A stretch of 64,000 bases of DNA from Methanococcoides sp. AM1 (GCF_900774055.1 NZ_CAAGSW010000002.1:186001-250000), one strand, 5' to 3'; shown: positions 1 through 64,000, counted from the stretch's first letter. The notes: generated by a model not told the origin, from the letters alone. Made by a program: numbers and translations.

Positions 1-177
1 CAATCCTCCAAATCCCATGGCCTTTGCGCCTTTTAAAGCCTCGCCAAGGTCCTGCTGCTTTACCCTGAATGCATGGAATGTACAATCCATTCCAAGTGCT
101 TCGAAGGCTGCATTGTGCATGATGGGTGAGAGTGAATGGGCGATCGGATCTCCCATGACTCCGAATACCTGTTTCAT
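1..177 (-). CDS. aroE: Shikimate dehydrogenase, N-terminal part (cut by window edge)
   Basis: Reduces 3-dehydroshikimate to shikimate with NADPH in the cytoplasm. Only about the first 59 codons lie in the window; the rest is beyond base 1. The start, [20 protein letters not shown], holds the family's N-terminal signature, including the SLSP shikimate-binding segment. The ATG at 177-175 overlaps the TGA of aroD (176-174) in an ATGA junction, so translation is probably coupled. It is the last visible gene of the aroA'-aroB'-aroD-aroE operon. Fusion to a further domain downstream cannot be judged. Confidence 0.93.
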
Positions 178-875
178 TGAAGCATCTCCAGTGCTATTTT
201 TAGTTCCTGTACTTTCAACTGTCCGGGTGCTACAGCGCTTGATACGCTGGCATAGGTAAGTTTTGAACCATAGCAGGGTCCTACGATCCGGGTGTGCTTT
301 CCAAGCTGGCCCATTGCGATGGTGCAGACATTATTCTCACTTAATGTAATCTCGAGCAGGTTTAGAACATCCTGCATGCTGTTCGGCATCACTGCGAGTT
401 TTGCGATATCGGCTCCTGCCTTTCTTGAACGCTCAAGGATATCCCTGATGGTGGCCTTGTCAGGCGTATTCTCAAAATCATGGGATGATATGATGACCGC
501 TTTGCCCGCTTCATTAGTCTTTTTTACAAGCCTGTCACGAAGTTTTGGGTTTGCACTGAGCTCTACATCAATTGCGTCTGTGAAGGGAATTATCTCTTCA
601 AGCAAAGTTATCCTGTCATCTTCTGAGCCTTCCCACTTTCCTCCTTCAGATTGTAACCTATTGGTTGCAATACATGGAAGTCCTGTGTCAGATCTAACTT
701 TTTTGAGGATATCTTCTGCATCTTCAGGGGCGTTTATCCCGAGCAGGTCAAACCTGATCTCAAGGACGTCAGCACCCTGATCTGCAGCTGCCTTTGCCTG
801 CATCAGAGGGTCCTCGTTGATAGCTGCAACAAGGGCTGCTTTCTTATCCAGATCGAAATTACCTATGCTAACCAT
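174..875 (-). CDS. aroD: 3-Dehydroquinate dehydratase, type I
   Basis: Dehydrates 3-dehydroquinate to 3-dehydroshikimate through a Schiff base. The 233-residue protein has the type I features: LEIRFDLL near residue 38 with the substrate-contacting Arg, the catalytic His in SSHDFENTP, and the Schiff-base Lys in AKLAVMPNS. The length is normal for the archaeal enzyme. It lies 3 bases after aroB' and overlaps aroE by 4 bases, so it is inside one operon. The start at 875 is the only one compatible with the conserved N-terminus. Confidence 0.95.
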
Positions 876-878
876 GTC

Positions 879-2021
879 TCATTTCTCGATTATGGTCTCT
901 TCAACCTTCATGCCGAAGTGACGTGCTCCTCCCTCGTAGTGTACCATCACTTCATCTCCGGGCTTAAGCTCGGCAATTGAGATAGGCTCCCCTTTGGTAT
1001 CTACGAGTTTGATGGTCTCGGCATTCTGGAGTATGTTCTTAATGATGTTGCCCTCGACCTCTGCTTCAACAAGCATGAGTGGGCGTCTTTCTATCTTGAC
1101 CCGGCCGACGATGCCTGCGCGCTGGTTGCCCTGTGCATCAACGATGGTAACGTCATCACCGGATTTGAGCTCGGAGAGGTATCTGGTCTTATCACCGACC
1201 TTCACGTATGCATGTACTGCTCCTGCGTTTACCCTGAATGGCCTGGATGCCACGTACGGGCTTTCCTCGGACTCTGAGTGAACAAGGAACATACCGCTTG
1301 CCTGAGAGCCTACGAGCATTCCCTCGCCGCGTGTCATCATGTTACAGGTATCGACACAGACGCGGTCACCCATTCCTACGGGCTCGACCTTTGTGACCTT
1401 TGCAGCGACGAGTTCCAGTGCTTCCACACCTGAGCTTTCACCTACCACTACAGTGGCCTTGATTGCGTTAGGATCTTCACTGTCAAGCAGGACACCTTCT
1501 GAACCATGCTCCATGGTCTCAAGGGCGAGCTTTGCTTCATCAGCATCCCGGACACCGGCAATGATCTGCACATTGCTGTCCTGAAGTCCTGCTATGAGGT
1601 TCTCAAGAGGGATGACCTTCCAGTCGGTACCGACGATGATCAGGAAATCACATTCTTTTCCGATCTGTGCTGCAAATTCCTCGTATGCCTTGTTCTGTAT
1701 GACCACGTATGCGCCTACCGTAAGGCCTTTTTCCTTTAATCGGATGGCAGTGCTCACGTCAAGGGATCCGATAGGGTCAGGGGACAGAGGTCTTGTACCA
1801 TCGCCTTCTCCTCCTTTCCCAACGACAACAACATCAGCGCCTGACTTATCGTCATGGGCAAAAGCAGCGACCTTGATGTCGCCAAGTTCTCTTACTTTTC
1901 CCACTTCGTCAGCGTTTACCAGCACATAGTTTGCACCGGATTCAAGTCCGGTGGTTATCCTGTCCTTGTGATCTTCCCAGTCGCCTTTGTCGGCTTTGAT
2001 CCAAATTGTCTTGTCTTTCAT
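879..2021 (-). CDS. aroB': 3-Dehydroquinate synthase, archaeal type II (AroB')
   Basis: Catalyses the NAD-dependent oxidative deamination and cyclisation of 2-amino-3,7-dideoxy-D-threo-hept-6-ulosonate to 3-dehydroquinate, the route used by methanogens instead of classical AroB. The start chosen is MKDKTIWIKADKGDWEDHKD at 2021, about 380 residues, which matches the family N-terminus; an in-frame extension to 2075 would overlap aroA' and carries no conserved sequence. Family stretches such as PIGSLDVSTAIRLKEKG and the C-terminal DEVMVHYEGGARHFG are visible. It follows aroA' by 22 bases, and its product feeds aroD. Confidence 0.95.
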   Translation of the reverse strand: MKDKTIWIKADKGDWEDHKDRITTGLESGANYVLVNADEVGKVRELGDIKVAAFAHDDKSGADVVVVGKGGEGDGTRPLSPDPIGSLDVSTAIRLKEKGLTVGAYVVIQNKAYEEFAAQIGKECDFLIIVGTDWKVIPLENLIAGLQDSNVQIIAGVRDADEAKLALETMEHGSEGVLLDSEDPNAIKATVVVGESSGVEALELVAAKVTKVEPVGMGDRVCVDTCNMMTRGEGMLVGSQASGMFLVHSESEESPYVASRPFRVNAGAVHAYVKVGDKTRYLSELKSGDDVTIVDAQGNQRAGIVGRVKIERRPLMLVEAEVEGNIIKNILQNAETIKLVDTKGEPISIAELKPGDEVMVHYEGGARHFGMKVEETIIEK

Positions 2022-2043
2022 ATGTATACGCCATTTGCTTTCA

Positions 2044-2841
2044 TCATTTAAGTGTTTGTAGTGCTTCCTCGACACTGTGGCCTTTGTGGACGATCTGTGT
2101 GATGGCCTGTGTCATCTTTATAGGGTCAGGATGCTGGAACACATTTCTGCCGATGGCAACTCCCCTTGATCCGGATTCCATGGCGCCGTTTATCATCTCA
2201 AGGAACTGCTCATCGGTCTCGGTCTTTGGTCCGCCTGCGATCACTACAGGTACGGGACATCCCTTTACAACATCCTTGAAGCTATCAACATCTCCGGTGT
2301 AGATGGTCTTGATGATGTCTGCACCAAGTTCTGCACCGACCCTGGCAGCGTGTGCGACCATTTCCGGATCATGTGGATCTGTGACCTTCTTGCCTCTTGG
2401 GTACATCATGGAAAGGAGTGGGATTCCCCATTCGTCACACTGTTCTGCGACGTATCCGAGCTTCTTGAGCTGGTCGGATTCTGTCTCTGAACCGACGTTC
2501 ACATGGATGGATACTGCATCTGCACCCATTTTCATGGCTTCCTCGACCTTGCATACAAGGACCTTGTCGTTGGGGTCAGGTCCAAGTGATGTGGAGGCGC
2601 TCATGTGGACGATAAGCCCGACGTCATGACCGTATCCGCGGTGGCCGTGGTAAACCATTCCTTTCTGCATGAGGATTGCATCTGCACCGCCTTCGGCGAC
2701 CTTGTTGATAGAATCTGCAATGTCTATTACTCCCCGAATGGGTCCGTCAGACATTCCGTGGTCCATCGGAATGATGACCATGTTCCTACTTTCCCTGTGC
2801 ATGATCCTTTCGATTCGAATCTTTTTACCTATCTCAGCCAT
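2044..2841 (-). CDS. aroA': 2-Amino-3,7-dideoxy-D-threo-hept-6-ulosonate synthase (AroA')
   Basis: First dedicated enzyme of the archaeal aromatic pathway. It is a class I aldolase-like TIM barrel that condenses L-aspartate semialdehyde with a ketose-derived donor. The 265-residue protein shows the family block [12 protein letters not shown] near residue 23, the Schiff-base Lys in [10 protein letters not shown], and the phosphate-binding end VVIAGGPKT and [10 protein letters not shown]. It heads the aro operon. A TATA-like AAGATTTAAATAG lies at about 2908-2920, and a 25-base near-palindrome covers the predicted transcription start. A fructose-bisphosphate aldolase function is less likely given the linkage to aroB'. 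Confidence 0.94.
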
Positions 2842-2876
2842 TTTATCACTCTCTTATTATCGCTATTCATTAAATC

Positions 2877-2901
2877 GTGCTAGTATGTGACATAGTAGCA
2901 C
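2877..2901. promoter_or_regulatory. Near-perfect 25-bp palindrome at the aro operon promoter
   Basis: Half sites GTGCTA-TATGT and ACATA-TAGCAC are mirror images around base 2889, with only positions 2883, 2889 and 2895 unpaired. It sits about 25 bases downstream of the aro TATA element (2908-2920, minus strand), so it overlaps the expected start of transcription. This is the usual place for an archaeal repressor operator. The binding protein is unknown; a hairpin in the 5' end of the mRNA is the alternative reading. Confidence 0.55.
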
Positions 2902-2907
2902 AAACAA

Positions 2908-2920
2908 CTATTTAAATCTT
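2908..2920 (-). promoter_or_regulatory. TATA element of the aroA' operon
   Basis: Minus-strand AAGATTTAAATAG resembles the archaeal box A. It places transcription start near 2885-2890 and a leader of about 45 bases before the ATG at 2841. It is divergent from the guaA promoter. Confidence 0.5.
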
Positions 2921-2954
2921 GTTATTTTATCCCTTTCTTTAAATCTGGAATAGC

Positions 2955-3004
2955 CTTATATATAGATTCATCATTACTGGCAATATCGACTCAACCCGGT
3001 GTGA
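2955..3004 (+). promoter_or_regulatory. guaA promoter and ribosome binding site
   Basis: CTTATATATAG at 2955-2965 is a good TATA element, predicting a start near 2988. GGTGTGAT at 2998-3005 is the ribosome binding site and selects the ATG at 3013 rather than the in-frame GTG at 3001, which lies inside it. Confidence 0.55.
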
Positions 3005-3012
3005 TTTTCATC

Positions 3013-3582
3013 ATGAGAGAGTTAAAGATCCTTGTTATCAATAATTATGGCCAGTTCTGTCACCTTATTCACAGAACCGTACGCGATCTCGATATGGAGA
3101 CGAAGATCATAGCGAACACAACATCTGTGGAAGATATTCTTGATCAAGACCCGGATGGAATCATCTTAAGTGGCGGTCCTTCAATGGATCGTGTCGGTCT
3201 CTGTCAGGAATATGTCGAGAGCATCGACAAGCCTATCCTGGGTATCTGCCTGGGCCACCAGCTTATAGCCAGAACCTTCGGTGGTCAGACCGGTTCCGGT
3301 GAGTTCGGTGGCTATGCGGAGATCGATGTGGAGATACTGGAAGAGGATGACATCCTCAAAGGACTTGGTCCGAGGACATCCGTGTGGGCTTCCCATGCTG
3401 ATGAGGTCACGGTCCTTCCGGAAGATTTCCTGCACCTTGCACGCTCAGATGTGTGTGAGATCGAGGCAATGCGCCACTCCGAAAGACCCCTCTACGGCGT
3501 GCAGTGGCATCCTGAAGTTGCTCACACAGATAAGGGTGAAGAGCTTTTCATGAACTTCTTTGAGGTATGTGAAGACTACTGA
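3013..3582 (+). CDS. guaA: GMP synthase, glutamine amidotransferase subunit
   Basis: Releases ammonia from glutamine for conversion of XMP to GMP. In archaea this glutaminase is separate from the ATP-pyrophosphatase subunit, which is not in this window. The 189-residue class I amidotransferase has the nucleophilic Cys in GICLGHQL and the His-Glu pair in [10 protein letters not shown]. The start at 3013 ([15 protein letters not shown]) is set by the upstream GGTGTGAT and by the conserved N-terminus. It stands alone, divergent from the aro operon, and ends just before a hairpin terminator. Confidence 0.95.
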
Positions 3583-3590
3583 AGCCTCAC

Positions 3591-3615
3591 CTCCTGCCTT
3601 ATCGCAAAGCAGGAG
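3591..3615 (+). terminator. Hairpin terminator after guaA
   Basis: CTCCTGC (3591-3597) pairs with GCAGGAG (3609-3615) across an 11-base loop, followed by a T-rich run to about 3645. It lies 8 bases after the guaA stop. Confidence 0.6.
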
Positions 3616-3642
3616 CAAAAAATTCCTTTCTTTTCCTTCTTT

Positions 3643-4479
3643 TTAAATTTCAGCGTTCCTGAATGTATCTTGCAGGAGCAAAGCATCCTCCTCCAGATTT
3701 GGACTTTCGCATATCACAAGACCTTTCACACCAAACTCCCGAAACGCTGCCATAAGGTCAGTATAATTGTAATCTGACTCCCGTAGTGCCAGATGGTTCT
3801 TTTCCCCTTTATCTCCGTATGCAATGCCGGAAACGTGACAATGCATATCCTCAAGTCCTTCCTTCCCGAGATATTTCTCCACCTTCCCGAGCACGTCCCG
3901 GAACTCCTCAAGTGTATTGAACTCTCCGCTGCTTCGTGCATGCAGATGCGAGAAATCTATACAGGGCATGACTCCTTCGATGGCTGACGCCATCATCAGG
4001 GTCTCCTCCAGATCGCCGAACTGTGTCGGTTTGCCGGTGGTCTCCGGGCGAAGTACAGCTTTGATGCCCTCATCCTCAAGCCTTGATGCAAGCCCGCCAA
4101 GCAGTCCTATTACCCTTTCGAACACTTCTTCACTGTCCTGCTTGTGGTAGTAGGCAGGATGGAATACAATGGATGATGCGCCGCAGAGTGCACCTATTCG
4201 TGCTGACTGGTAGATGCGCTCGATACTGGCATCGATCTTCTCGTCCTCTGCGGAATTGAGATTGATGTAATACGGGGCGTGAACGCTGAGTGCCACAGCC
4301 TCTTCTTCCGCTGTTGCCCTGACCCTTTCTGCCATGGCTTCCTTCATGCGCACTCCGCGCACGAATTCCAGCTCCATGCATCCCAGGCCAAGCTCACGAA
4401 CGCGCTGAATCCCTTCGATGCTTCCTCCCTTCTTGGCACTAAGGGGTGTCCCTGCAGTGCCGAAAAGTAGCTTCTTCAT
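3643..4479 (-). CDS. Endonuclease IV-like TIM-barrel protein
   Basis: Family of zinc-dependent AP endonuclease IV and sugar-phosphate isomerase-like barrels, 278 residues. Metal-ligand positions expected for the endonuclease branch are present in order: His in SVHAPYYINL, His in VFHPAYYH, Glu in RPETTGKP, Asp and His in CIDFSHLHAR, His in MHCHVSG and Glu in VICESPN. This supports a role in repair of abasic sites, cleaving 5' to the lesion. It overlaps the upstream small gene by 4 bases (ATGA), so the two form an operon. Confusion with an isomerase-type member is possible but less likely because all ligands are kept. Confidence 0.82.
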   Translation of the reverse strand: MKKLLFGTAGTPLSAKKGGSIEGIQRVRELGLGCMELEFVRGVRMKEAMAERVRATAEEEAVALSVHAPYYINLNSAEDEKIDASIERIYQSARIGALCGASSIVFHPAYYHKQDSEEVFERVIGLLGGLASRLEDEGIKAVLRPETTGKPTQFGDLEETLMMASAIEGVMPCIDFSHLHARSSGEFNTLEEFRDVLGKVEKYLGKEGLEDMHCHVSGIAYGDKGEKNHLALRESDYNYTDLMAAFREFGVKGLVICESPNLEEDALLLQDTFRNAEI

Positions 4480-4808
4480 AATATCCCCAGATGGATCCTG
4501 AGTTCTTTTGCCCGCTCTTCCGAGACTTTCTCGGTCAGCAGGTCAAAGAAAGAATCAACATCCTCATCCTCAAGGGACCTGATATCCTCCTTGCCTTCCA
4601 TTGCAAGCATTGCAAGGTATTCAAGCTCCTCACTGTCAAGCCTCTCCAGCCTCTCCCTGAAGTCATCTGCATCCTCTGCGATCTTGTGGGATATAGGCCT
4701 GAGTATGAAAGGGTAAGGGTGCCCCATCTCGGACATATGGGTCCCGCCATTCTCCGGTGCAAGCTTATTGAAGATCTTCTTATCCATGTCTGAAAATTCT
4801 CGTCCCAT
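4476..4808 (-). CDS. Small conserved acidic protein, unknown function
   Basis: Product not recognised. It has 110 residues, strongly acidic, with predicted helices rich in Glu and Leu in the C-terminal half (ERLDSEELEYLAMLAMEGKE) and a more ordered segment HPYPFILRPISHKI near residue 30. No membrane segment or Cys is seen. The start is uncertain. A TATA-like GGTATAAAAT at 4831-4840 lies about 28 bases upstream of the ATG at 4808 and would fit a leaderless message; the alternative is the ATG at 4787. The 4-base overlap with the endonuclease IV-like gene suggests a partner or regulator of that enzyme, but this is inference only. Confidence 0.7.
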   Translation of the reverse strand: MGREFSDMDKKIFNKLAPENGGTHMSEMGHPYPFILRPISHKIAEDADDFRERLERLDSEELEYLAMLAMEGKEDIRSLEDEDVDSFFDLLTEKVSEERAKELRIHLGIL

Positions 4809-5185
4809 GGAATTTGATTATGTGGTATGTGGTATAAAATAATGTCTTTTGTGATGAATTTGTATGTATCTGTATATGTATATATAATTCATAAGTTTAT
4901 AAAAATATTAAATTAATTCGTTTATGCACGAACTTATTTATTCTGAGGTTTGCTTCCGCTTGGTTTGATGCATATACCTACTTCTCATTAGGATGTATTT
5001 CTTCCATAATTGATAGCATGAGGCCACTTCTGTCTGTAGTTTGACCAACAAATAAGTTCTGTTATCATAAGCCTTTATATAACATGGTTTATAAATATGC
5101 ACTTTGGGAGGTTGTGGGTGATGTGCATCTATACAATTATTATTATTATTATTATTATTATTAAAATTGGGATTGAGGTGTGACT
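4809..5185. other. AT-rich intergenic region upstream of the glycan locus
   Basis: No gene of credible coding character. It holds the promoter of the minus-strand pair near 4833-4839, TATA-like elements for the glycan locus at 5073-5082 and 5087-5097, an (ATT)9 tract, and the ribosome binding site GAGGTG at 5175-5180. A 10-base inverted repeat (4930-4939 and 5050-5059) is present but is probably not meaningful. Confidence 0.6.
5136..5162. repeat. (ATT)9 trinucleotide tract in a 5' leader
   Basis: Nine uninterrupted ATT units lie between the predicted transcription start of the glycan locus (about 5115) and its ribosome binding site at 5175. Perfect tracts of this length are prone to slippage, so leader length could vary between cells. 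It does not lie in a reading frame. Confidence 0.85.
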
Positions 5186-6736
5186 ATGAATGTTGTGGCA
5201 GCCATTCCTGCATATAATGAAGAAGTTAATATTAAGCACATCATTAAAAGAACGAAGCTCTATGTGGATCACATAATCCTTGTTGATGATGGAAGTAGTG
5301 ATGCGACCGCCTATATTGCTAAGAATATGGGTGCAAAAGTGATCAGGCACGGTGATAATCTGGGCAAGGCCGCTGCATTGCAAACAGCTTTTGAAGAAGC
5401 GAAAAAATTAAATCCGTCTGTGCTCGTGACCCTCTATGCGAACGGTTTTCACAATCCTGACGACATTCCTGCAATATTGAATCCTGTGCTTTCCGAGGAT
5501 GCGGATGTTGTGAACGGTGCCTATGTTACTTCATCAGGTGTTGGCTTTGGTACTACGTTTGAGGATTTTGGAGAAAGGGGCAAGGGTCAGTTTTTCATGT
5601 CCAGTGGATTCCGTGCGTATTCGTCAAAGACACTCGATGTTTTCAAGTTTACAAAGGGCGATAATATGATTGAGCTCGAGTTGATAGATGATGCTATCAA
5701 TTCCGGCTTTAAGGTACATGAGGTGCCTATTAAAATAATCGATCCGGTCAAGAGGGAGTTGCTGGCAAGCAAACGCATAGGTGTGGTAGTGCCTGCGTAT
5801 AATGAAGAGAAGCTTATAAAGGCTACCGTTGATGGAATTCCCCATTACGTTGACCGGATCTATGTGATAAATGATGCTAGCACTGATAATACTGCAAAGG
5901 TCCTGGAGGCATTGAACGACCCGAGGCTTTTCGTGATAACACACGAGATCAATAAAGGTGTGGGTGCTGCAATTGTCAATGGATATAAACAGGCACTAAA
6001 AGAAGAGGTGGATGTCGTTGCAGTCATGGGAGGGGACAATCAGATGAACCCTGCCCAGCTGCCAAAACTTCTGATGCCTATTATCGAGGGCAGGGGCGAT
6101 TATACCAAAGGCAATCGCCTGTTTAGTACGGAGTATCGTGGAGGCATGAGCGGATTTCGCCTGCTAGGTAACTCGATGCTCACGTTCATCACGAAGATCG
6201 CCAGTGGGTACTGGAATATCATGGACCCTCAGAATGGTTATACCGCTATCTCAAAGGAAGCACTGGGAGAGATCGGCCTGGATGAGATATACACGTACTA
6301 TGGTTACTGCAACCACATGCTTGTGAGATTGAATGCTTTTGGGTTCAGAACCCTTGACGTTGTTATGCCTGCCAAATACGGACAGGAGAAATCAACGATT
6401 AAGTACGGTCCGTACATTGGAAAGGTGTCGACGATGCTGTTCAGGAAGTTCCTCTGGAGGCTGAAGATGAAGTACATGGTACTAAACTTCCATCCACTCG
6501 TCCTGTTCTACATCCTCGCCATGGCATTTCTTCCTGTAGGTGTGCTGTTTGGTCTGTCAATGCTTATAGCTACTCTAATGCACTGGCCGGTATCTGCGAA
6601 CCTAGTAATTCTGGATGCTTTGATCCTTATATCAGGTACTCAGTTCCTGTTATTTGCAATGCTGTTCGACATGCAGGAGTCTGAAAAGGACATGCGAGGC
6701 TCAGGTTCACGTTCTGTAGAAGGTGAGATCGAATGA
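5186..6736 (+). CDS. Tandem GT2 glycosyltransferase with C-terminal membrane segments
   Basis: Two family 2 glycosyltransferase domains in one chain: residues about 1-190 (VAAIPAYNEE, VDDGSSDAT) and about 196-430 (VVVPAYNEEKLI, INDASTDNT), then two hydrophobic segments near 445-505 for membrane attachment. The second domain keeps a DxD-like GGDNQMNP and a C-terminal acceptor region, so it is probably the active one. In the first, the metal-binding DGDGQ position reads ANGFHNPDDIP, so the key Asp is lost. The GAGGTG at 5175-5180 selects the ATG at 5186. As first gene of the locus it may start a lipid-linked glycan, dolichol-phosphate mannose synthase-like. The sugar is unknown. Confidence 0.85.
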   Translation: MNVVAAIPAYNEEVNIKHIIKRTKLYVDHIILVDDGSSDATAYIAKNMGAKVIRHGDNLGKAAALQTAFEEAKKLNPSVLVTLYANGFHNPDDIPAILNPVLSEDADVVNGAYVTSSGVGFGTTFEDFGERGKGQFFMSSGFRAYSSKTLDVFKFTKGDNMIELELIDDAINSGFKVHEVPIKIIDPVKRELLASKRIGVVVPAYNEEKLIKATVDGIPHYVDRIYVINDASTDNTAKVLEALNDPRLFVITHEINKGVGAAIVNGYKQALKEEVDVVAVMGGDNQMNPAQLPKLLMPIIEGRGDYTKGNRLFSTEYRGGMSGFRLLGNSMLTFITKIASGYWNIMDPQNGYTAISKEALGEIGLDEIYTYYGYCNHMLVRLNAFGFRTLDVVMPAKYGQEKSTIKYGPYIGKVSTMLFRKFLWRLKMKYMVLNFHPLVLFYILAMAFLPVGVLFGLSMLIATLMHWPVSANLVILDALILISGTQFLLFAMLFDMQESEKDMRGSGSRSVEGEIE

Positions 6737-6776
6737 TTTCACTCTTGTCTGAGATATTGCTGTGTGGTGATCTCTG

Positions 6777-7547
6777 ATGTTGAGTATTGATGAGCATGAT
6801 TTCACTATCCATAAGTTTCAACTCCTCTGTGAGGCAATAGTGGCAACTTATCCAACGGTCACAATGTCGGAATACATGAATAAGGAGCATCCTGCCAGGT
6901 TCGTGTTGATGCGCCACGACGTTGACCGGATGCCAGGACATGCACTGGAAACCGCTCGAGTCGAGCATGAGTTGGGCATCAGGGCAACGTATTATTTCAG
7001 ATCAATCAAAAGTGTGTTCAAGCCAGAAATAATGATGCAGATACAGGATATGGGTCACGAGATCGGTTACCACTACGAGACATTAAGTGAGGCAAATGGA
7101 GACCCGGAAAAGGGGATAGAATTGTTCCAATCTCATCTTGAGGATTTCAACGATGTCTGTCAAGTAAAAACAATATGCATGCATGGAAGACCTCTGTCGA
7201 AATATGATAACAGGGATATGTGGAAAACTTACGATTTTAAAGATTATGGTATCATTGGTGAAGCCTATCTCTCTGTAGGATCGGAATTGAATTATTTTTC
7301 AGACACAGGCAGAAGCTGGAACAATAAGAATAGTTTGAGAGATTTCATTCCCAACAAGATAGAAGATTTCACTGCTGACACGACGGATGACTTGATCGAC
7401 CTTATCGAGAGTTGCGAACTGGAGAACCTCTATATCCTTGCACATCCGGAACGCTGGTCATTGAATATGGTTGACTTGGGCTTATACTGTGGTATGGATA
7501 TGGCGGTCAATTTGGTTAAGAAAGTTTTAGCTGCGGTGAGAACATGA
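6777..7547 (+). CDS. Polysaccharide deacetylase family protein (NodB-like)
   Basis: Carbohydrate esterase 4-like fold, 256 residues. The first motif is LMRHDVDRMPGHA, whose HDVD supplies the catalytic base and metal-binding Asp, and the second metal motif is the HEIGYHYE segment. No signal peptide or membrane segment is seen, so it probably acts on a cytoplasmic lipid-linked or nucleotide sugar. It lies 40 bases after the tandem GT2 and overlaps the DUF354 gene by 4 bases (ATGA). The natural substrate is unknown; removal of an N-acetyl group from an amino sugar is the family expectation. Confidence 0.8.
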   Translation: MLSIDEHDFTIHKFQLLCEAIVATYPTVTMSEYMNKEHPARFVLMRHDVDRMPGHALETARVEHELGIRATYYFRSIKSVFKPEIMMQIQDMGHEIGYHYETLSEANGDPEKGIELFQSHLEDFNDVCQVKTICMHGRPLSKYDNRDMWKTYDFKDYGIIGEAYLSVGSELNYFSDTGRSWNNKNSLRDFIPNKIEDFTADTTDDLIDLIESCELENLYILAHPERWSLNMVDLGLYCGMDMAVNLVKKVLAAVRT

Positions 7548-8587
7548 GGATCCTATTCAATATGGCACATCCCGGACAGGTTCACTTATTCAAAAATGCT
7601 ATCTGGGCCCTTGAAGAACGAGGACACGCTTGTAAGATCACCACGGTTGACAAGGACGTATCTTTACATTTACTTAGGGCATATGGATTCGAATATGATG
7701 TTGTTGGAAGTGCAAAACCATCCTTATTTTCAAAAGCCACGGAGCTGCTGAAAATAGAGTATAATCTGTACGGGATAGCAAGAAAATTTAAACCTGATAT
7801 TCTGGTTGGCGGTGTTGGTAATGCCTATGTTGCACATGTAGGAAAGATCATCCGGAAACCTTCTATCGTTTTTGATGATACTGAGCACGCAAAAATAGAG
7901 CACACGATAACTGATCCTTTTGCATCTGTTATATGCACTCCGTCCTGCTATCGGCTTGATCTTGGAGAAAAACAGGTACGATATAATGGTTATCATGAAC
8001 TGGCGTATCTTCATCCGGATTACTTCACTCCAAATCCGGAAATCCTCAGTGAACTCGGACTTACAGAGGATGATCCGTTCATAATTCTAAGATTTGTTTC
8101 CTGGGAGGCCAGTCATGATAAGGGTCACAGGACACTGACATTAGAAGACAAATTCACTGCTGTTAATAAGTTAAAAGAATACGGTCGTGTCCTTATTACT
8201 TCTGAAAATAAACTCCCTCCTGAGTTTGAAGAGTATAGGATCACTGTTTCCCCGGAAAAGATGCATCATTTGTTGTATTATGCGACTTTGCTTTATGGGG
8301 ACAGTTCCACCATGGCTTCAGAGTGTGCAGTTCTAGGTACCCATTCTATTTTTTGTGATTATGCAGGAAGGGGCTATACGGATGAAGAAGAAGAGTTGTA
8401 TGATCTGGTCTACAACTTTTATAATGAAAATACTATGGGTAAAGACTCATTGAAAAAGGCATTAGAGTTATTGAAAGATCCGGATCTGAAAGAAAAAGGA
8501 AGGCAGAAAAGGGATATTTTGTTAGCTGATAAGATCGATGTTACGAAATTTATGGTAGAATTTATGGAAAAGTATTCTAAGAATTGA
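7544..8587 (+). CDS. DUF354 family protein (GT-B-like)
   Basis: 347-residue member of DUF354, a family related in fold to GT-B enzymes and UDP-GlcNAc 2-epimerase. The opening MRILFNMAHPGQVHLFKNA is typical. Other marks are the PDILVGGVGNAYVAHVG segment near residue 86, FDDTEHA near 111, and the C-terminal YYATLLYGDSSTMASECAVL, which resembles a nucleotide-sugar binding loop. It begins in an ATGA overlap with the deacetylase. The role is probably transfer or modification of a sugar during glycan assembly; the exact reaction is not known for the family. Confidence 0.85.
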   Translation: MRILFNMAHPGQVHLFKNAIWALEERGHACKITTVDKDVSLHLLRAYGFEYDVVGSAKPSLFSKATELLKIEYNLYGIARKFKPDILVGGVGNAYVAHVGKIIRKPSIVFDDTEHAKIEHTITDPFASVICTPSCYRLDLGEKQVRYNGYHELAYLHPDYFTPNPEILSELGLTEDDPFIILRFVSWEASHDKGHRTLTLEDKFTAVNKLKEYGRVLITSENKLPPEFEEYRITVSPEKMHHLLYYATLLYGDSSTMASECAVLGTHSIFCDYAGRGYTDEEEELYDLVYNFYNENTMGKDSLKKALELLKDPDLKEKGRQKRDILLADKIDVTKFMVEFMEKYSKN

Positions 8588-8615
8588 ATTCTATTTCATA
8601 AAGGGGGTTTAATCT

Positions 8616-9947
8616 GTGTTTCATGTTCCATTGTTTAAATTTGCACATATGCTGGGTGACTATCGTTTCTTATCGATGTACAATTCTGCTGTCAGGTCAC
8701 AATGGTATTCTTATCCTGATCTGAAAAAAGATCAAGAAGCTAAGCTTCGAAACCTGATTTCTTTCTCTTATGAAAATGTTCCTTATTATCACAAATTATT
8801 CAAAGGTTTGAATCTAAGGCCTGAAGATATTAAAACAATAGATGATCTGGAAAAACTCCCTGTTTTGAACAAAGAGATTATCATGGATAATTGGGAAGAT
8901 TTCAAACCAGTTAATCTGAACAAAATGAAATATTATTCTCTGGCCACGGGGGGTTCTACAGGTACTCCCTTCCCATTCAGATTATTAAAACATGATCGTT
9001 TTATGTCAGGAGCAATGCTCTATCGCGGCTGGGGGTATGGAGGCTATGAGCTTGGAGATAAGATGGTATTTCTGGCAGGCATTTCCCTGGGTGTTGATGG
9101 TAACTCACGAACTGTAAGTAAAGTACATGAAATTGCTCGCAATATTCGTAGATTATCTTCTTTTGACATGGGCAACGAAGACATGCACAAATATGCGAAC
9201 ACAATACGTTCATTTAATCCCAAATCAATTCGTGCGTATCCTTCATCCATAGATCTATTCGCATCATTTGTTGAAGATAATAGTATTGATCTGCCTAAAA
9301 TTCCTACGGTCTATACGACTGCAGAAAAACTGTTCCCAAATATGCGTGATCATATCAGTGATGTCTTTGACTGTGAGGTTTATGATGCTTATGGCCTGAA
9401 CGATGGTGGAGTAGGTGCATATGAATGTTCTGAACACAATGGTTTACACATTGATACAGAACGGAGCATCATGGAAGTTGTTGATGATAATGGATCCCAA
9501 ATGTCAGATGGTATTGGAAATATTTTGGCTACAAGTTTACATAACTGTGCCATGCCTTTTATAAGGTATGATACAGGGGATCTGGGCCACATTATCGAAG
9601 ATGAATGTGGTTGTGGCAGAGGGTCGAAACTATTAAAGGAAGTAATTGGTCGCTCGGCTGATATGTTCATTACTCCGGAAGGTAAGCAGGTTCATGGGTA
9701 CTTTTTAATGTATATCTTTTGGCAACATGATGCTGGTATCAAAAAATATCAAGTAATTCAGAAGCAAATAGATAGAATCTTGATAAAACTAGTAGTTGAT
9801 GATAATTTTAATCCAGATAATCTTTCCCTTATTAAGAGTTTAATACAATCTAAATCATCTTCCTGGAATGTAGATTTCGAATTTGTTGATTCGATTAAAA
9901 AAACGAAGGCTGGGAAGTATAAATTCATTGTCAGTGAGTTGAAATAA
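8616..9947 (+). CDS. CapK/phenylacetate-CoA ligase-like protein
   Basis: ANL-superfamily adenylate-forming protein of the CapK subgroup found in capsule loci, 443 residues. The phosphate-binding loop reads LATGGSTGTPFPF, followed by YGLNDGGVGAYECSEHNGLH and the RYDTGDLGHI motif that contacts the nucleotide ribose. The start is a GTG at 8616 with AAGGGGG at 8601-8607 as ribosome binding site. The stop overlaps the next gene (TAATG). In surface-glycan clusters such proteins are thought to activate an acyl or amino acid group added to a sugar. The substrate is not predictable here. Confidence 0.82.
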   Translation: MFHVPLFKFAHMLGDYRFLSMYNSAVRSQWYSYPDLKKDQEAKLRNLISFSYENVPYYHKLFKGLNLRPEDIKTIDDLEKLPVLNKEIIMDNWEDFKPVNLNKMKYYSLATGGSTGTPFPFRLLKHDRFMSGAMLYRGWGYGGYELGDKMVFLAGISLGVDGNSRTVSKVHEIARNIRRLSSFDMGNEDMHKYANTIRSFNPKSIRAYPSSIDLFASFVEDNSIDLPKIPTVYTTAEKLFPNMRDHISDVFDCEVYDAYGLNDGGVGAYECSEHNGLHIDTERSIMEVVDDNGSQMSDGIGNILATSLHNCAMPFIRYDTGDLGHIIEDECGCGRGSKLLKEVIGRSADMFITPEGKQVHGYFLMYIFWQHDAGIKKYQVIQKQIDRILIKLVVDDNFNPDNLSLIKSLIQSKSSSWNVDFEFVDSIKKTKAGKYKFIVSELK

Positions 9948-11116
9948 TGGCACTGAAAAATCTATTGATAATAACTAATAATTTCCCTAATCTTTCTGAT
10001 ACCTACGTTGCTGAGATATTTGTAAAAGAGCAATTAAAATATATCCGCAAATATTTTGAGAATGTTTATGTGATCTCTCCTGTTGCTTATGGCATGGAAT
10101 TTGTTAGAAAGGCGCATTTCGAAGATTACTCTTTTGATAATGTTCATGTTTTTTTTCCCAGGTATTTTAATCTACCTTTTTTTTATAAGTATCGAAAGGA
10201 GTTTTGGGTAAAATTTGAAGCAAATGCGGTTTTTAAGTTATTGAAAAAACAAAATATTAAGTTTGATATAATTCATGCTCATTTCACCTGGCCATCTGGT
10301 GCAGTTGCAGTAGAATTAAAGAAAAAGTTTGGAGTGCCTGTGGTTATCACAGAACATACGTCTATTACATTTCAGAAAGCGATAGATCGAAAAGATCCAA
10401 TATTTATTCATTCATGGCAAATGTCTGATGCAATAATACGTGTTAGACAAGGTGATATCTCTCTTATGGGGGATGTAGGAATTGATCTAGAGAAAGTACA
10501 CCATATTCCAAATGGTTATGACCAAAAAAAGTTTTATCCTTCAGATAAGCAGCTATGTAGGGATAAACTTGGCTTACCAGGAGATAAAAAAATAATTCTC
10601 AATGTTGGGAATTTATATGGTGATGTGAAAGGTCATTCTTATTTGATAGAAGCTATGGAAAAAGTTGTCTCCAGAAAAGATGATGTGTTGTGCTATATTG
10701 TAGGGGATGGTATCCTTAGGGAGAAATTAGAGAAGCAAATCTCATCATCCAATTTACAAAATTATGTGAAAATAGTTGGTATTAAACCACACCATGAAGT
10801 GCCTCTCTGGATGAATGCTTGTGATATATTTGTGTTGCCAAGCTTGAATGAAGGTAATCCAACAGTTCTAGTTGAATGCTTAGGCTGTGGTAAACCATTT
10901 GTAGGAACAAGTGTTGGGGGTGTCCCGGAAATTATAACGTCTGATGATTTTGGATTTCTGGTCAAACCTGGTGATTCCTTTGATCTAGCTGAAAAGATAG
11001 ATCTTTCTTTAGACACAAATTGGGATGGAAATAAAATCATTGATCATGCACAATGCTATAGTTGGGAACACATAGCAGAACAGATTTCGGATATTTATGT
11101 CGGCCTCAACTTATAA
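9947..11116 (+). CDS. Glycosyltransferase, family 4
   Basis: 389-residue GT-B enzyme. The C-terminal domain has NVGNLYGDVKGHSYLIEA, the acceptor/donor region LPSLNEGNPTVLVECLGCGK with the E-x7-E motif that binds the nucleotide sugar, and GTSVGGVPEII. The N-terminal domain has the FDIIHAHFTWPSG block common in GT4 members. No membrane segments. The ATG at 9947 overlaps the preceding TAA. It should add one sugar to the growing glycan on the cytoplasmic face. Confidence 0.88.
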   Translation: MALKNLLIITNNFPNLSDTYVAEIFVKEQLKYIRKYFENVYVISPVAYGMEFVRKAHFEDYSFDNVHVFFPRYFNLPFFYKYRKEFWVKFEANAVFKLLKKQNIKFDIIHAHFTWPSGAVAVELKKKFGVPVVITEHTSITFQKAIDRKDPIFIHSWQMSDAIIRVRQGDISLMGDVGIDLEKVHHIPNGYDQKKFYPSDKQLCRDKLGLPGDKKIILNVGNLYGDVKGHSYLIEAMEKVVSRKDDVLCYIVGDGILREKLEKQISSSNLQNYVKIVGIKPHHEVPLWMNACDIFVLPSLNEGNPTVLVECLGCGKPFVGTSVGGVPEIITSDDFGFLVKPGDSFDLAEKIDLSLDTNWDGNKIIDHAQCYSWEHIAEQISDIYVGLNL

Positions 11117-11230
11117 TGTCTAATTTCTTAGTGCAAATTAATATACTTTCTATAACAAATTATAATTAAGCAAAATCAACTAGATACAATTGAATATCTT
11201 AGAAATATTATATTTGGGGAATGGGTACCT

Positions 11231-13144
11231 ATGAATTTATTAAAATCAATTACAAATCGGGACAAAACTTTAGTTGAAAGATTTGCTCTTAGTTGGCCCT
11301 ATTTGTTAACTGGTGTTATTTTGTTTGGTCTCCTTTTTGCTTTTTGGATAGGGAGGCCTGATTTTGCAATTAGGGGTCTTGTTATAGCAATTCCAGGTAT
11401 AATTGCAGCAAAAGTTCTAACTAAAATGTATAAGAGTGAGGCGAAAGAGGCAAGTCTCAATTTTGCCATGAATTTCGACCAAAAACGCTTATCAATTATT
11501 TTCTTTATTCTTTACGCTTTGAGTTCGATCATTGTAGTGATCTCATCGGTCAGACCATGGTACTATTTCGTAATTATGTCTTTACTTTATACTATCATTC
11601 TTTTTCAAATTCTCTCGAAAGAAGTAAATCAATATCTGGTTTTATCAGAGATAATTTTGTGTATGGTCAATTTAATTTATAGTTTCACTTTAAAGAGTCA
11701 TTTGTATTTTGGTGCCACTGATATATTACCACATCTTTTCATGTCTCAAGTAACCTATTTATCCGGACACACGGTTCCTGAATTTCTAAGTGTTGGTTAT
11801 GCGAAGTTCCCTTTGTTTCATATTTTGATATCACAGGCTTCATATTTGTTAAATTTAGATATAAATGCGACCTATTTTTTGATCAGTCCTCTGATATTCT
11901 CAACTGTAGTTCTTTTTTTGTATTGTATTTTTTTAAATACCACTAAAAACATTAAATTATCTCTGCTTTCAGTTGTTCTATTTTCAACTCTGAGTACAGT
12001 AGTTTATTACGAAATGTATATGATAACCAGGGTTGTAGCATTTATTGCATTTTTATTATTGATGTATTTGATCTATAAGAATTCAGAGAAAAGAGACCCT
12101 CGATTGAAAATATTAGGGATAATTGTTACTATTTTTATAGTACTTGTTCATCAGGTGTCGACCCCTCAAATAATCATTGTAATGGCATTATTTTTTGTCT
12201 CTGAACTTATATTAACGAATTTGACTGGTTTAAAATCTAAATTCCACGATAATAATTATATTTTGTTATTAATTGTAACGTTCTTAGCCTATTGGTTTTA
12301 TGTTGCATATTCATTTATTTTTCTGGCACTGACCTCCAGAGTGGCTTTTGCGTCCACAGAACTTGCAATAAAACAGGACATTAAGGTCGGGTTAGAGTGG
12401 ATATTTATTTCTCAAAATGTTGACACTATGATCGTTTCTCTCTTTGTTTTTGTTGGGATCGGAGCAATTTTTTGGAAGTATGGGAAGAACTATGCTGCAG
12501 TTTTTACTATGGTTTCATTATTTTCTTTACCATTGTATTTGCCAAATCCACTGCAAACTCTCTGGCAAACAATGACCCTCTTTAGATTTGACCGTTTTAT
12601 GTTACTTGTAAGTCCATTTATAGCTTTTTCAATGGCTGCTGGTCTTCTCTTTTGTTACAATTTATTGGCATCAAAGAAGAAAAGGGTCTTATCTGCCGGT
12701 TTAATAATCACAATACTTTTTTCAGGTTTTGTGTATCCATCTTTAACAGGCGGTAGTCCGGAATATGATGAGGTTATTTCCAGTAGAACCTATTTCTATT
12801 CAGATGAGCTAATAGGTTTCGATCATGTTTTCGATTCTGTTCCGGATGATTCAAGGTTATATACAGACTACCCAACTTCAAGACTTTTTGCTAACCGTAA
12901 ATTAAGTGAAACTGACAATCTTGGGATCAAGTATTATAGAATTGTAAACTTCGATGTTTTGAACTTCAATCTCACAAATGGTTATTTTATTTTGAGAAAT
13001 ACTGATCTAGATAGGGGCTTAACATTTGAGCCGACGGTAATTAGGGGCGATAATAGTTTTGAATGGGACAACTTAAGTTCAAATTTGGAAACCAACAATA
13101 AAATTTATTCAAATTCAGCTATTAGTATTTATGGGGCATTTTGA
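11231..13144 (+). CDS. Multispanning membrane protein, GT-C-like
   Basis: 637-residue protein with roughly 12-14 predicted hydrophobic segments in residues 20-510, then a soluble C-terminal part of about 125 residues expected outside the membrane. After several N-terminal segments a loop with GATDILPHLFMSQ is reminiscent of the acidic catalytic loop of GT-C enzymes. FRFDRFMLLVSPF occurs in a later loop. It sits 114 bases after the GT4 gene and overlaps the next gene (TGATG). Its place in the cluster suggests transfer of a lipid-linked sugar or a polymerase role. An O-antigen polymerase-like function is an alternative; no family could be assigned with certainty. Confidence 0.7.
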   Translation: MNLLKSITNRDKTLVERFALSWPYLLTGVILFGLLFAFWIGRPDFAIRGLVIAIPGIIAAKVLTKMYKSEAKEASLNFAMNFDQKRLSIIFFILYALSSIIVVISSVRPWYYFVIMSLLYTIILFQILSKEVNQYLVLSEIILCMVNLIYSFTLKSHLYFGATDILPHLFMSQVTYLSGHTVPEFLSVGYAKFPLFHILISQASYLLNLDINATYFLISPLIFSTVVLFLYCIFLNTTKNIKLSLLSVVLFSTLSTVVYYEMYMITRVVAFIAFLLLMYLIYKNSEKRDPRLKILGIIVTIFIVLVHQVSTPQIIIVMALFFVSELILTNLTGLKSKFHDNNYILLLIVTFLAYWFYVAYSFIFLALTSRVAFASTELAIKQDIKVGLEWIFISQNVDTMIVSLFVFVGIGAIFWKYGKNYAAVFTMVSLFSLPLYLPNPLQTLWQTMTLFRFDRFMLLVSPFIAFSMAAGLLFCYNLLASKKKRVLSAGLIITILFSGFVYPSLTGGSPEYDEVISSRTYFYSDELIGFDHVFDSVPDDSRLYTDYPTSRLFANRKLSETDNLGIKYYRIVNFDVLNFNLTNGYFILRNTDLDRGLTFEPTVIRGDNSFEWDNLSSNLETNNKIYSNSAISIYGAF

Positions 13145-14319
13145 TGAAATATTTAAGGCGGGTGTTTGCAAATGATCAAAACCAAATCTCGAAAAAAGGT
13201 TTGATCATTTTTATGGAGACAAAGGTGTCTTATAGTATCGTTCAATCCTCACGAGCTTTGCATATCTTCCATGAGATCAAAAAACATTTGCCGGATACTT
13301 ATTTAATGTTGCAGAAGAACGAACAGGATGAAGTGGTCTTGGATAATTTAATACAAATAAAACCCATAATACCTATTGGCGGGAAACTCACTTTATTGAA
13401 GGGGATTTTATTTAGACTCCAAATGTCCTTGCAAATATTTCATTTTCTTCTCTCAAAAAAGATCGACTATGTCATCCTGAGGGGCTATGACACCATTATA
13501 TTATTTCCATTTTTAAAAGTATTTGACATAAAGATATATTATGATTTTCACGGAAGAGGTCATCTTGAATTATATCAACAAAAGCGCTTCTTAAGAGGAC
13601 ATGTAGTTAAATGGTCTCAAAAGATTATTTTAAAACATTGTGATAATATAATTGTTGTAAGTGATGGGATAAAATCTCAGATTGAAGAATATGCTTATAA
13701 GTGTATTTATTTGCCAAATGGTGTTGATGTAGACAAAATCAAATCGATCGACTCTGAGTGCCCTGTAAATATTCCGGAAGACAAGAAAGTTATAGGTTTT
13801 ATCGGAAATTGGGAACAGGTAATGAAAATTGAAGATATATGTGATTCAATTGATTATCTGAAAGATGTGGTAGTTGTGATTGTTGGGCAAGGTTACCATT
13901 ACGAGAAAATTTTCAATAAATATGGTCAAAAGCAAAATATAATTTTAACTGGTCGTCTTGAATACAATTTGGCGATATCACTATTGAAACGGATGGATAT
14001 TTGTATTGTTCCTTATGACAAAAACTTCTATATGTCGAAAGTAAAGGATTTTTTCTCGAATAGGAAAATATCCGAATATCTTGCAGCAGGAAAGCCAATG
14101 TTAATTGCAGATATTGAAGGAATTCCCGGATATCTAAAAGAAAATGTCAACTACATAAAATATGAGTCTGGTAATCCTGAAGATCTGGCTAACAATGCAG
14201 ACCATTTAATGAACAATCCGGAGTTGTATTCGAAAATATCTCATAATAACAAAATATTGGCAAAAGAATTTGATTGGGAGCAAATTGTAAAAAAGTCCGG
14301 AATTTTAGAAGATATGTGA
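13144..14319 (+). CDS. Glycosyltransferase, family 4-like
   Basis: 391-residue GT-B protein. Recognisable parts are FYDFHGRGHLE-type N-terminal region, CDNIIVVSDGIKSQI, YLPNGVDVDKI, IGFIGNWEQVMKIED and the donor-binding region KISEYLAAGKPMLIADIEGIP, with the expected Glu. The start is the ATG at 13144, overlapping the preceding TGA; the in-frame TTG three bases earlier is not needed. The residues at the first sugar-binding loop are less conserved than in the 9947 gene. It probably acts after that enzyme in the same glycan. Confidence 0.85.
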   Translation: MKYLRRVFANDQNQISKKGLIIFMETKVSYSIVQSSRALHIFHEIKKHLPDTYLMLQKNEQDEVVLDNLIQIKPIIPIGGKLTLLKGILFRLQMSLQIFHFLLSKKIDYVILRGYDTIILFPFLKVFDIKIYYDFHGRGHLELYQQKRFLRGHVVKWSQKIILKHCDNIIVVSDGIKSQIEEYAYKCIYLPNGVDVDKIKSIDSECPVNIPEDKKVIGFIGNWEQVMKIEDICDSIDYLKDVVVVIVGQGYHYEKIFNKYGQKQNIILTGRLEYNLAISLLKRMDICIVPYDKNFYMSKVKDFFSNRKISEYLAAGKPMLIADIEGIPGYLKENVNYIKYESGNPEDLANNADHLMNNPELYSKISHNNKILAKEFDWEQIVKKSGILEDM

Positions 14320-14405
14320 GTGATGAACGTGCTATACAATTTTGAGCGCTTGATAAGTAACTTTTGTTTAACAATTCCAAAACCTCTCAAATAATGGTGG
14401 TTGTA

Positions 14406-14981
14406 ATGATCAAGACAAAACAGCATTATCATTCTTATTTAAAAGCAGATAAGGTGGCTTTAGGGAGGAACAGTAAAAAACCCTTTTTTGCTGATAATAT
14501 CTGGAAATTTGAAAGATTGTTAAGGAAAGTAGAATACTATCACAACTGTAAAAGCTCAATACTTTGGAAACCGTACGTTCTATTTTTAAAATGGAGATAT
14601 CATTTAATGAGCGTTAAATTGGAATTCACGATACCTAAAAATGTTTTTGGTCCTGGTTTAAGTATTGCTCATATTGGGACCATAGTTGTTAATAACAATG
14701 CCAGGATTGGATCGAATTGCCGACTCCACACATGTGTAAACATTGGGACCAAGGCAGGACATTCCGGTTTAGCACCTAAAATTGGAAACAATGTTTATAT
14801 TGGTCCGGGTGCCAAGATATTTGGTGATATAGAAATTGCTGATGGAATTGCAATTGGGGCAAATTCTGTTGTTAATAAATCATTTTTGGAACCCAACATT
14901 TCAATTGCAGGAGTTCCAGCTAAAAAAATAAGTGACAAAGGTTCCGAGGAATTGTTGATAAAATCAACCGAAATTTTATAA
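14406..14981 (+). CDS. Hexapeptide-repeat acyltransferase, serine acetyltransferase-like
   Basis: About 191 residues with a left-handed beta-helix built of imperfect hexapeptides (IGTIVVNNNARIGSNCRLHT, then VNIGTK, IGNNVYIGPGAKIFG, IADGIAIGANSVV) and the catalytic-type His in the IAHIG and HTCVN segments. The start at 14406 (MIKTKQHYHSY) is favoured by GGTGG at 14396-14400; further in-frame ATGs at 14364 and 14394 exist. Although it resembles CysE, its place among glycosyltransferases makes O-acetylation of a surface sugar more likely than cysteine biosynthesis. Confidence 0.8.
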   Translation: MIKTKQHYHSYLKADKVALGRNSKKPFFADNIWKFERLLRKVEYYHNCKSSILWKPYVLFLKWRYHLMSVKLEFTIPKNVFGPGLSIAHIGTIVVNNNARIGSNCRLHTCVNIGTKAGHSGLAPKIGNNVYIGPGAKIFGDIEIADGIAIGANSVVNKSFLEPNISIAGVPAKKISDKGSEELLIKSTEIL

Positions 14982-15031
14982 TTTAAATCTTTAAATTTGT
15001 AGATACCATTATTTCACAATATTGAAACTTT

Positions 15032-15075
15032 TAAATTTGATTAAAGGCTAAATTTGATTAAAGGCTAAATTTGAT
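15032..15075. repeat. 17-base tandem repeat, about 2.6 copies
   Basis: The unit TAAATTTGATTAAAGGC is repeated at 15032, 15049 and partly at 15066, just upstream of wecB. It is a recent local duplication in AT-rich DNA; a regulatory role is possible but not shown. Confidence 0.85.
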
Positions 15076-15117
15076 AATACATTCAAAAAGTCACATTTGT
15101 CAGTATGGGGTTTTATC

Positions 15118-16182
15118 ATGAAGATCTTATCAGTTATCGGTGCTCGGCCACAGTTCATAAAATGTGCTCCACTTTCCCGTGAACTAAGAAAATCTCACGA
15201 AGATATACTTGTTCATACAGGACAACATTACGATCATAATATGTCTGATGTTTTCTTCAAAGAACTGGGTATTCCAGAACCTGATTATAATCTTGGGATC
15301 GGTTCCGCTACACAGGGTGAACAAACAGGTAAAATGTTGACCGCGATCGAGAAACTTCTAATCAATGAAGGACCTGACATGGTATTGGTATATGGTGATA
15401 CCAATTCTACGATTGCAGGTTCTCTTGCAGCTTCCAAACTTCATATCCCTGTAGCTCACGTTGAGGCTGGTCTTCGATCATTTGACCGGACTATGCCTGA
15501 AGAGATCAATCGCATAGTTACAGATCATGTCTCAGATCTATTGTTCTGTCCCACAGAAACAGCAGTAACAAATCTTGGGAACGAAGGTATTACTGAAGGT
15601 GTTCACAACGTTGGTGATGTGATGATGGACGCACTTCAGTATAATATAAAGATAGCAGGGGATAAGTCCACGATACTTGATGATCTGGGTCTTTCTCATC
15701 AGGATTTTATGATTGCAACTGTACACCGTGCTTCAAATACAGATAGCATTGAAAATCTCTCCTCTATTGTGAAGGCCTTTTGTAGTGTGGATACAAATAT
15801 AGTGTTTCCTGTCCATCCCCGGACTGAAAAGTATCTCCGGCAGTATGGACTCTGGGATAAGTTGTCTGAGCATGTAAATGTGATATCTCCGGTTGGCTAT
15901 CTTGATATGCTAAAGCTCATGTCAAGTTCCAGGAAGATCCTTACTGATTCCGGTGGTGTCCAGAAAGAAGCTTATATGCTTGGGGTTCCCTGTATTACAA
16001 TGCGTGATAATACTGAGTGGGTAGAAACAGTGGACGATGGGTGGAATATATTGGTTGGAGCAGACTGCGGCATGATCGTGGATGCTATTGATGGATTTAA
16101 AGGTGCAGGTGTGAAAGGGAATGTGTTTGGATCCGGTGATGCTTGTGATAAAATATGCACTATATTAAAGGAATCCAGTTAA
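15118..16182 (+). CDS. wecB: UDP-N-acetylglucosamine 2-epimerase
   Basis: Interconverts UDP-GlcNAc and UDP-ManNAc in the cytoplasm. The 354-residue protein carries the family signatures: VIGARPQFIKCAPLSREL at the start, HTGQHYDHNMSD, VYGDTNSTIAGSLAA, HVEAGLRSFDRTMPEEINR and LTDSGGVQKEAYMLGVPC. The start at 15118 matches the family N-terminus; an in-frame ATG at 15097 adds seven non-conserved residues. WecC, the usual dehydrogenase partner for ManNAcA, is not in the window, so ManNAc itself may be used, or WecC is encoded elsewhere. Confidence 0.95.
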   Translation: MKILSVIGARPQFIKCAPLSRELRKSHEDILVHTGQHYDHNMSDVFFKELGIPEPDYNLGIGSATQGEQTGKMLTAIEKLLINEGPDMVLVYGDTNSTIAGSLAASKLHIPVAHVEAGLRSFDRTMPEEINRIVTDHVSDLLFCPTETAVTNLGNEGITEGVHNVGDVMMDALQYNIKIAGDKSTILDDLGLSHQDFMIATVHRASNTDSIENLSSIVKAFCSVDTNIVFPVHPRTEKYLRQYGLWDKLSEHVNVISPVGYLDMLKLMSSSRKILTDSGGVQKEAYMLGVPCITMRDNTEWVETVDDGWNILVGADCGMIVDAIDGFKGAGVKGNVFGSGDACDKICTILKESS

Positions 16183-16272
16183 CCGTCAGCTACATTCTAA
16201 AAATTATATTAATCCATTGTTGTATTATTCTGAAAAGGGTGTGATTCAATATCAGATTTTATTCGTAATATT

Positions 16273-17697
16273 ATGAAATTGGTATCTGGGAGCATGATCG
16301 CCCAATTTTTTGGAATATTGCTCTTCCCTATTATTTCCCGAATTTATTCTCCGGATGATTTTGGAGTTTTTCAGTTATTCTTATCAATTTCAAGTATTGT
16401 TGCAATTATATCCTGTCTTACATATCACCTTGCAATAATGCTCCCAAAAAAGAACGAGGACTCTGCAAATATTGTTTCGTTATGCTTCATTTTATTAGCA
16501 ATTTCTTCTGTTGTATCCGGATTTATATTCATCCCGTTATCTGATGAGATCGCAGGTTTCCTTAATACTCCTGAACTTGCAGATTATCTTATTCTATTAC
16601 CAGTGGTCGTTTTTTTGAGTGGTCTATTTAATGTGCTAAACTATTGGTCATCTCGCAGGGTTCGGTTTGGTGTTGTTGCTGAATCACGTATTGCAAACAC
16701 ACTAGGTTCAAGATTATCCCAGGTAGGGATCGGGTCTTACAATCCTTCACCAGTTGGATTGATAAGTGGTTATTTCACGGGTTTTTTTCTGGCAAATCTT
16801 CTAATGCTAGGCTACTTTAAATCTGATATTCAGTATTTCAGGAAGGTTTCAATACACAGGATGAAAGAACTGGCCATCAGGTATAAACGATTCCCAAAAT
16901 TTTCCATGTGGTCTTTGTTTGCAAACACGCTCTCCTTTCAGCTTCCGCCTTTCATGCTTGCATTCTATTTTACTTCTACAACAGTTGGACATTATTCATT
17001 TGCGAATCAAATACTGGCTTTACCTGTAAGTTTGATAGGGGGTGCTACCAGTCAGGTATTCTTCCAAAAGGCGAGTGAAGTTAAAAACAAAAATGGGAAC
17101 TTTACAAAATTAGTGGGTGAAGTACATAGGAAATTAATTTTAATTGGTGCATTTCCCTTACTTGTATTCATGATTGTTGGGGAAGACCTGTTTACTTTCT
17201 TTTTAGGGGCTGAGTGGTATTCTGCAGGAATTTATGCAAAAATACTTGCACCCTGGCTATTTATAAGATTTATGTATTCCCCAATATCGTCTGTTTTTGA
17301 TATACTTGAAAAGCAAAATATTGAACTACTTTTCAATATACTGATCATTTGTTCAATATTTGTTACACTCTTCATCGGAGGAAGTTACAATGATCCGATC
17401 TTTGGACTTATATTATTGTCCGGGGTTGGTGTAATTTTATGGAGTAGTGCTAATTTCTATCTTTTAAAGATATCAGGGATTGCATTGATCAGCGAGGTCA
17501 AATATTTTATAAAATATCTGTGTGTCGCAATTTTAGTTTCCATCCCTCTGGTTTTGGTAAATTACTTTTCAGCTTCAATATATGCAATTCTAATCACGTC
17601 CATGGTGCTTTCAGTTATCTATTATGGTGTGGTAATTTATCAGGATCCGACTTTAAGGTCTAAATTACTAAATGTCCTAAAATCAACAAAAAAATGA
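16273..17697 (+). CDS. Polysaccharide flippase (Wzx/MOP superfamily)
   Basis: 474-residue membrane protein with about 12-14 hydrophobic segments, of the PST/Wzx branch that flips lipid-linked glycans across the membrane. The N-terminus KLVSGSMIAQFFGILLFPII followed by SRIYSPDDFGVFQL is typical. The annotated ATG at 16273 lacks a nearby ribosome binding site. In-frame upstream codons give ISDFIRN, which resembles the usual first helix, and AAGGGTG at 16235-16241 is well spaced for an ATA at 16249. The true start may therefore be non-canonical. It is the last plus-strand gene of the glycan locus. Confidence 0.9.
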   Translation: MKLVSGSMIAQFFGILLFPIISRIYSPDDFGVFQLFLSISSIVAIISCLTYHLAIMLPKKNEDSANIVSLCFILLAISSVVSGFIFIPLSDEIAGFLNTPELADYLILLPVVVFLSGLFNVLNYWSSRRVRFGVVAESRIANTLGSRLSQVGIGSYNPSPVGLISGYFTGFFLANLLMLGYFKSDIQYFRKVSIHRMKELAIRYKRFPKFSMWSLFANTLSFQLPPFMLAFYFTSTTVGHYSFANQILALPVSLIGGATSQVFFQKASEVKNKNGNFTKLVGEVHRKLILIGAFPLLVFMIVGEDLFTFFLGAEWYSAGIYAKILAPWLFIRFMYSPISSVFDILEKQNIELLFNILIICSIFVTLFIGGSYNDPIFGLILLSGVGVILWSSANFYLLKISGIALISEVKYFIKYLCVAILVSIPLVLVNYFSASIYAILITSMVLSVIYYGVVIYQDPTLRSKLLNVLKSTKK

Positions 17698-17709
17698 AAT
17701 GCAAGTGCA

Positions 17710-18708
17710 TTATCTAATAAGATTTATTATTTGTCGGCAAATATCAAACTTCGTTGAATAACTTGTTACTGTGTAGTAAGGTACCAATTTTGGATTAAAA
17801 GCTGTTATGAATTTAGTTATTTTTGGAGTATTAGCAGCCATTAGGTTTATCTGTTTAAAATTTCTGCTTTTAAGATCTTGAAATATATCGTACAGTAAAA
17901 GAGATGTTGAATTATGGCTTTTCAGATCGGCATTTGAAGCAGATGACCATCGATGTGCTCTTTTATCATCCCAGATAACGATTTCTGCAGCTGCAACTTC
18001 CCCCGTGGGCATTTCTGCAATCCACATTTCACCTTTATGGTTTTCATGTAAAAAATCCAATATTTTTTCGAAAAATTCTATTTGGGCAGGTGGGGCCAGC
18101 TGTTGCCTTTCATATGTTTCTTTAAAAAGATCGTAAAAACACTGGGGGTTACTTTCTTTTTTAATTTTGATCTCATTTTGGCCAGCTTTGCGAATGATCG
18201 TCTTCATATTTTTTGGCATTTTTGCTTCAATATCTTCACTCAAATCAAAATAGTAAGCATAATTAATTTCCTTGATCCAACTTTCAGGGGAAAACTGCCT
18301 GATGTCTATAAAATCAGTCGAATTTGTTATCGAAACCCGGTCAAATCCTTGTTCCTTTATATGCTTCAGGACATTCTTTAGAACATTGTTTTGAAGCTCT
18401 TCTTGATTTCGTAATCTCTTTCTTGTTGACCTTTTTACTAAAATCCCTCCATAGGGTGTCATATTGCAAGTGGATGATGCTACATTAAATATTCTTTTAA
18501 ATTTGTGAGCAAAAAGGGAGCACCCTCCAACTAATTCTTCATTATGGAAACATCCGTATATATTCAGATCGAGGTTAAATGAATCTCTGCATATTGTTAA
18601 CCAATCGATTGTGTGAAATATTGTTCCGTATGGTGAAGTTTCAACCAGTTCGTCCCATAGTTCATATTCAGTAGGGTCAAGCTCTCTGACCACAACACCC
18701 GAATTCAT
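17710..18708 (-). CDS. FemAB/GNAT-like acyltransferase
   Basis: 332-residue protein with the double acyltransferase fold of the FemAB and BioF2-like group. Visible parts are an N-terminal half with SPYGTIFHTIDWLTICRD and CNMTPYGGILV, and a second half with FYDLFKETYERQQLAPP, GEMWIAEMPTGEVAAAEIVI and KSHNSTSLLLYDIFQDLKSR. Such proteins add amino acids or acyl groups to cell-surface polymers or lipid-linked sugars. The start at 18708 overlaps the deacetylase stop (ATGA) and follows GGTGGG. It is paired with the deacetylase, which could expose an amine that this enzyme acylates. Confidence 0.75.
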   Translation of the reverse strand: MNSGVVVRELDPTEYELWDELVETSPYGTIFHTIDWLTICRDSFNLDLNIYGCFHNEELVGGCSLFAHKFKRIFNVASSTCNMTPYGGILVKRSTRKRLRNQEELQNNVLKNVLKHIKEQGFDRVSITNSTDFIDIRQFSPESWIKEINYAYYFDLSEDIEAKMPKNMKTIIRKAGQNEIKIKKESNPQCFYDLFKETYERQQLAPPAQIEFFEKILDFLHENHKGEMWIAEMPTGEVAAAEIVIWDDKRAHRWSSASNADLKSHNSTSLLLYDIFQDLKSRNFKQINLMAANTPKITKFITAFNPKLVPYYTVTSYSTKFDICRQIINLIR

Positions 18709-19748
18709 TGTTCCCACCATTTGATCATATCTTTTCCACTTGTCATCCAGGCATCTTTCTCATGACAATATTTCAATATCTTCTCATAGAATTCCAAATT
18801 TTCATCCTGCATGTATGTGTTGTGCCAGAGTATTGTGATAACTCCATTGTATTTTGCAACTGTGTCAATCAGCTTCTTTGTGACGTCCCATGCGCCGTTG
18901 AAGTCTAATCTCATATAATCCCTGAGAAGTGTGCAGTCCATGATCGTTAGAGGGATCTCTACGATGTCAATCTCTTTTCCTGTTTTCAGGTTTATTGGTT
19001 TGAATGGGTGGCTCATTCCATTTCTAAAACCCGCACAGTCATTGTAGCCAAACGTTGTGTCATATTTAAAACCGGCTTTACTTAGCAACTCCCAGGTTTC
19101 AGGAGTCTTGAACCTCAAGTAATGGTTCCGATATCCGATTACGTTTTTTCCAAGAACATTTTCAAGCTTTTCTTTCTTCTTGTAGAGGTCTTCGTAATTG
19201 TTGTATGATCGGTGTCCCCCATGGAGGCCTACTTCCCATCCTCTGGCATCTATATATCTTATTTCATCCCTGAGGGTTTTCAGGTCATAGTTGTAATTCT
19301 GTTCCCCGGGTTCAAGTGCAAGGAAATAAAAACTTGATGTAGCTCCATACTTCTCTTCCAGTTTCATTATCTCACGGAAGTTCCAGTAAGGGTGATTTCT
19401 TTTGTTTATTGCATAGGTTGGATATTTTAGTGCATCTCTAATGTTGCCTTTGATAACAGATCTGAAAGAATTGAAGGCATATATTAAATATCTCTGTTTA
19501 ATTACGTCAATGTCATGCGTAAGACAAACCGCAAATTTCTTTTTATCCGGATATTCTGGTTTGAAACCATTTTCGATCAGGAATTTTGATACCTTCGGTT
19601 CAAAGATATCCCGGGATTTGCTCAAATAGTAAGGGAATCTTTCATATTCATCTAAAATAGGAGGATCATATTCCTCTTTTTTTGTGAAAAGATCCCATAA
19701 TTTCTTTTCTTCTTTCAACTTTTCAATCAATGTGCTGTTAGGTATCAT
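18705..19748 (-). CDS. Polysaccharide deacetylase family protein
   Basis: 347 residues. Carbohydrate esterase 4-like motifs: CLTHDIDVIKQRY near residue 78 (catalytic base and metal Asp), GWEVGLHGGHRSY near 171 (metal His pair), GYRNHYLRF near 206 and ITILWHNTYM near 301. An N-terminal region of about 70 residues precedes the catalytic core. No signal peptide is seen. It is first of a two-gene minus-strand unit with the FemAB/GNAT-like gene, convergent with the flippase. The substrate is unknown. Confidence 0.83.
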   Translation of the reverse strand: MIPNSTLIEKLKEEKKLWDLFTKKEEYDPPILDEYERFPYYLSKSRDIFEPKVSKFLIENGFKPEYPDKKKFAVCLTHDIDVIKQRYLIYAFNSFRSVIKGNIRDALKYPTYAINKRNHPYWNFREIMKLEEKYGATSSFYFLALEPGEQNYNYDLKTLRDEIRYIDARGWEVGLHGGHRSYNNYEDLYKKKEKLENVLGKNVIGYRNHYLRFKTPETWELLSKAGFKYDTTFGYNDCAGFRNGMSHPFKPINLKTGKEIDIVEIPLTIMDCTLLRDYMRLDFNGAWDVTKKLIDTVAKYNGVITILWHNTYMQDENLEFYEKILKYCHEKDAWMTSGKDMIKWWEQ

Positions 19749-20740
19749 CTGATCTCATCGGATGTCCGGTTAACATCCTCTCCTTATAATCTCTTGATTA
19801 ACGGACCCTCGCCAATACATTTGTCAGAAGAATCACGATCCTGCGATCTACCACGAGAGTTTGATCTTCTCAAACCTGCACTAAAATATACTGTAAAGTA
19901 CTGCTCGTGCTCTTCCAATAACCCCTGGCATACGCCACAGATCTCTTTTGGCTACGTGCTTGTCTTCAATTACTAATTACCACTATCGGGCATGTCTTCT
20001 CTATATCAGTCAGACCTATCCCTTTAACCCTTTATATTAAAGGTTATAAAATTATTTAAGCAAATTGGTTCTCTTCCTTTTGAACGTAGTATAGAAGATG
20101 CATAACTAATGATGATTAGTAATTTTGCAGGATGTGGATGTTACTCTTGTCTTCCGTTGAGGTGATAGGACTTCTTTGTGAATTATATCTCTCAAATATT
20201 TCGTGTTGACCAAAGTGCCTCAACTGCTGATATAAGCTGCAATTCTCTCAAGCTTCATGTGTTCACCATTTTATCTGAACCCTTCTTGCCCCACGAGGTC
20301 AGTAATGTTAACACCTCTCAAGTATTCATTCAGAGCTCCTCATACTTTTAGTATCGGTACTTCTGATCTCTAATTCAGCTATAAATATGCCTCATTTTTT
20401 CTTCAATTTCAATTTTGTTCCAACTGCTTGTTTTGTGAGCGTATCAATGGTAATATTTTCTAACTTTTCTAAAAATCGTCCGACTACATTATCCTTCTAT
20501 GTGCGCATATAGATGATTTATGTTCACAAAAAGCAAAAGAAGTGTACACAATGTTCTTATTGGTGTACATGAAAATCGTTATTTGCTACCTGTGATGTTG
20601 AGGGAAGACAACTTTGGTTTATTATATCCCTAAGTTTTTGACAGGGTAAAATTCACAACATTTATATGTGATAATAACCCTGCTCTCCCAATCACTAATA
20701 TTCAATAACAATATAAAAATGCTACATAAAATTACAGAAG
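19749..20740. other. One-kilobase gene-free, apparently decayed region
   Basis: No intact gene found on either strand. A 60-codon open stretch at 19794-19976 (plus) has protein-like composition in its second half (DLLKPALKYTVKY) and may be a gene remnant. Minus-strand sequence around 20100-20340 also reads like broken coding DNA with several stops. Two copies of GTGTACA occur near 20551 and 20571. No insertion sequence ends or transposase motifs could be recognised. A TATA-like element for the next gene lies near 20708-20718. Confidence 0.5.
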
Positions 20741-20758
20741 TTTGATTTTGTGGTCACT

Positions 20759-23725
20759 ATGAGGGAAATAAAAATATTATTAATACTGTCATTCATTTCA
20801 TTAATTGCCATTCCAACTGCGTTAGGGAGTACTGCTCCGATCGTATATGTTTCAGCAAATGGAAATGGTGATTATAACTGTGATGGAGTAAGAGACGAAG
20901 TGGAGATTAATGCAGCTTTGCAATACGTTAACGATAATGCAGAGTACACCACTGTTTACCTGATGAATGATGGTGGAGAAAATGATTTTGTAATCTCCGA
21001 TCAAATTGAGATTCCCGACAACACCATTCTTGATGGTGATGCCGGTGTACGTGTAAAATTAAAGGCCGGTCTTACTGAATACGATTTTGAGCAGATGGTT
21101 ACGGGTGCAACTCCTACAAGTCAGGTATACAACAGTGCTAATCACATCATAATCAGGAACATTATTTTTGATGCTGACAGATGGAATCAGGACAACATGC
21201 CTATTAGCAAGAAAGATGAAAGAGAGACTATCTCCATTAGGGGAAAGGACATCACTATCTATAATTGTAGGTTTGAAGATGGTGTTGGCGATTTCATCAA
21301 GATCGGTAACTATGGCGAAAAATATCCGGACATTGAAATATACGATAATTATTTCGGCAGGTCCGGACACTGTGGCGTATATGTTCTGTATACCGGATAT
21401 ACCGGCGATAACAGGATCTGGATACATGACAATGAATTTGGTTATGTGGCAGCAAATACCGGTGTCCGTCTGGATGAGTGTTCCGGTGCTCTAGTTGAAA
21501 ATAATGTGTTCACTTCCTATAATCAGGGAGATTCCGCGATCTATCTCCTGTACAGGAATGCGGGAAGCAACACTGGTTCACATGACAACGAGATCAGATA
21601 TAACACGATCTATGATGTGAGGGAATACGGTGTCACTCTTGCTGCAGAGGTCAGTGGGGGCGCAGTGGACAAATCTGAAACAACTGGTAACTATATCCAT
21701 CACAATTCGATCCGCAATTCTATTGGTGATGGTAATGCCGGTGGTATCAATGTGTATGGTTATGATGATGTTCTGATTGAATACAACACCATAGCAAACG
21801 GTGACGGTGACGGAATATCAACCCACGAATATTATGGTTCAACCTCTACGTCTGGTTTTACCATTACTGCTAATAACAATATCATCAATGGCATGAAATC
21901 ATATAATGGTCGTGGGTATGGTATCAATAACGCTGAATCCAGTAGACACACCATAATTTCCGATTATAATAACATCTATGACAATGCATTGGGTAATTAT
22001 AGAAATGTAGCTGAGGGTGCACATGACATCCATGATGCCAGCCAATCTACAATTCCCGATCAGCCTACAACTCCAGAGGAACCAACAACTCCTGATCCTG
22101 TGAAGCCTACTGCTTCCGCCGGTCCTGACCGCACAGTTTCTGTTGATGAGGCTGTAACTCTGGATGGGTCCGCATCAACAGATGATGTGGGTATCACATC
22201 CTACAAGTGGGATTTCGATAATTCTAACGGAATCCAGCAGGATGCCACTGGTGTCGTTGTTCAGCATTCCTACAGTTCTGCAGGAACATATACAGCAACA
22301 TTGACAGTGACAGACGGTGATAGCGAGGTTGACACAGACACTGTTCTTGTAACAGTACAGGATACTCCATCGGACAATGGCAACGTAAATCTGGACATCG
22401 TAAGTGGCACAGCTACGATCGACGGTGATCTTACTGACTGGCAATACGCCGCAGGAACTACGATATCCGGTGTTTCCGACAATACTGCAACAGTAAAGGC
22501 AATGTATGATGACACGTACCTTTACATTTCATATGATGTGACAGACTCTAACCTTCAGGCAGATGGTCTGACCGAGACGGATGGTCTTCATTTAGATGAT
22601 AGTGTTGAGATCTATCTTGACACTTTACACAACGCTGGAGCTGCAATGCAGGCAGATGACTACCACTTTATCATAAATCTGAATGGTGCAGTAGTAGATG
22701 ATGTGGGTACTGGTAGTGGAAAGGATTACAGTTACTCAAGTAATATTCTCAATAGTGTGAATTTGCAGGGTACCAAGAACGATGCCAGTGCGGATATCGG
22801 CTACATCGTCGAGGTTGCAATTCCATGGAGTGACATCGGTGGACAACCTTCAATCGATGTCAGTGGTCTATTCTTTGCAGTAAATGACCAGGATAATGCA
22901 GGTACTGTATATCTCCTTAATTGGTGCGATCTGACCAGTTCCTATTCTGTTCCTGATCTCTGGGGAGATGCAACCATTGCAGCTACAAGCAACACAGCGC
23001 CTGTCCTGACTCCTGTCGATAACAGGGCAGTGGATGAAGGAAGTACTCTAAGCTTTACTGTCAGTGCCTCGGATGCTGAAGATGACACCCTTACCTACTC
23101 AGCCACCGGTCTTCCAAGTGGTGCATCATTTGATGCTACGTCAGGTGTATTCAGCTGGACGCCATCAGTTGGCCAGGCCGGCACCTATGGTGTGATGTTT
23201 GAAGTTACCGATGGTGAACTGACTGATTCAAAAGCCAGTATCATTACTGTGAATGCAATAAGCGATGATTCTCTGGTCAACAACCTTCCGGTAATAACTA
23301 CATTTTCACCTATTAATGATGCAGTCTTTGAGGAAGGAAACGTAATCAACATTGGAGTAAGTGCCTTTGATGCAGATGGACAGGAATTGAATTATCTCCT
23401 GAAGATCGATGGAGTTACCGTCAGCACAACTTCCAGTTATGTATGGAATACCGATAATTCTGATTCAGGAATTCATACTATCGAAGCAGTTGTAAATGAT
23501 GGGACTGGTCAGGTAACATCCCAACACGTCCTCACTATAATCAATATCCATCCACGCTGGGATGTGAACAAGGATGGTGTGGTAAACATTCTGGACGTCA
23601 CGATAGTGGCTCAGAATCTCGGTACTAACAAACCACATCCAAGCTGGGATGTAAATGATGATGGTGAAGTAAACATTCAGGATCTCACCATTGTAGCACA
23701 TTACTTCGGTGAATCTGTAAATTGA
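20759..23725 (+). CDS. Secreted beta-helix surface protein with PKD, CBM9-like and dockerin modules
   Basis: About 988 residues, exported. Order: signal peptide (1-24); right-handed beta-helix of the disaggregatase-related type (about 28-425, opening IVYVSANGNGDYNCDGVRDE); a Pro/Thr linker; a PKD domain (about 445-535, with ITSYKWDFD and GTYTATLTVTDG); a CBM9-like carbohydrate-binding domain (about 540-740); two Ig/cadherin-like domains (about 745-930); and a C-terminal type I dockerin with two calcium loops, DVNKDGVVNILD and DVNDDGEVNIQD. The start is the ATG at 20759; GTG at 20750 is an alternative. It probably acts on or binds matrix polysaccharide. No cohesin partner is in the window. Confidence 0.85.
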   Translation: MREIKILLILSFISLIAIPTALGSTAPIVYVSANGNGDYNCDGVRDEVEINAALQYVNDNAEYTTVYLMNDGGENDFVISDQIEIPDNTILDGDAGVRVKLKAGLTEYDFEQMVTGATPTSQVYNSANHIIIRNIIFDADRWNQDNMPISKKDERETISIRGKDITIYNCRFEDGVGDFIKIGNYGEKYPDIEIYDNYFGRSGHCGVYVLYTGYTGDNRIWIHDNEFGYVAANTGVRLDECSGALVENNVFTSYNQGDSAIYLLYRNAGSNTGSHDNEIRYNTIYDVREYGVTLAAEVSGGAVDKSETTGNYIHHNSIRNSIGDGNAGGINVYGYDDVLIEYNTIANGDGDGISTHEYYGSTSTSGFTITANNNIINGMKSYNGRGYGINNAESSRHTIISDYNNIYDNALGNYRNVAEGAHDIHDASQSTIPDQPTTPEEPTTPDPVKPTASAGPDRTVSVDEAVTLDGSASTDDVGITSYKWDFDNSNGIQQDATGVVVQHSYSSAGTYTATLTVTDGDSEVDTDTVLVTVQDTPSDNGNVNLDIVSGTATIDGDLTDWQYAAGTTISGVSDNTATVKAMYDDTYLYISYDVTDSNLQADGLTETDGLHLDDSVEIYLDTLHNAGAAMQADDYHFIINLNGAVVDDVGTGSGKDYSYSSNILNSVNLQGTKNDASADIGYIVEVAIPWSDIGGQPSIDVSGLFFAVNDQDNAGTVYLLNWCDLTSSYSVPDLWGDATIAATSNTAPVLTPVDNRAVDEGSTLSFTVSASDAEDDTLTYSATGLPSGASFDATSGVFSWTPSVGQAGTYGVMFEVTDGELTDSKASIITVNAISDDSLVNNLPVITTFSPINDAVFEEGNVINIGVSAFDADGQELNYLLKIDGVTVSTTSSYVWNTDNSDSGIHTIEAVVNDGTGQVTSQHVLTIINIHPRWDVNKDGVVNILDVTIVAQNLGTNKPHPSWDVNDDGEVNIQDLTIVAHYFGESVN

Positions 23726-23754
23726 GGCGCAAATATTGCGCCATCCTTTTTTTA
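23726..23754 (+). terminator. Hairpin terminator after the dockerin protein
   Basis: GGCGCAA (23726-23732) and TTGCGCC (23736-23742) form a perfect 7-base stem with a 3-base loop, followed by a run of seven Ts from 23747. It starts right after the stop codon. Confidence 0.75.
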
Positions 23755-23898
23755 TTTATACCAAATGAATCAGATTTTTTTATCGAGGGATATTATTTAT
23801 TGGCTTGGAATTGAAAAATGAATTAGCTAATCTGAAATCTTCCTTATAATAACAATATCCCGGATAGATTTATATTTTTAAATGTTCTATCTATTAAT

Positions 23899-25524
23899 AT
23901 GCTCTATCCAGTTGCACATATTATGTTCTTTGTACTTTGTATCAGTGCGATTGTGATCTATGTAATCTTTCCTCCAGCACTCATTCATAAAAAACTGACC
24001 TCAAGGGGTGCTATGCCGATCCTGGTTTTGCTGTTTGTGGGTTGCTTATATATACTGTTCCTTAACTTCCTGCCCGCTTCTCCGACTGCAATGCCTGTTG
24101 TATATGTTTCCGCAGATGGCAATGGTAACTATAACTGTGATGGCGTAAAAGACGAAGTTGAGATCAATGCTGCCCTTCAGTATGTAAGGGATAATGCAGA
24201 TTATCATACTGTTTATCTACTGGATGATGGTGGAACAACCGATTACATCATTCATGGAACAATCGAAATTCCAGACAATACGATTCTCACAGGGGATATG
24301 GGTACAACGGTCAAACTTGTATCCAACTTCAATCCTCCAAGGGCTGATTGGCAAATGGTTTCAGGTGCAACTGAACTCAGTGGACGTGGCTATAAACAGT
24401 CAAACAATGTAACAGTTACTAATCTTACATTTGATGCAGATAGGTGGAATCAGCAACTCATTCCACCAGATGAGGTCGACCACTATCCTACAATTGAGAT
24501 TCGGGGTAAGGATCACACATACCATGATCTGTCATTCACGACCGGTCTTGGTGATTTTATCAAAGTCATAAATTCTGGGGAAAAAAATCCAAATTTGAAT
24601 ATATATAATAACTATTTTGGCAGATCCGGGCATGCCGGTGTATATGCATTGTACATGGGTTCAACAGGTGATAATAAAATCTGGATACATGATAATGTAT
24701 TTGGTTATGTGTCAGCAAACACTGGTGTTCGCCTGGATGAATGTTCTGGTGCTTTAGTTGAAAACAATACATTTACGTCATTTAATAAGGGTGATTCTGC
24801 TATTTATCTCTCATACAAAAACGATAAATCCAACATTGGCTCGTCTGACAATGAAATTGCTTACAACACGATTTATAATGTGAGAGAATACGGTGTTATT
24901 CTTGCTGCAGAAGTGGCAGGGGGAATAGTGGAAAAGTCAGAAACGACTGGCAATTATATTCATCACAATTTGATATATAATTCAATTGGAGATGATGGTA
25001 ATGGCGGTGGTATAAGTGTTTATGGGTATGAAGATGTTGCTATTGAATCTAATACTATTGTAAATGGTGACGGTGACGGTATTTCAACAAAAGAATATTT
25101 CGGTTCAACCTCTACGACTGGCTTTACCATCACAGCAACAAATAATATAATATCCGGGATGGATTATTATAATGGTCGTGGGTATGGTATCAATAATATT
25201 GAATCCGGGAAACACACCATAATTTCAGACTATAATAACATCTATGACAACGAATTAGGAAATTACAATAATGTGGTCGAAGGTGCACATGATATTCATT
25301 TAAATCCGGATTTCTATGATATGTCCAATGGAAATTATCATTTAAAATCAACATATGGGACATGGACTGGAACAAGTTGGGAACTAATGGCGACTCATAG
25401 TTCGTGTATAGATGCAGGGCATATATCCAGTAGTTATTCCAACGAACCTGATCCAAATGGTAACAGAATAAATATTGGTCGATATGGTAACACTGTCGAA
25501 GCATCCAAGAGCTTTTCCGAGTAA
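23899..25524 (+). CDS. Membrane-anchored beta-helix protein, disaggregatase-related
   Basis: 541 residues. Two hydrophobic segments (about 5-24 and 38-56) replace a cleavable signal peptide. A beta-helix domain follows from VVYVSADGNGNYNCDGVKDE, closely matching the preceding gene over about 390 residues. The C-terminal part (DMSNGNYHLKSTYGTW, then CIDAGHISSSYSNEPDPNGN) is a common end of such domains. No ribosome binding site is seen; a TATA-like TTTATATTTTTAAATG about 26 bases upstream suggests a leaderless message. The stop is followed by the remains of a PKD module, so the protein was once longer. Probable role: cell envelope or matrix. Confidence 0.82.
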   Translation: MLYPVAHIMFFVLCISAIVIYVIFPPALIHKKLTSRGAMPILVLLFVGCLYILFLNFLPASPTAMPVVYVSADGNGNYNCDGVKDEVEINAALQYVRDNADYHTVYLLDDGGTTDYIIHGTIEIPDNTILTGDMGTTVKLVSNFNPPRADWQMVSGATELSGRGYKQSNNVTVTNLTFDADRWNQQLIPPDEVDHYPTIEIRGKDHTYHDLSFTTGLGDFIKVINSGEKNPNLNIYNNYFGRSGHAGVYALYMGSTGDNKIWIHDNVFGYVSANTGVRLDECSGALVENNTFTSFNKGDSAIYLSYKNDKSNIGSSDNEIAYNTIYNVREYGVILAAEVAGGIVEKSETTGNYIHHNLIYNSIGDDGNGGGISVYGYEDVAIESNTIVNGDGDGISTKEYFGSTSTTGFTITATNNIISGMDYYNGRGYGINNIESGKHTIISDYNNIYDNELGNYNNVVEGAHDIHLNPDFYDMSNGNYHLKSTYGTWTGTSWELMATHSSCIDAGHISSSYSNEPDPNGNRINIGRYGNTVEASKSFSE

Positions 25525-25675
25525 CCCGCCGCTTACGCACCAACAGATGATGTGATTATCAAATTCGATGTGTGGGAGTTCGGTTCCTATGATGTCCTCC
25601 GGCAGGATGGCACGGATGTTGCTGTTTAGCGGGAACCTCTACAGCAACACTGGCGGTAATCGATGTTGAAAGCTC
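25525..25675 (+). pseudogene. Decayed PKD-domain remnant
   Basis: Codons from 25537 (APTDDVIIKFDVWEF) line up with the PKD domain of the dockerin protein (STDDVGITSYKWDFD). QDGTDVAV matches QDATGVVV, and bases 25630-25670 resemble the segment coding AGTYTATLTVTDGDS, but in another frame after an in-frame TAG and a deletion. It is the broken C-terminal extension of the beta-helix gene just upstream. Confidence 0.75.
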
Positions 25676-25771
25676 CTATATAATAATGATGTCCAATGTC
25701 TCTGTTTGAGCGTGTCAATGTTTCAAAGAAACGGCTATGGTCTTCAAATTTTGAACGTGCATGCCATTTTC

Positions 25772-26899
25772 TTATATAACTCCTCTATCCGGATCAATGG
25801 GCGAAGGAATAAATTCGTGATCTTCATGTCCATCCAAATGCGGCCTGTCCTCTTCATTGACAAAATAGTAAAGATATGGACGCTTGTGCTTTCTTTTAAT
25901 CTTAATTCGTTTTTTCAGTATTTCGTCCATTTTCTGATCGAACGACCAGAATACTGATGCAGCAACATTGTGTTTTTTTGCAAGATTCATTGAGAATTCA
26001 ATTAATGATAAAATTATTTCTTCTTCGAATTGTGGTATATAGGCATCTTTCATTTTCATGATCTTTATATCCTTTTCAGGACATTCAATATCAAATATAA
26101 AATATGCGACCAGTTCATCATTTCGGGTATCTGTGCATTTGACCAGATGCCTTTTGTCAGCGACAGCTTTTGAAAAGTATAACCATCTCAGTGTTTCTGC
26201 ATCTCGACATAGTGTTGTTACATTTTCCTTTCTGTTGTTCTCCCATAGTTGTGTGAACGAATCCCCACAATCTGTGCATAGAGAACATTTGTAATGATTC
26301 GGTTGTGGCTTTAAGGTTCTCTTGTCGCTGAACCATTGACCAATAGGTGAGATCAACTTAATGGGGGGTAATAAACCTTTCATTAAAGGTAACAGATTGT
26401 GGGATATAATGCTAGTTTGTACATATAGGTCAAAAATTTTCCCATAATCCCGAATATGCCAGTATTCTAAATTATTAAACGGAACATCGATATCAGTAGA
26501 TCCAAATTTGGAGTATATCTCTGCCGCGATCTCATTTGGTGTAGTATGTAGCAGGAGCTTAATATTTTTCTGTCTGTCAAATGACAGTGTCAACTGAATG
26601 CTGGTAACTCCTCGTACCGAAGGTCGGACATATAGTGATGTACCGGCTGCAGCGAGATCATCTCTTCCTTTGATCTGATATTTTACAAGGACATTCCCCA
26701 GAAAACCAACAATTTCCGATTTCTCGTCTTCAATTACCCAGCCATATGGGATGGACTTGTCTGCCCAGGGATTGTTGATCCACCACATATCGAAACGACG
26801 ATGCCATATATCAGGTGAGGTGCCAAATCCCTCTTTCAAGAACTCTGCCAGTTCCGAAAAGTCCTTTTCCTCCAGTGGACGTATCTTTGTTGATGGCAT
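25772..26899 (-). CDS. GNAT-fold acyltransferase-like protein
   Basis: 375 residues. The N-terminal half looks like a GNAT domain: KIRPLEEKDFSELAEFLKEG, then VGFLGNVLVKY, AAAGTSLYVRPSVRGVTSIQ (the acetyl-CoA loop region) and KLLLHTTPNEIAAEIYSKFG. The second half has a CxxC-containing insert (CSLCTDCGD), a TLRWLYF block seen in envelope-associated GNAT proteins, and a C-terminal basic stretch KKRIKIKRKHKR. It is one of two acyltransferase genes around the glycan and surface protein region. The substrate is unknown; transfer to a surface sugar or lipid is inferred only from position. Confidence 0.68.
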   Translation of the reverse strand: MPSTKIRPLEEKDFSELAEFLKEGFGTSPDIWHRRFDMWWINNPWADKSIPYGWVIEDEKSEIVGFLGNVLVKYQIKGRDDLAAAGTSLYVRPSVRGVTSIQLTLSFDRQKNIKLLLHTTPNEIAAEIYSKFGSTDIDVPFNNLEYWHIRDYGKIFDLYVQTSIISHNLLPLMKGLLPPIKLISPIGQWFSDKRTLKPQPNHYKCSLCTDCGDSFTQLWENNRKENVTTLCRDAETLRWLYFSKAVADKRHLVKCTDTRNDELVAYFIFDIECPEKDIKIMKMKDAYIPQFEEEIILSLIEFSMNLAKKHNVAASVFWSFDQKMDEILKKRIKIKRKHKRPYLYYFVNEEDRPHLDGHEDHEFIPSPIDPDRGVI

Positions 26900-27062
26900 G
26901 TATTCCCCATTATTATTAGTGCGATGGCTACTTAAATAATTGTCTAATTCAGTTGCAAGGTAAAAGCTTTAACCTCAAAAATACCAATATCAATTTTTAA
27001 TTATTCTACAAGGATGGTTTTTGTCCACCTTGAATTGTGTTATTGCCTGATTTGTATTGATG

Positions 27063-27923
27063 TTACTGTCCCATCATCTTCCTGAGGTACCACCACAGTC
27101 CACTTGCTTTGACTAATAGTTCGTTGATGTCTGCCCCATCCCGAATACTGGCGCGTTTCAGTCTGAACAAATCCGTATCCTGGGAATTGAATCCCGGCTC
27201 AATGGTGATCCCACACGTATAACCCGCTTTCTTAGCGAGTGCTATATCCCGGTCCGAGTAGTCTCCATTTGGATAGGACAATGCATATATCTTGAACCCG
27301 TATTTCTCCTCAAGTTCCTTCTTTGACTGCGAGATCTCCTCGTCTGCTTCCTCATCGGTACAGTTCGGCAGGATCGGGTGGAATACCGTATGGGACTGGA
27401 AGTCCGCCATGTTCTTCATGTCCTCGATCTCATGTTTTGATAATGCCTGTCTGTCCTCAAACTCTTTTGTTACCTCGAACCCAAATTCTTTCAAGATCTC
27501 CAATTTCTCTTTATTTGGAATCCTTTTCAGATGCTCGCGGCTATATTCCTTACCTGTGTCTTGTTTCCACCAAAAATGCCTGTTTGTATCTACTATGCCA
27601 CTGCAGAGGAAAATAGTGGCTGGTACATTATATCTTTCCAGCAGGGGTTTGAGTTCGTAGTTGCTCTTATGTCCATCATCCAGTGTTATGATCAATGATT
27701 TTGGCGGCAGTTCATCAACCGTTCCTGTCTCCTTTGCTTTGATATAATCCTTCAGGGAGATAATATTGTATTTAGGTATTAGCGTCCTTAGATACGTGTC
27801 TATTATGTCAGGATCGATATCGTGAAAAAGAATGATTGACACTTTTTTTTTCTGGAGAACTTCCCTGAAGAAGAAGGGTATTCCTGTTAGCCGCAACAAA
27901 AGGAATGGTATTTTTCTAAGCAT
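27063..27923 (-). CDS. Polysaccharide deacetylase, NodB-type
   Basis: 286 residues, the most canonical of the three deacetylases here. Motif 1 is SLIITLDDGHKSNY (TLDDG), motif 2 is FQSHTVFHPIL (SHTxxHP), and a later motif is YALSYPNGDYSD. An N-terminal hydrophobic stretch (about 1-20) could anchor it to the membrane. It should remove acetyl groups from a polysaccharide or lipid-linked amino sugar. It stands alone on the minus strand between the GNAT protein and coaD. Confidence 0.87.
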   Translation of the reverse strand: MLRKIPFLLLRLTGIPFFFREVLQKKKVSIILFHDIDPDIIDTYLRTLIPKYNIISLKDYIKAKETGTVDELPPKSLIITLDDGHKSNYELKPLLERYNVPATIFLCSGIVDTNRHFWWKQDTGKEYSREHLKRIPNKEKLEILKEFGFEVTKEFEDRQALSKHEIEDMKNMADFQSHTVFHPILPNCTDEEADEEISQSKKELEEKYGFKIYALSYPNGDYSDRDIALAKKAGYTCGITIEPGFNSQDTDLFRLKRASIRDGADINELLVKASGLWWYLRKMMGQ

Positions 27924-28151
27924 CTTGTTTGCCCCACACTTAAAGATAAGTTCCGTAGTATATATGGGTTTTTATTATTTTTTTGATGTCTGGTTTATCT
28001 TATATGATACTTGCAAAATGTAAGTTCTCTAGACACTTGAATCAAAAAAAGGTGAAAATTTATGGAATGTGGAGTTTTGTGATATCCAGCTGAATAAATA
28101 TTTAGTATTTTTGTAGATGGTTGAGGGTATATATCACATCAGGACAACATT

Positions 28152-28616
28152 TCAATTGGGCTTCAAATGACCATGTACATCGATCTCTCCGTGTACGATC
28201 CTTGTGGAAGAAATAGGAATGTCATCATCGGCCATGACGTATTCTATCCTGACGATCTTGATCTCGGGCTTGCCGGATTCCTTTCTCAGTTCGTTGATTT
28301 TCAGGGCTACGGGGTAGGTCTCGGGGGAGACCACGATCGCATCGTAGTCATCTTCCAGGGTGGTTCCGTAGGGGTTGGTGAGCATCTGGATATGATAGCG
28401 GTCTTTCGGGATGCCGAGTTCTTTGATAAAATCGGTGAGATTCTTCTCTCGGGTTGGGTAGTCGGGGATATCGCGGTTCTTTTCTCCGGCCATGTTGTTG
28501 GATGTGAGACCGATGTCCAGTACGTCGTCTCCGGCTGTCTCGAAGGCTTTTCTTATCAGTTGCCTGTGTCCGTCGTGGAGTTGTTCAAAAGTTCCTCCGA
28601 CTGCTGTTCTTCCCAT
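28152..28616 (-). CDS. coaD: Phosphopantetheine adenylyltransferase, archaeal type
   Basis: Transfers AMP from ATP to 4'-phosphopantetheine to give dephospho-CoA. The 154-residue nucleotidyltransferase has the HxGH signature in GGTFEQLHDGHRQLI and the ISSTRI motif near the C-terminus (DIPISSTRIVHG). DAIVVSPETYPVALKIN is characteristic of the archaeal and eukaryotic PPAT family. It is monocistronic by appearance and divergent from radA. Confidence 0.93.
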   Translation of the reverse strand: MGRTAVGGTFEQLHDGHRQLIRKAFETAGDDVLDIGLTSNNMAGEKNRDIPDYPTREKNLTDFIKELGIPKDRYHIQMLTNPYGTTLEDDYDAIVVSPETYPVALKINELRKESGKPEIKIVRIEYVMADDDIPISSTRIVHGEIDVHGHLKPN

Positions 28617-28718
28617 TGTTTTCTGAAATGGGGTTTGTGTAACATAAGTCTTTGTGTTGGTTTTGGAGTTTTTGGGCTGGTCCGGGATGGACGAATACTT
28701 TCACAACGCTTAGCTTAT

Positions 28719-28790
28719 GCTTAAATACTCAGCAGAGATAAAGAAGAACGAATGTGCACGCTACGAGAAAAACTGTGCACCATAAGGAGC
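28719..28790 (+). promoter_or_regulatory. radA promoter and leader with two GTGCAC sites
   Basis: GCTTAAATAC at 28719-28728 is a TATA-like element. The self-complementary hexamer GTGCAC occurs at 28754-28759 and 28775-28780, exactly 21 bases apart, between the expected transcription start and the ribosome binding site AAGGAG (28784-28789). The two copies could pair as a leader hairpin with a 15-base loop or serve as a two-turn operator. Confidence 0.45.
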
Positions 28791-28797
28791 TATCAAA

Positions 28798-29775
28798 ATG
28801 AGTGAAGTTTTATTGGAAGATCTTGATAATGTGGGGCCGGCGACGGCACAGAAACTTAAGGACGCCGGTTTTACTACGGTGGAGGCCATCGCTGTGGCAT
28901 CCCCTGCAGAACTTGCCAACAGTGCTGAGATAGGAGAGTCCACTGCAGCCAAGATCATCAACGCTGCCAGGCAGGCTGCGGATATTGGGGGTTTTGAGAC
29001 CGGGGACCTTGTGCTTGAGCGCAGGAAACTCGTGGGCAAGCTCACCACCGGGTGCGAGGAGTTCGACGAGATGATGGGCGGTGGCATTGAGAGCCAGTCC
29101 ATCACAGAGATGTACGGCGAGTTCGGCTGTGGTAAGACCCAGGTCGCCCATCAGCTGGCCGTGAACGTGCAGTTGCCTCCGGAGCAGGGTGGACTGGGCG
29201 GTTCTGTTGTGATCATCGATACTGAGAACACCTTCAGACCTGAGAGGATCACACAGATGGTCAAGGGGCTTTCCGAGAAACACGGCGTGGAGTATGATCC
29301 TGAGGAGTTCCTCAAGAACATCCACGTGGCACGTGCTTACAATTCCAATCACCAGATACTTCTTGTGGATTCGGCCTCCGAGCTTGCCAACGAGCTTAAG
29401 GATTCCGAGATGCCTGTCCGTCTTTTGATCGTGGATTCCCTCACTGCCCACTTCAGGGCAGAGTATATTGGTAGGGGTACGCTTGCCGACAGGCAGCAGA
29501 AGCTCAACAAGCATCTTCACGGCATCCAGCGCTTCGGTGACCTGTTCAACTCCTGCGTGGTCGTTACCAACCAGGTCATGTCCAAGCCGGATGCATTCTT
29601 CGGGGACCCCACCAAGCCTATCGGCGGTCACATCTTGGGCCACACAGCCACCTTCAGGCTGTACATCAGGAAGTCCAAAGGGGACAAGAGAATCGTCAAG
29701 CTGGTGGACTCACCCAACCTTCCGGATGGCGAGGCCATCATGTCCATCACCACGGACGGACTTGGTGATGCATGA
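28798..29775 (+). CDS. radA: DNA repair and recombination protein RadA
   Basis: Archaeal Rad51/RecA homologue that forms filaments on single-stranded DNA and drives strand exchange. The 325-residue protein has an N-terminal helix-hairpin-helix domain (about 5-60, [17 protein letters not shown]), Walker A GEFGCGKT at 107-114, Walker [13 protein letters not shown], and the C-terminal DNA-binding loops (ALFNTNQ-like [16 protein letters not shown]). Full family length. AAGGAG 8 bases upstream of the ATG supports the start. Confidence 0.97.
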
Positions 29776-29805
29776 GAATAACTGATATTGAAACTGAAAC
29801 TGAAA

Positions 29806-29833
29806 CTTAAGATCAATTTAAGTTGGTCTTAAG
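29806..29833. other. 11-base-pair hairpin between radA and the phosphatase gene
   Basis: CTTAAGATCAA (29806-29816) pairs with TTGGTCTTAAG (29823-29833) across a 6-base loop, with one G-T pair. It starts 31 bases after the radA stop and has no T run, so it is not a clear terminator. It lies just upstream of a TATA-like AAGTTTAAGATAC (29848-29860) and could act as an operator or a processing site. Confidence 0.5.
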
Positions 29834-29881
29834 ACAACCTTCAAGAATAAGTTTAAGATACCTTCCGTCATATCTGAATGC

Positions 29882-30565
29882 ATGGTCTTCAAAGCCCTTG
29901 TCGTTGATATTGATGGAACTATAACTAACAGTGACAGGACCCTGGATCTTCGGGTCGCGAAGAAATTCCGTGAGCTCAGGGTTCCGGTCATCTTGTCCAC
30001 AGGCAATCCTCTCTGTTACGTCCACGCTGTAGCCAGGCTCATCGGCATCAGCGGTATGGTCATTGCAGAGAACGGAGGGGTTATATCTACCGGTTTTGAC
30101 AGTCCTTCCATCATAGCAGATGGCATGGAAGAATGTGAAGAAGCGTATGATCTGTTATCCCGATATTTTGATCTTGAAAAGCTTGATGCTACATACCGCA
30201 AGACTGAGGTCGTACTGCGCAGGGGTATGGATGTGTCAGAGCTTCGCAGGATCGTTGCAGACAACGGTATGGGTGTGGAGATCATTGACACGGGCTATGC
30301 CGTTCATATCAAGAACAAGAAAATGAACAAGGGCACAGGGCTTCATACAGTGTCTGAACTGATGGGCATTCAGGCCTCTGATTTTCTGGCTATAGGTGAT
30401 TCCTGCAATGATGCCGAAATGATGCGCGAGGCAGGCCTTGGTATAGCTGTTGGCAATGCTGATGATGAGGCCAGACAGGCTGCATCCATGATTACGAAAG
30501 CCTCATTTGGAGAAGGTGCGCTGGAGGCCATTGAATATGCTCTTTCCAATGGCCTTCTGGAATAA
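29882..30565 (+). CDS. Phosphoglycolate phosphatase, archaeal HAD type
   Basis: 227-residue haloacid dehalogenase-type phosphatase of the archaeal phosphoglycolate phosphatase subfamily. Motif I is VVDIDGTITNSD with the nucleophilic Asp, motif II is ILSTGNP, the Lys motif is in KKMNKGTGL, and motif III is AIGDSCNDAEMMREAG. The cap (about 80-150) is the C2B type. It hydrolyses small phosphate esters such as 2-phosphoglycolate, formed for example by DNA end repair or metabolism. Role in repair next to radA is only suggestive. Confidence 0.9.
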   Translation: MVFKALVVDIDGTITNSDRTLDLRVAKKFRELRVPVILSTGNPLCYVHAVARLIGISGMVIAENGGVISTGFDSPSIIADGMEECEEAYDLLSRYFDLEKLDATYRKTEVVLRRGMDVSELRRIVADNGMGVEIIDTGYAVHIKNKKMNKGTGLHTVSELMGIQASDFLAIGDSCNDAEMMREAGLGIAVGNADDEARQAASMITKASFGEGALEAIEYALSNGLLE

Positions 30566-30581
30566 AAAAAAGTAAAGGACT

Positions 30582-30851
30582 TTACAGACGATCGTATGGG
30601 AGTCCTTTTGCGAGGACCTTGTCCACCACGATATAGTCTTTTATCGCGCTTACCGCTTCAAAAGGCACAATGAGGTACTGACCGTCTTTCTGGTACTTGG
30701 AAGTGTCAAGACCAATATCGGGCTTAACAATAAGGTCTTCCAGTTCTCCGGTCTTTCCATCCATTACGATGTTGTTCAATATGCCAAGCTCGGTTCCGTC
30801 AGTAGCCATTACCTGTTTGTTGGACAGGTTCTTTGCAAACACTTTTGCCAT
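30582..30851 (-). CDS. PRC-barrel domain protein
   Basis: 89-residue single-domain protein: VMATDGTELGILNNIVMDGKTG, LIVKPDIG and YLIVPFEAVSAIKDYIVVD give the beta-barrel seen in the photosynthetic reaction-centre H subunit and in RimM. Stand-alone archaeal members are common and of unknown function, possibly adaptors to RNA or the division machinery. It lies 31 bases after cdc48 on the same strand, so it may be cotranscribed. Confidence 0.85.
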   Translation of the reverse strand: MAKVFAKNLSNKQVMATDGTELGILNNIVMDGKTGELEDLIVKPDIGLDTSKYQKDGQYLIVPFEAVSAIKDYIVVDKVLAKGLPYDRL

Positions 30852-30882
30852 CTTTCGTCTCCCTTAGTAATTAACAGATTAT

Positions 30883-33099
30883 TTACATATATCCCATATA
30901 AGAACTTGTTTCTTGTTTGTGAGCACTGCCCTTGAGTTTTTCCTGCATCTTGTTGTAGAACGTGGTCATATCCTCAGTAATAGTAGGCTTGACCTTTTCC
31001 ATTGCTGCAAGGAAATGGCGGTTCTTCACAGACTCTGCATCAAAGTTCTCGCGCAGTGCAAGCATCACAGCTTCCCTGCACACGGACTCGATGTCGGAGC
31101 CAACATATCCCTCTGTCGTAGCTGCAAGCTCCGAAATGCTGACCTCGGCGTCCAGCGGTATATCACGTGTGTGTATTTTGAATATGCTCTCCCTTCCCTC
31201 CATGGTGGAATTGCCCACAAGCACCAGCCGGTCGAACCTTCCTGAACGCATCAGTGCAGGGTCGATCATATCAGGTCTGTTGGTAGCTGCAATGACCACT
31301 ACCTCCTTCAGGGCTTCCAGCCCATCCATTTCGGTCAGCAGCTGGTTGACCACCTGCTGTGAAGCTCTTCCTGTTTCGCTGTCAGCCATACGGGTAGTTG
31401 CAATAGAATCGATCTCATCGAAGAAAATGATACATGGTGAGACCTGCCTCGCCTTCTTGAACGTTTCACGGATTGCCTTTTCGGACTCTCCTACGAACTT
31501 TGAAAGCATCTGTGGTCCCTTGATACTGATGAAGTTTGCATTGGACTCGTTCGCAACTGCCTGTGCAAGCAGCGTCTTTCCGGTTCCCGGTGGACCATAA
31601 AGGAGTATTCCCTTTGGTGCCTTGATCCCCATTTCCATTATCCTGTCAGGTCGTTTTAGAGGCCATTCAACAGCCTCCACGATCTCTTGCTTTGCTTCAT
31701 CAAGACCTCCGACATCATCCCATTTAATAGAAGGTACCTCTACCAGCACCTCTCTCATTGCGGATGGTTCAACCTCTGTCAGGGCATCTTCGAAGTCATC
31801 TGTCCGGACTATAAGCTTCTCCAGAACCTCATCGGGTATCTCGTCCTCGTCAAGGTTGATCTCCGGGATGATCCTCCTTAAGGCTCGCATGGATGCCTCC
31901 TGTACCAGTGAAAGAAGGTCTGCACCCACGAATCCCTGGGTGTGATCTGCCATGTACTCAAGGTCAACATCCTCTGAAAGAGGCATTCCCCTTGTATGGA
32001 TCTGCAATATTTCCAGACGGTCATCGCTGTCCGGTACGCCGATCTCGATCTCCCTGTCGAACCTTCCTGGCCGGCGCAGTGCAGGGTCAATGGAATCCAC
32101 ACGGTTGGTGGCACCGATAACTACGATCTGTCCCCTCTCTTCCATACCGTCCATAAGTGTAAGAAGCTGGGCGACGACCCTGCGTTCCACTTCTCCGGTC
32201 ACGTTCTCACGCTTTGGTGCGATGGAGTCGATCTCATCTATGAATATAATAGAAGGTGCATTCTCTGCAGCTTCTTCAAATATCTTTCTCAGGCGTTCCT
32301 CACTTTCTCCGTAGAATCTTCCCATGATCTCCGGTCCTGCAATGTAGAGGAAGTTTGCCCTTGACTCACCGGCAACAGCTTTTGCGATAAGTGTTTTTCC
32401 GGTGCCCGGTGGGCCGTACAGTATGACTCCTTTTGGAGGTTCTACATTAAGACGCTGGAATATCTCGTGGTGCTTCAGAGGCAGCTCGATCATCTCGCGT
32501 ACCCTCTGGATCTCATCACCAAGTCCGCCAATATCTTCATAGGCGATCCCGCGGGCAGCGTCCTCATAGCCCTTTGCCGGTTTCTGGCGTAATTCGATCT
32601 CCGTATTTTCAGTAATGATCAGTATTCCTTCTTCAGGTGTTGTCTCGATAGCAACAAGAGGTATTGCCTGGTTACCCGGTGTTGGTTGTGTCATCGAACT
32701 TGTGATCGGTATGACATCTCCGGCAACAAAGGGTTGTTTCAGAATATTATGTTTGATAATGGCCTGGATATTGGTCCCGAATTCCATGCTAATTCCTTCG
32801 GGAGGTGCAAGTACTACTTTCTCTGCAGGTGTGACCTCTGCTCTTTTGATAACGGCCCTTTCTCCGATGCCCACGCCGGCATTCTGCCGGGTGAATCCGT
32901 CGATGCGACCAATTCCCTGTCCCCAGTCCTGTCTGTCTGCACGCCAGACCTTTGCAGCCGTTGTTTTCTTGCCTTCTATCTCAACGATATCCCCTGGCGA
33001 AAGCTGCAAGCTGAGTAAAGTGCTCGGATCAAGCCTTATGATTCCACGCCCGAAATCTATCGGATGTGCTTTTTCTACTTTGATCTGTAGTTCTTCCAT
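30883..33099 (-). CDS. cdc48: Cdc48/VCP-type AAA ATPase
   Basis: Hexameric unfoldase that extracts and unfolds proteins for degradation. About 738 residues: N domain (about 1-180, a double-psi barrel with [10 protein letters not shown]), D1 ATPase with [14 protein letters not shown] and [13 protein letters not shown]2 ATPase with [14 protein letters not shown] and [12 protein letters not shown], each followed by its arginine-finger region. The C-terminus, SSYMGYM, resembles the HbYX tail used to dock on the 20S proteasome. The start at 33099 ([19 protein letters not shown]) is chosen from the family N-terminus and the upstream GGATGA. Longer in-frame starts lack conservation. Confidence 0.95.
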
Positions 33100-33266
33100 T
33101 GGTCTCATCCTTAATTGTTTTAATATTTTATTCTGTCCAAGGCATAAATAATATATGGTTCCATGCCCCGTTTTTGCATTCCGGAACATCCGGACATCGG
33201 TGTTGGTATATCAATAACATGAAAATAAAAAGACCTTTGATACATATGCCCGTGGTCAGCCTCTGA

Positions 33267-34166
33267 TCAGATCTTAAGGAATTCTTCAAGCCCCTGCTTA
33301 AGCGCCACCTTTGGTACAAAACCAAGTTCCTTTGCCTTTGAAATATCCGCAACACTATGCCTTATATCTCCTGCCAGTGGTTCTTTGTGCTCGATATCAA
33401 CATCCTCACCAAAGATTTCGATAATGATACTTGCAAGGTCATTGATCGTGGTACTCTTGCCGGTTGCTGCATTGAAAACTTCTCCAACCGCCTCTTCTTT
33501 GTCAATGACAAGTTCCACCATGTTGACAATATCATGCACTGAGATAAAGTCCCTTGTCTGCATTCCGTCTCCGAAGGCCATCGGATTCTGGCTATTTCGT
33601 ACTCTCTCCATGAACTTAGAGATCACGCCGGAATAAGGATTTGAAGGGTCCTGTCTGGGGCTGTATATATTGAATGGTCGTATGCATGTAGTTGGTAACC
33701 CGTATGCCTTGTTGTACATGAGGCAGTATTTTTCAGCTGCCAGCTTGCTGGCGCCATATGGTGAAAGGGGATCTTGTGGATGTCCCTCACTGATCGGCAT
33801 TTCGATGGGGTTTCCGTATACTGCAGCTGAACTGAAATATACGAATCTTTCAAGATCTGCATTCCTTGCTGCCTCCAGCAGGTTCAGTGTACCCATTACA
33901 TTGTTCTGTGCATCGAAAAAAGGTTCCTGCATGGACCTTGCAACGCTGATCTGGGCAGCAGTGTGTATAAGTATATCGGAATTCTTTACAAGATCTGAAA
34001 CATCATCCTGGATATCGATCTTTACAACTTCCACATTTTCAGGCACATCTTCCCGTGTGGTGGATGAATGATTGTCCAATACAACAACTTCATTGTTTTC
34101 ATGGAATCGATCTACGAGATAGCTTCCGACCTGTCCCAGGCCTCCTGTTATGAGGATCCTTTGCAT
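33267..34166 (-). CDS. NAD-dependent sugar epimerase, UDP-glucose 4-epimerase-like
   Basis: 299-residue extended short-chain dehydrogenase. The NAD loop is ITGGLGQVGSYLVDRF, catalytic Ser/Thr lies in YFSSAAVYGNP, and the YxxxK pair is YGASKLAAEKYC. RPFNIYSPRQDPSNPYSGV and the C-terminal DIRHSVADISKAKELGF fit UDP-glucose or UDP-GlcNAc 4-epimerases. It may supply UDP-galactose-type sugars to the glycan locus 15 kb away. Exact substrate cannot be read from sequence. Confidence 0.87.
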   Translation of the reverse strand: MQRILITGGLGQVGSYLVDRFHENNEVVVLDNHSSTTREDVPENVEVVKIDIQDDVSDLVKNSDILIHTAAQISVARSMQEPFFDAQNNVMGTLNLLEAARNADLERFVYFSSAAVYGNPIEMPISEGHPQDPLSPYGASKLAAEKYCLMYNKAYGLPTTCIRPFNIYSPRQDPSNPYSGVISKFMERVRNSQNPMAFGDGMQTRDFISVHDIVNMVELVIDKEEAVGEVFNAATGKSTTINDLASIIIEIFGEDVDIEHKEPLAGDIRHSVADISKAKELGFVPKVALKQGLEEFLKI

Positions 34167-34241
34167 AACATCTACAATGGTTGCTTTGTTTATAATTATT
34201 TGGGGAATGTGCCTAATTTAAAAAAGGATAATGATGAGTAT

Positions 34242-34275
34242 AATTACATTATAAAATCATTCATTAAGTTAATAT
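34242..34275 (+). repeat. 34-base imperfect direct repeat, copy 1 (promoter-like)
   Basis: Matches the copy at 34494-34527 in 28 of 34 positions. Both end in AAGTTAATAT, a weak TATA-like element. It lies about 25 bases upstream of TTGGGGAACATG, the left edge of the G-rich segment. Confidence 0.6.
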
Positions 34276-34493
34276 GTCATCAGTTTATTATTATATATTG
34301 GGGAACATGCTGCTATTTCACAATTATGGCGGTACGTTCTGAAGCACAAAAGGTTGTGGTGGTACGACTTTAGTGGCATGGGCGGCACAAGGCATGTCCG
34401 ATCGGTGGGTCATGGGGGTCCACTGCTCTTTACCTGTTGTCTTATATTCTTTCCTTTAATTTCCCATACGGTCTATATCATTATCATTATAAT

Positions 34494-34527
34494 AATAACA
34501 TTGGAAAATCATTCGCAAAGTTAATAT
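34494..34527 (+). repeat. 34-base imperfect direct repeat, copy 2 (promoter-like)
   Basis: Second copy of the element at 34242-34275, 252 bases downstream. Its TATA-like end lies about 25 bases before the predicted 5' end of the hairpin-rich segment at 34550-34677. Confidence 0.6.
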
Positions 34528-34549
34528 ACTATTGTCAGGTAGTGGGGCT

Positions 34550-34677
34550 AGCGTACGATTAATACTACTATGTTGTGTGGTGGTGTTATCGTACGAGAAA
34601 AACGTTCTTTGTTTCGTCATTTATATGACCGAATCTGGGGGACTTATTCAGTCTCCCTTCATCCCCTCTATTTTTGA
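34550..34677 (+). ncRNA. Candidate structured small RNA
   Basis: Hairpin 1: CGTACGAT (34552-34559) and ATCGTACG (34588-34595) enclose a one-base bulge and a second stem, AATACTACTA (34561-34570) with TGGTGGTGTT (34578-34587), leaving a 7-base loop. Three of the inner pairs are T-G, which pair only in plus-strand RNA. Hairpin 2: GGGGGACT (34637-34644) with AGTCTCCC (34650-34657), again with one G-T. A T run at about 34671-34676 follows. The upstream promoter-like copy at 34494-34527 would start such an RNA. No family is recognised; expression is not shown. Confidence 0.45.
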
Positions 34678-34734
34678 GAACTTCAATTTTCGGGTATTGT
34701 TTTTTTAAAAAAGAATAAAAAAGTGAAAAGAGCT

Positions 34735-35157
34735 TTAGATCTTTTCTGCCGGAGGTGCTGTATTGAGCTTAACGTATTTTACACCTTTAAGTGCCATGAG
34801 CCTCTCATCCATATCCTTAACATGCTCTCCTTCCCCATCGAATATTATTACTTCAAGGCAATTGTCATGGTCAAGGTGGATATGTACGGATGATTTAATA
34901 AGTTCTGAGTAATCATGCTGGATATCAGCGATAGCGTTGGAAAGGCCTCTTTTTGTGTGGTCATAGATAACAGTGATAGTACCAACACGGCGTCCCCTTA
35001 TGTCATTCATCCATTCATACTGGTTTATGTAGTTACGAATGGCATCCCTGATACCCTCGGAGCGGGATGAATACCCTCTGCGTTCAATGATCGAGTCAAA
35101 TTTGGTCAGAAGGTTGTCCGGAAGGGACACTCCTATTCTCATAAGTTCCTGTTCCAT
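34735..35157 (-). CDS. nikR: NikR-family nickel-responsive regulator
   Basis: Ribbon-helix-helix DNA-binding domain (about 1-50, [18 protein letters not shown]) fused to the ACT-like nickel-binding domain. The high-affinity nickel ligands of NikR are all kept: His81 in IQHDYS, His92 and His94 in VHIHLDHD, and Cys100 in DNCLE. It should repress nickel uptake genes when nickel is replete; methanogens need nickel for F430 and hydrogenases. The start at 35157 follows AGGTGA; an upstream in-frame start at 35184 would include that site. No nickel transporter lies in the window. It is divergent from purC. Confidence 0.9.
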
Positions 35158-35310
35158 TTTTTCACCTAGGTGTGTAATTGACATAAAAGGTAATAAAATT
35201 ATGTATCATTTTTCTTATTTTTGTTGCGTTTCTTTCCTAAAAAGTACACATAGCACATGTATTTATATTCAGGATTCCTATATAGCAGTTATAATCCGGA
35301 GAGGTATTTC

Positions 35311-36021
35311 ATGAAAACGGAAGAACTTTACTCAGGCAAAGCTAAGACCATATACAAGACTGACAATCCTTCTGAGCTCATTGCAGAGTTCAGGGACAGT
35401 CTCACCGCTTTTGACGGTAAGAAGAAGAGCGAGGCAGCAAAGAAAGGCTATTACAATGCTCAGATCTCGAGGAAGATATTTGAGATGCTTGAGGAAGAAG
35501 GCATCAAGACACATTATCTTGGAATGGTATCTGACACAGAGATGCTCGTGAAGAAAGTGGAGATCGTTCTCATAGAAGTAATTCCAAGGAACATCGCAGC
35601 AGGTTCAATCACACGCAAGTATCCGGTAGAAGAGGGTACTGTTTTCAAGGAACCGGTCCTGGTGTTCGATTACAAGAGCGATGAGTACGCTGATCCGATG
35701 ATCAATGATGACATTGCAGTTGCAATGGGTATTGCCACCCGCGAAGAGATCGATTACATACGCAGTATGGCCTTTAAGATCAATGACATCCTCAAGAGCT
35801 ACTTCGAGAGCAAAGGTTTCCTGCTTCCTGACTTCAAGCTGGAGTTCGGAAGGGTGGACGGCGAGATCGTACTTGCAGATGAGATCTCCTGTGACACCTG
35901 TAGGTTCTGGGATGTTGAGACCGGAGCTTCTATGGACAAAGACATATTCAGGTTCGATAAGGGTGACCTTTCAAAAGCATATGAAGAGGTTGCACGCCGT
36001 CTCGTTCCTGAGATCTTCTGA
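35311..36021 (+). CDS. purC: Phosphoribosylaminoimidazole-succinocarboxamide synthase
   Basis: Joins aspartate to CAIR with ATP in purine synthesis. 236 residues from [20 protein letters not shown]. Family blocks are [33 protein letters not shown] and [21 protein letters not shown] at 35298-35304 supports this start; an in-frame ATG at 35257 lies in the promoter region. TATTTATATTC near 35260-35270 is a likely TATA element. It is followed after 7 bases by the CrtI-like gene. Confidence 0.95.
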
Positions 36022-36028
36022 GGAGTAA

Positions 36029-37462
36029 ATGGTAAAATATGATGTCATCGTGGTCGGAGCCGGTGCAAGCGGGCTACTGACCGCACTTACATTATCCAAG
36101 CATGGCAAGAAAGTGCTGGTGCTTGAAAAGATGCATGATGTGGGGGGAAACTGCAACAGCTATACGGTAGATGGCTACCAGGTGGACACCGGCCCTCATG
36201 CTATCACTCATCTTGCTGAAGGTCCGCTCAGGCGTCTGATGGACAATTATTTTGATTACCAGCCGGTCTTTGAGAACTATGGTCACTATTATGTGAGGAC
36301 CGAGGACCGTTTCCTTAAGGTCCCATCCACTATCCGTGACTTTGTGACCTTTGATGTGTTCCCAAGGCTTGATCGCCTTGCTATCACTCAGTCCATCACA
36401 AAGGCCCTTACTCTTTCCTCATTCGGGGTCGACCTCTCAAAACAGTCTGTTTCTGACTCCCTTCCGGCAAACCTCTCAAAAGAGACCTATGAGTTTGCAG
36501 ATGCGATATCCTATTTCCTTTCAGGCCGCTCCATGAGTGAGACCTCTGTTCAGAGAGTACTTGCAGGCAGCAGTTTTGTCAGGGACAGTGTAACACAGGA
36601 GCAGTTCGAGGAATTCATCAAAGAAGAAAAAGTACCACGGCCGGAGTCCATTCTTCAGTCAGTGCTGCCTTCGAATCTGCACACCTCCCTTCATTCAAGA
36701 ATAAACAACGTTTCCAGTCTTGGAAGGCTTGCCACGAACAAGGTCCACATCTCACAGGGTTATCCTCGTAAGGGCTTAAAGGCACTGCTTAATGCGATCC
36801 TTTACTCCCTGCCTCCATCTGTGGAGATCAAGACCGGGTGCAAAGTAGAGCGTATACTTACGAAGGACGGGAAAGCGTATGGTGTCGAAGCAGACACGAT
36901 CTATGAAAGCGATCTTGTGGTATACACAGGGTTTGCATCATCTTTACCATCCCTTATGGATAACCTTCCCACACCATATCTGGAACTTCTGGATGGGGTT
37001 GTGCATAGCAAAAGCCTTACTGTCTGGCTGGGTCTTGACAGGCTCATGGATGAGTTCAATTACATGGGCTCTGAGATCTGGTTCAAGGACACTCCATACT
37101 GGGCCATGCCCATCAGTAATTATGATGCATCTCTTGCTCCCAAGGACAAACAACTTGTTGGTTTTGCATTCTTCCTTGATGAGAATGAGGATGTAAAAAA
37201 GGGAATAAAGAATGCTTATGAGACAATCTACAGTGCCATTCCTTCTATACAGGATCGCGTGGAAATGAATCACGACCAGTTACTTGTGCCCGAAAAGGCA
37301 GCAGTGACAATCGATGGTAAGTTTGCTGACATTCGCTCCCCTGTAAAGAACCTCTACATTGCGGGAACTGATACTGACAAGCGCAGCATGGGCGTGACCC
37401 GGGCTGCTTATTCTGTCATTGAATTGTTAAAAGTATTGAACGAGGACGGTAATCTTCACTGA
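36029..37462 (+). CDS. CrtI/phytoene desaturase-like FAD oxidoreductase
   Basis: 477-residue flavoprotein of the phytoene desaturase and carotene isomerase superfamily. The dinucleotide-binding motif is VIVVGAGASGLLTALTLSKHG at residues 6-26, followed by LEKMHDVGGNCNSY, and the FAD-closing C-terminal segment is LYIAGTDTDKRSMGVTRAA. Substrate may be an isoprenoid, for instance saturation of archaeal membrane lipid precursors or a carotenoid, but this is not determinable here. It lies 7 bases after purC and its TGA abuts the stop of the convergent DUF47 gene. Confidence 0.8.
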   Translation: MVKYDVIVVGAGASGLLTALTLSKHGKKVLVLEKMHDVGGNCNSYTVDGYQVDTGPHAITHLAEGPLRRLMDNYFDYQPVFENYGHYYVRTEDRFLKVPSTIRDFVTFDVFPRLDRLAITQSITKALTLSSFGVDLSKQSVSDSLPANLSKETYEFADAISYFLSGRSMSETSVQRVLAGSSFVRDSVTQEQFEEFIKEEKVPRPESILQSVLPSNLHTSLHSRINNVSSLGRLATNKVHISQGYPRKGLKALLNAILYSLPPSVEIKTGCKVERILTKDGKAYGVEADTIYESDLVVYTGFASSLPSLMDNLPTPYLELLDGVVHSKSLTVWLGLDRLMDEFNYMGSEIWFKDTPYWAMPISNYDASLAPKDKQLVGFAFFLDENEDVKKGIKNAYETIYSAIPSIQDRVEMNHDQLLVPEKAAVTIDGKFADIRSPVKNLYIAGTDTDKRSMGVTRAAYSVIELLKVLNEDGNLH

Positions 37463-38152
37463 TCACCGTCTGAGTATCATTGTCCTGAGCCTGTCAGCTG
37501 CATGCTCTGCCTTGTCTGCGATATCAGCAATGGTGCGCACAAGCTCTATAAGGTGAAATACTCCTACAGCGCCCAGCTCTTCCTCATGTGCGTATATCTC
37601 TTTGAGGAGATCCTTTTCGATGAGGTCTACCCTGTGCTCCATTTCTTCAATAGTAGGTACCAGTACCAGAGACTCGTCAACCTCACGTTTACTGAAGGAT
37701 GTCTCCAGGAGCTCGCTTAGTGAATCTACTAACTCTTCGTATTTTTGCACTGTCTCAAGTGTAAGTGCTGATAGCTCACAGAGGTTTGTCTTTATTGAAT
37801 CCGGCATATCGCAGGGTCTCAATGTCAGTATAAATGCAGCTTCCTGTGCTACATCTGCAATGGAGTCCTGTGGCTTAAGAAAATTGAGCAGGTCCTCTGC
37901 TTTTACAGGTAGCATAATGGAAGATGATAGCTGTCCCCTGATGGTCTGCTTAATTATATCTGCCTCATGTTCGATGCCGTCTATCTGATGGCTTAATTCT
38001 TCCACAAGTGGCATGTTGGTACAGTATGCATTGACTGCCTGGTCCAGTATCCTTACGGTTTCCACTCCCTTGGATGCATGCAGGTAGAGTGGTTTGAAAG
38101 GCGATCTAGCAAACACGTCAAGTACAGAACGTATATATTCCATTTTCTTCAT
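37463..38152 (-). CDS. DUF47 PhoU-like protein
   Basis: About 229 residues, all helical, of the DUF47 family related to Pho[22 protein letters not shown], then [21 protein letters not shown] and an inverted second half [15 protein letters not shown] with [17 protein letters not shown]. Acidic residues of ExxxD motifs bind metals in this group. It is the usual partner of Pit phosphate transporters, thought to control them. The start at 38152 ([14 protein letters not shown]) overlaps the pit stop (ATGA). Confidence 0.9.
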
Positions 38153-39189
38153 AATCCAACCCCCAATAATGCCACGAAAACAAGTGCTGATGTAATTGCT
38201 GCAACAGGCACTGTGATGATCCATGACATAACGATCTTTCCTATAACACTAAGGTCAACAGCAGCAAGACCTCCTGCAAGCCCGACACCAATGACTGAGC
38301 CCACAAGGGTATGGGTGGTGGAGATCGGCAGGGAACTATAGCTGTGAAGAACGACAACGGATGCAGTTGCAAATTCTGCAGAGAATCCCCTTGTAGGGGT
38401 AAGTTCAGTTATCTTTGTACCAATGGTCTCGATCACACGGTATCCCCATGTTCCAAGTCCGATCACCATTCCGATACCACCAACAATAAGCACCCATATA
38501 GGTACCGCTGCTTCTGCTAAGTTAAGTGCATTAAGGCCTGCGTAAAGTGGCCCAACAGCATTTGCAACATCGTTAGAACCATGTGCGAACGCAATGAAAC
38601 AGGCGGTCCCTATCTGCAGAAATACGAACTTCTTCTCGATGTGGTACGGGTTCTCTGCTTTTTGCAATAGCAACACCCTGATAACAGAGAATATCAGATA
38701 TGCCAATACCGCTCCCAGTACAGGTGAGACCAGCCAGCTGCCTATTATTTTCATCAGCACTGTCCAGTTGATGTCTGAGAGTAAAATAATGTCCTGATAT
38801 ACGGCAACAATTCCAAAACCAAGGACTGCTCCTACGATCGAATGTGTTGTAGATACCGGCAGGTTATAAAATGTAGCAAATGTGATCCAGAATCCTGCTG
38901 CAAGAATTGCTGCAAGCATTCCGATAGCCACAAGGTTCGGATCGATTGCCTTTATGGCATCTATTGGTACTATTCCTTTTGCAATGGTGGATGTGACCCT
39001 CTTTCCGAAGAAAACAGCTCCAACGAACTCAAAGACACCAGCTACGATGATAACCTGTTTGATCGAGAGTGCTCCACTTCCAACCGATGTTCCCATGGCA
39101 TTAGCAAGGTCATTAGCACCTATGTTCCAGGCCATATAAAGGCCTGCAAGTATTAATAAAACCACAATTGGGTTAAATAATTCTATCAT
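38149..39189 (-). CDS. pit: Inorganic phosphate transporter, PiT family
   Basis: 346-residue membrane permease for phosphate or metal-phosphate, driven by sodium or protons. Both inverted-repeat signatures are present: [20 protein letters not shown] near the N-terminus and [19 protein letters not shown] in the middle. About 10 hydrophobic segments. The start at 39189 ([14 protein letters not shown]) follows AAGAGGAT; an upstream in-frame start at 39216 would be hydrophilic and basic. It is cotranscribed with the DUF47 gene. Confidence 0.95.
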
Positions 39190-39264
39190 AATCCTCTTCC
39201 TGATCTTAGTCTTCACGCCGTTAAGGTCACATCTGTTATAAATGTATCAATATCAGTTTTTTAC

Positions 39265-40200
39265 TCATGCAATTGATGTGATCTCTTCCCTTGCCTTTTG
39301 TGCCTCTTCATTATCAGGCTCAAGCTCAAGCAGGAGGTCATAGGTTTTCAGTGCATCTGCAATGTTGTCTTCCTGTACGCAAAGTTCAGCAGCATTGGCA
39401 AGTATGTCCTTTGCTTCTTCTTTGTGTCCGAGCTTGTATAACAATTTGCCTCTCTGCCTCCAGAGGTTCACGTTGGTCACATCGATCTCAATGGCGCTCT
39501 CGATTGCATTCAGGGAATCCATGTATGTATCCGGACTATTGCTAAGGAGTGCTTTCATCTCCCATATCTCAGCAGCTGTGAGGAAACACTCAAGTGCATC
39601 CTTTGTTTGTCCGAGTCTTCGATGTGCAACTCCTTTTATGAATATGGGTTCGGTGGCATCTTCCATCAGCTCTATTGCAGAATCCAGTGCGTTGATCGCT
39701 GCGCCATATCTCTCTAAGTTGAAAAATACCATTGCTTTGTTGTACCATGCATGTCCCATATCGGGCTTTATTTCTATGGCATGATCAAAGTTTGAGATCG
39801 CTTCATCTGCATTTTCCATTTCAGCAAGGATGCTACCTCTTAAAAAATATGTATCAGCATCATCGGTAGCGATCTCGGCAAGTTTATTGAAAGTCTCAAG
39901 TGCATTTGCAAGGTCTCCCTTTGTCGCAAGGATATTACCTTTGAGTTTGAGCACTTCTGCATCGTCACCAAGTTTCAGTGCCTCTTCAGTAGCTTCAATG
40001 GCTTCATCAAGAAGGTGAAGTCCAAAGAGGATCTGTCCTTTAATGAGCCATGCTACTGTGGGGTCGGGGGCATTTTGGATGGCCTGTTCCACAACATCCA
40101 GCGCTTGCTCATGCTGGCTTTCCCTGCACAGAAGACGTACTTTGTTAAGCAGGAAATCTGCCAGTTCCTGTGGTGACATATTGTCTTGGTTGTCAGACAT
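39265..40200 (-). CDS. Tetratricopeptide repeat protein
   Basis: 311 residues made of about seven to eight TPR units, for example AWLIKGQILFGLHLLDEAIE, then DTYFLRGSILAEMENADEAI, HAWYNKAMVFFNLERYGAAI and EPIFIKGVAHRRLGQTKDAL. No membrane segment or catalytic domain. It is a protein-protein interaction scaffold of unknown partner. It lies between nreA (43 bases upstream) and pit (75 bases downstream) on the same strand. Start at 40200 (MSDNQDNMSPQELADF) is preferred over 40209. Confidence 0.88.
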   Translation of the reverse strand: MSDNQDNMSPQELADFLLNKVRLLCRESQHEQALDVVEQAIQNAPDPTVAWLIKGQILFGLHLLDEAIEATEEALKLGDDAEVLKLKGNILATKGDLANALETFNKLAEIATDDADTYFLRGSILAEMENADEAISNFDHAIEIKPDMGHAWYNKAMVFFNLERYGAAINALDSAIELMEDATEPIFIKGVAHRRLGQTKDALECFLTAAEIWEMKALLSNSPDTYMDSLNAIESAIEIDVTNVNLWRQRGKLLYKLGHKEEAKDILANAAELCVQEDNIADALKTYDLLLELEPDNEEAQKAREEITSIA

Positions 40201-40243
40201 AATGTCCAATTGTATCGTACCATTTTAATGTCTTGCGGAAAGC

Positions 40244-41464
40244 TTACAAAAAAGAGTCCAGTGTTCTCTGGAAACGGACGTCTGAAAGCATTTTGGTCTT
40301 AGCTTTCCATTCCGGTGCAGGTGTACGGACACGTGTTGCCATATCATCAAGCGCTTCATCTATCGTTTCAAAGGTACGTGGAATGGATGACATTGCATTT
40401 CGGGCAGCTTCCCGCACGACCCAGACGCCCAGTGGTGCCCAGTACTCCGGTGTGATCTCCCTTATCATGAACACCGATGCCTGCCTGCCAACGTCTTCCA
40501 TATATTCCAGGGCAGCGATGCGGGCTGCATAGTAACCTCCTGCAAGGTTAGAGTATCCTTTCTTACCATTGATATCCTCCATATCCTGTCCGATCCAGGA
40601 GGATCCGCCTGACCAGACGGACCGTTTCATCCAGATCTCCAAAAGTTCGAAGGAGAATACTCTTGGAACGAGCATTATCTCAAAATAGTTGCCGAAGCAT
40701 CCGCCACTGAACACGGATATCTCACTTACCAGTGGCATGTCCCGGACACGGTCGATGATATCTTTTCCTGCCATATCATCGGTTGCGGTTATGGCCCATC
40801 GGGTGGGTACAAGTTTACGCTGCTGTCCCAGAAGGCCGATGGATAGCAGCCTTGTGATATGTTCGGTAGGTATGTCGCTCCTGAAAAGTTCGCATACGAC
40901 ATCCTTTGCAAGTGCATCGGTATCATATGCCAGGTAGTCAACCTTCTTCGGTACCTTCGGGTTCTCAGCTATATCGAAGTCTTTTACCGCCCCGGATGGT
41001 CCCATGGGTGTCAGGACACTGTCAAACTTCAGTTTTTGTTGAAGGGGTTTCGTGAACCATGCCTCTGTGTCTACCGGTGATTTGGAGAGAGCCAGCTCCT
41101 GTGATTTTTCCAGTAATTTGTGGGGCTTCATCGCATCTTTTATATTAACGGTGGTGTTTGCCCTGACAAGCTGACAACGAGCGGATATTACATCCTGGAT
41201 ATCCATGGATAGCCACTCTTTTGGATCTTCAAGTGCCATTGCGTCCTTTGCATCCACCTGGGGTGGTATCATCGGACCTGCTTTTACCTGTGGATAGCCG
41301 TATCTTCCCACAAAAACCGCCGGTGGGGATGCACCAAAAACAGAACCGTCGGCTGAGATAGTTGCTGTGGTATTTTCTGTTGTTCTGAATTTTTCAAGGA
41401 TGGGACACAGAGGTCGCCCGCAAAGTCCTTTTCCTTTACATTTAATACAAAGGCTCTTGCTCAA
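40244..41464 (-). CDS. nreA: DNA repair protein NreA
   Basis: 406-residue archaeal NreA, linked by work in haloarchaea to repair of mitomycin C damage. The N-terminal zinc-binding motif is CIKCKGKGLCGRPLCPIL, followed by FGASPPAVFVGRYGYP. The C-terminus ends in QRTLDSFL, a PCNA-interacting peptide-like motif typical of this family. Its ATG overlaps the stop of the upstream HTH gene by 4 bases, so the regulator and repair factor are cotranscribed. Confidence 0.93.
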   Translation of the reverse strand: MSKSLCIKCKGKGLCGRPLCPILEKFRTTENTTATISADGSVFGASPPAVFVGRYGYPQVKAGPMIPPQVDAKDAMALEDPKEWLSMDIQDVISARCQLVRANTTVNIKDAMKPHKLLEKSQELALSKSPVDTEAWFTKPLQQKLKFDSVLTPMGPSGAVKDFDIAENPKVPKKVDYLAYDTDALAKDVVCELFRSDIPTEHITRLLSIGLLGQQRKLVPTRWAITATDDMAGKDIIDRVRDMPLVSEISVFSGGCFGNYFEIMLVPRVFSFELLEIWMKRSVWSGGSSWIGQDMEDINGKKGYSNLAGGYYAARIAALEYMEDVGRQASVFMIREITPEYWAPLGVWVVREAARNAMSSIPRTFETIDEALDDMATRVRTPAPEWKAKTKMLSDVRFQRTLDSFL

Positions 41465-41823
41465 TCTTCCTCGTCACTCTTGCAAAGAATGCAGTATTCT
41501 GCTCCGGGTACATTTTTGTATAACCAACCTGAACGCTGTACGAATTTGCAGACATTACACATCCCTTCGGTTAATACCTTGTCAGAGGAGCCGTTCACAA
41601 GTGTTGTGGCGAACGTTCTGATCTCTTCCACGGTCTCTTCTGAAAAACCAACCTCTGCTCCTCGTTTTGCACTGACGTACTGGGAGACGGCTGCTCTTGA
41701 AAGGCCTAATATGTCTGCAACTTGCTGTTGGGTGCATCCATGATCGATCATCATGGAACGTGCAAGTTCGGCACGTATGGCAGGCAATACTTTCTGTACC
41801 ATTATCTCACAGGTAGGTTTCAT
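41461..41823 (-). CDS. HTH transcriptional regulator with C-terminal zinc-binding motif
   Basis: 120-residue protein of an archaeal XRE-like HTH family. The recognition helix lies in TQQQVADILGLSRAAVSQYV at about 31-50. The C-terminal CNVCKFVQRSG and YCILCKSDEED supply two CxxC pairs, a likely zinc or iron-sulfur site. It directly precedes and overlaps nreA. Two direct GACGAAAAAAG copies lie just upstream of its start, which may be its own operator. Confidence 0.85.
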   Translation of the reverse strand: MKPTCEIMVQKVLPAIRAELARSMMIDHGCTQQQVADILGLSRAAVSQYVSAKRGAEVGFSEETVEEIRTFATTLVNGSSDKVLTEGMCNVCKFVQRSGWLYKNVPGAEYCILCKSDEED

Positions 41824-41834
41824 AATTATATTTC

Positions 41835-41864
41835 CTTTTTTCGTCCTATATGTCTTTTTTCGTC
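41835..41864. promoter_or_regulatory. Two GACGAAAAAAG direct repeats upstream of the HTH-nreA operon
   Basis: Minus-strand GACGAAAAAAG occurs at 41845-41835 and 41864-41854, a 19-base spacing (about two helical turns). The nearer copy abuts the ribosome binding site AAGGAAA. The position fits an operator for the HTH protein itself. Confidence 0.45.
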
Positions 41865-41911
41865 AGTTTGTTCAAGTTTGAGCATTTCAGCCTTAGGGTA
41901 GATGCCTTCAA

Positions 41912-41950
41912 ATTTAAAAAAGGAAACATGGCAATTTTATATGGCCATGT
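41912..41950 (-). terminator. Hairpin terminator after the SUI1 gene
   Basis: On the minus strand ACATGGC (41950-41944) pairs with GCCATGT (41932-41926) around an 11-base loop, followed by TTCCTTTTTTT. It lies about 55 bases after the SUI1 stop. Confidence 0.65.
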
Positions 41951-42004
41951 TATGTATTCGAAAACTTAAGTGAAATAGCGATGCACAACGTGCATATCCA
42001 TTGA

Positions 42005-42313
42005 TCAGTCTTTGATCTGTTCCGGAGAGAAACCTTTCTGGACAAGGACTTCCTTCATACGGGTCAGATGGTTGCCCTGTAGTTCAACGGCACTTCCTTT
42101 TACAGTTCCACCGCATGCGAACTTTGATTTAAGGTATGTGGATAGCTCATGTAGGTCGATCTCGTTTGCATCGAATCCTTCCACAACTGTAACTTCTTTA
42201 CCGTATCGTCTTCTGTTCACTTTCACTGTAATTCGCTGTTGCTCTTTTGCCACTTCTTCGCATATACATAGCTCTGATGGCAAACCGCAAACCGGGCACA
42301 TTTCTGAACTCAT
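42005..42313 (-). CDS. Translation initiation factor aIF1 (SUI1 family)
   Basis: 102-residue homologue of eIF1, which guards start-codon selection on the small ribosomal subunit. An N-terminal zinc-ribbon-like segment ([14 protein letters not shown]) precedes the SUI1 domain: [37 protein letters not shown] and the C-terminal [11 protein letters not shown]. Length is typical. It is followed by a hairpin terminator and is divergent from the DUF192 gene. Confidence 0.94.
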
Positions 42314-42393
42314 CTTCTGGTATTTCCTCCGATTATTTACTCACCTGTATACTAATTATATAAATTATAAACAGATATTCTATGTAATCAACA

Positions 42394-42747
42394 ATGCTAT
42401 TAAAATCTAATGGTAATACCATCGCATCGGATGTTGAATATGCCAAAAGCATGTTCAGTCAGGCAAAGGGCCTGATGTTCAGAAGCTCTGTTCCTGATAG
42501 CTATGCTATGATCTTCATACTATCTTCACCGAAAAAGATCTCCCTGCATATGCTCTTTGTTCCTTTCCCTCTTGACGTTCTTTTCCTGGATGATGAAAAG
42601 CGAATCGTGAAGACTACTTATCTTCGACCATGGGTTGGCCTGGGTGACTCCGGTGAAAAGGTGAAGTATATAATAGAGCTTCCTGCAGGCACAATTTCCC
42701 GCTCAGATCTTTCGGTTGGTGACAAGGTTATGTTCGATGAAACCTGA
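42394..42747 (+). CDS. DUF192 family protein
   Basis: 117 residues. The family pattern is visible: AKGLMFRSSVPDSYAMIFIL, then LHMLFVPFPLDVLFLDDEKRIV and a C-terminal YIIELPAGTISRSDLSVGD. No signal peptide, unlike many bacterial members. The function of this small beta-rich family is unknown. It precedes purL by 84 bases on the same strand. Confidence 0.88.
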   Translation: MLLKSNGNTIASDVEYAKSMFSQAKGLMFRSSVPDSYAMIFILSSPKKISLHMLFVPFPLDVLFLDDEKRIVKTTYLRPWVGLGDSGEKVKYIIELPAGTISRSDLSVGDKVMFDET

Positions 42748-42831
42748 AACTGTTATTACCGTTGGAAATCTTTATCTAATCTATGGTTTATTTAAGCCTA
42801 AATCATACTCCTTATATAATGAGGCGCACAA

Positions 42832-44979
42832 ATGTTACCGGAAAATGACCTGAAGATCATAACAGAAGAGATGGGCAGAGAACCAAACCTTGTTGAACAG
42901 GGATGCTTTTTGAACCTATGGAGCGAACATTGCTCCTACCGTTCCAGTGCTCCTTTGCTGAAGACCTTTACCACTGTTGGCGACCGTGTGATCATCGGAC
43001 CTGGTGATGACGCTGCAATTATCCGTTTTGGTGATGGCTGGGTACTTGCGATTGGTATGGAAAGCCACAACCATCCTTCATATGTGGACCCTTACAACGG
43101 CTCTGCAACTGGTGTGGGTGGTATTGTGCGTGATATCATTTCCATGGGTGCAAGACCTATCGCACTGATGGATCCTCTTTATTTCGGTCCGCTGGACACT
43201 CCTAAGAACCTCTATCTCTTTGAACATATCGTGGAAGGTATCGCAGGATACGGTAACTGTATCGGAGTTCCTGTTGTCAGGGGAGAGGCATATTTTGACG
43301 AGACCTACAGCGGAAATCCGCTTGTCAACGTTGTCTGTGTAGGCCTTGCCCGCGAGGAGAACATCGTGACTGCCTGTGCACAGAAGGCAGGCAACAAACT
43401 GGTTCTTGTAGGTTCCACCACAGGACGTGATGGTCTTGGTGGTGCTTCATTTGCTTCCCGTGACCTTTCTGAAGAAGCAGAAGCAGAAGACCGTCCAAGC
43501 ATCCAGATCGGTGACCCTTTCACTGAAAAGCTCCTGATCGAGGCAACACTCGAAGCAATAGGTACCGGGCATGTGCTTTCATGCAGGGACCTTGGTGCTG
43601 CGGGTCTCGCCGGAGCAAGCTCAGAAATGGCATCCAAAGGCGATCTTGGAATGCGTCTGGTGGCTGACAAAGTAGTACTTCGCGAGTCAGGAATGACTCC
43701 TTATGAGATCATGATATCTGAGTCCCAGGAACGTATCCTCTTCGAAGTTGAACCTGAGAACGTAGATGAGCTTCTTGACATCGCAAAGAAGTATGATCTT
43801 CACGCCAGCATGATCGGTGAGCTTACAGAGCGTCTCTACTATACCGTCGAGTTCGAAGGCGAGGTCGTCGCAGATATGCCTGTCAAGCTTCTCACAGAAG
43901 GAGCACCGACCTTTGAACGCCCCTCAACAGCTCCTCAGGAACGTGACATCGGGGACAAGCCAGAACTTCCAGCTGACCTGAAACAGGCGGTACTGGACAT
44001 TCTTTCATCTCATAACATTGCATCAAAGGACTGGATCTACAGGCAGTACGACCATGAGGTCCAGATCCGTACAGTGGAAAAACCCGGCTCAGATGCAGCA
44101 GTTCTTCGCATTGCAGATGGAATGGGTCTTGCAATGTCCTGTGGTTGCAACCCGGGACATACTCTTCTTGACCCGTACGAAGGCGGAAAAGGAACTCTCG
44201 TTGAGAACAGCATGAACCTTGCTGTAAAAGGTGCACAGGGTATAGCCCTTGTGGACTGTCTCAATTTCGGAAATCCTGAAAGACCTGACATATACTGGCA
44301 GTTCAAGCAGGCTATCCTCGGTCTCGGTGATGCTGCAAGGGACCTTTCCATTCCGGTGGTCGGAGGCAATGTTTCCCTCTACAATGAAAGTGGTGAATAC
44401 GGAACAGCTATCGTACCAACGCCATCTATCGGTCTTATTGGAATAACCGACGATATTGAGACTGTCCCGGGCTCCTTCTTTGAAGGAGAGGGTAATTCTG
44501 TTATCCTTGTTGGAAACACCTTTGATGAAATGGGCGGCTCTGAATATTATAACATAAAAGGGCTAAGGAACAATGGTCGTGCACCAAAGGTACCTGAAGA
44601 TGCTCCAAAGATAGTAGAGTCCATTATAGATATGATAAGAAGTGGAAATGTCGTAGCAGCTCATGATGTGTCTGCTGGTGGACTTGCCGTGACTCTTAGT
44701 GAGATGTGCAATGAAACAGGTGCAAATATCGACATCTCAGATGTTGGTGAAGATCTAAGACCTGATGACGTCCTGTTCTCAGAATCCCATGCAAGGGCTA
44801 TCCTTGTAACCTCTGAGAAAGATAAGGTTGTTGAAATGCTTGGTGATCTCCAATATTCCGTCATCGGTACTGTTGGTGGCGATGACTTACATATCAAAGG
44901 AAGGGAGTTTGATATTTTCCTTTCCATGAAAGAGATAGCTGAAGCAAGAGCAAGTCTCACAAAATTGATGATGGAATAA
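42832..44979 (+). CDS. purL: Phosphoribosylformylglycinamidine synthase subunit PurL
   Basis: Large subunit of FGAM synthase in purine synthesis, using ammonia delivered by PurQ and PurS, which are not in the window. The 715-residue protein has [56 protein letters not shown] and the second-half repeats [12 protein letters not shown] and [17 protein letters not shown]. Length and both AIRS-like halves are complete. GAGGCG at 42821-42826 precedes the start. Confidence 0.96.
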
Positions 44980-45142
44980 ATTCCATTATCTTCTTTCTCT
45001 TTATTTTTTATTATCTTTTTAAGTTTGAGTCTTTTTGTGCAAATGCATTCTGTCTGTCATATTTTTTACATGTTTTGTCAGTTTTTAATATAACAAAATA
45101 TTTATAATTGGACTGTCATTCTTTTCTCTGATAGGTGCCATT

Positions 45143-47284
45143 ATGCTTCTTCGCCATAAAACATTGCTTTTGGTAGGGATTATGTTTATTTTTATGATCT
45201 TTGCTATTACCGGGGTTTCACAATTCATTGTAAAGGGAAGCTATATTGAATTGGAACAACAGCAGGCAATTAAAGATGCTTACGGGATGCGAGGGGTCAT
45301 TGAGTCTGATCTGAAGTCATTAGAGGCGGTAAATCTTGATTATGCTATGTGGGATGATTCTTATGAATTTATTTTATCCCATGATGAAGAATATCTCCGA
45401 TCCAATATGGTCGTAGATACTTTTGAGATTGTTAGGCTTGATCTTGTTATTTATCTCGATTCTTCCGGGGAGGTCGTTTACGGGTCAACTTTTGATGAAC
45501 AAAATCAGGAACTTAAGCCACTATCTGGTGATATGCTGGAGTTCCTGTTATTTTCAAATTGTCTGACCCATCCTGAAGGTGCAAATTGTAGCAAATCCGG
45601 TTTCATCAATTTGTCGGATGGTCTGTTGCTCATCTCCTCACATCCAATAACGAAAAGTGATGGTGATGGCCCGGTTCGAGGTGCTTTGATAATGGGGCGC
45701 TTCTTAGACTCCGATGAAATAAACTATCTTTCAGAAGATTCCGGTATTTCAATAGAGCTGCTACCTCCAAATGATCCGCAATTGCCTATGGGAATTTGGA
45801 ATGAGGATTCTTCTGATTTTTTCATAGAAACTGTTGATGATGATCTGCTTGCAGGTTATTATTCCATACCTGATATTTTTGGGAATCCTGCAATGGTTGC
45901 CAAAACCACAACTCCCCGTTTGATAACAAAACAAGGGAATGAAACACTGTATTATTTTATTATTTCACTTCTCTTTGTAGGTGTTGCATTTGGATTTTTT
46001 CTTATGTTCTTTTTGGATTTCACCGTGCTTAGGCGTATATCAATGATTAGTGAGGATGTACAATCCATTGGAATACGTAAGGATCTCTCTTCTCGTCTGC
46101 AGGTGGAGGGCAATGATGAACTTTCCTGTTTATCTGATTCCATAAACTCGATGCTTCAACAGCTTGAAGGAGCTCACAAAGATATACTGATGCACAAAGC
46201 CAAGGACAGTGCTATCCTGAAAGCTATACCAGCTATGATTATCCGCATGAAGCCTGATGGCACTATCCTACACCGCAATTATCCACTGAATGGTGATCTG
46301 TCTCTCCTTTCCTCTCTGGATATTAATAATATCTATGATATTCTCCCTGATGATGCTGCAAAGCTTGCGAGTAGGAGGATACGGGATGTCGTCAGGTCTA
46401 AGGACGTTGGAGTTGCAGAATACAACATCTCTGTCGGTGATCGGATGGTTAATCTTGAATCAAGGATCCTGACATACGGTGAAGATGATGTGCTTGCAAT
46501 AATTACGGATAATTCACATCGCAAAGCTGCAGAACATGCTCTTATACAGGCAAAACTAGAAGCAGAAGCTGCAAGCCGTACAAAGTCCGAGTTCCTGACT
46601 AACATTAGTCATGAGTTACGCACTCCCTTAAATTCAGTTCTTAGCTTTTCAGATATCATGTTGAACGGTACTTTTGGTGAATTGAACGAAAAACAGAAAA
46701 AATATGTGAGGAATATTTATGATAGTGGTAGTCATCTTCTTTTGATCGTCAATAATCTCCTTAACATATCAAAAGTAGAAGCCGGAAAAATATATTTGTC
46801 ATATGAAAGAGTTGTTGCATCTGAAGTTATAGGTAATATAAGGAATCTCATAGATCCACTTGCAACTAGAAAGAACATTTCTGTTATTGTGACCGTCGAT
46901 CCGGAAGACGTTTCTATCAATGCTGATAGGGAGAAGCTCATCCAGATTCTCAATAACCTTGCGAGCAATGCTGTTAAGTTCACACCGGATAACGGGAACA
47001 TAATACTTGGTGCAAAAAAATCAGGCGCCTATCTTGATTTTTTTGTGAAAGATACTGGCATTGGTATTGCTCAGGAAGATCTCGATAGATTGTTTATGCC
47101 ATTTGTCCAGATCGATTCATCGACTACCAGGGAGGCTGGAGGGGCAGGTCTTGGTCTTGCTCTTGTAAAGAAGTTTGTAGAACTTCATGGTGGTTCTGTA
47201 CAGGTGGAAAGTAATGAAGGGGGCGGCAGTACTTTTACAGTCTCCTTACCATTCGAAAGGGAAAGTTGGTCCGGCCCAAAGTAA
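45143..47284 (+). CDS. Membrane sensor histidine kinase with CHASE4, HAMP and PAS domains
   Basis: 713 residues. TM helix at about 7-30, an extracellular CHASE4 sensor (about 35-265, with DYAMWDDSYEFI), TM helix at about 270-295, HAMP (about 295-345), PAS-like domain (about 350-470), HisKA with the phospho-accepting His490 in ISHELRTPLNSVLSF, and HATPase with NLASNAVKFTPDNG, DTGIGIA and AGLGLALVKKF. The ligand of CHASE4 domains is unknown. No response regulator is adjacent, so its output partner lies elsewhere. TATA-like AATATTTATAATT lies at about 45097-45109. Confidence 0.93.
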   Translation: MLLRHKTLLLVGIMFIFMIFAITGVSQFIVKGSYIELEQQQAIKDAYGMRGVIESDLKSLEAVNLDYAMWDDSYEFILSHDEEYLRSNMVVDTFEIVRLDLVIYLDSSGEVVYGSTFDEQNQELKPLSGDMLEFLLFSNCLTHPEGANCSKSGFINLSDGLLLISSHPITKSDGDGPVRGALIMGRFLDSDEINYLSEDSGISIELLPPNDPQLPMGIWNEDSSDFFIETVDDDLLAGYYSIPDIFGNPAMVAKTTTPRLITKQGNETLYYFIISLLFVGVAFGFFLMFFLDFTVLRRISMISEDVQSIGIRKDLSSRLQVEGNDELSCLSDSINSMLQQLEGAHKDILMHKAKDSAILKAIPAMIIRMKPDGTILHRNYPLNGDLSLLSSLDINNIYDILPDDAAKLASRRIRDVVRSKDVGVAEYNISVGDRMVNLESRILTYGEDDVLAIITDNSHRKAAEHALIQAKLEAEAASRTKSEFLTNISHELRTPLNSVLSFSDIMLNGTFGELNEKQKKYVRNIYDSGSHLLLIVNNLLNISKVEAGKIYLSYERVVASEVIGNIRNLIDPLATRKNISVIVTVDPEDVSINADREKLIQILNNLASNAVKFTPDNGNIILGAKKSGAYLDFFVKDTGIGIAQEDLDRLFMPFVQIDSSTTREAGGAGLGLALVKKFVELHGGSVQVESNEGGGSTFTVSLPFERESWSGPK

Positions 47285-47301
47285 TGGGATAAATAAAAAG
47301 A

Positions 47302-48480
47302 TCATGCGAGCATTGTTATCTGCTCAACACCTTCTATCAGTGAGTCAACTTCTTCTTCCGTATTATATAATGCAAAGGATGCTCGTACAGTTCCCTCAAC
47401 TCCCAGCATGTCGACCGATGGCATTGCACAGTGGTAACCGCTGCGTACACAGATCTTCCGGGTCTCGTCCAGTATCATAGCAACATCATGCGGGTTCATA
47501 CCTTCCACATTGAACGGGACGACACCGTTCCTGTCCTTTGGCCCGTAGATCTCTACGCCTTCTATCTCTGCAAGACGCTTTGCAGCATCTGTGGTAAGTT
47601 CCTTCTCGTGTTTCTCGATATGTTCCACGCCGATCTCCTGTACATATTCAACAGCACGACCAAGGCCTATAACTCCCGGAATGTTCGGGGTACCTGCTTC
47701 GAACTTTGAAGGGGACGGTTCCAGCTCATAGCTTTCTGTGGTAACAGCATGGACGGTGCCTCCGCCAACGTATGTAGGTTCAAGGGCATCCGGTTCTTTG
47801 ATGCAGAGTATCCCTGTTCCCTGTGGGCCGAGTAGTCCTTTGTGTCCGGGGGTGGCAAAGAAGTCGCAACCTATCTTTTTGATGTCCACAGGCATATGTC
47901 CTGCTGACTGGGATCCGTCCACTAGCACCATTGCACCATTTTTCTGTGCGATATGTGTTATTTTCTCAACATCTCTTATGGAACCGAATACGTTAGAGAC
48001 GTGGTTAACAGAAACAAGTCTTGTTCTGTCAGTAATTGCAGCATCAATATCTTTCGGGTCCACACATCCTTCTCTGTCTGATCCCACGATGGTGACCTCT
48101 ACGCCTTTTTCCCTTAATCTCATCCAGGGCAGGAGATTTGAGTGATGCTCCACAAGAGTTGTCACAACGTGATCGCCTGCTTCCCATTGAATACCAAGGG
48201 CGACCATGTTGATGCTTTCACTTGCATTTTTGGTCAGGATAGTGCTCTCAGGTGTGGTGTTCAAAAACTCTGCGATCCTGTCTCTAGCATCCTCGTAGTT
48301 GTCGGTAGTTTGCCGGGCTAGCCTGTGAGCTCCACGACCATGATTTGCTGCGTATTTGAAGAAGTAATCGTTCATGGCATTGACTGCCGGGACAGGCGTC
48401 TGGGTTGTAGCGCCATTGTCCAGATAGATCACTTCATCAAGGACGGGAAAGTCTTTGCGTACGGAATGAATGTCATACAT
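47302..48480 (-). CDS. Cysteine desulfurase, SufS/CsdA type
   Basis: PLP enzyme that takes sulfur from cysteine as a persulfide. 392 residues. The PLP Lys is K214 in TPGHKGLLGPQG; nearby VDGSQSAGHMPVDI supplies the cofactor Asp and Gln; the persulfide Cys is C351 in RSGYHCAMPS. The group II pattern fits SufS. It follows the 51-residue CxxC protein by 43 bases on the same strand and is divergent from ycaO, so it may supply sulfur for thioamide formation as well as Fe-S clusters. Convergent with the sensor kinase gene. Confidence 0.93.
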   Translation of the reverse strand: MYDIHSVRKDFPVLDEVIYLDNGATTQTPVPAVNAMNDYFFKYAANHGRGAHRLARQTTDNYEDARDRIAEFLNTTPESTILTKNASESINMVALGIQWEAGDHVVTTLVEHHSNLLPWMRLREKGVEVTIVGSDREGCVDPKDIDAAITDRTRLVSVNHVSNVFGSIRDVEKITHIAQKNGAMVLVDGSQSAGHMPVDIKKIGCDFFATPGHKGLLGPQGTGILCIKEPDALEPTYVGGGTVHAVTTESYELEPSPSKFEAGTPNIPGVIGLGRAVEYVQEIGVEHIEKHEKELTTDAAKRLAEIEGVEIYGPKDRNGVVPFNVEGMNPHDVAMILDETRKICVRSGYHCAMPSVDMLGVEGTVRASFALYNTEEEVDSLIEGVEQITMLA

Positions 48481-48523
48481 ACACTTCCTTACGCAAGATA
48501 GCTAAAAATATGTTTTGCAGGCG

Positions 48524-48679
48524 TTATTTTGCCAGCATTCCGCCGAGAATGAACTTGTAAAGTTCCAGTTCTTCAGCATCCAGATTTTCAGTGGTCTGGC
48601 CACTTACAACTGAATGGTATGTCCTGTCTTCTTCACATCGTCGACATTCATCACTTATTTTCGTGATCTTTCTCATCAT
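48524..48679 (-). CDS. 51-residue CxxC protein upstream of cysteine desulfurase
   Basis: A short gene starting MMRKITKISDECRRCEEDRT and ending YKFILGGMLAK, then TAA at 48526-48524. A strong ribosome binding site, AGGAGG, lies 6 bases before the ATG at 48679, and an in-frame second ATG follows. One CxxC pair is present in a basic and acidic N-terminal half, then a short amphipathic helix. It lies 43 bases before the cysteine desulfurase on the same strand, so it is probably cotranscribed. Function not recognised; a sulfur or metal carrier is a guess. Confidence 0.7.
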   Translation of the reverse strand: MMRKITKISDECRRCEEDRTYHSVVSGQTTENLDAEELELYKFILGGMLAK

Positions 48680-48836
48680 ATATTTCCTCCTGTCTCTTCA
48701 ATTGAGTTCTTAAAAATTTAGCCTGTCTAAATGGCTTAAACATAATATCATGTGTTTATAATATATAATCCTTTCGACTAACATCTTTCTCGGTTTTGTC
48801 GCAAGAAATATAAGTTGCAAAAGAGTTCCGATTAAC

Positions 48837-50117
48837 ATGTCCCATATCTCAATCGATCGATCATTACAGTATATGGATGGTACGCAGCGAGTTCTTGACG
48901 AGGAGGCCACTCTTGGTAACACCAAACCCCACCTGAAAGAGATAGGAGTCACAAGGATAGCCAGTATCACCGATTTGGACCGTTTAGGCATTCCGGTATT
49001 CTCTGCCATCAGGCCATCAGCTGCAGAAGGCGCTATTTCCATTTACTCCGGTAAAGGGGCAAGCGAGACCCAGGCACGAATCTCAGCCATGATGGAGAGC
49101 TTTGAGAGATGTCTTGCGGAGCGTGTAGGCGTAAATGCTGATATTGTTGAGGATGTGGTCGCCGAAGAGTTCATTGAGTCTGTTGAAAATGCCGCGAAGG
49201 ACTATGAACTTCTTGATCCGCATAGCCTTCTCCTGTCCGAGCCGTTGCCTCTGGAAAACCTTGTCGAATGGACTCAGGGCTGGGACCTTTTACGCGAGAA
49301 GGAGATCTATGTCCCTTCAAATGCAGTATATCATCCATATGATTCCCCTGGCATGTCCGCAAGGCTTTTCAGAAGCAATACCAACGGCCTTGCATCGGGA
49401 AATGTCATAGAGGAAGCAATATTGCACGGTTTGCTGGAGGTCATCGAGCGTGATGCACTAAGCATTGCCGAATTCAACAGGAATCCGGGCAGGGAGATTG
49501 TCCTTACCGAAGAGGAAGGTACCAATTATGAGCTGATGAAGAAATTTGAATCGAATGGGGTGCAGCTCAAACTATGGCTGCTTCCACATGATACAGGCAT
49601 AACCTCTGTTGTGGCAGCAACAGATGACCTGGACCTGAAAGATCCTGCTCTGCTTGTAATGGGTGCAGGTTCCCACCTGAAACCTGAGATCGCAATAAGA
49701 AGGGCCATCACCGAGGCTGCCCAGTCAAGGGTGGTGCAGATACACGGTGCCCGTGAGGACACTGACCGTGAATCCTTTGTCAGGCAGATTGGTTATGAGC
49801 GTATGAAGAGGATGAACAATTTCTGGTATGAAGGGGCAGAGACTGTCACGATCGGAGAATTGAATGATATTTCCAGGTCAACTCCTGCAGAGAACATCGA
49901 TGCTGTGCTAGATGAACTGCGCAAGATCACGGACAGTGTCATTGTGGTCGACCTTTCCCGCAAGAGCGTAGGTGTCCCTGTTGTAAGGGTAATAATTCCA
50001 GGATTCGAGCAGTATACGCTTGACCGTGAACGCGTTGGCCATCGTGTGAGACAAGGACGCAAACAATCAGCATCTGCCGAGAAACCCTGGAAAAGAAGGT
50101 TCGGCAAACAAAAGTGA
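48837..50117 (+). CDS. ycaO: YcaO-domain protein, McrA thioamidation (methanogenesis marker 1)
   Basis: 426-residue YcaO enzyme. In methanogens this protein, with TfuA, uses ATP to convert a glycine of methyl-coenzyme M reductase (McrA) to thioglycine. Typical blocks are IPVFSAIRPSAAEGAISIYS, ASETQARISAMMESFERCLAE (ATP-binding Glu), GLASGNVIEEAILHGLLEVIERDA and ITEAAQSRVVQIHGARED. It ends 4 bases before tfuA. No ribosome binding site is seen; a TATA-like AAATATAAG about 25 bases upstream suggests a leaderless or short-leader message. Confidence 0.93.
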   Translation: MSHISIDRSLQYMDGTQRVLDEEATLGNTKPHLKEIGVTRIASITDLDRLGIPVFSAIRPSAAEGAISIYSGKGASETQARISAMMESFERCLAERVGVNADIVEDVVAEEFIESVENAAKDYELLDPHSLLLSEPLPLENLVEWTQGWDLLREKEIYVPSNAVYHPYDSPGMSARLFRSNTNGLASGNVIEEAILHGLLEVIERDALSIAEFNRNPGREIVLTEEEGTNYELMKKFESNGVQLKLWLLPHDTGITSVVAATDDLDLKDPALLVMGAGSHLKPEIAIRRAITEAAQSRVVQIHGAREDTDRESFVRQIGYERMKRMNNFWYEGAETVTIGELNDISRSTPAENIDAVLDELRKITDSVIVVDLSRKSVGVPVVRVIIPGFEQYTLDRERVGHRVRQGRKQSASAEKPWKRRFGKQK

Positions 50118-50121
50118 TCCA

Positions 50122-50772
50122 ATGAGGGCAGTTATCTTTGCAGGTACGAGTATCAGCCACGAGGATTCAAGGGAGATCCTCGATGCAGTTTACCTGCCAC
50201 CTGTGGCAAGAGGCGACGTCGATAAGGTCGCCGGTCAGGGCTATGATGTAATTGGTATCATCGATGGTGTTTTCTTTGACAGGGCTGCAGTAGCCCACAA
50301 GGAAATAATCCGTGCGATGAAAAAAGGCATCAGGGTAGTTGGCGGATGCAGTATGGGTGCGTTGCGTGCTTCTGAACTTGATAGTCATGGCATGATCGGC
50401 GTAGGCAAGGTCTATGGCTGGTACAGGGATGGTATCATCGAAGCGGATGATGAGGTTGCAGTGACAACCAATCCCGAGACCTTTGAACAGGTATCGACAC
50501 CGCTTGTTAACATAAGGGAGACTTTCAGGGAAGCAGTTGCGAAAGGCATTATTGATGGTGAGACCTTCGAAGGGCTTATCAGGATAACAAAGAGCATCCA
50601 CTATCCTCAAAGAAGTTACCTTGGGGTAATTAAAAAAGCAGTTGATGAAGGACTTCTGGAGGACAGGGATCCATTGCTGGAATATTGCAGGAACAATGCC
50701 TCAGATGTAAAAAGGGAAGATGCAGTATTGGTGCTTCAGACGGTAAAAAAAATAATGGAAACAGGGGAATGA
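50122..50772 (+). CDS. tfuA: TfuA-like protein, thioamidation partner
   Basis: 216 residues of the TfuA-like family that works with YcaO in thioamide formation, probably handling the sulfur source. Family marks: VIFAGTSISHEDSREIL at the start, YLPPVARGDV, DGVFFDRAAVAHKEIIRAM and VVGGCSMGALRASELDSHGM. The start follows AGTGATCC. It forms a two-gene unit with ycaO. It is convergent with the DtxR-like gene, with only 3 bases between the stops. Confidence 0.92.
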   Translation: MRAVIFAGTSISHEDSREILDAVYLPPVARGDVDKVAGQGYDVIGIIDGVFFDRAAVAHKEIIRAMKKGIRVVGGCSMGALRASELDSHGMIGVGKVYGWYRDGIIEADDEVAVTTNPETFEQVSTPLVNIRETFREAVAKGIIDGETFEGLIRITKSIHYPQRSYLGVIKKAVDEGLLEDRDPLLEYCRNNASDVKREDAVLVLQTVKKIMETGE

Positions 50773-50775
50773 AGC

Positions 50776-51225
50776 TTATTCCTCATTTTCTTCGTGGTTT
50801 TCATGGTTAAGGTTACAACTGTCATGTTCGATCCTGCCACAAACTCCTATGGTTGGATGTCCCATTGAATCGCAAATGGCATTTATGGCTTTTTTTGACA
50901 CATAACCTTCAAACCTTGCAACCTCTGCACATGATTCTTCCGCAGTGAGCCCGTAATGATTAAGCATCAGGCTCAGTATCCTGTGCCTTCTCAACAGGAA
51001 GTGTGCATAATCCTTTCCTTTTTCCGTAAGGCTGAAACCTCTGTATGGAACATGGTTCACATATCCTGATGAAGCAAGCTCATTGATAGCTTTGGTGATG
51101 GTGGAAGGGTCCACGTTCATGTGGTTGGATATCTCGGTGGTGCGTACATTGTCGCCCCTTTCAAAAAGGTATTTCAGGTATTCGATCTTCCTTGGCGAAA
51201 GTTCCAATCCTGTTATATCGTCCAT
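50776..51225 (-). CDS. DtxR/MntR-type metal-dependent regulator
   Basis: 149 residues. Winged HTH at about 10-70 (KIEYLKYLFERGDNVRTTEI, DPSTITKAINELASSGYVN) followed by the dimerisation and metal-binding domain (FLLRRHRILSLMLNHYGL, then ESCAEVARFEGYVS with Cys/Glu ligands and SMGHPTIG with the His). No SH3 extension. The tail is rich in His, Cys and Glu (CNLNHENHEENEE). It probably represses metal uptake genes when Fe(II) or Mn(II) is high. A TATA-like TTTAAATAAA about 25 bases upstream of the ATG suggests a leaderless message. Confidence 0.88.
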   Translation of the reverse strand: MDDITGLELSPRKIEYLKYLFERGDNVRTTEISNHMNVDPSTITKAINELASSGYVNHVPYRGFSLTEKGKDYAHFLLRRHRILSLMLNHYGLTAEESCAEVARFEGYVSKKAINAICDSMGHPTIGVCGRIEHDSCNLNHENHEENEE

Positions 51226-51284
51226 ATGGAGGATTATACACAGATTTATTTAAAATTTGCGTGGGTACCAAAGATCTACCTGCA

Positions 51285-52133
51285 TTATTTGCAACTTTCG
51301 TGTTTGTCTATGAAATGGTCGATGAGGGCACGTGAGATGCTCTTTTTTCCCGGAAGCTTTGGGATTTCATCCACATGGAACCAGCAGGCTTCTTCTATCT
51401 CATTTACGTCGACGTCGATCTCCCCTTCTGCAAAGTTCGCTGTAAATCCTAACATCAGCGAGGACGGGAAAGGCCATGGCTGGCTTGCAAAATAATTCAG
51501 GTCCTTTACGGAAATGCCGACCTCTTCCTTTATTTCCCTGTGGGCCGCATGCTCTATGGTTTCTCCGGCTTCCACAAAGCCTGCCACAAGCCCATAGACA
51601 CCATCCGGAAAATGCTTTGATCGTGCCATAAGAAGGTTCTCTTCCTTTTCTATCAATATTATAACAGCCGGGCTTATCCGCGGGTAAGCGAGATGCTCGC
51701 AATTGTGACATTGCATTCCGGTTTCCTCCGGAACGTAGTGGGTAGTTCCTCCACATAATCCGCAGTATCGGTGAGTGCGATAAAAATCAGCCATTTGAAC
51801 TGCCCTGGAAGCAATACCAAGCATTTCCTCATCAATTGTACCATACAGGTCATGAAGGTCAAAGTACTGCATATTGCCTTCAACAAGCTCTTCCTCCAGT
51901 TCAAAACAGTAACATGGAATATCACCGAGTGTTCCGATATAGATAATTTCAGTGTTGTAGACGATATGCTTTTTTGGATAGCATGAAAAATAGTCGTCAG
52001 GCTGACTTTCAGCATCTACCAATATCTTTCTCTGATGCACGGGGAAATAGAGCGCTTTTCCGCCTGTATTGTTCTCATCGCCATGGAATACCAGTTCTTC
52101 GGTTGCAAAAGAAGGTCGGTACTGTGTATTCAT
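51285..52133 (-). CDS. nudC: NADH pyrophosphatase-like Nudix hydrolase
   Basis: About 282 residues. Order: N-terminal domain, zinc ribbon with CGLCGG and CHNCEHLAYPR, and Nudix domain with the box GFVEAGETIEHAAHREIKEEVGI. The NudC-specific SQPWPFPSSLMLGF motif follows, as expected for hydrolysis of NADH or removal of NAD caps from RNA. The start at 52133 (MNTQYRPSFATEEL) is favoured by the AAGTGAT ahead of it; the frame is open to a TTG at 52178. It lies downstream of the MgtC/DUF4010 gene on the same strand. Confidence 0.92.
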   Translation of the reverse strand: MNTQYRPSFATEELVFHGDENNTGGKALYFPVHQRKILVDAESQPDDYFSCYPKKHIVYNTEIIYIGTLGDIPCYCFELEEELVEGNMQYFDLHDLYGTIDEEMLGIASRAVQMADFYRTHRYCGLCGGTTHYVPEETGMQCHNCEHLAYPRISPAVIILIEKEENLLMARSKHFPDGVYGLVAGFVEAGETIEHAAHREIKEEVGISVKDLNYFASQPWPFPSSLMLGFTANFAEGEIDVDVNEIEEACWFHVDEIPKLPGKKSISRALIDHFIDKHESCK

Positions 52134-52200
52134 TGATATCACTTCATGGGGGACGTTTTGAAAGGTGTTCACATCCAATTCATATAGTCTTTGCTTATCT

Positions 52201-53493
52201 TTAGAATCCGATATGATTGGCGTAGCTGCTCCACAGGTATAATGTGGATATCCCTACGATAGCTATCAGTAACATGGTATTCCTCGAGCGGCAGTAGAGT
52301 TCCTTTGATCCGGATATCCTTACAAGGACCAGCTTGTTGAGCGTACTGATGATCCCTGCTATTACTGCTGTCTGAGCAGCCACAGTATATGAGACATTCC
52401 CGCTGAAAGCCAGTGCTGCAACCGAGGCTGTGACTGCTGAACTGCTGACAAGTCCTCCAAGTGCCGATGCATAGACTCCGGCAGTACCAAGGAATTCGCT
52501 TGAAATGCTAGTAATGACAAGAAGGATCGTGAAGATCGCACCGAACCTGAATGCAGGTTTTAGTGCAAATGGTGAACCGATCTCCAGTGGCTCGGTCATA
52601 ACGTCATTTTCTTTTCTCCTTATTATAACTATCCCAATTGTCAGTATGAGCATTGCTAGCTGTGGAGGGAGCATCAATATCATAGTACTTGCAGTGGGAT
52701 CCACGATCAATGCGATCAGGGTATTGCTGATTATCATTGAAATGTTTGACATCAATATCCCGATGTACAGTGCATCCATCAGACTGGATCTGTTCTTTGA
52801 CATGGTCGCAAGTGCCCCTGTGGTTGCCTCACTGCTTATAAACCCTCCAAAAAGGCCTGAATATGTTATTCCTCCGCGGGTTCCGAATCTTTTGAGGGAT
52901 ATATAACTGACAAAACCGATGAACATTACCAGTACCACGATAAGTATGGCTGATTTAAGGTTCAGAACTCCCATTACAGGTTCTTCAGGCATCAGCGGAT
53001 ATAGGATGAAAGCCACAACAAGGAACTGAACTGCATTGAGTATCTCATCATCTGAGAGATGTTGTGCAAATGAATGAAGTGGTTTTTTCTCAATTAGCAG
53101 CAAAGTAATGAGCACAGCTATGATTATTGCAAAGAGGTACCGTCCTGTAGCTACCAGCACACCAAGCAGGTAAGTTGAGAATAATGCTATGGAACTTGTC
53201 ATCCCAAGCTTCCCAATGGTCGTGTATATCCTGTACACAAGCACAAAACAGGAAGCTGCAACCAGTGCCGTGGTGATCTGCAGTATGGCGATATCCATCA
53301 CCTCTGCAACATAGGTTGCAAGCATGCCGACAAGGCATACTATTGCAAATGTGCGTACGCCGGCGAAGACTTCCTGATCCTTGCGGTGATGTTCCCTCTC
53401 TATACCTATCAGTATCCCTATCAGTAGAGACAGGATAGCTTTTGTCAGAAAGTCGTATAATACAGGGTCCAGTCCAAGGTCAAATGTTAGCAC
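52201..53493 (-). CDS. MgtC/SapB-DUF4010 membrane protein
   Basis: 430 residues, about 12 hydrophobic segments. The N-terminal MgtC/SapB part has LSLLIGILIGIEREHHRK, FAGVRTFAIVCLVGML; the C-terminal DUF4010 part has GITYSGLFGGFISSEATTGALA and GLVSSSAVTASVAALA. The family is linked to magnesium homeostasis and membrane stress in bacteria, but the function of the archaeal fusion form is unknown. It may be cotranscribed with nudC. Confidence 0.88.
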   Translation of the reverse strand: MLTFDLGLDPVLYDFLTKAILSLLIGILIGIEREHHRKDQEVFAGVRTFAIVCLVGMLATYVAEVMDIAILQITTALVAASCFVLVYRIYTTIGKLGMTSSIALFSTYLLGVLVATGRYLFAIIIAVLITLLLIEKKPLHSFAQHLSDDEILNAVQFLVVAFILYPLMPEEPVMGVLNLKSAILIVVLVMFIGFVSYISLKRFGTRGGITYSGLFGGFISSEATTGALATMSKNRSSLMDALYIGILMSNISMIISNTLIALIVDPTASTMILMLPPQLAMLILTIGIVIIRRKENDVMTEPLEIGSPFALKPAFRFGAIFTILLVITSISSEFLGTAGVYASALGGLVSSSAVTASVAALAFSGNVSYTVAAQTAVIAGIISTLNKLVLVRISGSKELYCRSRNTMLLIAIVGISTLYLWSSYANHIGF

Positions 53494-53688
53494 AAAGCAG
53501 CTCCCGGAAGTGTTAAAAGGATCTTATTTTAGATTACTTATATTAATAATATATATCTCATGACCCCTTATAGTATTTTTGAAGTCTTTACGATATTGCC
53601 ATCACTTTTTGCATTCAGAATTCAATATCTGGCATTGGCATAACAATTTGCTTAATAGATGGCTCAAACAAGGTGGGAGGTCCTTAAT

Positions 53689-54516
53689 TTGATCGTTCAG
53701 CAAATATTTGCAAGTGGAATAGCTCATAGTTCATACATTCTTGGTGGAAATAATACTTGTGCAGTGATCGATCCCGGTCGCGATATTGATATTTATATGG
53801 ATGCTGCGGCTCAGATGGGCTGGGGGATAACCCATGTACTTGAAACCCATCTGCATGCAGATTTCATTTCCGGTCACATGGAACTTCTGGAAAGGACAGG
53901 TGCATCATTAGTAGTTCCACGTTCTGCAAATTGCAAATTCGATGCAATGGCGGTCTCAGAAGGGGATTCGTTTGAGATCGAGGATATGATAATAGAGGTT
54001 CTTGAAACTCCGGGGCATACACCTGAACATGTCTCCTACGTGGTGACTGACAGTTCACGCGCTGAGGTTCCTGTATGTGTCTTTTGTGGAGATACCCTTT
54101 TTGTAGGTGATGTTGGCAGGCCTGACCTGTTCCCGGGTAAAGCAGAAGAACTGGCTTCAAAATTATATGATAGTCTTCACGGGAAACTGCTGGAACTGCC
54201 TGATTTTTGTGAGGTATATCCTGCACATGGCGCAGGTTCCCTTTGTGGCAGGGCCATGGCTGCAAAGCGTAGCACGACCATCGGTTATGAAAGGCTTTAC
54301 AATTATGCGTTGAACATAGGTAACCGGGAAAATTTCATCCGTTCACTTACGGAAAATATGCCTGCAACTCCGGACCATTTCAGCAGGTGTAGCGAAGTGA
54401 ACAGGATCGGACCGGAATTGGTCGAAGATCTCCTTCCACTAAAGGCCATACCTTCGGAGGAGTTTCTGGGGCTGCTGGATGATCCTGAAAATATAGTCCT
54501 TGATATGTTGTTATGA
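53689..54516 (+). CDS. Metallo-beta-lactamase part of a frameshifted MBL-rhodanese protein
   Basis: Persulfide dioxygenase-like MBL domain with ETHLHADFISGH (HxHxDH metal site), TPGHTPEHVSY, CGDTLFVGDVGRPDLF and VYPAHGAGSLCG. The start is a TTG at 53689 (IVQQIFASGIAHSSYILGG), 7 bases after GGGAGGT; an ATG at 53659 would place that site inside the gene. The frame stops at 54514-54516 just as the first rhodanese domain begins (IPSEEFLGLLDDPENIVLD). The following frame continues it without a gap, so one base was lost near 54505-54513, or the sequence has an error. Expected role: oxidation or transfer of persulfide sulfur. Confidence 0.8.
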   Translation: MIVQQIFASGIAHSSYILGGNNTCAVIDPGRDIDIYMDAAAQMGWGITHVLETHLHADFISGHMELLERTGASLVVPRSANCKFDAMAVSEGDSFEIEDMIIEVLETPGHTPEHVSYVVTDSSRAEVPVCVFCGDTLFVGDVGRPDLFPGKAEELASKLYDSLHGKLLELPDFCEVYPAHGAGSLCGRAMAAKRSTTIGYERLYNYALNIGNRENFIRSLTENMPATPDHFSRCSEVNRIGPELVEDLLPLKAIPSEEFLGLLDDPENIVLDMLL

Positions 54517-55114
54517 GGCATTCGGTGGCCGTCACATACCGGGTGCATATAGCATTGACCTTAACAGCAACTTTGCTACATTCTCAGGTTGGTTACTCCC
54601 TTCTGATAAGGACATACTGTTGGTGACCGACACTCAGACGAATGCATCGGAAGCTGTGGTCTGGTTGCACAGGGTTGGTCTTGACAGGATAGTCGGATTT
54701 CTTGATGGGGGAATGCACTCATGGTCCATGAAAGGTCTTCCAACAGAACATCTCTGTCAGATTTCGAGCCTTGAACTCGATAACATGGTCAGGGATGATG
54801 AGGATTTTATTCTTGTGGATGTAAGGGCAGTTTCCGAGTTCAACGGAGGGCATATACAAAATGCGATCAACATCCCGGTACACGAGCTCAGGGATTCGTA
54901 TAATGAACTTGATCCCGACGCAAAGACAGTTGTCATTTGCGGAAGCGGACAGCGCTCAAGCATGGGTGCAAGCATACTGCAACAGAAAGGCTTCAGCGAT
55001 GTCCACAATGTTTCCGGCGGGATGACCGGTTACAATGCTGCAGGGTTCGGCCCTGACTGTCCGTTGTGTGCACTTCCGTGGCTACCTTCAGGGAAGGTCA
55101 GGAAGGATAGCTGA
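54500..55114 (+). CDS. Rhodanese part of the frameshifted MBL-rhodanese protein
   Basis: Continues the preceding gene in the next frame from YEAFGGRHIPGAYSIDLNSN. Two rhodanese domains: the first (to about residue 95) has no catalytic Cys visible, and the second has DVRAVSEFNGGHIQNAINIP and the active-site loop CGSGQRSSMGASI with the sulfur-carrying Cys. No ATG or ribosome binding site lies near its 5' end, so it is not an independent gene by appearance. It ends with a CxxC tail (CPLCALPW). If the frameshift is real, the protein is split or lost. Confidence 0.75.
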   Translation: MICCYEAFGGRHIPGAYSIDLNSNFATFSGWLLPSDKDILLVTDTQTNASEAVVWLHRVGLDRIVGFLDGGMHSWSMKGLPTEHLCQISSLELDNMVRDDEDFILVDVRAVSEFNGGHIQNAINIPVHELRDSYNELDPDAKTVVICGSGQRSSMGASILQQKGFSDVHNVSGGMTGYNAAGFGPDCPLCALPWLPSGKVRKDS

Positions 55115-55177
55115 TCACTATTTATGGGGGTTCACGGCCACAATTTCAGGATTCGGGGATGAAGAGAAAGTAAAGTA

Positions 55178-58100
55178 TCAGCTTCTCTTTCTCAATACCA
55201 GATAAGCACATCCGAATATTATCATCAATATGGAACTTGATAGCATTGGGAGGGACGTGCTTTCAGACGTTTCTTCTACATTTGATCCCAATGTATCGTT
55301 GCTTATGTCTATATCGATCAATTCCGAACTTCTGTCTGTAACTTCTGCCGTTTGTGGAAAGCCTACAATAGCAAATGGTGAAAATCCAGGTGTTTTGCTC
55401 TCAAAGTAAATGTATTCCGTGTCCTCACTGAGGATAGTGGTAGAAAGCTGTGTCCATTTTTCACCATGGTTTCTGCATAATGTTATTGTCGTTTCATCAA
55501 TATTATTCTCAGCAATCCACGATTTACTGACCCTGAATCCAATAACCGGTTCTGCAATATTGTTCTCAGTTGCAAAACCTGCTTTTCCAACCCAAATGTT
55601 CATGTGTTGATAGGCTATTCCGGGAGGATTCTCTTTAACAAGTGCTGATTTTTCTTTAAGGACTTCAACAGTTGTTGATATCTTTCCTGAGTTCTTCAAT
55701 GCATAGAATCCGATATACTCGATCTTGTCCCCTTCCTCTTCGAATTGGAAGTTGATCTCAGAATCTTTGTTTATATATATGGTCTTTACTTCTTTCAGTA
55801 TAATGTTCTCGAAAGCTTCTCCTGTATTACCGGAACCTCCTCCGGATGAAGATGAACCGCTCTTACTCGGGGTACTGGGGGCCAGAGATACTTCAATTGT
55901 GAAATTAACCATCGATAAACCCGTATTTCCTGCTGAATCGCTTGCGAAGACAGTTACATTGTGTTCTCCATCAGACAGGCTGCTAAGTGTAGTGTTTGGA
56001 GTAAATGTGTTGTTCCCTTCTCCATTGAGATTGTACATCCAGATTGCAACATCCTCATCGGCAAATACATTGAGGCTTACAGTACTTGTATCATATGTTG
56101 TGTTCTGCGGACTTTCGATAGTTACAGTCGGTGTTATCGTATCGATACTGAAACTGATCGCAGCTGATCCGATATTACCAATTGTATCATTGGCGAACAC
56201 TGTTATGTCATATTCTCCTTCAGGCAGGCTGCTAAGTGTAGTGTTTGGAGTAAATGTTTTGTTCCCTTCTCCATTGAGATTGTACATCCAGACCATCACA
56301 TCCTCATCAGCAGATACATTCAGGTTAACGGTATTTGTATCGTATGCTTTGTTCTGAGGACTTTCGATGGTCACACTAGGCGGTGTCGTGTCAATTGTGA
56401 AGTTTGCCATCAATGATGTCATATTACCATTTGTGTCATTGGCAAAAACCGTTATGTTATGGCTACCATCAGGAAGGGGTAGTGTGATGTTTGGAGTAAA
56501 TGTATGGTTGCCGGTTGCATTGATATTGTACATCCATGTATCGACTTCCAGATTTGCAGACACGTTCAGGAAGATCGTACTCGTACTGTAATTGTGGCCT
56601 TCCTCTGGTTCATCCATCGTTATGCTGAATATAGGTCTGTTAAGGACATTAACGGTAGTTGAGTTTGTAATACTTCCATTTGTCACCGTTATTGTGGTGT
56701 TTCCTGTAGTATTTGCAGTGAACAGTCCAGAGATTGCATCGATGGTGCCGACTGTCTGATTCTGTGAGTTCCAAGTAACATTAACATACATTGGATTATT
56801 GTACTGGTCAAGTATCTGATTGCTGAATTGCAGAGTTTCTCCTTCATAGGTCGTTTCATTTAACGGATCCGGTATTATCGCTGCAACATATGAATCCTCA
56901 GTAAATGCCTTGATGCAGATGCTCCTATTTTCAGAATAGGTTGTTATATCGGTCCATGAGTTTCCATTTGGACTGATGTAACCTTCACCTGAATTTGCGG
57001 TTGCTTTGCTGCTGTAACCGGCAATTGGATACTCCACTGGAACAAGGTACGCATAATCCGGGTCACTGAACTTAATTACAACGGAAAAATCCTGATCATG
57101 TTCAAGTTTTATGGGGCTGCTTAGATCGATCGTATGGTATCCTGCGTACTCAAAGGTACCGGATGTGAAATATTCATGTCCTGAGGAGTTAATAGGTCCT
57201 TGATCTGGATCTTTATAGATATACAGTTCATAATCCGTCATCTCATCAGGAGTGTAAAAGCTGACAGCATTCAGATATTCATCTGAATCTGGTGTAAAGA
57301 TGTTAGCTGCCCATGAAACATTGGTGGTATCGTTAGGATATCCGGTACTACTTGTATATCCCAATGGGTCATATTGGTATATGTTATCATAATTATCCAC
57401 ATCTTCTGAACCTACAAAGACTGCCTGGGGTTCAAATGATTCTTCATAGTAGGAGATATAGAAATATCCTTCATCTCCGGGACCGGTGCCCCAACTGTTT
57501 TTACAAATAAACGCTCCATCTCCCAGGGGGGTGATCTCAAAATTTTCCTTTGGATATGAATCATTCCAGCCCACTAAAGCAACTGCATGTCCGCCATCAT
57601 CATAATTTCCATTATAATAGTAGGTCAGATATTTGTCATCAAATCCATCCCAATCGACATCAAAACGAGAATATACTGCACCATGTTCCATGATCGCTTC
57701 TTTTATAAAATCATCAGCATGAGGAGTTACAGCATCCCTTTGTGGAAGAAAAATAGCTTCCTGGACATGTCTTCTCTCAGGTATGCTGGTATCAGAATAA
57801 ATTGATGTGTCGTTATAGGGTTCATCAGATTCATTGACCGGCCCGGTCCATCGGGACAGGTAGGCAAGCGATATCTTATAATTTCCTCCACCATTGGCAT
57901 CCCGGTCAAATCCTTCGGAATAATTCTCAGACAATATATTCTTCATATGATTTTCAGAAAAGTCATAAACACCTTCATCAGGTATCATGCATGATTCAAG
58001 AGATGCATATGTTGCATGTGCCCAGCAACTGCCTGATGTTCCCTGGTCCCGGACCGGAGTTACGTTGTTCTCATCGCGAAGATCGTAGTATGTGGGCAGG

Positions 58101-58447
58101 GTTTCCGCAGATTCAGAGAATAGACCAATTTCATTTGCACTGTATGTATGGCTTTTATCAATATGTGAATTGTCGACCGGGGATGGAATTATGCCATTTA
58201 TGTCATATTTGTCCCTTATTGATCCACCTGCGTTTAGTGAGGATGATCGAACATTGTCATACGAATCCATATTTACTTCCATCTTCTCCACATACTCAAC
58301 GAATTCCGGATTAAGAGGGGCTAGATATAGATCCTGATCTATAGTTTCATTTATTAAAAGTGAATTATTATCTGAAGATGCAGCAATTGAAACATTTGCT
58401 ATACAAAACAATAATATTGTGAGTGTAATCATTCTAACAAATTGCAT
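55178..58447 (-). CDS. Secreted papain-type cysteine protease with Ig-like repeats and PGF-pre-PGF domain
   Basis: 1089 residues. Signal peptide (1-22); propeptide-like region; C1A peptidase (about 118-345) with Cys141 in GTSGSCWAHATY, His287 in DDGGHAVALVG and Asn317 in CKNSWGTG; a lectin-like domain (about 360-515); an Ig-like domain (about 535-605); three Ig-like repeats of 83 residues (about 610-855), the last two nearly identical; a Ser/Gly linker; a PGF-pre-PGF type domain (about 880-1030); and a C-terminal TM helix with RKRS. Many NxT/S sites suggest glycosylation. It is cell-surface anchored, facing outward. It may process surface or matrix proteins. Confidence 0.87.
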   Translation of the reverse strand: MQFVRMITLTILLFCIANVSIAASSDNNSLLINETIDQDLYLAPLNPEFVEYVEKMEVNMDSYDNVRSSSLNAGGSIRDKYDINGIIPSPVDNSHIDKSHTYSANEIGLFSESAETLPTYYDLRDENNVTPVRDQGTSGSCWAHATYASLESCMIPDEGVYDFSENHMKNILSENYSEGFDRDANGGGNYKISLAYLSRWTGPVNESDEPYNDTSIYSDTSIPERRHVQEAIFLPQRDAVTPHADDFIKEAIMEHGAVYSRFDVDWDGFDDKYLTYYYNGNYDDGGHAVALVGWNDSYPKENFEITPLGDGAFICKNSWGTGPGDEGYFYISYYEESFEPQAVFVGSEDVDNYDNIYQYDPLGYTSSTGYPNDTTNVSWAANIFTPDSDEYLNAVSFYTPDEMTDYELYIYKDPDQGPINSSGHEYFTSGTFEYAGYHTIDLSSPIKLEHDQDFSVVIKFSDPDYAYLVPVEYPIAGYSSKATANSGEGYISPNGNSWTDITTYSENRSICIKAFTEDSYVAAIIPDPLNETTYEGETLQFSNQILDQYNNPMYVNVTWNSQNQTVGTIDAISGLFTANTTGNTTITVTNGSITNSTTVNVLNRPIFSITMDEPEEGHNYSTSTIFLNVSANLEVDTWMYNINATGNHTFTPNITLPLPDGSHNITVFANDTNGNMTSLMANFTIDTTPPSVTIESPQNKAYDTNTVNLNVSADEDVMVWMYNLNGEGNKTFTPNTTLSSLPEGEYDITVFANDTIGNIGSAAISFSIDTITPTVTIESPQNTTYDTSTVSLNVFADEDVAIWMYNLNGEGNNTFTPNTTLSSLSDGEHNVTVFASDSAGNTGLSMVNFTIEVSLAPSTPSKSGSSSSGGGSGNTGEAFENIILKEVKTIYINKDSEINFQFEEEGDKIEYIGFYALKNSGKISTTVEVLKEKSALVKENPPGIAYQHMNIWVGKAGFATENNIAEPVIGFRVSKSWIAENNIDETTITLCRNHGEKWTQLSTTILSEDTEYIYFESKTPGFSPFAIVGFPQTAEVTDRSSELIDIDISNDTLGSNVEETSESTSLPMLSSSILMIIFGCAYLVLRKRS
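55940..56640 (-). repeat. Three tandem Ig-like repeats, period 249 bases
   Basis: Within the protease gene, TGCTAAGTGTAGTGTTTGGA recurs at 55981 and 56230, a spacing of 249 bases (83 codons), and the surrounding DNA is highly alike. A third, more divergent copy lies to 56640. Recent unit duplication is likely. Confidence 0.8.
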
Positions 58448-58564
58448 AAAGACCTGTCCTGATTATCTATGATTGTTGGAAGAAGGGATATGTGCTGCTG
58501 CTTATGACTATAATTCAATGATATTTATATATTACTTCTTCTGAAATAACATCGCCCTTTCTTT

Positions 58565-58945
58565 TCAAAGGCTATGCTGTGTCAATCCGAATCCGTGATC
58601 CTTGCTCAGGTTTATGCTCTTCGGTCGGTAGAGATCCCCTGCTTTCCAGGAGTTAATGGCATCCTGTACCGTGCCATCAGCGCCTACAAAGATCTCAATA
58701 TCATTTTCGTTCAGCAGGTCAACGATCTTCTGTCCGACCCCTGAACATAGGACAACATCTGCTCCAGATTTTACAAGAAGTTCATGTGGAAGACCTTTCC
58801 CTCCCACATGGACACTTGTATTCTCAATGATCTCAACTTCTTCTGTTTCACTGTCGTAGATCGTGTATGTTGCAGCCTTTCCGAAATGGAGTTCGATGTC
58901 ATCATCCAATCCGCCTTTTTCCGTGCTGGGTATAGCAATTTTCAT
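58565..58945 (-). CDS. NifX/NifB-type cofactor-binding-like protein (second copy)
   Basis: 126 residues of the dinitrogenase iron-molybdenum cofactor binding family: MKIAIPSTEKGGLDDDIELH, HFGKAATYTIYD, HVGGKGLPHELL and VVLCSGVGQKIVDLL. Such small proteins carry Fe-S or Fe-Mo type clusters in nitrogenase assembly, but many archaeal members lie far from nif genes. AAAGGTGAGAAT precedes the ATG. It is the last gene of the six-gene minus-strand operon and is paralogous to the first. Confidence 0.88.
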   Translation of the reverse strand: MKIAIPSTEKGGLDDDIELHFGKAATYTIYDSETEEVEIIENTSVHVGGKGLPHELLVKSGADVVLCSGVGQKIVDLLNENDIEIFVGADGTVQDAINSWKAGDLYRPKSINLSKDHGFGLTQHSL

Positions 58946-59043
58946 ATTCTCACCTTTTCTCTGGAAGAATATGTTCTCATTGTTTGATATACTTCTGCAT
59001 TGTGTACATTTTCAGTCATCCGGAAAGTGTACGATCGGACAAT

Positions 59044-59700
59044 TCAGAGCTTGAAACGTGATCCTGCTTCAATAGGTACAAAAGAGTTTGGGAATCTTGT
59101 TCTGATGGTGGCAATATTCGATGTGCAATGTCCGGCACCTATGAATTCCAGTCCGTTCAGCAGATCATATTCCTGGCTATCATGCAATCCTCCGATGATT
59201 CCACGAACATTCCCTTCGGCTGCTGCTGCTCCTATAATGGCTTCCAACCCCGGATGTGCACAGCCTGTAATAACATATATCCCGGTGTCTGTTTTGAGCA
59301 TTAGTGACTGCTCTTTCGGGCTATTCCCGAGTTCACCTGTAGAAAAGACGTTGTTGCATATTCTGGATCTTTCGGTGATCTCGTGCAAAGTAGAATGAGA
59401 TGCTATTTCATTTTTAAGTTTCTCGGAAAATGATGCAGGGATGTAGACATCAATATCACTGTTAGCATTCAGTATTTCCGGAATTCCGCCGATATGGTCC
59501 CAGTGCTGGTGGGAAAGTACAAGAATATCGATATCCTCGACCGGGATGTTAAGTGCTGAAAGATTGCTCTGTAATGCACAACCGTCCCACCCGGTGTCAA
59601 ACAGTATTTTCCTGTCTTCAGTTTTGATATAACAGGAAAATCCCCAGCCCTTTTTGAGACCAGGTTTTGCTTCATTGTCATAGACGATGGTAATTTCCAT
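59044..59700 (-). CDS. Metallo-beta-lactamase fold protein, methanopterin-pathway-like
   Basis: About 218 residues. Metal motif LSHQHWDHIGGIPEIL (HxHxDH), third His in TGCAHPGLEAI, and GAGHCTSNIATIRTRFPNSF near the end. It resembles the archaeal MBL proteins annotated as 7,8-dihydropterin-6-methyl-4-(beta-D-ribofuranosyl)aminobenzene-phosphate synthase-like, but the exact reaction is uncertain. ATG at 59700 overlaps the DUF1847 stop (TGATG) and follows GGAGAAG. It is fifth in the NifX-MinD-DUF1847 operon. Confidence 0.82.
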   Translation of the reverse strand: MEITIVYDNEAKPGLKKGWGFSCYIKTEDRKILFDTGWDGCALQSNLSALNIPVEDIDILVLSHQHWDHIGGIPEILNANSDIDVYIPASFSEKLKNEIASHSTLHEITERSRICNNVFSTGELGNSPKEQSLMLKTDTGIYVITGCAHPGLEAIIGAAAAEGNVRGIIGGLHDSQEYDLLNGLEFIGAGHCTSNIATIRTRFPNSFVPIEAGSRFKL

Positions 59701-60272
59701 CACATCTTCTCCACGCCGAAACGGTTCTTCAGGTAATATCCGGAATAAAGTGCTCCTGCAGGATTATGTGTTAGTACCCTGTCCTTCACAATGAATGTAG
59801 TAACAGGTGCTTCTGAATACTTGTTGAACATTATGTCATGGCCCATGCAGAGCCCGACTATGATGTTAAGTTCGGTACCTGCTCTGTTGAGCATCATTGC
59901 CTGTGCAATGGGGTTGCAGGTAGTTTCCCTTCCGTCCCTTATCTTATCCAGTCCGTATTTTTCCTTGTCTACGCCACATATCTTGCAGCATACGGACTCT
60001 ACGATAAAGTCTTTCTCAAGTATCTTACAAAAGGTCCTTGCCTCATTCTCAAGGCCCACACAAAAAGCGACACCTAGCTTTCGGTATCCCAGTTCCTTTG
60101 CAAAAAGGACCAGCTCTTCAAGCCTTGTCTTTTGCATGTAGAAGTTCGCCTCTATCTTTGAAGCGGCCTTCATCATCTCGAGGTCTTCTGAAGTATATTC
60201 CGGTTGTACTTCTCTTGGAGTACAATCTTTTCCCTGCCTGCATCTTCTTGTATCACAGGATGCACATTTCAT
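59700..60272 (-). CDS. DUF1847 cysteine-rich protein
   Basis: 190 residues of DUF1847. The N-terminus is a Cys cluster, KCASCDTRRCRQGKDC, and further Cys are found in VCCKICGVDKEKYG and TTCNPIAQAMMLN. LGYRKLGVAFCVGLENEART and IVGLCMGHDIMFNKYSEAP are the main family blocks. The arrangement suggests a bound Fe-S cluster or metal. Function is unknown. Fourth in the six-gene operon, 26 bases after the second MinD-like ATPase. Confidence 0.87.
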   Translation of the reverse strand: MKCASCDTRRCRQGKDCTPREVQPEYTSEDLEMMKAASKIEANFYMQKTRLEELVLFAKELGYRKLGVAFCVGLENEARTFCKILEKDFIVESVCCKICGVDKEKYGLDKIRDGRETTCNPIAQAMMLNRAGTELNIIVGLCMGHDIMFNKYSEAPVTTFIVKDRVLTHNPAGALYSGYYLKNRFGVEKM

Positions 60273-60298
60273 GACCTGTTCACCTCTTAAACGTTAAT

Positions 60299-61180
60299 TT
60301 ATTTTCCGGATCCCGGATCTTCACAGAGCTCTGTCCTCACAATTTTCCAGATTTCCCTGAGATTTTTTGAGAACCCATTGTCTGCATATTCAATGACAGT
60401 CTTTTTTCCGATCATCGCTTTGTTCGGGATCGTGTCATATGGAAGCTTTCCTGCTACCACTATGCCATTCTCCTTGCAGGAACTTTCGATCTGCTTTGTG
60501 TTCCCTTCATTGATGTTATATTTATTAATACAGACGATTGCCGGTATCCTGAAGTGGTCAGTTACCTGTATGATCCTTTCGAGATCGTGTATTCCGGACA
60601 AGCTTGGTTCTGTTACAATGAGGGCAAGGTCTGCACCTGTAATGGCTGCTATTACGGGGCATCCGGTTCCTGGGGGTCCGTCACATATTATTAGCTCGGC
60701 TCCATTTTCATTGGCAAGTGATGCTGCATGTTCTTTTACTGCAGTGACCAATTTGCCACTTGCTTCTTCTCCGATCATGAGCTCTGCATGTACCATTGGA
60801 CCATATCTGGTCATGGAATCAAAGACACTTCCAGAGGGGTTATTTATCATTTTGATGGCATTTTCAGGGCAAATATATTCACATACCCCACAACCTTCGC
60901 ATTTGCAATTGTTTATGGTATGGTCTGTATATATAGCATCGAAATTGCAATTCTCGATACATATGTTGCATCCGATACATTTTTCAGTATCGATATGTGC
61001 AATGTCCATTCCGTAAAAGTCGGAGGTCTCTATTATCTCAGGCCCCAGGACCAGATGCAGGTTCGGGGCATCAACATCACAGTCTGCGATTATGGCCTTC
61101 TCTGCCATTGATGCAATTGCAGCGGTGATAGTAGTCTTCCCTGTTCCGCCTTTTCCGCTGATGATGACAAGTTGCTTCAT
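60299..61180 (-). CDS. MinD-type ATPase with ferredoxin insert (copy 2)
   Basis: 293 residues from MKQLVIISGKGGTGKTTITA, the deviant Walker A motif of the MinD/Mrp group, then ADCDVDAPNLHLVLG, two 4Fe-4S motifs (CIGCNICIENC and CEGCGVCEYICPENAI) inserted at about 65-115, ICDGPPGTGCPVIAAI and a C-terminal switch region VTEPSLSGIHDLERI. Such proteins probably load or move a metal or cluster with ATP. The start at 61180 overlaps the previous stop (ATGA); an in-frame extension to 61246 is inside the neighbour. Confidence 0.92.
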   Translation of the reverse strand: MKQLVIISGKGGTGKTTITAAIASMAEKAIIADCDVDAPNLHLVLGPEIIETSDFYGMDIAHIDTEKCIGCNICIENCNFDAIYTDHTINNCKCEGCGVCEYICPENAIKMINNPSGSVFDSMTRYGPMVHAELMIGEEASGKLVTAVKEHAASLANENGAELIICDGPPGTGCPVIAAITGADLALIVTEPSLSGIHDLERIIQVTDHFRIPAIVCINKYNINEGNTKQIESSCKENGIVVAGKLPYDTIPNKAMIGKKTVIEYADNGFSKNLREIWKIVRTELCEDPGSGK

Positions 61181-62034
61181 GCTTCTATCTCCCTGCCATA
61201 TCTGTTCTGGATCGAGCTGTAGAGTCTTATGAACTTCTCTTTCCAATGTCCCATTTCCTGCACAAATGGTATCCCTTCTGAATACAATTGCGCGATCTTT
61301 GTGTCATTGGGTACCTTCATAAGTATCTCGATATTTTCCTTCATGCAATATTCTTCAACACTATCATCACCGCTACCACTTCGGTTGATGATGATCCCGT
61401 GTGGGATCCCAAGTGTTCGGACTACTTCCACCGCCAGCTTCAGGTCATGCAATCCAAAAGGGGTGGGTTCTGTAACAAGGACGCAGTAGTCAACATCCTC
61501 AAGTGTTGTCAGGACCGGGCACGCAGTACCTGGTGGTGCGTCAATGATGGCTGTCCTACCCAGGTCGATGTTCTTCTTGAGCTCACTGATCACGGGTGAT
61601 GCCATGGTCTGGCCGATATCCAGTAATCCTTCGTAGAGTTCAGGTCCTTTCTTATCTCCTCTGGAACTTTTCCGGATGATCCCTGTGACGATCTCGTGTT
61701 CCTGTATGGCTCCTTCAGGACAGACCATCATGCATCCTCCGCAGCTGTGGCATAATGTTGGGAATGTCAGGATCTTGTTCGGAAGGGTTGCGATCGCGTT
61801 GAAACGACAGGAGTCAGAACATTTCTTACAATATGTGCAGTTCTCTTCCACAATTTCGGGGATCATGGATGTTACTTCTGTGAGCTGCTCCAGTTCCTTA
61901 TTGAGGAACAGATTGCAGTTCGGTTCTTCAACATCGCAGTCGAAAAGCTGTACATCCTGAAGTGAAAGGGCAAGGTTCACAGCGATGGTGGTCTTGCCGG
62001 TCCCTCCTTTTCCGCTTGCTATTGCGATCTTCAT
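61177..62034 (-). CDS. MinD-type ATPase with ferredoxin insert (copy 1)
   Basis: 285 residues, paralogue of the next gene: IASGKGGTGKTTIAVNLAL, FDCDVEEPNCNLFL, two 4Fe-4S motifs (CTYCKKCSDSC and CHSCGGCMMVCPEGAI), IDAPPGTACPVLTTL and VTEPTPFGLHDLKLAV. The pair probably forms a heterodimer. The first NifX-like gene ends 8 bases upstream, and the two MinD genes overlap by 4 bases, all signs of tight coupling. Confidence 0.92.
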   Translation of the reverse strand: MKIAIASGKGGTGKTTIAVNLALSLQDVQLFDCDVEEPNCNLFLNKELEQLTEVTSMIPEIVEENCTYCKKCSDSCRFNAIATLPNKILTFPTLCHSCGGCMMVCPEGAIQEHEIVTGIIRKSSRGDKKGPELYEGLLDIGQTMASPVISELKKNIDLGRTAIIDAPPGTACPVLTTLEDVDYCVLVTEPTPFGLHDLKLAVEVVRTLGIPHGIIINRSGSGDDSVEEYCMKENIEILMKVPNDTKIAQLYSEGIPFVQEMGHWKEKFIRLYSSIQNRYGREIEA

Positions 62035-62042
62035 GATATCAT

Positions 62043-62420
62043 TCAGTGTTGGTGATCATGGTCGTGATCGTGTCCCTGACAGACGTTCTCACTGTTTGGA
62101 CTTGCAAGGTTGCCTTCTTTCCAGTCGGATATGGCTTTTTCTATCGTTCCCTGTGCTCCAACGAATACCTCTATCCCATAGTTAGAGAACATGGTAACAG
62201 CTTTTGTTCCAAGTCCGCCGCAAAGCATTACATTGACACCTGCTTTCGATAGTAGCTCAGGTGGCAGTCCAACGCCTCCGTTGTGCTCGCTCGTGTTCTC
62301 TACGATCTGAACCTCATCAGTCTCTGTATCAAGTACAGTATAGACAGGAACCATTCCAAAGTGCTGTCCGACATTATCTTCTAATCCGCCATTTTTTGCA
62401 GAAGGTACGCATACTTTCAT
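62043..62420 (-). CDS. NifX/NifB-type cofactor-binding-like protein with His-rich tail
   Basis: About 125 residues, the operon's first gene. It shares VCVPSAKNGGLEDNVGQHFG, EHNGGVGLPPELLSKAG and MLCGGLGTKAVTMF with the second copy. The C-terminus is GHDHDHDHQH, a metal-binding tail absent from the paralogue. The start at 62420 follows GAGAGGT; a longer frame to 62465 is not conserved. TATA-like CTTTAAATAC near 62474-62485 would drive the operon. Nickel, iron or molybdenum handling is inferred only. Confidence 0.87.
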   Translation of the reverse strand: MKVCVPSAKNGGLEDNVGQHFGMVPVYTVLDTETDEVQIVENTSEHNGGVGLPPELLSKAGVNVMLCGGLGTKAVTMFSNYGIEVFVGAQGTIEKAISDWKEGNLASPNSENVCQGHDHDHDHQH

Positions 62421-62797
62421 CTTTTTACCTCTCGTATATCTTTGATTTTGATTTATTATGCTCATATACGATGAAGTATTTAAAGTTAATGGGAAACCTT
62501 GATATATTTACTCTCGTTTGTGCATTTTAATCTTTGAGAGGTTCAATAGGAAGCCAACAAAATTTCCTTTGATCTGGCGCATTTAAGTTATTTGGATAAG
62601 GTTGGATGCTGAAGATAGTCTTTTTTGATTTTGAATACTACAGATCAAAATTGAATGAATACTGGACAAGCTCAGGGTGAAGTTCTGAACTGAATAAAAT
62701 CAGTACGGACTTGACTCCAATCAGAATAAGTTAGGACTGGATGAAGTTCAGATATTAAATGAATTAAAAAAAGAAATTAAAGAAAAAAGAATTGGAC
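62421..62797. other. Intergenic region between the NifX operon and mtbA
   Basis: No gene seen. It holds the promoter of the NifX operon (TATA-like at 62474-62485, minus strand) and the 3' end signal of mtbA. Bases 62640-62760 carry loosely repeated GAAGTTC and GGACT words without a clear structure. Confidence 0.6.
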
Positions 62798-62813
62798 TTA
62801 GTAAGTCCAGTTC
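62783..62813 (-). terminator. Terminator hairpin overlapping the mtbA stop codon
   Basis: On the minus strand GAACTGGACTTA (62813-62802) pairs with TAAGTCCAATTC (62800-62789), a 12-base stem with one mismatch around a single central base, followed by TTTTTT at 62788-62783. The stop TAA at 62800-62798 is inside the stem. Confidence 0.65.
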
Positions 62814-63829
62814 TTTGCTGCTTCGATCATTGCCTGGAGGTTCTCGGTTGGGGTCTGGCTTACAATACCACAGCCAGGTGAGAGAAGTCCCTTGCCATCG
62901 AGCTCTTTGAGTACTCTTGCGGACTCTTCTTTGACGAAATCTACGCTCTGGTTCCAGAGGCAGTTGACTGGGTCGAGGTTACCGACGATGAGTGCTTTCT
63001 CTACCTTGCTGACTGCTGTTGCTGCGTTAACGTTCTGGTCGACACTGATTGCGTCTACACCGCAGGTCTCCATGAGTGCAAGACCTTCTGTTGTGTCACC
63101 ACAGATGTGGAGTACAGCTGGTACGCCCTTCTCGTGGAGTGCGTCAATAAGCTTCTGGTGGAATGGTACTACGAACTTTGCGTAGAAGTCTGCACCGATA
63201 AGTGAGTAGCTTGCGGTTGGGTCAATGATGGAGAATACACTTGCTCCGCTCTCTACCTGTGCGAGTGCGTATTTGATTGCAAAGTCGGTTGTGAACTCCA
63301 TGATCTCAAGACCGTATGCTTCTTTTGTCATGATGTCCATGAACCAGGAGTCACCGGTGATGTGCTGTGCAAGTGAGAAAGGACCGATCATACTTCCGAT
63401 GATTGGGACTTCTTCTCCATACTTGTCAGCGAGGATCTTGATTGATTCGAGGACAATGGAGGTTCTCTTGCTTGTGTCTGTAACATCGTATCCTTCGAAC
63501 TGCTTGAGGTCGTCGATGTTGTTTACAACGTGGCTGATGACGGATGGCTGCTGTACCTTTGTACCGTCCTTGATTCCACTGCCGAAGAACTCTGCTTCTG
63601 CGGTGATGTCGAATGGGACACGGATTGCTTCGAAACCGATCTCTGTGTGACCTGCTTCTGCGAGTGCAGCAAGCTGTGCAGCATCATAATTTGCTTCTGG
63701 CCAGAAAACGTTGATTGCTTCCATCTGGTCTACTGTTCCGGTCTGTGTGACACAGACAGCTGGCATCCTGTCAACTTTCTCACCATTCAGTACGCGAATT
63801 AATCTTTCCTTCTGTGTGTATTCGGACAT
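62798..63829 (-). CDS. mtbA: Methylcobalamin:coenzyme M methyltransferase, methylamine type
   Basis: Transfers the methyl group from methylated corrinoid proteins to coenzyme M in growth on methylamines. 343 residues, HemE-like TIM barrel. Zinc ligands His241 and Cys243 in VLHICGDTT and Cys320 in SPGCGIVSQ. MPAVCVTQTGTVDQME and IIGSMIGPFSLAQHITGD fit MtbA better than the methanol-specific MtaA. The start has AAGGAG upstream, and a strong TATA element with an inverted repeat lies at 63866-63909. It is monocistronic in view. No methylamine methyltransferase or corrinoid protein gene is within the window. Confidence 0.9.
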   Translation of the reverse strand: MSEYTQKERLIRVLNGEKVDRMPAVCVTQTGTVDQMEAINVFWPEANYDAAQLAALAEAGHTEIGFEAIRVPFDITAEAEFFGSGIKDGTKVQQPSVISHVVNNIDDLKQFEGYDVTDTSKRTSIVLESIKILADKYGEEVPIIGSMIGPFSLAQHITGDSWFMDIMTKEAYGLEIMEFTTDFAIKYALAQVESGASVFSIIDPTASYSLIGADFYAKFVVPFHQKLIDALHEKGVPAVLHICGDTTEGLALMETCGVDAISVDQNVNAATAVSKVEKALIVGNLDPVNCLWNQSVDFVKEESARVLKELDGKGLLSPGCGIVSQTPTENLQAMIEAAKNWTY

Positions 63830-63865
63830 TTACATTCTCCTTAATTTAAATCCTTTATAATCGCT

Positions 63866-63909
63866 AAAAAGGTACATACGCTATGTATTTGCCATATATA
63901 TACCTTTTT
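63866..63909 (-). promoter_or_regulatory. mtbA promoter with flanking inverted repeat
   Basis: On the minus strand AAAAAGGTATATATATGG (63909-63892) is a strong BRE/TATA element. The arm AAAAAGGTA (63909-63901 on this strand) is mirrored by TACCTTTTT (63874-63866), which falls near the predicted transcription start. The arms are perfect over 9 bases with a 26-base spacer that contains the TATA box. A leader of about 40 bases follows. Confidence 0.6.
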
Positions 63910-64000
63910 GTTTGATGAAAATCAATTGCAATAGTCGCATTGGACAAGTATTATGGATTTATTTTAGTAATTTTTGGCATGTTTTTAGCAGGTATTTCTT

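Follow-up and report, generated by a model that had tools for sequence, protein, structure and literature searches.

The closest described system is the Orange Protein (ORP) complex of Desulfovibrio, which, as far as it is cited in a later paper, is encoded with adjacent MinD-type ATPases of two [4Fe-4S] motifs each, beside NifX-domain genes (Fievet et al. 2011, cited in PMC6345978). Orp3 of D. vulgaris is recovered together with Orp4 and Orp8 as a complex with Fe-S absorption, MrpORP can load clusters into this complex, and Orp8 is a homolog of the Mo-Cu protein (PMC6345978). Such joint purification is on record for Desulfovibrio only. The NifX domain is also found in IssA, the thioferrate storage protein of Pyrococcus furiosus (PMC5524996), homologs of which are reported from most type II methanogens (PMC8351635). 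A published link to the D. vulgaris ORP genes exists for AF2378-AF2380 of A. fulgidus, genes with NifX and CbiA domains, for which the authors suggested a role in molybdopterin enzymes; in the accessible text of that paper neither DUF1847 nor an MBL gene is seen alongside them (PMC3949148).

The window analysed here, the whole stretch of 64,000 nucleotides from Methanococcoides sp. AM1, carries a six-gene operon (Table 1) that has the ATPase pair and NifX genes of the Desulfovibrio complex and adds to them DUF1847 and MBL genes. On balance it is probable that this operon is an archaeal ORP-type module for iron-sulfur trafficking, serving Fe-S homeostasis in an anaerobe and not the synthesis of nitrogenase cofactor. 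The preliminary description had seen in it a dedicated metal or cluster machine; the handling of metal or clusters without a nitrogenase client stands, whilst the idea of an isolated six-gene set does not, as the core is a known ORP-type module. An orphan methanogen operon, with a distribution independent of nitrogenase, is now tied to a biochemically studied bacterial complex. The storage and distribution of iron and sulfide in anaerobes, which need both in large amounts, is poorly known.

Table 1. Features of the operon and its leader, in window coordinates.
Feature	Position	Strand	Evidence
NifX1, Nitro_FeMo-Co domain, cysteine-type (LCGGLG), Cys/His tail CQGHDHDHDHQH	62043..62420	-	PF02579 E 2.5e-19
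MinDA, MinD-type P-loop ATPase, inserted 2x[4Fe-4S] ferredoxin domain, switch II Cys172 (DAPPGTACP)	61177..62034	-	Pfam, alignment, AF2
MinDB, second MinD-type ATPase, 2x[4Fe-4S] insert, switch II Cys (DGPPGTGCP)	60299..61180	-	Pfam
DUF1847 (PF08901) protein	59700..60272	-	PF08901 E 3e-53
MBL-fold protein, intact HxHxDH metal motif	59044..59703	-	PF00753
NifX2, cysteine-type, genus-restricted, without His tail	58565..58945	-	PF02579 E 3e-19
Conserved leader/promoter region, TTTAAATA box and inverted repeat 5' of ribosome-binding site	62421..62560	-	upstream alignment, five genomes

The ORF coordinates and Pfam matches bear out six same-strand genes of the families first assigned to them. The genes are tightly packed as was claimed, with four of the five junctions overlapping or no longer than 26 bp; from NifX1 to NifX2 they measure 8 bp, a 4-bp overlap (MinDB starting with the ATG at 61180), 26 bp, a further 4-bp overlap (MBL starting with GTG) and 98 bp. 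As NifX2 starts 98 bp past the MBL gene, it is a putative member of the same transcript. In the leader an inverted repeat, TCGTATAT/ATATACGA (62432-62439 and 62464-62471), was spotted by eye just 5' of the NifX1 ribosome-binding site and is kept in three (G032, G041, G252) of the four congeneric genomes aligned with it; it is possibly an operator or an RNA hairpin. Upstream of the operon, across a 377-bp gap that holds the conserved leader, lies mtbA (NCBIfam MtbA), and the same-strand genes beyond it, outside the window, are read as pylD, pylC, pylB and pylS (look-alikes of the four, at 10037-14217 of locus L006, immediately precede mtbA and the operon). The mtbA and pyl genes indicate that the host, with a genome of 2.48 Mb that is 99.9% complete, is a methylotrophic methanogen.

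When the D. gigas ORP sequence from the solved structure 2wfb was used as a query over 84,980 genomes, 39 loci were found, mostly in Desulfovibrio relatives and other deltaproteobacteria, 37 of them with both ATPases. The archaeal MinDA and MinDB profiles match adjacent genes in the same order at these bacterial loci, at 248-402 bits (mostly 250-400), the comparison being with loci found with D. gigas ORP. The bacterial pair is flanked by NifX genes, with Mrp present too at 23 of the 37 loci; at the locus of the closest homolog of D. gigas ORP (L097, 93% identical) MinDA (289 bits) and MinDB (343 bits) follow directly, and Desulfovibrio cuneatus (L103) and its relatives have the order NifX-MinDA-MinDB-NifX. 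NifX is present with the MinDA-MinDB pair at 38 of the 41 archaeal and all 37 bacterial loci examined that have the pair, and the gene order of the core is conserved across two domains of life. As the bacterial loci were found via D. gigas ORP, they identify the core with the ORP-complex module of Desulfovibrio (Orp3/Orp4/Orp8); judged by these matches, the NifX-MinDA-MinDB core is already known and is the archaeal version of that module, a membership that on the same grounds holds for the ATPase pair and NifX. Ancient transfer of an ORP-type gene cluster between D. vulgaris and Methanosarcina was reportedly described in 2007.

There are differences between the two systems. The window locus is without Mrp and DUF134, which are found side by side elsewhere in the genome (locus C2:300 kb), and the window NifX proteins are of the cysteine type whereas D. 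gigas ORP does not have that cysteine. An Mrp-NifX fusion of the MrpORP kind is absent, the best match being the separate Mrp beside DUF134 (G000:C2:300221-300973, 364 bits against a cut-off of 450), and the window cluster has two single-domain NifX proteins. A published function for the whole set, which would have spoken against the first description, is available in part, in the Fe-S complex of Orp3/Orp4/Orp8 (PMC6345978); for DUF1847 and its MBL partner no described function was found in the literature searched, where DUF1847 and the COG numbers are mentioned in no paper.

Both ATPases have an intact P-loop and eight invariant ferredoxin cysteines. All of C66, C69, C72, C76, C95, C98, C101, C105 and C172 are invariant in the MinDA alignment (45 rows), MinDB conservation was scored over 60 archaeal and bacterial sequences, and the cysteine of the switch II motif D-x-P-P-G-T-x-C-P is invariant in 58 of 58 MinDA and 60 of 60 MinDB proteins. 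The AF2 model of MinDA (pLDDT 93) has a MinD/ApbC-like fold, and the deviant Walker P-loop fold is common to this pair, Mrp/ApbC/Nbp35 and NifH; unlike in those ATPases, the clusters of MinDA and MinDB are in an inserted ferredoxin domain, and the switch II position has Asp in Mrp but Cys in MinDA and MinDB. The MinD fold of MinDA, together with a published hypothesis for ORP in Desulfovibrio (PMC4672049), would allow a cell-division or positioning complex, with the MinD-like pair acting in Z-ring or chromosome placement. This is very unlikely, with curated MinD models giving 63 bits, far below the family cut-offs of 201.75-212.9, with ferredoxin inserts in the ATPases and with metal and Fe-S genes as the recurrent neighbours.

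The switch II cysteine falls on NifH Cys132 in two of three MAFFT alignment methods, applied with the ferredoxin insert removed, and on NifH Cys97 in the third; profile alignment of the ATPases with NifH yields end pieces only, so the equivalence rests on the MAFFT alignments, from which the residue probably occupies the Cys132 position. As no conserved cysteine was seen in the NifH Cys97 region of the MinDA and MinDB alignments, the pair need not have a complete bridging cluster of the NifH type; the interface of MinDA and MinDB may hold a two-cysteine site. It may tentatively be proposed that the pair is a NifH-like heterodimer whose switch II cysteines form or bind an interface metal or Fe-S site, and that ATP-driven closure passes Fe-S units from NifX to DUF1847 or back, DUF1847 then being an undescribed Fe-S protein, although this is on the unlikely side; if true, DUF1847-MBL would give the archaeal ORP system a new functional arm.

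In the Fe-S trafficking module as a whole, MinDA and MinDB would pair as a heterodimeric ATPase. Its binding and hydrolysis of ATP, with electrons passing via the ferredoxin domains, would gate the assembly of a thioferrate-like Fe-S unit or its hand-over to or from NifX, which would bind or store it. From their linkage, DUF1847, which has a four-cysteine motif and a set of three further cysteines, may act as an additional subunit that binds metal or clusters, with the MBL protein as its partner hydrolase.

The nearest solved structure to NifX1 is 1t3v/1o13 (E 5e-14). The His-rich tail on NifX1 and its absence from NifX2 are as first described, and the tail is not peculiar to NifX1, the homolog 1t3v ending in HDHHHHEH. 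Both window proteins differ from IssA, which has a long cationic Gly/aromatic tail where that of NifX1 is short and rich in Cys/His and NifX2 has none. In a tree of 84 NifX proteins, built from few columns and with many open forks, 37 proteins without the LCGGLG cysteine, often Gly/Arg-tailed, are set apart (support 92/96), the remaining side including all the cysteine-type proteins, which often have a Cys/His tail. Archaeal core loci with two NifX genes mostly have one cysteine-type protein and one from the other, often Gly/Arg-tailed side. The NifX2 clade (100/100) is confined to the genus of the host (g1) and tail-less, and judged by the tree NifX1 and NifX2 are paralogs that are paired only in this genus. 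The suggestion of separate steps for the two copies loses weight at this locus, where both are cysteine-type, such a pair being found in the genus only.

The Gly/Arg-tailed type, the usual second NifX, is present at another locus of the host genome (C3, L005), with a tail unlike those in the window. It holds two DUF169 genes, this NifX, an Fsr-like sulfite-reductase protein of 642 aa, a cation-efflux protein with a fused NifX domain and a further set of MinDA, CGGC protein and MinDB. The fusion (G000:C3, 8157-9440 of L005) is a cation-diffusion-facilitator (CDF) transporter with a C-terminal NifX domain; similar CDF-NifX fusions are found in L061 and L154 and CDF-like matches in L151 and L115.

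The heterometal on D. gigas ORP is Mo-Cu, which counts against an Fe-S cargo. The NifX proteins could instead carry a thiomolybdate-type cluster as D. gigas ORP does, with the ATPases loading or detoxifying the cluster, as the Mo-Cu ORP belongs to the NifX family (2wfb and NifX1 match with E 2e-6) and the Orp8 of D. vulgaris is a homolog of that protein (PMC6345978). Such Mo/Cu handling is unlikely for proteins of the cysteine type, that cysteine being absent from D. gigas ORP, and no recurring Mo or Cu gene was seen beside the core, where FeoB and an EncFtn-like protein are seen instead.

The genes around the archaeal core speak for iron and sulfur. A FeoB gene lies close to 5 of 41 archaeal core loci, as against none of 39 loci with DUF1847 only; Mrp is near 20 against 6, and DtxR/MntR-type regulators are near 15 against 1, in about eight independent contexts, with some of the DtxR-type matches lying beside look-alikes of ABC metal transporters and not beside iron genes. 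An EncFtn/rubrerythrin-like (encapsulated-ferritin-like) protein adjoins the operon in genus g3, and DUF364 heavy-metal-chelation and CDF-NifX proteins are among the core-locus neighbours. Neither FeoB nor DtxR was found at the bacterial ORP loci, and the stretch covered at the window locus has no iron gene. In M. voltae the NifX-domain proteins Mvol_0689 and Mvol_0693 are up together with FeoB and DtxR on FeS2 (PMC8516115); as their locus tags are close in number, the two may lie on either side of an ATPase pair of this kind.

Some neighbours could also be taken to mean that the module is dedicated to the maturation of one metalloenzyme, such as an Fsr-like sulfite reductase or the methylamine-pathway Fe-S protein PylB. 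In L042 and L043 an Fsr-like gene is part of the operon, and one is also present at the second locus L005; pylSBCD-mtbA is directly upstream in the genus and in part of g3. A single client of this kind is nonetheless quite unlikely, as Fsr-like genes are near just 4 of 41 archaeal and none of 37 bacterial core loci, the pyl adjacency is missing in the other lineages mapped and most core loci are already without Fsr-like or pyl neighbours.

No nitrogenase gene had been seen nearby, and this extends to the whole genome, which gives only weak matches (PF00148, E 2e-17; NifH model, 337 bits against 394). These are presumably the CfbD and CfbC proteins of F430 synthesis. The name of the NifX domain, and a switch II cysteine at a NifH-like position, might suggest machinery for carrying a FeMo-cofactor of the nitrogenase type, retained after nitrogenase was lost, but this is extremely improbable and is largely refuted by distribution. 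Within the family 16 of the 36 MinDA-bearing genomes are without a strong NifDK match and four NifDK-bearing genomes are without MinDA (Fisher p 0.69), so that presence does not track nitrogenase and nitrogenase was rejected as the general client of the Fe-S trafficking module.

The order of the genes was surveyed in 60 archaeal DUF1847 neighbourhoods. All six are in order in four of the five other sampled genomes of the genus (L037, L038, L039, L041); at the fifth locus (L040, genome G207) there is no MinDA and MinDB comes directly after NifX (9354-9459), the same genome having MinDA matches at other sites. It can be said from this retention in relatives that the arrangement is not chance. 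Genera g3 and g4 have the order NifX-NifX-(Fsr-like)-MinDA-MinDB-DUF1847-MBL, families f14 and f18 have NifX-MinDA-(DUF364)-MinDB-(ArsP_2-type membrane protein)-MBL-radical SAM-DUF1847, and in genus g5 the DUF1847-MBL pair is alone, with MinDA-MinDB elsewhere (L136, L155). The loci L046-L054 of g5, which have the pair without the MinD core, are mostly beside DUF169. DUF1847 and MBL, standing alone in g5, are a separable pair that joins the NifX-MinDA-MinDB core in some archaea only. Among 295 genomes of the phylum, 87 have DUF1847, 167 have MinDA (E <= 1e-40) and 80 have both (Fisher p 4e-17, kinship ignored); of the seven with DUF1847 and without MinDA, four are <=85% complete. DUF1847 is found in 4 of the 22 genomes behind the bacterial ORP loci.

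DUF1847 and MBL are the part worth testing, and the invariant switch II cysteine is likewise directly testable, in the genetically tractable Methanosarcina. The DUF1847 alignment has an N-terminal four-cysteine motif (C3, C6, C11, C17) and further invariant cysteines at C71, C96 and C119. The AF2 model (pLDDT 93) is an alpha/beta domain, in which C71 and C96 are just past strands 65-70 and 90-95, C119 is just ahead of helix 121-130, and C142, conserved in 83%, is just past strand 135-139. From the model we infer a second metal site, as these four cysteines would share an edge of the sheet. No solved relatives of DUF1847 were found by sequence and no viral relatives were found; the fold search gave non-significant alpha/beta matches only (best E 6e-3), the [4Fe-4S] enzyme Dph2 among them being a lead only. 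The MBL protein has 7dck as its best solved relative (E 1e-34), and its conserved residues are H65, H67, D69, H70, H150, H174 and H192.

Adjoining the operon, at 55178-58447, is a gene for a predicted surface protein of 1089 aa that is papain-type protease-like with repeats, and a comparable large gene comes after the operon in L037 and L038. At 53659-55114 an MBL-rhodanese gene is present as two overlapping ORFs, the equivalent in L038 and L039 being a single ORF of 485 aa; this may be a frameshift, a sequencing error or a real split.
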